Source of the DNA: a virus
Reading direction: 5' to 3' (one strand)
IMG/VR virus record: IMGVR_UViG_3300045107_000264
Coordinates: 1-23,583 of that record
DNA: 23,583 nt
In this document: positions 1 to 23,583 of the stretch, in pieces
Numbering within the stretch: the stretch's first letter is position 1
Layout of the letters: each line of letters opens with the position of its first letter
Notes under the pieces: model-generated
The model's database searches: none
Told to the model about the DNA's origin: nothing
What the model saw: only the letters and a program-made list of their open reading frames with translations
Translations under genes and position numbers: made by a program

Positions 1-1
1 C

Positions 2-847
2 GATATTGATATAAATGCAAAATTTAAATCTGGTAAACCTAAAACTAGTGGAGGTTTTTTTAGTGAAAATCCAGAATATCATTTTAAAAATGTTGATAAA
101 GGACTTATTGGCCAAGGTATAAAAATTTTTGCTGATGGCAACAAACTTTGGGAAGCTGCGAGAGATTATATAATTTATTATTTTTCTAAGAAATTTTTTG
201 GTGAAAGCGAACCACCATATTCATTAGAGAATTTTCTTAGTAATATATTACCAACATTTGTTCATGAAACAACACATCTGGAACAGAGAACCAGAAAATA
301 TTTAAGTAAAGGTAGTGGTTATAATTATGGTATTTCTTATACACCAGAAAAGAAGAAACGAAATCCTAATAAAAACATAGGAAATAGAGGTCATCCTTCT
401 CGTCTTCAAAATGAAGAAAATATAGATGATTTAGAATGGATAGAATATTTTGGTACTGATCATGAAATAGAAGCACATGCTGCTAGTGCTGCTGCGTCTA
501 TAATTCATAATATGTATGCTCATGATCCAGATATTAAGCAATATCAAATTAATAATGACATTGATTCAGTAATAAAAGATTTGCAATCTGGAATTTTTCC
601 TTCAGAAGCTTACAGTCTTTTGAGTTATGAAAATTATTTTAAAAACTTAGCATTAAAAATGCTCAGATATAGAAAATGGAAAGATGAAAGAACAATTAAT
701 AAAATTAATATCGGTGCTCGCAAAGTATGGACTATATTTTTAAAAAAGGTTATTAAACATTTGCTCTCTTATAAAAAATCTAATCCTGAATATAATCCAA
801 AATATAGGCTTCCTTATCCAATAAATAAACCAAATCTTCCAAGTTAA
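2..847 (+). CDS. Zincin-like metallopeptidase-type phage protein, 5' partial
   Basis: An open frame runs without a stop from the first bases of the window to TAA at 845-847, so the gene starts outside. An ATG at 512 is internal. About 80 residues in, the translation reads FVHETTHLEQR, an HExxH zinc-binding motif. About 70 residues later comes FGTDHEIEAHAAS, whose glutamates could supply the third zinc ligand. HExTH followed by an EIEAHA segment is a layout I associate with small zincin-like proteins of phages. Zinc peptidase chemistry is an inference from the motif, and no substrate is suggested. The rest is lysine-, asparagine- and tyrosine-rich and ends in a basic tail. Composition is AT-rich like the phage core. 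The missing N-terminus prevents a domain-level call. Confidence 0.6.
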   Translation, partial: DIDINAKFKSGKPKTSGGFFSENPEYHFKNVDKGLIGQGIKIFADGNKLWEAARDYIIYYFSKKFFGESEPPYSLENFLSNILPTFVHETTHLEQRTRKYLSKGSGYNYGISYTPEKKKRNPNKNIGNRGHPSRLQNEENIDDLEWIEYFGTDHEIEAHAASAAASIIHNMYAHDPDIKQYQINNDIDSVIKDLQSGIFPSEAYSLLSYENYFKNLALKMLRYRKWKDERTINKINIGARKVWTIFLKKVIKHLLSYKKSNPEYNPKYRLPYPINKPNLPS

Positions 848-895
848 GGACGAATTGATCTAATAAACCGAATAGATGAACAAAAGGAGCACTCC

Positions 896-1072
896 ATGAA
901 GCAGCAGACATGGTTGGACAAACAGCTTGAAAACTCCCGCATCGCGGTCAGTGAATGGAGCGAGCAAAAGCGAGAGGCTTTGAAGGCTCAGATTTCGCGC
1001 TTAGCGGGCGTGTATCGTTTGAACGAACCGGAAATCCGGGAAAATAGTGACCTATCACAAAAAACAGCCTGA
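896..1072 (+). CDS. Small GC-rich hypothetical protein (58 aa)
   Basis: ATG at 896 follows a good ribosome binding site (AAGGAG at 884-889), and the frame ends at TGA 1070-1072. The product begins MKQQTWLDKQLENSRIAVSE and is rich in charged residues and probably helical. It resembles short phage and bacterial proteins with a W-x-DKQLE-S-R-x-AVxEW pattern that I have seen without an assigned function. Codon use is clearly more GC-rich than in the genes on either side. It is followed directly by decayed TnpB-type right-end sequence, so it may have arrived as cargo of a mobile element. No function is proposed. Confidence 0.55.
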   Translation: MKQQTWLDKQLENSRIAVSEWSEQKREALKAQISRLAGVYRLNEPEIRENSDLSQKTA

Positions 1073-1079
1073 TGAAGGT

Positions 1080-1270
1080 GACAGTCCCGCCGCTCCATCG
1101 CGCCGTGGTCTGAGGTCTCGTTCGATAAAGAGGTTTGTTTATGCCAATTGGATAAGAACGTTATTGAGCATAGTGCTGTAAATAATAATACCACGTTTAT
1201 ATGGTAGTGCACAAATCTAAAAAACACGGGACCATCGTGGTCTTGTGTATCTAGTTGGCACAAATACACA
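1080..1270 (+). mobile_element. Decayed TnpB-type right-end sequences (fossil)
   Basis: This gap has no convincing gene. Segments of it align by eye with the 3' end of the TnpB element at 23052-23200, read on the minus strand. At 1170-1210, TAGTGCTG followed by CCACGTTTATATGGTAGTGC matches the region around GCCGCGTTCATGCGGTAGC. At 1222-1260, AAACACGGGACCATCGTGG then TCTTG matches the terminal hairpin and its flank. At 1144-1160, GCCAATTGGATAAGAACG resembles the element end GTCAACCGGATAAGCACG. Two ends may therefore be nested here. Hairpins remain possible at 1191-1204 and 1225-1239. A minus-strand frame over 988-1269 is taken to be spurious. Confidence 0.5.
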
Positions 1271-1290
1271 ATTAATAAATTAGGGAAAAA

Positions 1291-2016
1291 ATGACAAAAA
1301 CATTTTATGAGATTTTAGCTGAAAAGGAAGATGAATTTGTTTATCACATTTATTCTACAGCTAATATACATGATCCAGAAATTTGTGCAAAAATAAGAAT
1401 TTCTTTACTTCCATATAAAATAAAATCAATGGAATGTGAATCCTATAAGCCGCTATCTAAAAATAATGATATGTTTCCTAATGAGCCTAATTCTCCAACT
1501 TATGCAATTAAAGTAATTACAGGTCATCCAATAACCAAAGGATTTTTATCAACTTTGGCCATGGATGCTCATATACATGTTTCGCATTTGAAGATTATTC
1601 CAGAAAGTGATATTGATCTTATTAATAAGCCAAAAGAAGTATCTAGTGATGATGCTCAAAAATTGGTTGGAACAAAACGTCTTGGAAATTTCATCAAAGA
1701 ATTACAAAAAGAACGTAATACTCGTGATGAAATGAAAATTACTCGTGAAGTTTATGAATGTTTTTTTACAACACAACGTGGACTTGAAATTGTTGTTGGA
1801 AAACCAATGAAAAAAGGTTATTATATGATAGAAGCATTTATTGATGATGGTAAGAAATATTTTAAAGCTGAAGGTCCATTTCTTACCCGTCCAGATGGTA
1901 ATCCATTTTTTGATAGATTCAAAGTAAAAAATCCAAAAATCGTTCATGAATCAGAAAATTCTAGGTTACATTCCCTTGTTGTTCTGGTTGAAAGTTTTGA
2001 TCAAACTAAGAAATAA
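1291..2016 (+). CDS. Conserved-looking phage protein of unknown function (241 aa)
   Basis: ATG at 1291 is preceded by TTAGGGAAAAA, a weak but usable ribosome binding site, and the frame stops at TAA 2014-2016. Composition matches the AT-rich phage core. The protein is soluble-looking with no signal peptide or membrane segment. It has an N-terminal alpha/beta-looking part, a charged linker near residues 130-150 (KELQKERNTRDEMKITREVY) and a C-terminal part with GLEIVVGKPMKKGYYMIEAF. I do not recognise the family. It lies directly upstream of the terminase gene but is separated from it by a late promoter-like octamer, so the two need not be co-transcribed. A terminase small subunit role would be a guess from position only, since no helix-turn-helix is visible. 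Confidence 0.7.
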   Translation: MTKTFYEILAEKEDEFVYHIYSTANIHDPEICAKIRISLLPYKIKSMECESYKPLSKNNDMFPNEPNSPTYAIKVITGHPITKGFLSTLAMDAHIHVSHLKIIPESDIDLINKPKEVSSDDAQKLVGTKRLGNFIKELQKERNTRDEMKITREVYECFFTTQRGLEIVVGKPMKKGYYMIEAFIDDGKKYFKAEGPFLTRPDGNPFFDRFKVKNPKIVHESENSRLHSLVVLVESFDQTKK

Positions 2017-2047
2017 TTGAAAACATAGACTTTTTTTCCTTTACGTT

Positions 2048-2055
2048 TATAAATA
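2048..2055 (+). promoter_or_regulatory. T4-type late promoter octamer upstream of terminase
   Basis: TATAAATA is an exact match to the T4 late promoter box, which is read by a gp55-type sigma factor with the sliding clamp. It lies about 30-60 bases upstream of the possible terminase starts. Late transcription fits a packaging gene. Related CTAAATAC octamers precede two other genes in this window on the minus strand. Confidence 0.6.
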
Positions 2056-2081
2056 CTGTCATATTCGTCAATAGATAAGCC

Positions 2082-2507
2082 GTGGACAGCTGGAAACGGA
2101 GAATTGTTGTGTTTAGATCAGAAGAACAAGGTGGTAAAATTAAACCAGCGGGATATCAAACACCTTATACCGAAGAACAAAAATATGAATTAATTGTTAG
2201 ATGTCCTAAAGACCCTATTCATTTTATCACAAAATATTGTTGGATTATTTCTACGAAAGGCGGTCAAATGCTTTTCAATCTCTATGACTATCAGAAACAA
2301 TTAATTCTTCATTATTTAAATCACGAAAAGACAATTACATTGCTAAGTCGTCAGGTAGGTAAATGTTGTTTTTATAGAACCTTAATATGTATAAATGGAA
2401 ATAAACAAATGATTGGTGATTTATTTAATCTATCTTGGAAACATAGATGTATATCAAAATTAGAAAATGTATTAGTTATACTTGCACGTTATGCAAAAAA
2501 ATTATAA
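2082..2507 (+). CDS. terL: Large terminase, N-terminal piece, with N-terminal half of a split intein
   Basis: Residues 1-94 are the start of a T4 gp17-type packaging ATPase. They include NLYDYQKQLILHYLN and the first part of Walker A, SRQVGK (89-94). From Cys95 the sequence becomes an intein start (CCFYRTLICINGNKQMIGDL, block A), and the frame stops 47 residues into it. The matching C-terminal intein half and the rest of terminase are in the next gene (2667-4559). Joining SRQVGK to T-E-T-T restores Walker A, so the insertion site is between Lys and Thr of the P-loop. The split just after block A is the layout of atypically split TerL inteins such as AceL-TerL. The start may be GTG 2082 or, with a better ribosome binding site (CGGAGA at 2097-2102), GTG 2109. 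The last ~24 residues may be non-intein sequence. Confidence 0.85.
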   Translation: MDSWKRRIVVFRSEEQGGKIKPAGYQTPYTEEQKYELIVRCPKDPIHFITKYCWIISTKGGQMLFNLYDYQKQLILHYLNHEKTITLLSRQVGKCCFYRTLICINGNKQMIGDLFNLSWKHRCISKLENVLVILARYAKKL

Positions 2508-2520
2508 AGTGCAAATATAG

Positions 2521-2661
2521 CCGTGAAGCTTGGTATAGTGTTGTAAATAATATTACAACATCACGTTTAGGTGGTGCTGCACCTTCTATCGAAGGTTACT
2601 GGCAAATTTTGAATCACAATATGTTGTGGTCTTGAGCGTTAACTGGATAAGTACAAGCACG
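2521..2661 (+). mobile_element. TnpB-type right-end fossil in the terminase break
   Basis: This stretch lies between the two terminase pieces. It aligns with the 3' end of the TnpB element at 23052-23220 (minus strand): CGTGAAGCTTGGTATAGTG, then a hairpin-forming TCACGTTTAGGTGG (2561-2574). Next come ACCTTCTATCGAAGGT (2581-2596) and CACAATATGTTGTGGTCTTG (2615-2634), then GTTAACTGGATAAG near the end. Read in one frame it still encodes NHNMLWS, the same tail as the intact TnpB (SHNMLWS). Three hairpins are kept although the coding sequence is lost. It is a remnant, not an active element by itself. Confidence 0.7.
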
Positions 2662-2666
2662 TTAAA

Positions 2667-4559
2667 ATGCTTAGATTTTTTGCAAAAATATTGATTTTTA
2701 TCATAAAATTATTTTTATGGTGTATTGATTCTGATCATAGAAAATCTGAAAATATTGATAATAATAATATTAAAAAGTTTACAGATGTTCAAATCTGTGA
2801 TTTTCAATCAGATTTCGGACGAGTTAATAATATATTTCGAACAATTCCATATCAAACATGGTTATTAAAAACAGAAACACATGAACTTATTGCTGCTGAT
2901 AAGCATCTTGTAATTAGAGATAATGGCGACACTGCATGGATTCAAGATTTACTTCCTAATGATTTGATAAAAACTGATAATGGTATCGAAAAGGTTATAT
3001 TAGTGGAGAATTTAGGTATTAAGGTTCATATGTATGATGTGCAATTAGATACACAGGATCATCTATATTATACTAATGGGGTTCTTTCACATAATACAGA
3101 AACTACAGTTGCATTTTTACTTTGGTGGGCAATTTTTAAACCACATCAAACAATTTTAATTGCTTCATATAAAGCGGATTTTGCTAAAGCAATTATGGGC
3201 CGTCTTAAATTTATGTATGAGGAATTACCATGGTGGTTAAAACCAGGAGTGAAATCTTGGAATGTTATGAGTGTTGAATTCGAAAATGGTTCTAAAGTAA
3301 TTGCTGAAACTACTACTGAAAACACAGGTCGTGGTTATCCTGTTAATCTATTTTATTTTGATGAATTTGCATATGTTCCTCCTAATATTTCAGAAGGATT
3401 ATGGACTTCTATTTTCCCGACAATTACTAGTTCTAAAGATTGCCGATGTATTATTACTTCTACAGCAAATACTGATGAAGACAAATTTGCTCAAATTTGG
3501 TTCAATTCCCGTCAATCTAAATTTTCCGGTGATACATCATATACAAAACGTATGAGTGAAGAAGATGTTAATGAACCTGACTATGAAACATTTTGGGAAG
3601 ATGAAAATATAAAAAACGATGTTATAGAAAAAGACAATAAAGATGATATGGTGCAGGGGTTTTGGGGATTTCATGTTCCGTGGGATGCTATTCCAGGTCG
3701 TGATGAAGAATTTAAAAAGAGTGTTTTAGCTTCTGGTTATTCTGAAGAACAATGGGGTCGGGATTACGAATGCAAATTTTTAACAGACAATCCCACACTT
3801 ATTAGCGCTACAAAACTTTTAGCATTAAATTCTGTTGTTCGACCACCTCGTTTTGTTGATAGATGGGGAATGCGATGGTATGAAGAAATAAAACCATCTA
3901 CTTCATATGGTGTTGTACTTGATCCTTCTGAAGGAGTTGGACGAGATGATGCTTGTATTCAGGTTATAGAACTCCCGAACTTTATTCAAGTGGCAGAATG
4001 GAATTCAAATTTAGCGCATCAAGCTGAACAAGCAAAAATGCTTTATAGAACTATACGTCGTATTTTTAAAATACAACAAAATGATCCAGATCATAATAAC
4101 CGTTCGCAAATTTATTATTCTGTAGAATGTAATGGTATTGGTATAGGAATTCTTAATGCTATCGAGATTGAATATGAAAATAAAATTCCTGGTTATTTAA
4201 TAGATTCACGTGGTAATAAATTACGCGGAATAAGATTGACATCTTCTAATAAGAAAAATCGTTGTTTGGATATGGCAGCATTAATTGAACGTAATGTTTT
4301 TATTCCTCGTTCTCGTTATCTAGTGAGTCAATTAAAGACATTTGTTCAAAGAAGAGCTGGAGTTTATGCTGCAAAACCAGGTTCAAAAGATGATATTGTA
4401 ATGTCAGTAGTTCTTTTAATGCAGATGATAGAAGAATTAAAAGTTCAAGATTATGATATTCAAGATCGTTTATTATTTGATGTCACGGAAAATTATAATA
4501 CTAGCGATGCAGAAGAAATTTATGGTTCAAATTATAAACCATTTGCCATAATAGGATAA
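2667..4559 (+). CDS. terL: Large terminase, C-terminal piece, with C-terminal half of a split intein
   Basis: Residues ~40-143 are the C-terminal part of an intein. They contain a block B-like segment around AADKHLVI (His80) and blocks F and G as YDVQLDTQDHLYYTNGVLSH with terminal Asn143. The next residue, Thr144, is the +1 nucleophile. From Thr144 on the protein is gp17-type terminase: Walker B region VNLFYFDEFAY, coupling motif IITSTAN, then the RNase H-like packaging nuclease with acids in VVLDPSEGVGRDD, YSVECNG and GSKDDIVMS. After trans-splicing, 94 plus 487 residues give about 581, close to T4 gp17 (610). The start is uncertain: ATG 2667 adds a hydrophobic stretch (MLRFFAKILIFIIKLFLW) that is not typical of inteins, and no clear ribosome binding site is visible. 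Confidence 0.88.
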   Translation: MLRFFAKILIFIIKLFLWCIDSDHRKSENIDNNNIKKFTDVQICDFQSDFGRVNNIFRTIPYQTWLLKTETHELIAADKHLVIRDNGDTAWIQDLLPNDLIKTDNGIEKVILVENLGIKVHMYDVQLDTQDHLYYTNGVLSHNTETTVAFLLWWAIFKPHQTILIASYKADFAKAIMGRLKFMYEELPWWLKPGVKSWNVMSVEFENGSKVIAETTTENTGRGYPVNLFYFDEFAYVPPNISEGLWTSIFPTITSSKDCRCIITSTANTDEDKFAQIWFNSRQSKFSGDTSYTKRMSEEDVNEPDYETFWEDENIKNDVIEKDNKDDMVQGFWGFHVPWDAIPGRDEEFKKSVLASGYSEEQWGRDYECKFLTDNPTLISATKLLALNSVVRPPRFVDRWGMRWYEEIKPSTSYGVVLDPSEGVGRDDACIQVIELPNFIQVAEWNSNLAHQAEQAKMLYRTIRRIFKIQQNDPDHNNRSQIYYSVECNGIGIGILNAIEIEYENKIPGYLIDSRGNKLRGIRLTSSNKKNRCLDMAALIERNVFIPRSRYLVSQLKTFVQRRAGVYAAKPGSKDDIVMSVVLLMQMIEELKVQDYDIQDRLLFDVTENYNTSDAEEIYGSNYKPFAIIG

Positions 4560-4626
4560 ACCGTACTTGATTTTTTTGTCCAAAAGAACTACATGTTTTT
4601 TATATTATTTTTATGAGATAGATTAA

Positions 4627-5262
4627 ATGGAAGAATCATCACAAAATTCGAACGAAAATAAACAAATATTTTTTTGTCATGAATGCAAAAAAGAACTTAC
4701 TTCTAAAATAGGTTTAATTTCTCATATGAGAATACATAAACAGAAAGTTGATGATCAATCGATACAGAAATCATATGATATAAAAGATAATGAAAAACAT
4801 GTTGTTTTAGAAGTTTCTAAGCCTATTATTAAGATAAAAAGATTAAATCATGGAATGAATATTCCAGAAATTCAGCGTGCTACGCCTGGTAGTGCAGCTT
4901 TTGACCTTTATGCAGCAATAAATAATTCAATTTGTATTGGTGCAAAAGAACATTCTATAATCCCTTCGGGATTATGTTTTGAAATTCCCTATGGTTATGT
5001 AGGAAAAGTTGTTTCTCGTTCTGGAATGGCTGCGAAACATCGTATTATAGTAACTAATTCTCCTGGAATTATTGATTCTGATTATCGCGGAGAAGTAATG
5101 ACGAATTTGATTAATCTTTCTACTTCTAAGTATTGGGTTAATCCAGGCGACAGGGTTGCACAAATATTATTTGAAAAGGTTGAAGATGTTGACATAGAAT
5201 ATGTCGAAGAACTTTCTGATACATATAGAGGAAATGGCGGTTTTGGTTCTACAGGTACTTAA
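4627..5262 (+). CDS. dut: dUTP pyrophosphatase fused to an N-terminal C2H2 zinc finger
   Basis: Hydrolyses dUTP to dUMP and diphosphate, keeping uracil out of viral DNA and feeding thymidylate synthesis. All five trimeric dUTPase motifs are present: PGSAAFDLYAA (87-97), RSGMAAKH (131-138), NSPGIIDSDYRGE (144-156, catalytic Asp150), GDRVAQILFEKV (174-185) and RGNGGFGSTGT (201-211). The unusual part is the N-terminus. Residues 17-37 form a classical C2H2 zinc finger (Cys17, Cys20, His33, His37, spacing C-x2-C-x12-H-x3-H), joined by a charged linker of about 30 residues. The finger suggests nucleic acid or protein binding, perhaps tethering the enzyme to replication complexes (inference). The frame is unbroken across the fusion. 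Confidence 0.95.
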   Translation: MEESSQNSNENKQIFFCHECKKELTSKIGLISHMRIHKQKVDDQSIQKSYDIKDNEKHVVLEVSKPIIKIKRLNHGMNIPEIQRATPGSAAFDLYAAINNSICIGAKEHSIIPSGLCFEIPYGYVGKVVSRSGMAAKHRIIVTNSPGIIDSDYRGEVMTNLINLSTSKYWVNPGDRVAQILFEKVEDVDIEYVEELSDTYRGNGGFGSTGT

Positions 5263-5274
5263 AAAATTATTTTA

Positions 5275-5302
5275 TTGACATCGAAACTAAAAAATCTAAA
5301 TT
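5275..5302 (+). promoter_or_regulatory. Sigma-70-like promoter upstream of gene 32
   Basis: TTGACA (5275-5280) and TAAATT (5297-5302) are separated by 16 bases. The same pattern, TTGACAT, ACTAAA, then ATCTAAATTA, recurs at 15168-15198. The two probably represent a phage early or middle promoter type used by the host polymerase. It lies just after the dUTPase stop and about 105 bases before gene 32. Confidence 0.5.
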
Positions 5303-5330
5303 ATTACCAAGCACGAGACTAAATAATAAT

Positions 5331-5358
5331 GATACATTAAATTTATTTTTATTGTATC
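5331..5358 (+). promoter_or_regulatory. Hairpin in the AU-rich leader of gene 32
   Basis: GATACA (5331-5336) pairs with TGTATC (5353-5358), with a partly paired AT-rich interior. It lies in the long leader between the promoter and the gene 32 start codon (5407, with AGGAG at 5393-5397). T4 gp32 represses its own translation by binding a structured, A/U-rich leader. A similar role here is an inference from position and composition only. Confidence 0.3.
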
Positions 5359-5406
5359 GATGTTAGAAGAAATATGTCATGCGAAAATATATAGGAGAAA
5401 AGTAAA

Positions 5407-6552
5407 ATGGTAAATTTTATTGACTTTATGATGGATGATAAGACAGCTGTTGGTTCTTTAGATAAGTTAAAGCATACATTGTCATCTCGCGGTTCTGGTG
5501 GAAATATTTTTTATCGTTATAAGAATATGGAATATGGGCAGACTTGTACCCTCCGTTTTCTTCCTGGTTCTTCAGAAATTTCTGAAAATGAGGTTCAACC
5601 AGATTTCTGGTTGCCAAAGAAGATTATTCGTCTTCGTTTTGAAAATCCTGAGAAACATGGTTCAGAGGTTGTTCTTCCCATTCCTGCTATGCAAATGTAT
5701 ACAAAATGTAAGACAGAAGATGATCTTGTTTTAAGGCAAGCTAAAGAGTTATTTGATGAATCAGATAAGCTTAAGAAGCTTGGACGTGAAGAGGAATCTA
5801 AACAAGTTAGGGCAAAGGCTTCATATCATTGGCATAGAGGAGAGGGTATAGCACAATGTTTTGTTATACGATCTCCATTTTTAGAGCAAGACCCTCCAGA
5901 AAATCCCATACGTCCGGTAGAAATAACTAAACAAATTATCAATGTTATCACAAGTACACTTAAGTCTGATGACCCAGAAACAAAATTAGAATATTGGCCT
6001 TGCCATGGTAAACTAGGAACTAATTTTGTAATTAAAAAGACACAAAGTGGTGAATGGCCGCGTTATAATGAAGGGTCCGGTTTTAGTAGAATGGGTCCAA
6101 CCCCATTAACTACAGAACAATTAGATGCTCTTGCAAAGTATGGTCTGTTTGATTTGACAGATTTTCTTCCGGAGCGCCCAACTGACGAAGAGTATCAACT
6201 TCTTGCTGAAATCGTGAGATTATCAATTGAAGGTGAGAAAATTTGGAATCCAGATTGGGAAGATCATTTTACTACCGTAAAAATTTTTAAAACTGGTATG
6301 GATGATGATAATGATCTAATTTCACAAATATCACGAAGCGATGTTGTTGGTCGTGGTTCTGTTTCTCCCGATGATGTTTTAACAGCTTTAAGAACATCAG
6401 GACGGCTTGAAACTCAAGAAATAGAAGAAGCAGAAATAGATGAACCAGAAGTGATTTCTATGACTTCTGTTACACCTACCAAGACAGCAGAACAAGTTCG
6501 TGCAGTTGTTAATCGTATCAAATCTCGTGATACAAAAATAGCTTCAGTATAA
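5407..6552 (+). CDS. 32: Single-stranded DNA-binding protein, T4 gp32 type
   Basis: Coats single-stranded DNA in replication and recombination and works with UvsX and UvsY, which are encoded just downstream. Recognisable gp32 features are the basic N-terminal part, YGQTCTLRFLPGSSE (~40-55), the core segment HGKLGTNFVIKKTQSG with NEGSGFSRM (~200-230), and an acidic segment near the end (EIEEAEIDEPE). At 381 residues it is longer than T4 gp32 (301). The T4 zinc site (His plus three Cys with a CPVC knuckle) is not evident: the equivalent stretch has only one Cys (MYTKCKTEDD) and is expanded by a charged helical insert. The fold may therefore be zinc-free. The start has a good AGGAG site, and a strong hairpin follows the stop. 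Confidence 0.88.
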   Translation: MVNFIDFMMDDKTAVGSLDKLKHTLSSRGSGGNIFYRYKNMEYGQTCTLRFLPGSSEISENEVQPDFWLPKKIIRLRFENPEKHGSEVVLPIPAMQMYTKCKTEDDLVLRQAKELFDESDKLKKLGREEESKQVRAKASYHWHRGEGIAQCFVIRSPFLEQDPPENPIRPVEITKQIINVITSTLKSDDPETKLEYWPCHGKLGTNFVIKKTQSGEWPRYNEGSGFSRMGPTPLTTEQLDALAKYGLFDLTDFLPERPTDEEYQLLAEIVRLSIEGEKIWNPDWEDHFTTVKIFKTGMDDDNDLISQISRSDVVGRGSVSPDDVLTALRTSGRLETQEIEEAEIDEPEVISMTSVTPTKTAEQVRAVVNRIKSRDTKIASV

Positions 6553-6562
6553 TCATAATAAT

Positions 6563-6594
6563 GATGGTGCAATATGAAATATTATTGCACCATC
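6563..6594 (+). terminator. Strong hairpin after gene 32
   Basis: GATGGTGCAATA (6563-6574) and TATTGCACCATC (6583-6594) form a perfect 12-bp stem with an 8-base loop, 10 bases after the gene 32 stop. No long T run follows on this strand, so it may act as an mRNA-stabilising 3' end or a weak terminator. Confidence 0.6.
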
Positions 6595-6601
6595 TTAAAA
6601 C

Positions 6602-6778
6602 ATGAAAGAAGATATTTTATATTCACCCATAAGAAAAAATAAAGAAAAACAACAACATGATTTTTTTGGGTATGGCACGAATCCAAAAAGAATTTGTGCG
6701 AATTGTGGAATTGATTTAGCAGATTATATTATTTTTAATATTCCTTGTAAATCAAAAGAAAAGGATACATGTAATTAA
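6602..6778 (+). CDS. Small Cys-pair (zinc-ribbon-like) protein, 58 aa
   Basis: ATG 6602 to TAA 6776-6778, ending one base before the uvsX start. The product begins MKEDILYSPIRKNKEKQQHD and has a zinc-knuckle-like ICANCGIDLADYIIFNIPC. The CxxC pair is followed by further Cys at residues 49 and 57. AT-rich composition fits the phage core, and its tight fit between the gene 32 hairpin and uvsX supports a real gene. The ribosome binding site is poor. Function unknown; nucleic acid binding is a guess from the Cys pattern. Confidence 0.5.
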   Translation: MKEDILYSPIRKNKEKQQHDFFGYGTNPKRICANCGIDLADYIIFNIPCKSKEKDTCN

Positions 6779-6779
6779 C

Positions 6780-7919
6780 ATGGCAGGACATGATATACAT
6801 AAGAAAATAGAATCAGTTTTTTCTATTATAAATAAGAAGACAGATGCTCGTATTGGTTTCGTTGATATGAATCTATGGACCGATAGTGGTGTTTATGCAT
6901 TAAATAGAAAATTATCTAATGATTATCACAAATGCATTCTTTATGGAAGCCAATTTGGACTTTATGGTGAAAGCGGAAGTGGTAAAAGTTTATTATTGGC
7001 TCAAATGGCATCTATTGAACAAAAAAAACGTAATGCTTTTGTATTATGGTTTGATGTCGAAGGTGCAGTATCTGATAAAATAGAAAGCATAAAATGGTTT
7101 TCTAGAATTGGTGTTGATACGAGCGATACTTGTTTTCGTCGTGTACATATCTGCACATTTACAGATGCACTTTCTGTTATGGCAGAATTTGTTAAAATGT
7201 GGCGAGAGGATGAATTCACAAAACAACTTCCTCCATTATTTGTAGTATTTGATTCTTATTCTCATCTTATTACAGATTCTATGGTAGAACAAAATAAAGG
7301 TAAAAAAGATTTAACATCTGATATGGGACAAAAAGCTAAACAACTTGGAGATTTTCTTGTTCGAACAAAAGGAATGATAGAGGGATTAAGAATTTGTATT
7401 ACAGGTGTAATGCACGTTTATATGAACCAAGATATGTATGGTCCATCTCATAAAATCTCTGGTGGTATGAAAGCTGTGTTCACTGCTGCACAATCTCTAA
7501 TGTTAACTAAAAGCGAAATGACTAATGAATGGACTAAAAAATATGCTCCTTGGTTAACACAAAGTAATGAACCGGAAAAAATGAAGGATATTATAGGTGT
7601 AAAAGTTTCTGCTAAGACATTAAAGACTAGATATGCTAAACCATTTGAACGTATCGATCTTCAGGCTGTTTATGGTAAAGGCATCGATAAATATTCTGGT
7701 TTATTTGATATGATGCTAGAAGATAATATTATAATATCACCATCTCAAGGATGGTATGAATTTTCTCGACCTGATGGAACAAAACAAAAATTTCGTAAAT
7801 CAGAATTTACAAAATATGCCGAAGAACTATTGTTAATCCCGATTCCGGAACGAACAGAATTGAAAGAAGAAGAAGTTGATAAATTACTTTTTGATGAAAA
7901 TATGGAAGAAATGGAGTAA
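6780..7919 (+). CDS. uvsX: UvsX, RecA-like recombinase
   Basis: Forms filaments on single-stranded DNA and catalyses strand exchange in recombination-dependent replication and repair. It belongs to the T4 UvsX branch of the RecA superfamily. Walker A is GESGSGKS (63-70). Walker B lies in PPLFVVFDSYSHLI (~150-163). KISGGMKAVFTAAQSLML (~225-242) matches the phage recombinase core, and the C-terminus is acidic. The length (379) is close to T4 UvsX (391). The UvsY-like mediator starts on the base after the stop codon and UvsW follows, so the recombination functions form one compact operon. Codon composition fits the core. Confidence 0.93.
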   Translation: MAGHDIHKKIESVFSIINKKTDARIGFVDMNLWTDSGVYALNRKLSNDYHKCILYGSQFGLYGESGSGKSLLLAQMASIEQKKRNAFVLWFDVEGAVSDKIESIKWFSRIGVDTSDTCFRRVHICTFTDALSVMAEFVKMWREDEFTKQLPPLFVVFDSYSHLITDSMVEQNKGKKDLTSDMGQKAKQLGDFLVRTKGMIEGLRICITGVMHVYMNQDMYGPSHKISGGMKAVFTAAQSLMLTKSEMTNEWTKKYAPWLTQSNEPEKMKDIIGVKVSAKTLKTRYAKPFERIDLQAVYGKGIDKYSGLFDMMLEDNIIISPSQGWYEFSRPDGTKQKFRKSEFTKYAEELLLIPIPERTELKEEEVDKLLFDENMEEME

Positions 7920-8441
7920 ATGTCTCAAATTAATATAAAATTTTGGTATCCAGAAGTTGTTGAAGATTTAGATAAGATAGTAAATGCGATAGAATACTAT
8001 CGTGCTATCCATCGTGATGGACAGAAATATCTTGATCTTCGAGGCTATCTTGGTAATTTACTAGAACAGCAAGCCGGATTACTCAGGATTTATGGTGATG
8101 CTTTAACTGATTGCACAATGATATGGAAGTGGTTAGACGAAACAATAAAACATGAAAAAGCTAAAAAAAAATTATGGTATTTAAGTTCTGAAGGTAAAAA
8201 TGAATATGGCAATTTGAAAAAAACTGAAATAGATACTATATTATCAGCTGATACAAATATAAAAGCTCTCGTTGACCTACAATTAACATTAGAACTTTGG
8301 AAAATGTCTCTTGATAAACTTAATGAACAATTAAAAAATCGTGGAATAATTCTCGGTTCTATTAGTAAAATACGTGCAGCCGGCGAACATGAAGCGTTTA
8401 TCGATGCAACAAAGGAAACCAACCCAGAAACTTTATCATAA
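7920..8441 (+). CDS. uvsY: UvsY, recombination mediator
   Basis: Loads UvsX onto gp32-coated DNA. Recognition rests on the C-terminal half, where KKTEIDTILSADTNIKALVD and KNRGIILGSISKIRA follow the T4 UvsY pattern (KSEMKTVLSAD and IKSRGFAIKHIQDMRA). The spacing is similar. At 173 residues it is a little longer than T4 UvsY (137), mostly at the N-terminus (NIKFWYPEVVEDLDKIVNAI). It abuts uvsX with no gap and is followed six bases later by uvsW, so it is almost certainly co-transcribed and translationally linked. The position between UvsX and UvsW strengthens the call. Confidence 0.88.
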   Translation: MSQINIKFWYPEVVEDLDKIVNAIEYYRAIHRDGQKYLDLRGYLGNLLEQQAGLLRIYGDALTDCTMIWKWLDETIKHEKAKKKLWYLSSEGKNEYGNLKKTEIDTILSADTNIKALVDLQLTLELWKMSLDKLNEQLKNRGIILGSISKIRAAGEHEAFIDATKETNPETLS

Positions 8442-8447
8442 TTTACT

Positions 8448-9863
8448 ATGAAAAATTGTATAATAGAAGTTGATGACGAAGTTAACGTAAGATTAAAGGG
8501 TATAGATGAACATACTCTTAAAAAAATAATAGATAAACTTACGTTTAGCGTAAAAAATGCTCGATATATGGAGAAAGTGAGAGCTAAACGCTGGAATGGT
8601 AAAATTTCTTTATTAAAACAAAGTGGAAAAACTTTTAGACATTTACTTGATAAGATTCTTCCTGATATAATAAATGCAGGATACCAAATTCATATTAATG
8701 ATAAACGATTCAATTATAATATAAATGTATCTGAAATTGGTAATGATCTATTTGAGGGATATGAATATAAACGATTTAAAGGTACAATGGAAGATCATCA
8801 GGTTGATGCTATTAATAAACTTACTTCTTATGGTAATGGTATAATAGTTTTAGCAACTGGCGGCGGTAAGACTATCATAACAGCTGGACTAACTCAGCTA
8901 TATTATAGTTATGGAAAAGTATTAATTATTGTTCCTAGGATTGATTTGGTTCTTGAAACACAATCAACTATTCAAGCTATGGGAATGACTGATTGTGGTG
9001 TTTTTTTTGGCGAATTTCATGAACCAAATCATGTTACTGTAACAACATGGCAATCTTTAGAAAGCACGCCAGAATTATTTGCTGATGTTATTACAGTTAT
9101 AGTTGATGAATGCCATAGTGCAGATGCTAAAGTATTACATAGATTATTAATCGAACCAGGAAAAAATGTTCCAATTAGAATTGGAATGACGGGTACAATG
9201 CCTGAAGATGATTTATCTAAGTATCAAATAATATCTGCTTTAGGACCTGTAATATTTGAGAAAAAAGCACACGATCTACAAAAATCTGGATTTTTAGCGT
9301 ATTGCACCATTTTCATTTTAAAGTATTTGGATAAAAAAAGACCAGAATATGAAGAAAAAACCCATTTTTATTACATAGATGAAATTAAATGGCAATGGGA
9401 AAATGAGAAAAGAATTCAACATCTTGCCGAATCTATAAAAGAATTTTCTAACGATGGAAATACGTTAGTTTTGGTTAGAAATCATGGATATCAAGATGCT
9501 CTACTAAAGAATATCCCAGAAGCTATAGGTCTTAGTGGCCATGATAAAGGTTCATATAGACATAAAATTTATCAAGAAACTAATAATAAGAATAATGCTA
9601 TATTGATATGTACATATGGTATAGCTAGTACAGGTATTGATATTGCTAGATTATTTAATCTAGTATTAATTGAACCAGGAAAAAATAATATTCCGGTTAT
9701 TCAAAGTATAGGACGAGGTCTTCGTAAATCAGATGATAAAAATAATGTTAATATCTATCATATAAGTTCTGATGCTAAATTTTCATCAAAACATATTAAA
9801 GAAGTAGAAAGAATATATAAAGATAATAGATATCCATACGAAATTATAGAGGTAGATTACTAG
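8448..9863 (+). CDS. uvsW: UvsW, superfamily 2 DNA helicase
   Basis: ATP-dependent branch-migration and R-loop-unwinding helicase of T4-type phages, which helps switch from origin to recombination-dependent replication. Residues 1-105 match the small N-terminal UvsW domain. Helicase motifs follow: Q-like MEDHQVDAI (114-122), Walker A LATGGGKTII (135-144), DECH box (220-223), GMTGTMPE (motif III), and QSIGRGLRKS (motif VI) near residues 420-430. The length (471) is close to T4 UvsW (about 500). Its stop TAG overlaps the GTG start of the next gene by one base. The operon position after uvsX and uvsY supports the assignment. Confidence 0.92.
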   Translation: MKNCIIEVDDEVNVRLKGIDEHTLKKIIDKLTFSVKNARYMEKVRAKRWNGKISLLKQSGKTFRHLLDKILPDIINAGYQIHINDKRFNYNINVSEIGNDLFEGYEYKRFKGTMEDHQVDAINKLTSYGNGIIVLATGGGKTIITAGLTQLYYSYGKVLIIVPRIDLVLETQSTIQAMGMTDCGVFFGEFHEPNHVTVTTWQSLESTPELFADVITVIVDECHSADAKVLHRLLIEPGKNVPIRIGMTGTMPEDDLSKYQIISALGPVIFEKKAHDLQKSGFLAYCTIFILKYLDKKRPEYEEKTHFYYIDEIKWQWENEKRIQHLAESIKEFSNDGNTLVLVRNHGYQDALLKNIPEAIGLSGHDKGSYRHKIYQETNNKNNAILICTYGIASTGIDIARLFNLVLIEPGKNNIPVIQSIGRGLRKSDDKNNVNIYHISSDAKFSSKHIKEVERIYKDNRYPYEIIEVDY

Positions 9864-10381
9864 TGAAAATACTTTCATCGAATAATGAAATAATTGACAC
9901 TGACATTATAAGAACTGATGTTCATTATAGTATATTAAGTTTTAGAGATTACAAAAATCCAGATTTCTTTTTTGAACGTGCTACTAGTTATGAACAAATA
10001 GAATGCGGTAGTGCTAGTTTAATGGTAGGTGAATTTAATTTAGTTGTTCCTTTCCCTTGGTGTATATTAGTTAGTGATTTCGATACAGTAGATTGTTTAC
10101 CTATTGAAAATTTACTTGGTAGAACAATGCCAGCTTTTTGTATTAATCCCATAGATGGTTTTCGGATTGAATTTTTAAAAGTAAAATTAAAGATGACATA
10201 TCCAAACGGATCGTTTATAATACCATCGTTAGGTAACAAGGATATGCTTGTGGTTCCGTTAGACACACATCGAATTAAACAAGATCGTAATGGAAATCAA
10301 GTTAAAGCTGGACCTATTTGTGTTATTTTATCTCCAACAAAAATAGAATTAAGTGGTAAACCTATTTCGGATATATGGTAA
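9863..10381 (+). CDS. Unknown phage protein (172 aa), beta-rich
   Basis: GTG at 9863 overlaps the uvsW stop, and the TAA overlaps the start region of the next gene, so it sits inside the operon. The protein looks beta-strand-rich, with VGEFNLVVPFPWCILVSDFD (~54-73) and PSLGNKDMLVVPLD (~122-135). It contains no membrane segment or known catalytic motif. I have a weak recollection of similar hypotheticals in T4-like phages, with a conserved central 'VP.pW.ILV.D' strand, but cannot name a function. Linkage to uvsXYW suggests a replication or recombination context only. Confidence 0.7.
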   Translation: MKILSSNNEIIDTDIIRTDVHYSILSFRDYKNPDFFFERATSYEQIECGSASLMVGEFNLVVPFPWCILVSDFDTVDCLPIENLLGRTMPAFCINPIDGFRIEFLKVKLKMTYPNGSFIIPSLGNKDMLVVPLDTHRIKQDRNGNQVKAGPICVILSPTKIELSGKPISDIW

Positions 10382-11310
10382 TGAAACATTTAATAAGTAT
10401 AAATGATATAGATAAGAAATTTATCTCAAAAATATTCAAACGATCTTCCGAGATAAAGAACGCTCGTTTGAAATCTAATCAGTTTTTTTCTGAAAAATTA
10501 AAAGGAAAACTTCTAATAACACATTTTTTCGAACCATCAACTAGAACAAGATTAAGTTTTGAATCTGCCATGATATATCTTGGCGGAAATGTTATCGGTA
10601 GTGAGAATGCTGGAGAATTTTCGTCATTTAAAAAAGGAGAAAATTTATCTGACAATTTCCGCGTTATAAGCGGATATTGCGATATAGTTGTTGGGCGTTT
10701 TAAAAATGAAGGAGAAGCATATATTGCAGCAGAAAACTCATTAGTTCCAGTAATAAACGGCGGTGATGGAAAAGGTGAACATCCTACACAAGCATTGCTG
10801 GATATGTTTACTATCATGGAAAAATTTCCCAATCTCAATAATTTAACTATTACATTTATCGGAGATAATGCCCGTAGCAGAACAGTCCATTCATTAGCTA
10901 AGTTAATTAAACAGTTTCCATATGTTAAACTTATTCGTTTTATAAATCCATATGGACAATGTTTAGATTTTGTAAATGAATTAAAAAATATTGATACACC
11001 AAATACTCCAGATGTGGAAATAAAATACGATATAAATAAAGAATATATCGCTGATTCTGATGTAATTTATATTACAAGAAATCAAAACGAACGTGGGCAT
11101 TATATTCAAAATTATATGGTTTTTACTAATGATATGGCAAATATGATGCCAGAACATGGTATAATAATGCATCCATTACCAAGGAATTCCGAACTCCCTC
11201 TAGATGTTGATAAAAATCCAAGAGCATATTATTTTGAACAGGCACAAAATGGTTTATTCGTCAGAATGGCAATTTTAGAAGAATTGCTTAACCCTTGTTT
11301 ATCCGATTGA
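10381..11310 (+). CDS. pyrB: Aspartate carbamoyltransferase catalytic chain
   Basis: Condenses carbamoyl phosphate and aspartate to N-carbamoylaspartate, the committed step of pyrimidine synthesis. Signature residues are intact: carbamoyl phosphate loop EPSTRTRLSF (51-60), mobile loop SSFKKGE with the catalytic lysine (81-87), HPTQALLD (134-141), HPLPR (~261) and the C-terminal YFEQAQNGLFVRMAIL. At 309 residues it is full length. ATG 10381 (MKHLISINDI) matches the usual ATCase start; ATG 10375 is an alternative. No regulatory chain is seen nearby. The last codons (LSD) and the TGA lie inside the left inverted repeat of the adjoining mobile island, so the insertion replaced the native end of the gene. 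Composition matches the phage core, so it is not a recent arrival. Confidence 0.95.
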   Translation: MKHLISINDIDKKFISKIFKRSSEIKNARLKSNQFFSEKLKGKLLITHFFEPSTRTRLSFESAMIYLGGNVIGSENAGEFSSFKKGENLSDNFRVISGYCDIVVGRFKNEGEAYIAAENSLVPVINGGDGKGEHPTQALLDMFTIMEKFPNLNNLTITFIGDNARSRTVHSLAKLIKQFPYVKLIRFINPYGQCLDFVNELKNIDTPNTPDVEIKYDINKEYIADSDVIYITRNQNERGHYIQNYMVFTNDMANMMPEHGIIMHPLPRNSELPLDVDKNPRAYYFEQAQNGLFVRMAILEELLNPCLSD

Positions 11311-11316
11311 CACATA
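11299..11316 (+). repeat. Left inverted repeat of the island
   Basis: TTATCCGATTGACACATA pairs as an inverted repeat with 14172-14189. It contains the pyrB stop codon (TGA 11308-11310) and the -35 box (TTGACA 11307-11312) of the first effector promoter. The start of the element therefore terminates the upstream gene and drives its own. Confidence 0.7.
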
Positions 11317-11335
11317 TGAGCATAATATATATTAT
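11307..11335 (+). promoter_or_regulatory. Effector promoter P1 (consensus-like)
   Basis: TTGACA (11307-11312), a 17-base spacer, then TATTAT (11330-11335). A perfect 16-bp palindrome (11321-11336) covers the -10 box. Transcription from here would give an RNA starting near 11342 that contains the repeat-like leader, an aborted mini-ORF and the second promoter copy. Confidence 0.75.
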
Positions 11336-11376
11336 GTCCCGCTAACAATGGGAGACACAATTATGCCAAATCCCCA

Positions 11377-11405
11377 TTGACACATACGAACATAATATGT
11401 ATTAT
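11377..11405 (+). promoter_or_regulatory. Effector promoter P2 (consensus-like)
   Basis: TTGACA (11377-11382), a 17-base spacer, then TATTAT (11400-11405), with a dyad (11390-11407) over the -10 box. The expected start, around 11412, leaves a leader of about 23 bases that ends with the ribosome binding site GGGAG (11420-11424) before ATG 11435. Confidence 0.8.
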
Positions 11406-11434
11406 GTCCCGCTAACAATGGGAGACACAAGATT

Positions 11435-12718
11435 ATGCCAGTGCGTCGTTATAATTTTGCTCTTTATCCCACGCCTGAACAGGATGCCGTACTGCATCGG
11501 CATCGGCAAATGGTAGCTCAGTTGTGGAACGCATTGTTGCAACGGTTCGAGGATATCTCACGCCGTACCGTGCAACGCACCGTGTGGTTTGACGCCGATG
11601 GTAAACGGCATGTCGGTATCACGGTGCATAGCACTGAGTGGATTTCCGAACGCTATGCACAGGGCGAAGTCTCGGTAATACCACCGGGCAAGAATGGCCG
11701 TGCCAAGCCCTACACTGATTTTGACATGCAGAATGAGATTACTTGGCTGTGCAATTCTCATCCCGAATGGCGTGAGGCATCAGTGTGGTGCTGGCATCGC
11801 ACAGCTCAGCAGCTGCATCGCGCTTTTGAGGCGTTCTATCGGCGAGTCAAAAGCGGCCAAGGTGCAAAGGCTGGATATCCTAAATATCGCAGTACGAAGC
11901 AGCATAATAGCATTCCCCATCGCTTCCTCTCCGGTTGCAAAATGGTGCGCGATGCTCGCCACTTCCGCTCTTGGAAATTAACAGTCAAGGGCGTGCCTGG
12001 GTCAATCCATGCCCGTGGCATGTTCCCTAGCGATCCTGAGAAATGGACCGACGCGGATATCATCTGGCGTAACGGAAAGTGGTCGATTTCGGTATGCGTC
12101 GATATCGCGAGAGAGTACTCCTCAGACATACCGAGGTTGCGACGACCGTTGCTGATCCGCCTCGATCTCCTTGATGGTTTTGCCGAAATCAACGGCCGAA
12201 CCGAAACGCCGGATGAACTGGCTGATGTCTTCGAGCTGATGGATCGTCGGGATCAAATGCAGGCGGAGCATGATCGACGCTGGCCACGTGGCCGCTACCT
12301 CGATGACGAAGCCAAGGCGGAGCATGCAGATAGCGCGACAGAGATTTCCCGTCTCGCCACCCGCATTGCCCGGAAACGCGCCAATGCCCTGCATGTATGG
12401 AGCACGCGGATCGTTGAACGTGCCGCCAGTTTGCGTATCGTCAAGCCGGCCAGCATTCGCGAGGCAACCAAATCGCCAAGGGGCGACGAATCCAATTGGG
12501 GGGCGATGGTCGAGACGGTATCCAAATTGAACCGCCATGTCTTAGCATATGCGCCGGCTATGGCGGTCGAGATGCTCAAATACAAGGCCGAGGAGCGAGG
12601 AATTCGATGCGTCATCATAGAGGACGATGCACCGAATATCATGGTCGGTGGTGAATTGGTTGCCGTAGGCAAACAACTACGCCGAGCACGGCGTGCAGCA
12701 AAGAGGATCGCAGTATGA
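11435..12718 (+). CDS. TnpB/Cas12-like RNA-guided protein with degenerate RuvC site
   Basis: Probable guide-RNA-binding protein of the OrfB/TnpB-Cas12 superfamily, small type V (V-U-like), 427 residues. Family features are the N-terminal RRYNFALYPTPEQDAVL with LWNALL, the helical segment AFEAFYRRVKSGQGAKAGYP with KYRS (130-153), a beta-rich WED-like part ending WRNGKWSISVCV (211-222), and RuvC I at LLIRLDLLDGFAEING (Asp244). The RuvC II position reads LRIVKPASIREATKS, without the usual IVxEDL glutamate. After KYKAEERGIRCVIIEDDAP (382-400) the family's zinc ribbon and RuvC III aspartate are missing; only VGKQLRRARRAAKR remains. DNA cleavage is therefore unlikely and binding-only silencing more likely (inference). 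It precedes an 85-residue gene (ATGA overlap) and a CRISPR array in the same direction. A decayed transposase is the alternative, but the frame is clean. Confidence 0.8.
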   Translation: MPVRRYNFALYPTPEQDAVLHRHRQMVAQLWNALLQRFEDISRRTVQRTVWFDADGKRHVGITVHSTEWISERYAQGEVSVIPPGKNGRAKPYTDFDMQNEITWLCNSHPEWREASVWCWHRTAQQLHRAFEAFYRRVKSGQGAKAGYPKYRSTKQHNSIPHRFLSGCKMVRDARHFRSWKLTVKGVPGSIHARGMFPSDPEKWTDADIIWRNGKWSISVCVDIAREYSSDIPRLRRPLLIRLDLLDGFAEINGRTETPDELADVFELMDRRDQMQAEHDRRWPRGRYLDDEAKAEHADSATEISRLATRIARKRANALHVWSTRIVERAASLRIVKPASIREATKSPRGDESNWGAMVETVSKLNRHVLAYAPAMAVEMLKYKAEERGIRCVIIEDDAPNIMVGGELVAVGKQLRRARRAAKRIAV

Positions 12719-12972
12719 GTATGAGTTACGAAATCAAGACACCAATGCTCATTGAGGCCGCAGATGCAGCACGGGCTGTTATCGCCGGCATATCCACCGG
12801 CACAATGGATCCACGTGAAGCACGCGAAATCAATTCGGCAGCAGCAAAGCTTATCAGTGTCGTTTCCACTGATGTCAAGGCACGCTTGGCGGCACCCAAA
12901 ATCACCGCACACGAGGCAAAGTTGATCGAGAGTTCGGTCTCACCGAAGATCAACGTGCTTGCGGGAGCCTGA
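12715..12972 (+). CDS. Small protein coupled to the effector (85 aa)
   Basis: Starts in an ATGA overlap with the effector stop, so translation is probably coupled, and ends 182 bases before the first CRISPR repeat. Sequence: alanine-rich helices, with DAARAVIAGISTGTMDPREA (~18-37), INSAAAKLISVVSTDVKARL (~40-59) and ITAHEAKLIES near the end. The 'G.l.p.eA..i..AA.k.i..v' pattern resembles small phage and plasmid proteins I have seen beside regulatory genes, with no firm function. It shares the GC-rich composition of the island. A helper of the effector, or a regulator binding the dyad at its promoter, are both possible, but only position supports this. Confidence 0.7.
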   Translation: MSMSYEIKTPMLIEAADAARAVIAGISTGTMDPREAREINSAAAKLISVVSTDVKARLAAPKITAHEAKLIESSVSPKINVLAGA

Positions 12973-13154
12973 TCAATTCGAGCGGTGCCGTGACACTAGA
13001 AACCCCGACATCGTTCGAAACTATATCGACTAATGGGATATGCAAGTATCATGTCATCGTAGGCGAAAAATGATGATGTCCAGATATGGCGATTCAAGAC
13101 CGCTCGAAAAGCGGACCGCAATGGCATGTAATTACTCGATATTTCCCATCAGCC
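12973..13154 (+). promoter_or_regulatory. Putative CRISPR leader
   Basis: This non-coding stretch of 182 bases lies between the small gene and the first, perfectly conserved repeat. The array's degenerate end is at the other side, which makes this the leader side. A hairpin (CCGCT at 13100-13104, AGCGG at 13110-13114) is visible. GACCGCAA at 13114-13121 recurs at the ends of spacers 5 and 6. CTAATGGGA at 13030-13038 vaguely echoes the effector leader. I find no convincing consensus promoter and no anti-repeat that would mark a tracrRNA. Confidence 0.45.
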
Positions 13155-14065
13155 GACGCAACATCCGGCCCGCCGGGTTAATAGCGGGAGCAAGGACGGG
13201 ATTTTTTACGTTTTTCCGGAAGTCTGGACGCAACATCCGGCCCGCCGGGTTAATAGCGGGAGGACGACATCGAGTGCCGCATGGATCCGGCCGGCCTCGA
13301 CGCAACATCCGGCCCGCCGGGTTAATAGCGGGAGTATGGGAGTGAGGTTCGTGATGGTGGCCCAACAGCGGCGACGCAACATCCGGCCCGCCGGGTTAAT
13401 AGCGGGAGCAGCTGAGTTCGAAGCCGCCAATGCCCCAATAACAGAGACGCAACATCCGGCCCGCCGGGTTAATAGCGGGAGGTTTCTCCTAAGACGGTTG
13501 CGGCGCGCGACCGCAAGACGCAACATCCGGCCCGCCGGGTTAATAGCGGGAGGGCAGCATCGACAAAACTAAGAACGCCACCGACCGCAAGACGCAACAT
13601 CCGGCCCGCCGGGTTAATAGCGGGAGGGTTTTAAAGACCGCTGCGTATGCTAGTTTCCGCCACGACGCAACATCCGACCCGCCGGGTTAATAGCGGGAGA
13701 TGGCAGGGACGTGTACGACGCAACACCCAGCACGCGACGCAACATCCGGCCCGTCGGGTTAATAACGGGAGAACCTGAAGAAGCACCTCAAGGACCAGCT
13801 CAAGGCGGCGAGACGCAATATCCGGCCCGCCGGGTTAACAGCGGGAGGTAACCATCGGAGTTGAACCACACGACATGCGGTATGACGCAACACCCGGCCC
13901 GCCGGGTTAACAGCGGGAGGCCGTGGTTGCACTGGGTACGCCGCTGTGGTACGAACGACACCCGGCCCGCCGGGTTAATAGCGGGAGTGGGACAATTCCA
14001 ATATTTTCATCTCAGCGAAGTCTGACACAACACAAACACCCGGCCCGCCGGGTTAACAACGGGAG
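13155..14065 (+). CRISPR. CRISPR array, 13 repeats and 12 spacers
   Basis: The repeat is 36 bases: GACGCAACATCCGGCC (1-16) then CGCCGGGTTAATAGCGGGAG (17-36). Repeats start at 13155, 13227, 13299, 13373, 13446, 13517, 13591, 13664, 13736, 13812, 13884, 13952 and 14030. Spacers are 32-42 bases, mostly 35-38, and all differ. Repeats 1-7 are identical. From repeat 8 on they carry changes, and the 5' parts of 12 and 13 are badly decayed, which places the leader on the left and transcription on the plus strand, like the effector. CCCGC (15-19) can pair with GCGGG (30-34), leaving AG before the spacer. Repeat 9 changes both sides of one pair (CCCGT, ACGGG). Spacer 8 contains a copy of the first 12 repeat bases (13717-13728). 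No cas1 or cas2 is nearby. Long open frames over the array are artefacts. Confidence 0.97.
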
Positions 14066-14132
14066 GCTCTCGATGCGAGTGCGGACGCCATCGTGGGAAA
14101 AGAGAAGGTTGTCGGGATCGAAAATTGGCAAG

Positions 14133-14152
14133 GCGGGGATGTCTTTCCCCGC
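14133..14152 (+). terminator. Hairpin after the CRISPR array
   Basis: GCGGGGA (14133-14139) pairs with TCCCCGC (14146-14152) around a 6-base loop, followed by TATTATTC. It could end the array transcript or be the subterminal hairpin of the transposon right end, which lies 20 bases further on. Other TnpB right ends in the window also have a hairpin in this position. Confidence 0.55.
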
Positions 14153-14171
14153 TATTATTCAGTTGTGGATG

Positions 14172-14189
14172 TATGTGTCAACCGAATAA
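14172..14189 (-). repeat. Right inverted repeat of the island
   Basis: On the minus strand this reads TTATTCGGTTGACACATA, 16 of 18 identical to 11299-11316. The plus-strand reading, GTCAACCGAATAAGCACG, is the same end type found at 23063-23079 (minus) and, more decayed, at 2638-2650 and 1144-1160. Confidence 0.7.
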
Positions 14190-14201
14190 GCACGCCTTTT
14201 T

Positions 14202-14534
14202 CTATACTACATCATGTGTATCTTTTTGATGAAAATTATCGGAATAACGTATAATTGCAAATTGAATTTCATGTATAGCTTGTTCATGGGTCAAATTAAA
14301 CCATTCTCCATGTAAACATTTATGACGATTAGCAACATGTACAATTTTTTCGATATATGGAGCTTCTGATTCAGTAACTGTTTCTTTATGAACAAGTGTT
14401 AACTTCCGTTCGTGCCCAGTTTGAAGTTCTTTTAAACGACGTTGCGGATCACTAGAATACCCGATCTTAACAGTATTTGGTCCAGATGCTATTACGTATA
14501 CAAACATAAAGTATTTATCTGTTGCATCTACCAT
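14202..14534 (-). CDS. GIY-YIG / T5orf172-like nuclease-domain protein (110 aa)
   Basis: The start is taken at ATG 14534 (MVDATDKYFMFVYVIASGPN), because the longer frame from 14564 runs into the inverted repeat of the neighbouring cassette. GIY-YIG-like features are FVYVIA (first strand), VKIGYSSDPQRRLKELQTG (the 'KIG' strand and the Arg-containing helix) and a later HGEWFNLTHEQA. This pattern is that of the short T5orf172 or MUG113-type GIY-YIG domains, in phages often orphan nucleases or parts of larger proteins. AT-rich composition places it with the phage core. It ends convergently just beyond the island's right end. The sequence upstream of its start now belongs to the inserted cassette, so its original promoter may be lost. 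Confidence 0.75.
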   Translation of the reverse strand: MVDATDKYFMFVYVIASGPNTVKIGYSSDPQRRLKELQTGHERKLTLVHKETVTESEAPYIEKIVHVANRHKCLHGEWFNLTHEQAIHEIQFAIIRYSDNFHQKDTHDVV

Positions 14535-14536
14535 AA

Positions 14537-15149
14537 CGCATCTATCCCTTTGACAAAGGATCACGCGGCCAAATCCAGAGGATCACATGCACAAAGCGAC
14601 CAGGAATCTCGTCGATACCTATTCGGGCTTCGCGGTCGAGACGTTGAATATCAGGGGAATGATGAAATCACGGGTCGGCAAGTCTCTTGCCGACGCCGCG
14701 CTCGGAGAGTTCATTCGGATTCTCCATTACAAGGTCGAATGGGCGGGACGCCAGTGGTTGACACTGTCCGCTTTCACCCGCAGCACGGGCATCTGTCCGG
14801 ATTGCGGGACAGTCGGCCCGAAACTGCCGTTGGCAGTGCGGGAATGGGCGTGCTCCGTTTGCGGGGCCGTCCATGACCGTGATGTCGCGGCGGCGCAAGT
14901 TGTGCTGGCGAAGTGCCAGTCTCAGAGATTGGGTTTGCAACAGAGTTCTGCGAACTCCGCAGGAGCTTCGCAGCCAATCCAGGTAGGGCAAGCATTGTCC
15001 GAACCAGTCCGCGAGGACGAAAAGCGAGGTATTGCCGTGGGTATCGGGATTTCTTCAACCGAGGGAGTTAGGTATTACGGGCCACCTACGAATGTCTTGA
15101 TGGCAGGGGATTGCGCTGGTCGCGTTCCTTTGTCAAAGGGATAGATGCG
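14537..15149 (+). mobile_element. 613-bp cassette with perfect 23-bp inverted ends and a partial tnpB
   Basis: The first 23 bases (14537-14559, starting CGCATCTATCCCTTTGAC) are the exact reverse complement of the last 23 (15127-15149). Similarity continues a few bases inward (ATCACGCG against CGCGTT). Each end contains the near-palindrome CCTTTG-N-CAAAGG. Between them is GC-rich sequence coding for the C-terminal half of a TnpB. IS200/IS605 elements do not normally have such ends, so this is either a derivative mobilised by other means or the product of a rearrangement between two copies of a phage sequence. No target duplication is evident. Confidence 0.6.
14587..15144 (+). pseudogene. tnpB: TnpB C-terminal fragment (RuvC II, zinc ribbon, RuvC III)
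   Basis: Contains the C-terminal half of an IS605-family TnpB RNA-guided nuclease. RuvC II glutamate lies in FAVETLNIRGM (Glu18). The segment GEFIRILHYKVEWAG (40-54) is typical. The zinc ribbon has CPDC (70-73) and CSVC (89-92), and the RuvC III aspartate lies in HDRDVAAAQ (Asp99). The N-terminal RNA-binding half and RuvC I are absent. In-frame codons upstream of the ATG (from 14554) still read like TnpB (RPNPEDH), and a stop lies at 14551 within the inverted repeat. Two catalytic acids are kept, the opposite of the island effector. The 3' end of the frame runs into the other inverted repeat (PLSKG then stop). Probably not functional alone. Confidence 0.8.
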
Positions 15150-15167
15150 AAGTACCAAACATGAAAC

Positions 15168-15196
15168 TTGACATTCTTACTAAATCTATCTAAATT
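15168..15196 (+). promoter_or_regulatory. Phage promoter upstream of the 15289 gene block
   Basis: TTGACA (15168-15173), a 17-base spacer, then TAAATT (15191-15196). The internal ACTAAA and ATCTAAATTA match the gene 32 promoter at 5275-5302, which supports a shared phage promoter class. A weak AACC-GGTT hairpin with a T run follows at about 15208-15224. Confidence 0.5.
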
Positions 15197-15288
15197 AGTC
15201 ATTGGCAACCGTAGAGGTTTTTCTATTATAGAGATATTGATTGTATCACATGGAGGAAATCTTGTGAATAAGCACGGGGTTCAAACAT

Positions 15289-15777
15289 ATGACTCTTAAT
15301 TTGTCTCTAATTCTAAAACATCTAGATCTTTGTAATATGGAGGTTTACGAAGCTTTAAAACATAATGAAGAAGATCGTAAAGAGCTTGAAAGTGTATTAC
15401 ATTATTTATTACCATTATGGTATTGCGGATTAAACGATGCTCAAGATCAATTAAACATGATGATAAATTTTAATCGTCAAATTAATATTGATTGGGTATT
15501 ATTAAACGAACATCCTGAATTAAGAACTAAGATTTTAGCTGCTATAGGTTTGGGGCATGTTGCTAGGCATGATTTTCATTATCGTAAACAAAAGAAATCT
15601 ATATCACCTCTGAAATCATTTCTTGAACAAAAATATCCAGATATAAAAGATGATGAAATAGAACTTTGGTGTCATATGAATTCCGAAACATCATTAATTG
15701 ATTTATGTTCGATTTATGGAATTCAAGAAAAAGAGAGAACAGAAATCATAAATTGTTATAGGGATATTTTGCTATGA
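15289..15777 (+). CDS. Conserved T4-like hypothetical protein (162 aa)
   Basis: A helical, acidic, soluble protein with no known catalytic motif. Several segments recall a hypothetical family of T4-like cyanophages and relatives: SLILKHLDLCNMEVYEALKH near the start, INIDWVLLNEHPELRTKILA (~65-84), AIGLGHVARHDFH, and FLEQKYPDIKDDEIELWCHM (~109-128). Function unknown; the family is found near replication genes as far as I recall. Its stop TGA overlaps the ATG of the next gene. The start ATG 15289 has only GGGG (15276-15279) nearby; a better GGAGG at 15252-15256 serves a tiny GTG frame (15264) ending just before, so translation may be coupled or the leader altered by an insertion scar. Confidence 0.75.
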   Translation: MTLNLSLILKHLDLCNMEVYEALKHNEEDRKELESVLHYLLPLWYCGLNDAQDQLNMMINFNRQINIDWVLLNEHPELRTKILAAIGLGHVARHDFHYRKQKKSISPLKSFLEQKYPDIKDDEIELWCHMNSETSLIDLCSIYGIQEKERTEIINCYRDILL

Positions 15778-15941
15778 ATTTTATCAAAGACATATATTAT
15801 AAAGTAGAAGATAAAAGAGCTAAATGGTGGCACTTTATTTTATTTTACATATTAATGTTTTTTGCTATAATTTTCTATGCATTACCATTTGTTATGTGGA
15901 AAAATATAAAGTATATTTTAAAAGGAAAAAATGGTGCTTAA
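15774..15941 (+). CDS. Small single-pass membrane protein (55 aa)
   Basis: ATG 15774 overlaps the upstream stop (ATGA), and TAA 15939-15941 overlaps the next gene's start at 15931, so it sits tightly in an operon. The product has a charged amphipathic N-terminus (MNFIKDIYYKVEDKRAKWWH), one hydrophobic span (~21-41, FILFYILMFFAIIFYALPFV) and a basic tail. This fits a one-pass inner membrane protein. Function unknown. A longer frame starting at 15824 in another register is the shadow of this gene and its neighbour. Confidence 0.6.
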   Translation: MNFIKDIYYKVEDKRAKWWHFILFYILMFFAIIFYALPFVMWKNIKYILKGKNGA

Positions 15942-16626
15942 TTTCCGTTGTCCTTATTGTAATAAATCATATTCTCGCGAATCGTGGTTTCGTAGACATG
16001 CTTGCGAAAAGAAAAAACGTTTTGAAGAATCTCATAGAATGGACTTTCATCGTGGTATCATTCTTTATAAACATTGGAGAATCCGTAATGGTTATTTAAG
16101 AAACGGTAAAAAAATAATGCCAGAAGATTTTATTAAATCACATTTTTATAATTCTTTTATGAAACTTGTAGCATTTACCAGTGAAAATTGGGTTATCACT
16201 AGTATAAAGTATATGGATTTTTTAATTGATTATAGAATTCCCGAAATAAAATGGTGCAGCCCAGACACTTTAAGATTATATCGAGAACACATACGTAGAT
16301 CTGATGATCCTATAAATCAAAGTAAAATAACGTGTAATGAAATAAAAAACTTTTGTTCACAAAATAAAATTGATTATCGTGAGTTTTTTTCTAAAGTATC
16401 TCCTGGAACCGCATATCAAATGATTCTTTATAATAAAATCTCTCCATGGGTTTTATTTGGTTATGATCGTTCAGTTAATGATTTATTAAGTAGAATGAAT
16501 GATGATTGGATTTCTAGCGTCAATGAAATTATTAATAATAGATATTGGATTGATAAAGTAACGAGTTGTGAAAATATACAAAAAACAATTCAAGCAGAAT
16601 GTGAAAGACAATTGAATGATGAATGA
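15931..16626 (+). CDS. Zinc-finger phage protein, conserved T4-like hypothetical (231 aa)
   Basis: Begins with a zinc finger, FRCPYCNKSYSRESWFRRHA then Cys (residues 5-25, C-x2-C-x12-H-x-C). A helical body follows, with KWCSPDTLRLYREHIRRSDD (~108-127), a serine-proline turn SPGTAYQMILYNKISPWVLF (~155-174) and an acidic C-terminus. The combination of an N-terminal RCPYCNK finger and a central ISPWVL segment is one I recall from hypothetical proteins of T4-like cyanophages. A distant gp59 helicase-loader-like layout is conceivable but unproven. It overlaps the genes on both sides (15931-15941 and 16616-16626), consistent with translational coupling. Confidence 0.75.
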   Translation: MVLNFRCPYCNKSYSRESWFRRHACEKKKRFEESHRMDFHRGIILYKHWRIRNGYLRNGKKIMPEDFIKSHFYNSFMKLVAFTSENWVITSIKYMDFLIDYRIPEIKWCSPDTLRLYREHIRRSDDPINQSKITCNEIKNFCSQNKIDYREFFSKVSPGTAYQMILYNKISPWVLFGYDRSVNDLLSRMNDDWISSVNEIINNRYWIDKVTSCENIQKTIQAECERQLNDE

Positions 16627-17236
16627 TATACCGGACGTAGATATTGAAGTAAAAAACCGTGATGATGTAATAAAATTATTTCCTCAAGCAATTGTTGCAT
16701 CTCAAATTTCAATGAACAAATTAGTACCTCATATAAGTGGTATTTATTTTCAAAAAATTCCTATTCATCCATTACACAAAATCGCTGCATTACCTTATCA
16801 TGAAGCTGAAAAATTAGGATATTATAAAATTGATTTGTTGTCATGTCACGTATATGATGAAATAAAAACGCAAAAAGAATTAAAAGATTTAAATGATAGT
16901 CCAATAAATTGGGAATGGTTTGAAGATTCTAACTTTGTTTCTACATTATTTCATATGAGTGGTAATTTTACTGATGAAATAAAATTTGCTGAAATCGTTT
17001 CTGCTTATAAACCAAAATCCGTAGAAGATTTAGCTGCCATGGTTGCAATAAAACTTCCTAGTAAACGTTACTTAGTTGGTGAAGACTGGAAAACTATTCA
17101 TGATAAAATATGGATTAAAGAAGATAATGGACTACAATTTAAAAAATCACATGCAATTGCATACTCACTTGCTGTGGTAATAGATGCTAAAATAAAAGCA
17201 CAAAAATATTTTTCTGATGATGCGATGACGAGGTGA
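16616..17236 (+). CDS. DnaE-related small phage protein (DNA polymerase III alpha-like fragment family)
   Basis: The start carries PDVDIEVKNRDDVIKLF (6-22), close to the PDIDIDF motif of bacterial replicative polymerase DnaE. Further family-like segments are HISGIYFQKIPIHPLHKIAA (~39-58), AEKLGYYKIDLLSCHVYDEI, LAAMVAIKLPSKRYLVGEDW and LQFKKSHAIAYSLAVVIDAK (~174-193). The last resembles the KKSHAxAYA segment of DnaE fingers. I recall stand-alone proteins of this type, about 200 residues, in T4-like cyanophages. It lacks most of the polymerase domain, so polymerisation is unlikely. A regulatory or processivity role is inference. It overlaps the upstream zinc-finger gene and ends just before a GC-richer gene. 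Confidence 0.7.
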   Translation: MMNDIPDVDIEVKNRDDVIKLFPQAIVASQISMNKLVPHISGIYFQKIPIHPLHKIAALPYHEAEKLGYYKIDLLSCHVYDEIKTQKELKDLNDSPINWEWFEDSNFVSTLFHMSGNFTDEIKFAEIVSAYKPKSVEDLAAMVAIKLPSKRYLVGEDWKTIHDKIWIKEDNGLQFKKSHAIAYSLAVVIDAKIKAQKYFSDDAMTR

Positions 17237-17250
17237 AGGGATAAAGCACT

Positions 17251-17655
17251 ATGTGCATGGTTGACGATGTTTGTAATGACGACGTTGTTTTCTATCGTGA
17301 TAGCTTGCGCCACGCCAAAAAGCAGTATAGTTGCGGCGAATGCGAGCGCTGTATAGAACCCGGCGAACGCTATCGCTATACTTTCATTATTTATGATGGT
17401 GAAGCTCGTAGCGAGTACACCTGTTTTCAGTGCGTCGTAGCGCAAGAGTGGCTTCGTGTACATTGCCATGGATGGTTATTTCATGGAGTCGCTGAGGATT
17501 TGGCCCAACACTGCGAATACGGTGGTTGGAGCGTAGACGGGGAGCGACAGCTCGTGAAGGTTTCCGCTCCGGCCAGGTTGGTGGTCGGCATTCGCCGAAG
17601 GTGGAAGCGGTTTGACGGCAACGGCTTGATGACACCTCTATGCGTTACCACATGA
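17251..17655 (+). CDS. Cys-rich zinc-binding-like protein (134 aa)
   Basis: Begins MCMVDDVCNDDVVFYRDSLR. Cys pairs in YSCGECERCIEPGERYRYTF (~26-45) and YTCFQCVVAQEWL (~56-68) suggest a two-Cys-pair zinc-binding fold of the 'kC.eC...I.pGerY' type seen in many phage hypothetical proteins. Base composition is richer in GC than the phage genes just upstream. The final residues overlap a fossil TnpB-type right end (17642-17666), so the native C-terminus has probably been replaced. AGGTGAAGGG at 17230-17239 could serve as the ribosome binding site. No function is proposed. Confidence 0.65.
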   Translation: MCMVDDVCNDDVVFYRDSLRHAKKQYSCGECERCIEPGERYRYTFIIYDGEARSEYTCFQCVVAQEWLRVHCHGWLFHGVAEDLAQHCEYGGWSVDGERQLVKVSAPARLVVGIRRRWKRFDGNGLMTPLCVTT

Positions 17656-17666
17656 ACGCGGCATTG
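17642..17666 (-). mobile_element. Fossil of a TnpB-type right-end hairpin
   Basis: These bases match 23134-23160, in the same strand orientation, at 23 of 25 positions after a 2-base gap. That segment is the end of the TnpB coding region and right-end hairpin of the element at the window's far end. The stem here (CCAC 17648-17651, GCGG 17658-17661) keeps pairing with one G-U. Only this short piece is recognisable, and it overlaps the end of the Cys-rich gene. Confidence 0.55.
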
Positions 17667-17690
17667 AAGTTTCACAAAACCGTTAGCGAC

Positions 17691-18548
17691 TTATGATGCC
17701 TTGCCTATAGTTGGCGGTACTTTTTTTTGGGCTATTTCGATTTCGATGATACTTTTTGTTTGCTTTCCAACTATTCCATCAGAAACAATATTATATTTCT
17801 TTTGCAAAGCCTTTACTGCATTTTCTGTATCATCACCAAAAATACCATCTTCAACCAATGAATATCCAAGATTCTTCAATTGTGTTTGTAATAAGATAAC
17901 AGCATAACCGCGCATGCCTTTTTTTAAAATGTCATTGGATGATGAATTGGGATTAGAATTCAGATGACGATTGTAGGCGTTTTGAATCATATTAGCATAA
18001 TATTGAACTTGTCCTGGACCATTATAATGCAATGCAAAATGTGCCCAATCATGATTTTTTAAATAAGATATCAATCCACCATTAGAACAAAAATTTGAAA
18101 ATGCATGTAAATGATTCGCTTCAGATGCACACATGGCATTTACAAACGTTTCAACGTCGGCATAATTACATTGTTTAAAATTTGCTCCCATAATCTGAAA
18201 ACGCCCCCACGATGCACTTTCTAATGCTGCCTCTCGATTTAGGGAAATAGCTTCTGCCAACCGATCATATTGATGTGCTCCAGTAGCACCATACAGACTA
18301 CGGTCCCATGTAGGAGAACTAATATTTGGATGGGACCTATCAAATCGTCCTTGAGTAAGTGTATGAAAATAATGTGCTTCGAATAAAATTTTAGGACGTT
18401 TATCTGGAAGAAAACCACTCCCTGCACTTTCTACATCACAAACGGCCCATATTGTTGCTGGTTCTATTCCAAGTTTTTGTGCTTCGGCATTTATATCATC
18501 ATCGCTTAAAGGGATTGCTGCACCTACAAATTCCATTACAAATTCCAT
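17691..18548 (-). CDS. Endolysin: N-acetylmuramidase domain plus peptidoglycan-binding domain
   Basis: Cleaves cell-wall peptidoglycan to release progeny. Residues ~15-195 match the N-acetylmuramidase (DUF3380-type) domain: WAVCDVESAGSGFLPDKRPK with the candidate catalytic Glu40, ILFEAHYFHTLTQGRFD, and ASWGRFQIMGANFKQCNY. Residues ~210-275 are a PG_binding_1 repeat (MRGYAVILLQTQLKNLGYSL, DGIFGDDTENAVKALQKKY, DGIVG). No signal peptide is seen, so export would need a holin. Two methionines (1 and 5) could start the protein. A CTAAATAC late promoter octamer lies about 70 bases upstream on the same strand, which fits late expression. AT-rich, phage core composition. Confidence 0.9.
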   Translation of the reverse strand: MEFVMEFVGAAIPLSDDDINAEAQKLGIEPATIWAVCDVESAGSGFLPDKRPKILFEAHYFHTLTQGRFDRSHPNISSPTWDRSLYGATGAHQYDRLAEAISLNREAALESASWGRFQIMGANFKQCNYADVETFVNAMCASEANHLHAFSNFCSNGGLISYLKNHDWAHFALHYNGPGQVQYYANMIQNAYNRHLNSNPNSSSNDILKKGMRGYAVILLQTQLKNLGYSLVEDGIFGDDTENAVKALQKKYNIVSDGIVGKQTKSIIEIEIAQKKVPPTIGKAS

Positions 18549-18615
18549 ATTACACCCTAGTATTGAAAATCTGTAAAAATAGTAAATTTTCTTAATAAAT
18601 CTATCTGATTCAGGA

Positions 18616-18623
18616 GTATTTAG
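18616..18623 (-). promoter_or_regulatory. Late promoter octamer for the endolysin
   Basis: CTAAATAC on the minus strand, about 70 bases upstream of the endolysin start and overlapping the end of the upstream gene. The octamer and following T/C-rich bases resemble those before terminase (2048) and the virion-like gene (23028). Confidence 0.45.
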
Positions 18624-18883
18624 GCTAGTCGTTTTTGCTTATCGTATCTACGTAGAGTACGACGAAATTTACGAAAATCATTATCTCGAACTGATTTCAT
18701 CCATGATGCCATAAGTTTTTTTCTTTCAATATCTTCTGGGATCATTTTATCAATCAAATTAAAAAATCTAACAGCTACACCAAATGCGTTTTCTGCTCTT
18801 ATGTCTAGAGTGCTTTTTTCGTATAATGAGTCTAATTCTCTAAGTACCCATCCTACTTTGCGTTTTACACTTTCATCATGCAT
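18620..18883 (-). CDS. Conserved T4-like small protein (87 aa)
   Basis: Helical and highly charged: VKRKVGWVLRELDSLYEKST (6-25), LDIRAENAFGVAVRFFNLID (26-45) and DNDFRKFRRTLRRYDKQKR near the end. I recall similar proteins in T4-like phages next to the replicative helicase, with the same 'STLDIRA..FG.AVRFFNLL' core. Function unknown. It overlaps the next upstream gene by eight bases and is the last of a minus-strand chain of primase, helicase and small genes, so it is probably co-expressed with replication functions. A contribution to helicase loading would be guesswork. Confidence 0.7.
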   Translation of the reverse strand: MHDESVKRKVGWVLRELDSLYEKSTLDIRAENAFGVAVRFFNLIDKMIPEDIERKKLMASWMKSVRDNDFRKFRRTLRRYDKQKRLA

Positions 18884-19088
18884 TTTTTATATGACGGAAA
18901 TGCCTATGCATAGATTTAGGCAGTTCCTGATACCTTTTAAAATGGATTGGATTTATTAATGCTGATACAAAAACCGCTAATACATATGGATTTATATCAG
19001 GTTGTGGATCAAAACGAAATTTTATTCGTTTATCTCTAAATCTTCTTTTATCATAAAGTCTAGTTTTTATATCATCTAACGATTTCAT
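18876..19088 (-). CDS. Small FRF-x-P-type protein, second of a paralogous pair (70 aa)
   Basis: The core KFRFDPQPDINPYVLAVFVS and its tail PKSMHRHF align with the core of the upstream neighbour (19085-19312, IFRFEPKKDITAYELAYLIS and TLQSHF). Both have F-R-F-acid-P-x-x-D-I-x-x-Y-x-L-A. The pair therefore looks like a tandem duplication that has diverged. Its ATG overlaps the neighbour's stop codon, and its end overlaps the next gene, so the three are translationally linked. Basic throughout (RLYDKRRFRDKRIKFRF). Function unknown; placement after the gp41-type helicase suggests a replication accessory. Confidence 0.65.
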   Translation of the reverse strand: MKSLDDIKTRLYDKRRFRDKRIKFRFDPQPDINPYVLAVFVSALINPIHFKRYQELPKSMHRHFRHIKNA

Positions 19089-19312
19089 TCTGTTACCGGT
19101 ATAAAATGACTTTGCAAAGTTTCCGTGAATTGAAAAAATCTTTCATAAGAAACATCGATAGTCCAAAATTGAGAAATTAAATATGCCAATTCATAAGCTG
19201 TTATATCTTTTTTAGGTTCGAATCTAAAAATATCAGAAGGACGGTATTCAATTTTTTTTTCCTTTTTTACTAATGCTGTATTTATTGGTCTAGTTGGTCT
19301 TGGTAATACCAT
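19085..19312 (-). CDS. Small FRF-x-P-type protein, first of a paralogous pair (75 aa)
   Basis: The start is set at ATG 19312 (MVLPRPTRPINTALVKKEKK), which has GGAG eight bases upstream, directly after the helicase stop. A start at 19363 would add residues overlapping the helicase end. A proline- and lysine-rich N-terminus leads into IFRFEPKKDITAYELAYLIS, shared with the next gene. I have a loose memory of 'FRF.P..DIT.yELA' proteins in T4-like phages near the helicase, without known function. Tight spacing on both sides indicates an operon with gp41 and gp61. Confidence 0.65.
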   Translation of the reverse strand: MVLPRPTRPINTALVKKEKKIEYRPSDIFRFEPKKDITAYELAYLISQFWTIDVSYERFFQFTETLQSHFIPVTE

Positions 19313-19313
19313 T

Positions 19314-20780
19314 TCATTCTCCGAAATTCGGGTCCATGTTTTTAATTTTAGAAAGAACATCATCCTTATGAATATTACGAACGTCTTTATTTACCATAGA
19401 TTTTTGTAGACCGGCGGATTTAGTTGCATTTTTTCTTTGAAGATTAGGATCATATCGAGGATTTAAATCATAAAATTCTTCATCGCTTTTTGAAGTTATT
19501 CTCAGTGTGTCTTTATTCCAATGAAATGGAATTTGTGTTCCTTCACCACCATAACGACCTTTCATAATACGCATTATTAATTCTTCGTCTTTTCGCCGTA
19601 AACCAAAAACATAATCCATAGTATTAATTTTAGGAGTTCCACCGCCTATAATAGAATGGTCAAAATCATCTATTTCAGAATTATTTTTAACCATTTGAGA
19701 TGCTGTTAAACCTATCATTTCCCATTCTTCGCATAATGCATAAGTTTCTTCAGCTGTATATTTGTCCTTTACATGAAGATTACCTAAATCACGTATTGGT
19801 GTTCTTGGATGTAAAAGATCAAGATAATCTAGTATTAATATTTTTGGTTTACGTCCAGTTTTAATACGTAATTCTTTTAAATATGCGGCAATATGAGAAA
19901 TAGTTGTACCAGACATACCTAATTTTTTAATAAAAAATAATCCATCATTACCCATTTCAATCCTAGATTCCATCAATCCTGAAATGCGGTCTTTATCATT
20001 ATAAATATTTCTAATATTAACACCAGATATCATAGAACAAACTCTTTGAAATATTCTTTTTTGTGGAAGTTCCAATGATATATAAACTACGAATTCGCCT
20101 TGTTCACAATAATTTACACCAAAATTTGCTAATGTAACTGATTTTCCTAAACCTGAAGTTCCAGCGAATAATATCAATCCGGGAGATGGCAGACCATTGC
20201 CGCACAATCTATCTAAAATCTTGTAATTTGTAGGTTTTATTTCTTCTTGTTCTTTTGTATTAAGTATTTCTCTTGCATCTCTGTGAATTTCCAAACCTAA
20301 ATCTTTTTCTAGACTTATTTCCACAATATTTTTTACATTTTCTAAAATTTGTTCTAATGTTTTTCTTCCTGCATCTTTTCTTATAGCAAGACTTGCTCTT
20401 TTTATTTCGGCTTCAATTGCTCTATGACGACAAAAGGTTTGAACTTCATCTAATAACCATTCTCTTGTTCTTTCATCATTAGCATCAGGAAAATTCTCTA
20501 AAGTAATTCCTGTTTTCATTTTTATTATAGCTAAGCTCGGAACTTGCTTATAATTAAAGGAATGTTCTTTCAATAAATCTACAACTAATTTATATTCTTC
20601 ATCAAAATATTCTGATTTAATGATTGGTTCTATAATTGTCCATAAATCATAATTTAAACTAATATAGCTTAATAATGTGTGTTGAGACACATTAGAAGGT
20701 GGTTTAGAATATTCTTCTTCATCAGGGAGAGTATCTTCAAACTCATCACCCTCTTCTTGTAATCTTTTTATCCAATCCAT
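19314..20780 (-). CDS. 41: Replicative DNA helicase, T4 gp41 / DnaB type
   Basis: Hexameric 5'-3' helicase that opens the fork and, with the gp61 primase encoded just upstream, forms the primosome. The N-terminal helical domain (~30-160) contains SYISLNYDLWTIIEPIIKSE. The RecA-like ATPase follows: Walker A GTSGLGKS (207-214) in SPGLILFAGTSGLGKSVTLA, YISLELPQKRIFQRV (~233-247), Walker B ILILDYLDLLHP (314-325), GLTASQM, and an arginine-containing GLRRKDEELIMRIMKGRYG near the end. The length (488) is close to T4 gp41 (475). The 5' end is 15 bases downstream of the primase stop. Composition fits the phage core. Confidence 0.93.
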   Translation of the reverse strand: MDWIKRLQEEGDEFEDTLPDEEEYSKPPSNVSQHTLLSYISLNYDLWTIIEPIIKSEYFDEEYKLVVDLLKEHSFNYKQVPSLAIIKMKTGITLENFPDANDERTREWLLDEVQTFCRHRAIEAEIKRASLAIRKDAGRKTLEQILENVKNIVEISLEKDLGLEIHRDAREILNTKEQEEIKPTNYKILDRLCGNGLPSPGLILFAGTSGLGKSVTLANFGVNYCEQGEFVVYISLELPQKRIFQRVCSMISGVNIRNIYNDKDRISGLMESRIEMGNDGLFFIKKLGMSGTTISHIAAYLKELRIKTGRKPKILILDYLDLLHPRTPIRDLGNLHVKDKYTAEETYALCEEWEMIGLTASQMVKNNSEIDDFDHSIIGGGTPKINTMDYVFGLRRKDEELIMRIMKGRYGGEGTQIPFHWNKDTLRITSKSDEEFYDLNPRYDPNLQRKNATKSAGLQKSMVNKDVRNIHKDDVLSKIKNMDPNFGE

Positions 20781-20795
20781 ATTAAAATTTTTACC

Positions 20796-21944
20796 TCATT
20801 TAGAATGTAAAATAAGCATACTTTCGGCATGGACATAATCATCAGTAATACCATTTATTATTGCTTCAAGTGTGTAAAGAACTCCATTTCTTTCTATAGA
20901 TTCACCAGGATCTTTTATATAGTCAAGTTTATTATTTCCATTACCAGGATATTCAGGAATACTAATAAGAAAATTATTTTTTTTTGCAACGTCTAAATAA
21001 ATTTTCCATTCTAAACCTTTAAGATCAGGTATTAATACTATTTTTTTTCCATTATCTTTCAATTCATTTAACATATTAATTTGTTTTTTAGTAATTACAT
21101 TGCCAAATGAACAAAGGCAATCAAGATTTATTGAATCAAATATTCCTCCCACCACCATAACAATATTATATCTATAACGATTATTTTGATTAAACATAAA
21201 ATTTGTTGGAAAGTTTTTACATTTTATATGAGCAAAATCTCTTCCAGGATCAATTTTTCTTGCTATCCATCCTATAATATCTCTATCATATCTATCATAA
21301 AACGCTATTATGACATGTCTTTTGAATTGTGGCGACCAGAAGAATATTTTAATATCTGTTCGATATAATGAATATTTGCAACGTTCCGCGACATAATTTC
21401 TTACGTCTAATATATCGCGAATATAATCCATATCAGAGAGATCATTTTTTGCTTTAATATAATTGTCTAAAGAATTATCAAATAGATGTATACTATCTTT
21501 AGGTAATGGAATTGGAATAAAATCGATAGCTATCTTATCATCAATTTTAGAATAACGTGTTTTATGTGCTTCTGCTGGCCATTCTTCTGTAAGCTTAGTT
21601 ATCCAAGCAAGTCTTTCTTCTTTATTATTAAGATTAAATATTAATCTTTTTTCTTTTATACCAGTAAGAGTTTCATAAGATAAATCACGAATATTACCGC
21701 CCATAATTTCGAAAAGCTTACGAGCACGACCTACGAAACCATAAGCGGGTTCCCAACCAGTTGTATCTTCAAATAAACAACCACCATTGTAACAATGATA
21801 AAGAAAACCACCTGATGGTGTAATAAAAAACCATCCTCTTCCTCTACGGTCTCCACATGCTGGACAATCAAATGTAATACTATTTCCTTTATTCTTGTGT
21901 TTAGATGGAATTAGCTTATGGAAAGCATCTATTACTTCATTCAT
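20796..21944 (-). CDS. 61: DNA primase, T4 gp61 / DnaG type
   Basis: Makes RNA primers for lagging-strand synthesis with gp41. The N-terminal zinc-binding domain has FDCPACGDRRGRG (Cys27, Cys30) and FLYHCYNGGC (Cys51, Cys56). A basic catalytic core follows, with FFWSPQFKRHVIIAFYDRYD and GWIARKID. The Toprim part includes VMVVGGIFDSINLDCLCSFG and KIVLIPDLKG. The usual Toprim glutamate (EG-x-x-D) appears as VGGIFDS, and the PDxD motif as IPDLKG, so the acid set differs from bacterial DnaG. Check this against other phage gp61 proteins before calling it inactive. Length 382 against 342 for T4 gp61. The upstream ribosome binding site is AAGG. Confidence 0.88.
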   Translation of the reverse strand: MNEVIDAFHKLIPSKHKNKGNSITFDCPACGDRRGRGWFFITPSGGFLYHCYNGGCLFEDTTGWEPAYGFVGRARKLFEIMGGNIRDLSYETLTGIKEKRLIFNLNNKEERLAWITKLTEEWPAEAHKTRYSKIDDKIAIDFIPIPLPKDSIHLFDNSLDNYIKAKNDLSDMDYIRDILDVRNYVAERCKYSLYRTDIKIFFWSPQFKRHVIIAFYDRYDRDIIGWIARKIDPGRDFAHIKCKNFPTNFMFNQNNRYRYNIVMVVGGIFDSINLDCLCSFGNVITKKQINMLNELKDNGKKIVLIPDLKGLEWKIYLDVAKKNNFLISIPEYPGNGNNKLDYIKDPGESIERNGVLYTLEAIINGITDDYVHAESMLILHSK

Positions 21945-22019
21945 ACGCCTTGACCATATCTTGGCCTAGTTCATGTCTCTGCTGTGATGTATACCGCATC
22001 CAAAACAAACAAAAATAAG

Positions 22020-22050
22020 AAAATCCTCTACAAATAATATAGAGAATTTT
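22020..22050 (-). terminator. Bidirectional-looking terminator upstream of the primase
   Basis: AAAATCCTCTA (22020-22030) and TAGAGAATTTT (22040-22050) form a stem with one C-A mismatch and a 9-base loop, with T runs at both ends. On the minus strand it would end transcripts coming from the 22071-23035 genes before the primase operon. The surrounding 21945-22070 stretch holds nothing else convincing. Confidence 0.6.
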
Positions 22051-22070
22051 TAAGTATAAAACAACAAAAA

Positions 22071-22373
22071 TTAAGGTAGTGTCTCAGTAATTAGGCTTCC
22101 CTGCAAATCGATCTGGACTGCACTCGCGAAGCCCAGGTCGTTCACCAAGTCGGCTTTTTCGTCTTCATCTATGCACGGATCACTGAGCCGATTGCATATC
22201 TGCTTTAGTATCTCGCTAAAAGCTTCGATAGCCACTTGCACCGCTGGCGGCGACAGTGGCTGCGACCAAGGATTCGGCCCAAGCAATTCTACCCGAGCGT
22301 TGAGCCAACCCGCCCTCGGATCATTCAGCACGGCCTCCAGAAAGAGTTTAGCCTTGGCTGAAAGCATGACCAT
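22071..22373 (-). CDS. GC-rich small protein of unknown function (100 aa)
   Basis: The start is set at ATG 22373 (MVMLSAKAKLFLEAVLNDPR) because GAGGAG lies just upstream; a longer frame from 22472 would overlap the preceding gene. The protein is helical and acidic, with LSPPAVQVAIEAFSEILKQI (~51-70) and DEDEKADLVNDLG, ending QIDLQGSLITETLP. I do not recognise it. Composition is clearly richer in GC than both neighbours, so it was probably acquired, like the small genes at 896-1072 and 17251-17655. No TnpB-type right end is visible directly next to it, which sets it apart from those two. Confidence 0.6.
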   Translation of the reverse strand: MVMLSAKAKLFLEAVLNDPRAGWLNARVELLGPNPWSQPLSPPAVQVAIEAFSEILKQICNRLSDPCIDEDEKADLVNDLGFASAVQIDLQGSLITETLP

Positions 22374-22413
22374 GACTATCTCCTCTGTCCCCAAACGAAC
22401 TACACCAGACAAA

Positions 22414-22998
22414 TTAAATGTCTGCTGCGAGTACATGCCCAGCAAGAAAATGAAGGGCATCTTTCTGAGCATCTAAGCTCATTGTGTTTTGGTCCCAAGA
22501 TGTTGAACCAAAACTCATTGAAGCTAATATTCTTCCTAAAATTTCGTGGAAAAGTTTTGCTTCATGAGTGTTATCCATTTCATTGAAATATGCTTTTACA
22601 ATCTCAATCATAGTGAGAATACGTTGTTGAGCATATCCAGTCCACGTTCCCGTAATAGTCAAACCAGAACCTGCTCCACCAGTAGTAGAAATTGGATTTG
22701 TTGGGGCAACACTATAATCGCCTTTAGTAACAATAGAAAGACCTGTTGGAACACCAGCATTTACTGAAACAATCTTTACAGTAGCCGCTGCACCTCCGCT
22801 GTATAAGGTTCCACCTGAAAGAGTTACAACATCATTCGTGCTATAACCTGTTCCAGCGGTTCCAATAGCTACAGCAGAAAGAGTGAGCGCACCAAAAAAT
22901 GGCGGTAAATTATATGTTCCGCCAGCTTGATATTCTGCCTGATTTACAACATCTGTTGCAAAAAACGGAATAATATCTGTAGAATAATTAATAGCCAT
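22414..22998 (-). CDS. Virion-type protein with beta-rich glycine repeats (194 aa)
   Basis: ATG 22998 (MAINYSTDIIPFFATDVVNQ) is preceded by AGGATAAAAG; a GTG at 23007 is the alternative. The middle (~35-120) is glycine-, threonine- and serine-rich with short repeated turns: AIGTAGTGYSTNDVVTLSGG, VNAGVPTGLSIVTKGDYSV and TTGGAGSGLTITGTW. This motif is common in tail-fibre and other virion-surface proteins of phages. The C-terminal part is helical (RILTMIEIVKAYFNEMDNTH). A CTAAATAC late promoter octamer lies about 30 bases upstream, as expected for a structural gene. The exact role (fibre, decoration or neck) cannot be told. Confidence 0.7.
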   Translation of the reverse strand: MAINYSTDIIPFFATDVVNQAEYQAGGTYNLPPFFGALTLSAVAIGTAGTGYSTNDVVTLSGGTLYSGGAAATVKIVSVNAGVPTGLSIVTKGDYSVAPTNPISTTGGAGSGLTITGTWTGYAQQRILTMIEIVKAYFNEMDNTHEAKLFHEILGRILASMSFGSTSWDQNTMSLDAQKDALHFLAGHVLAADI

Positions 22999-23027
22999 AA
23001 TAAGCACCCAATATCTTTTATCCTAAT

Positions 23028-23035
23028 GTATTTAG
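23028..23035 (-). promoter_or_regulatory. Late promoter octamer for the virion-like gene
   Basis: CTAAATAC on the minus strand, about 30 bases upstream of the ATG at 22998. It is the same octamer as that upstream of the endolysin. It lies between the gene and the right end of the TnpB element. Confidence 0.5.
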
Positions 23036-23051
23036 GTTTTATATTCTATTC

Positions 23052-23160
23052 GTGCTTATCGCGTGCTTATCCGGTTGACGCCCAAGACCACAACATATTG
23101 TGACTCGGTGTTTTCCAGCTTCCCTCAACAGGAGGCGTGCTACCGCATGAACGCGGCATT
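23052..23160 (-). mobile_element. Right end of the TnpB element, possible guide-RNA (omega RNA) scaffold
   Basis: Read on the minus strand, this is the 3' part of the tnpB gene and the element's end. It can form three hairpins: CCGC/GCGG (23143-23156), CCTC/GAGG (23123-23135) and CACAA/TTGTG (23089-23102). It ends GTCAACCGGATAAGCACG (about 23063-23080), with a second GATAAGCACG at 23051-23060. In TnpB systems the guide RNA scaffold comes from exactly this region, with the guide taken from the flank. The same hairpins recur in fossils at 1191-1239, 2561-2628 and 17648-17661. Confidence 0.65.
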
Positions 23161-23582
23161 GTGACAGGTCGCCCCGTCACACCACTACACCCAACTTCAC
23201 GTATTGTTCGAGCCGAGTTCACATCTCGGCTATGGTGAGCCCCACATTCCGAACATACCCAAAGTCTTATTCGTAAGCCTGCGATACCTTTAGGGCCACT
23301 CAATGCACCGCATTGAGAACAGGTTACGGTCGTGAATCTCTCGTCAACTTCCACATACCTATCCTGACATTTGTAAGTCAAAAAAGAGCGGAAAGTTGAC
23401 CAGCCAGCATCCAACACGGACTTTGCTATCCGTGTTTTAGCCAGTTTAGAGGAATTAACGTTACCGACGACGATTAGCGCGTGTCGAGCCGCCAGTTTTG
23501 TTGTTATTTTATGCAGAAAATCTTTGCGACAGTTAGCGATCTTTTTGTGGATCACTTTTACCCGCCGTTTTTGCTTTGCACG
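23067..23582 (-). CDS. tnpB: TnpB RNA-guided nuclease, C-terminal part, runs off the window
   Basis: The frame is open to the window edge, with more TnpB-like codons upstream of the first visible GTG (23555), so the gene is partial, not truncated. Recognisable parts are IHKKIANCRKDFLHKITTKL, SKLAKTRIAKSVLDAGWSTF, then the zinc ribbon FTTVTCSQCGALSGPKGIAG and WVCSECGAHHSRDVNSARTI with the RuvC III aspartate. The RuvC II position reads ALIVVGNVNSSKL rather than IVxEDL. Many IS1341-type relatives, as I recall them, share the GN form, so this alone does not show inactivity. The tail SHNMLWSWASTG overlaps the right-end hairpins. Composition is richer in GC than the phage core. Confidence 0.85.
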   Translation of the reverse strand, partial: RAKQKRRVKVIHKKIANCRKDFLHKITTKLAARHALIVVGNVNSSKLAKTRIAKSVLDAGWSTFRSFLTYKCQDRYVEVDERFTTVTCSQCGALSGPKGIAGLRIRLWVCSECGAHHSRDVNSARTIREVGCSGVTGRPVTMPRSCGSTPPVEGSWKTPSHNMLWSWASTG

Positions 23583-23583
23583 T

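What the first reader, a model, noticed from the sequence alone, without database searches (positions are those of the whole stretch)
2082..4559. Fractured terminase: intein split within the Walker A motif, with a TnpB fossil in the gap
Seen: terminase stops 47 residues into an intein that begins after GK of the P-loop. The second gene resumes with intein blocks B, F and G, ends in SHN, and continues with Thr and the rest of terminase. Known: atypically split TerL inteins with a short N-half, such as AceL-TerL, work by trans-splicing. Here a TnpB-type right-end fossil (2521-2661) fills the break. Inference: a transposon insertion may have split a once contiguous intein, and the phage survived because the halves can still splice in trans.
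Basis: partly seen in the sequence, partly recalled or inferred. Interest (0 to 1): 0.82.

Follow-up and report, generated by a model that had tools for sequence, protein, structure and literature searches.

The report
Split-intein phage terminase, transposon scrap between
A phage's DNA-packaging motor gene is broken into two genes whose protein halves are very probably rejoined by a natural split intein; this arrangement is already known, and the transposon fragment in the gap landed there after the split rather than causing it.

Summary
Terminase gene 1 (2082-2507) ends 47 residues into an intein inserted in the Walker A motif (SRQVGK^TETT). Gene 2 (2667-4559) carries the other 143 intein residues and the rest of the terminase. 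A decayed TnpB 3' end plus right end (2522-2654) lies between them. A second assembly has the same arrangement. Joined by the translated gap, the two halves are predicted as a complete HINT fold (VidaL, Z 19.1). All sequence features needed for splicing are present, so trans-splicing to a 581-aa terminase is very likely but untested.

The inferred cause is not supported. The two nearest inteins (IMG/VR 3300009697 and the isolated Agrobacterium phage Atu_ph07; joint clade 100/99) are split at the same place, with gaps of 9 and 11 nt and no TnpB. Both intein halves have homologous ends across this clade, and the fossil sits wholly between them. Of 79 classified relatives, 48 are split and 11 contiguous; large gaps usually hold homing-endonuclease-like genes. 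The TnpB scrap is one of several related copies in about 31 kb of this phage: a later insertion. This is a new member of a known kind, with an unusual gap occupant.

The parts
2082..2363 (+). Terminase large subunit N-extein, 94 aa, ends SRQVGK (first part of Walker A)
   Evidence: PHROG terminase families E 1e-14; 63% identical to intein-free L003
2364..2507 (+). Intein N-half, 47 aa from Cys1, with its stop codon TAA 2505-2507
   Evidence: 39% identical to the split N-half of L032, whose stop region is homologous; model pLDDT 91-95
2508..2521 (+). Remnant of the native intergenic spacer
   Evidence: No TnpB homology; follows the homologous stop codon
2522..2654 (+). TnpB 3'-end and right-end fossil
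   Evidence: Alignment to TnpB 23201-23063 (-); right boundary from four other copies
2655..2666 (+). Native spacer before the second gene
   Evidence: Outside the conserved right end
2667..3095 (+). Intein C-half, 143 aa, ending SHN
   Evidence: 49-50% identical to split C-halves of Atu_ph07 and L032; VidaL profile match E 3.6e-10; model mostly over 90 pLDDT
3096..4559 (+). Terminase large subunit C-extein, 487 aa, begins TETT
   Evidence: Pfam Terminase_6N E 4e-9; 74% identical to L003
23067..23583 (-). TnpB gene cut by the window end; parent family of the fossil
   Evidence: PF07282 E 4e-18 and PF01385; continued in L111

Best explanation
The phage makes its terminase large subunit as two proteins: the terminase N-part plus 47 intein residues, and 143 intein residues plus the rest of the terminase. 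The two intein pieces associate into one HINT domain, the Cys1/Asn/Thr+1 chemistry excises the intein, and the GK and T of Walker A are joined, giving an active 581-aa terminase. The split was inherited: it is shared with related phages that have almost no gap between the genes. Later a member of a TnpB element family that is multi-copy in this phage inserted into the tolerated spacer between the two genes and decayed to a 133-bp 3' end. Shown here: gene structure, homology, shared split position, fold model and fossil identity. Inferred: that splicing occurs, and the order of events (parsimony).
For: Structure and reproducibility. Catalytic residues kept: Cys1, block-B His, SHN and Thr+1. Read through the gap as one chain, the window's halves model at pLDDT 91-95 for the N-half and about 70-98 (mostly over 90) for the C-half, while most of the translated fossil linker is at 51-68. 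The model matches VidaL at Z 19.1, rmsd 1.5 over 121 residues spanning both halves, and many other inteins. Nearest relatives are split at the same place without TnpB and form a 100/99 clade with the window. The C-extein is under strong purifying selection against L003. An intein-free close relative gives the empty site, ARQSGK|TESA. TnpB occurs in 1 of 47 records of relatives, and local searches found none in their gaps, whereas this phage has several copies in about 31 kb.
Against: No splicing was measured. The second gene has no obvious ribosome-binding site ahead of ATG 2667. The fold model joins the halves through a linker that does not exist in the phage. Intein identities (24-50%) are low, and the order of events rests on parsimony over three sequences.
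Confidence: 0.86

Rival explanations
1. A TnpB transposon inserted into a contiguous intein and split it; the halves survived because they still splice in trans.
For: A TnpB fossil lies exactly in the break. Contiguous inteins exist at the same site in Kuttervirus Maynard and in IMG/VR contigs such as L101.
Against: The closest two inteins share the split and split point without any TnpB; both half ends are homologous across the clade and untouched by the fossil.
Confidence: 0.05
2. The terminase is a broken pseudogene and the phage relies on another intact terminase.
For: The genome is a fragment, so a second copy cannot be excluded; no clear ribosome-binding site ahead of gene 2.
Against: Both genes are intact with all splicing residues; the extein is under purifying selection; no second terminase in the four held contigs; the same layout is conserved in other phages.
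Confidence: 0.06
3. The TnpB element settled in the spacer as the mobility nuclease of the split intein, in place of the usual homing endonuclease, and later decayed.
For: Large gaps in relatives usually hold nuclease-like genes. TnpB is an RNA-guided nuclease (PMC8612924). Intein identity exceeds extein identity among the three phages, suggesting transfer.
Against: No intact TnpB in any examined gap; TnpB is multi-copy in this phage, so chance insertion suffices; the near-gapless relatives lack any nuclease in the gap.
Confidence: 0.05

Closest known systems
Fractured genes with split inteins and free-standing homing endonucleases (Dassa et al. 2009, NAR 37:2560; cited through PMC6892783 and PMC11766414, full text not held)
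   Same: An essential phage gene broken inside an intein, halves in separate genes, a mobile-element-derived gap
   Different: Gap holds a TnpB 3'-end fossil, not a homing endonuclease gene
Naturally split TerL inteins AceL-TerL (25+104), GOS-TerL (37+115), Cat-TerL (30+104), as listed in PMC11766414
   Same: Short N-half, long C-half, in terminase large subunit
   Different: Here 47+143 with an extra helix predicted in each half; +1 residue is Thr in Walker A, whereas the review lists Cys, so probably another insertion site
Agrobacterium phage Atu_ph07 TerL split intein (MF403008; ASV44708 and ASV44707)
   Same: Same insertion site, same split position, 49% identical C-half
   Different: Ser1 instead of Cys1; genes 11 nt apart or overlapping as TGATG; the genome paper does not mention an intein
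P-loop TerL inteins: mycobacteriophage TerL1-a (PMC5050341) and the contiguous Kuttervirus Maynard intein (KF669654)
   Same: Inserted between Lys and Thr of Walker A
   Different: Annotated as one contiguous gene (Maynard); the mycobacteriophage paper reports no split intein
VidaL split intein (PDB 6vgv)
   Same: Same HINT fold, best structural match
   Different: Only 23% identical; much shorter N-half (from memory)

Membership tests
Intein (HINT protein-splicing domain) | Nucleophile at position 1, block-B His, C-terminal His-Asn, nucleophile at +1 | tested here: met
   Cys1, AADKH, SHN, Thr+1
Intein (HINT protein-splicing domain) | HINT fold | tested here: met
   Model pLDDT 85.6; VidaL Z 19.1
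Intein (HINT protein-splicing domain) | Intein-free homologue joins the exteins exactly at the site | tested here: met
   L003 reads ARQSGKTESAAAFLLWWAIFKP
Atypically split TerL intein | Halves encoded by separate genes, short N-half | tested here: met
   47 + 143 aa, genes 159 nt apart
Atypically split TerL intein | Trans-splicing activity | not testable with these tools
   Needs co-expression or proteomics
Fractured gene with homing endonuclease in the gap | Free-standing endonuclease gene between the halves | tested here: not met
   The 159-nt gap holds only a TnpB 3'-end fossil
TnpB element (IS200/IS605 or IS607 type), for the fossil | Homology to TnpB C-terminus and right end | tested here: met
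   2522-2654 vs 23201-23063; PF07282 in the parent copy
TnpB element (IS200/IS605 or IS607 type), for the fossil | Intact nuclease and both ends | tested here: not met
   133 bp only; no nuclease core and no left end found

The most novel reading that the evidence does not exclude
A TnpB element occupied the spacer of a split intein and acted there as an RNA-guided homing nuclease, replacing the usual homing endonuclease and moving the split terminase intein between phages.
Probability: 0.05. Interest if true: 0.75.

Novelty: new member of a known kind. Interest (0 to 1): 0.38.

Why it matters
It indicates that Walker A split TerL inteins are common in environmental phages, and it identifies one in a cultured phage (Atu_ph07), where obligatory trans-splicing of the packaging motor can be tested directly. 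The gap between the halves behaves as a place where mobile DNA is tolerated: homing-endonuclease-like genes in most relatives with large gaps, a TnpB scrap here, nothing in others.

Tried and rejected
Sequencing or assembly error: rejected, identical in a second assembly. Transposon as the cause of the split: rejected from relatives. TnpB as a recurrent gap occupant: none found in the gaps of other relatives. Second terminase in held contigs: none. Homology of the fossil upstream of 2522 into the IntN coding region (the 'YTCTLCKK..' frame): considered, not supported by the alignment. Rfam scan of the window: nothing. Search for this right end in bacterial genomes: none, so the host stays unknown. 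Promoter and terminator scan: at chance level. A first structure alignment (A3) was discarded because short N-halves misaligned. A further relatives scan was fetched but not classified. The Dassa 2009 full text is not held.

Full report
What is there. The window is a 23.6-kb fragment of a phage genome (IMG/VR record) with T4-like replication and packaging genes (terminase, UvsX-like recombinase, DnaB-like helicase, primase, dUTPase). The terminase large subunit is encoded by two genes. Gene 1 (2082-2507) gives 94 residues of terminase ending in SRQVGK, then 47 residues starting with Cys that form the N-half of an intein. Gene 2 (2667-4559) gives 143 intein residues ending in SHN, then TETT and the rest of terminase. 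Both pieces match terminase families (Pfam for gene 2). The insertion separates the Lys and Thr of Walker A, so without splicing the ATPase motif is incomplete. Such P-loop insertions are a known, common TerL intein site (PMC5050341).

Is it real. A second IMG/VR contig (3300045256_000239) has the identical arrangement (8055 of 8056 overlapping bases); it may be the same phage population in a sister sample. A close relative with a 74% identical C-extein (L003) has no intein and reads straight through, ARQSGKTESAAAFLLWWAIFKP, which gives the exact empty site. In the C-extein, differences from L003 sit mainly in third codon positions (0.70 against 0.24 and 0.12), so the terminase is under purifying selection. 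The intein halves are too diverged for a clean test of this kind.

How it most likely works. The catalytic positions of an intein are kept. Profile search finds VidaL (6vgv, E 3.6e-10) and gp41-1 inteins among solved structures. Reading the two halves and the translated gap as one chain gives a confident model of a complete HINT domain: the N-half about 91-95 pLDDT, the C-half about 70-98 with most of it above 90, and most of the translated fossil between them only 51-68. The model matches VidaL at Z 19.1 and rmsd 1.5 over 121 residues spanning both halves. The nearest relative, L032, modelled the same way, also matches inteins. Each half carries an extra helix near the split point, so the break falls in a linker between two helices. 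That splicing happens is inferred, not measured.

Did a transposon split it. Atu_ph07, an isolated Agrobacterium phage, has a terminase annotated as two genes. The first ends RQLGK + SVHKST..., and the second starts with an intein C-half 49% identical to the window's; the genes are 11 nt apart, or overlap as TGATG. L032 (3300009697) is split with a 9-nt gap, by a single in-frame TAG followed by ATG after three codons. The three form a clade with support 100/99. The ends of the halves are homologous: the stop region of the N-half (GCAAAAAAATTATAA here, GGAAAAAAATTGTAG in L032) and the start Met and following helix of the C-half. The fossil lies entirely between these ends. The split is therefore most simply older than, and independent of, the TnpB insertion.

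Wider picture. A scan for relatives of the C-half gave 319 viral matches, of which the best 80 were held. Of 79 classified, 48 were split, 11 contiguous, and 20 lacked the N-part or were cut by a contig end. The automatic sorting is imperfect for a few (L035, L036, L058, L069 and L087 look misparsed or carry more than one intein), so these counts are approximate. Of ten representative gap genes scanned, most matched MTES_1575 or DUF559 nuclease-like families or DUF7487, several of them weakly. That fits the fractured-gene arrangement described by Dassa et al. Two contigs with near-identical inteins differ by a gap of 1812 or 47 nt (L056 and L059), so gap contents come and go. The tree needs about six changes between split and contiguous. 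Inteins of the window, L032 and Atu_ph07 are more alike (49-50%) than their C-exteins (37%), and the nearest extein (L003) has no intein. Both observations suggest horizontal movement.

The fossil. Window 2522-2654 corresponds to the last codons of TnpB and its right end as seen at 23201-23063 (-). Comparing copies shows a sharp boundary after GGATAAGCAC. Some predicted hairpins differ from the intact copy by paired changes, so the fossil may come from a diverged sister element; this is weak evidence from five sequences. TnpB or right-end copies are frequent in this phage: one left of the window (L112), the fossil, the copy at 23067-23583 that continues into L111 (2266-3521), a short derivative at L111 885-1177, and a partial right end at 14162-14195. 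Among 47 records of relatives only one carries TnpB, far from its terminase, and local searches found none in the gaps. Chance insertion into a tolerated spacer explains this best.

Verdict. Observation confirmed; mechanism (trans-splicing) very likely; proposed cause (a transposon split the intein) not supported. A new member of a known kind with an unusual gap occupant.

Noticed in passing
window 11303-14195: A 427-aa Cas12u4/Cas12f-like protein (11435-12718, PADLOC E 2e-15) preceded by a 58-nt direct repeat and followed by a 13-copy CRISPR-like array (13146-14067, period 68-78) and then a TnpB-style right end at 14162-14195: a CRISPR array seemingly lying between a TnpB-like gene and its right end. 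No spacer matched any sequence held here.
   Followed up: partly
window 14202-15149: A T5orf172/GIY-YIG gene (14202-14564, -) and a separate TnpB/Cas12f C-terminal piece (14587-15144, +), with 29-nt inverted repeats at 14537-14565 and 15121-15149.
   Followed up: no
L111 2266-3521: The full TnpB copy, broken into two frames, is flanked by 37-nt perfectly complementary inverted repeats; a shorter derivative at 885-1177 has the same layout. Terminal inverted repeats are not expected for IS200/IS605-type elements (from memory).
   Followed up: partly
L014, L029, L030 (Salicola phage SCTP-2, MF360958): Terminase is encoded by three distant genes (429.4 kb -, 256.4 kb +, 216-218 kb -). Sequence suggests two split inteins, at Walker A and near Walker B, plus a third contiguous intein.
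   Followed up: partly
L042 around 3559 (-) and 3880-4438 (+): Intein-bearing terminase N-part and C-part lie on opposite strands in one contig, so the halves can be rearranged.
   Followed up: no
L013 2570-4761: Isolated phage Atu_ph07 carries a split TerL intein with Ser1 that its genome paper does not mention.
   Followed up: yes
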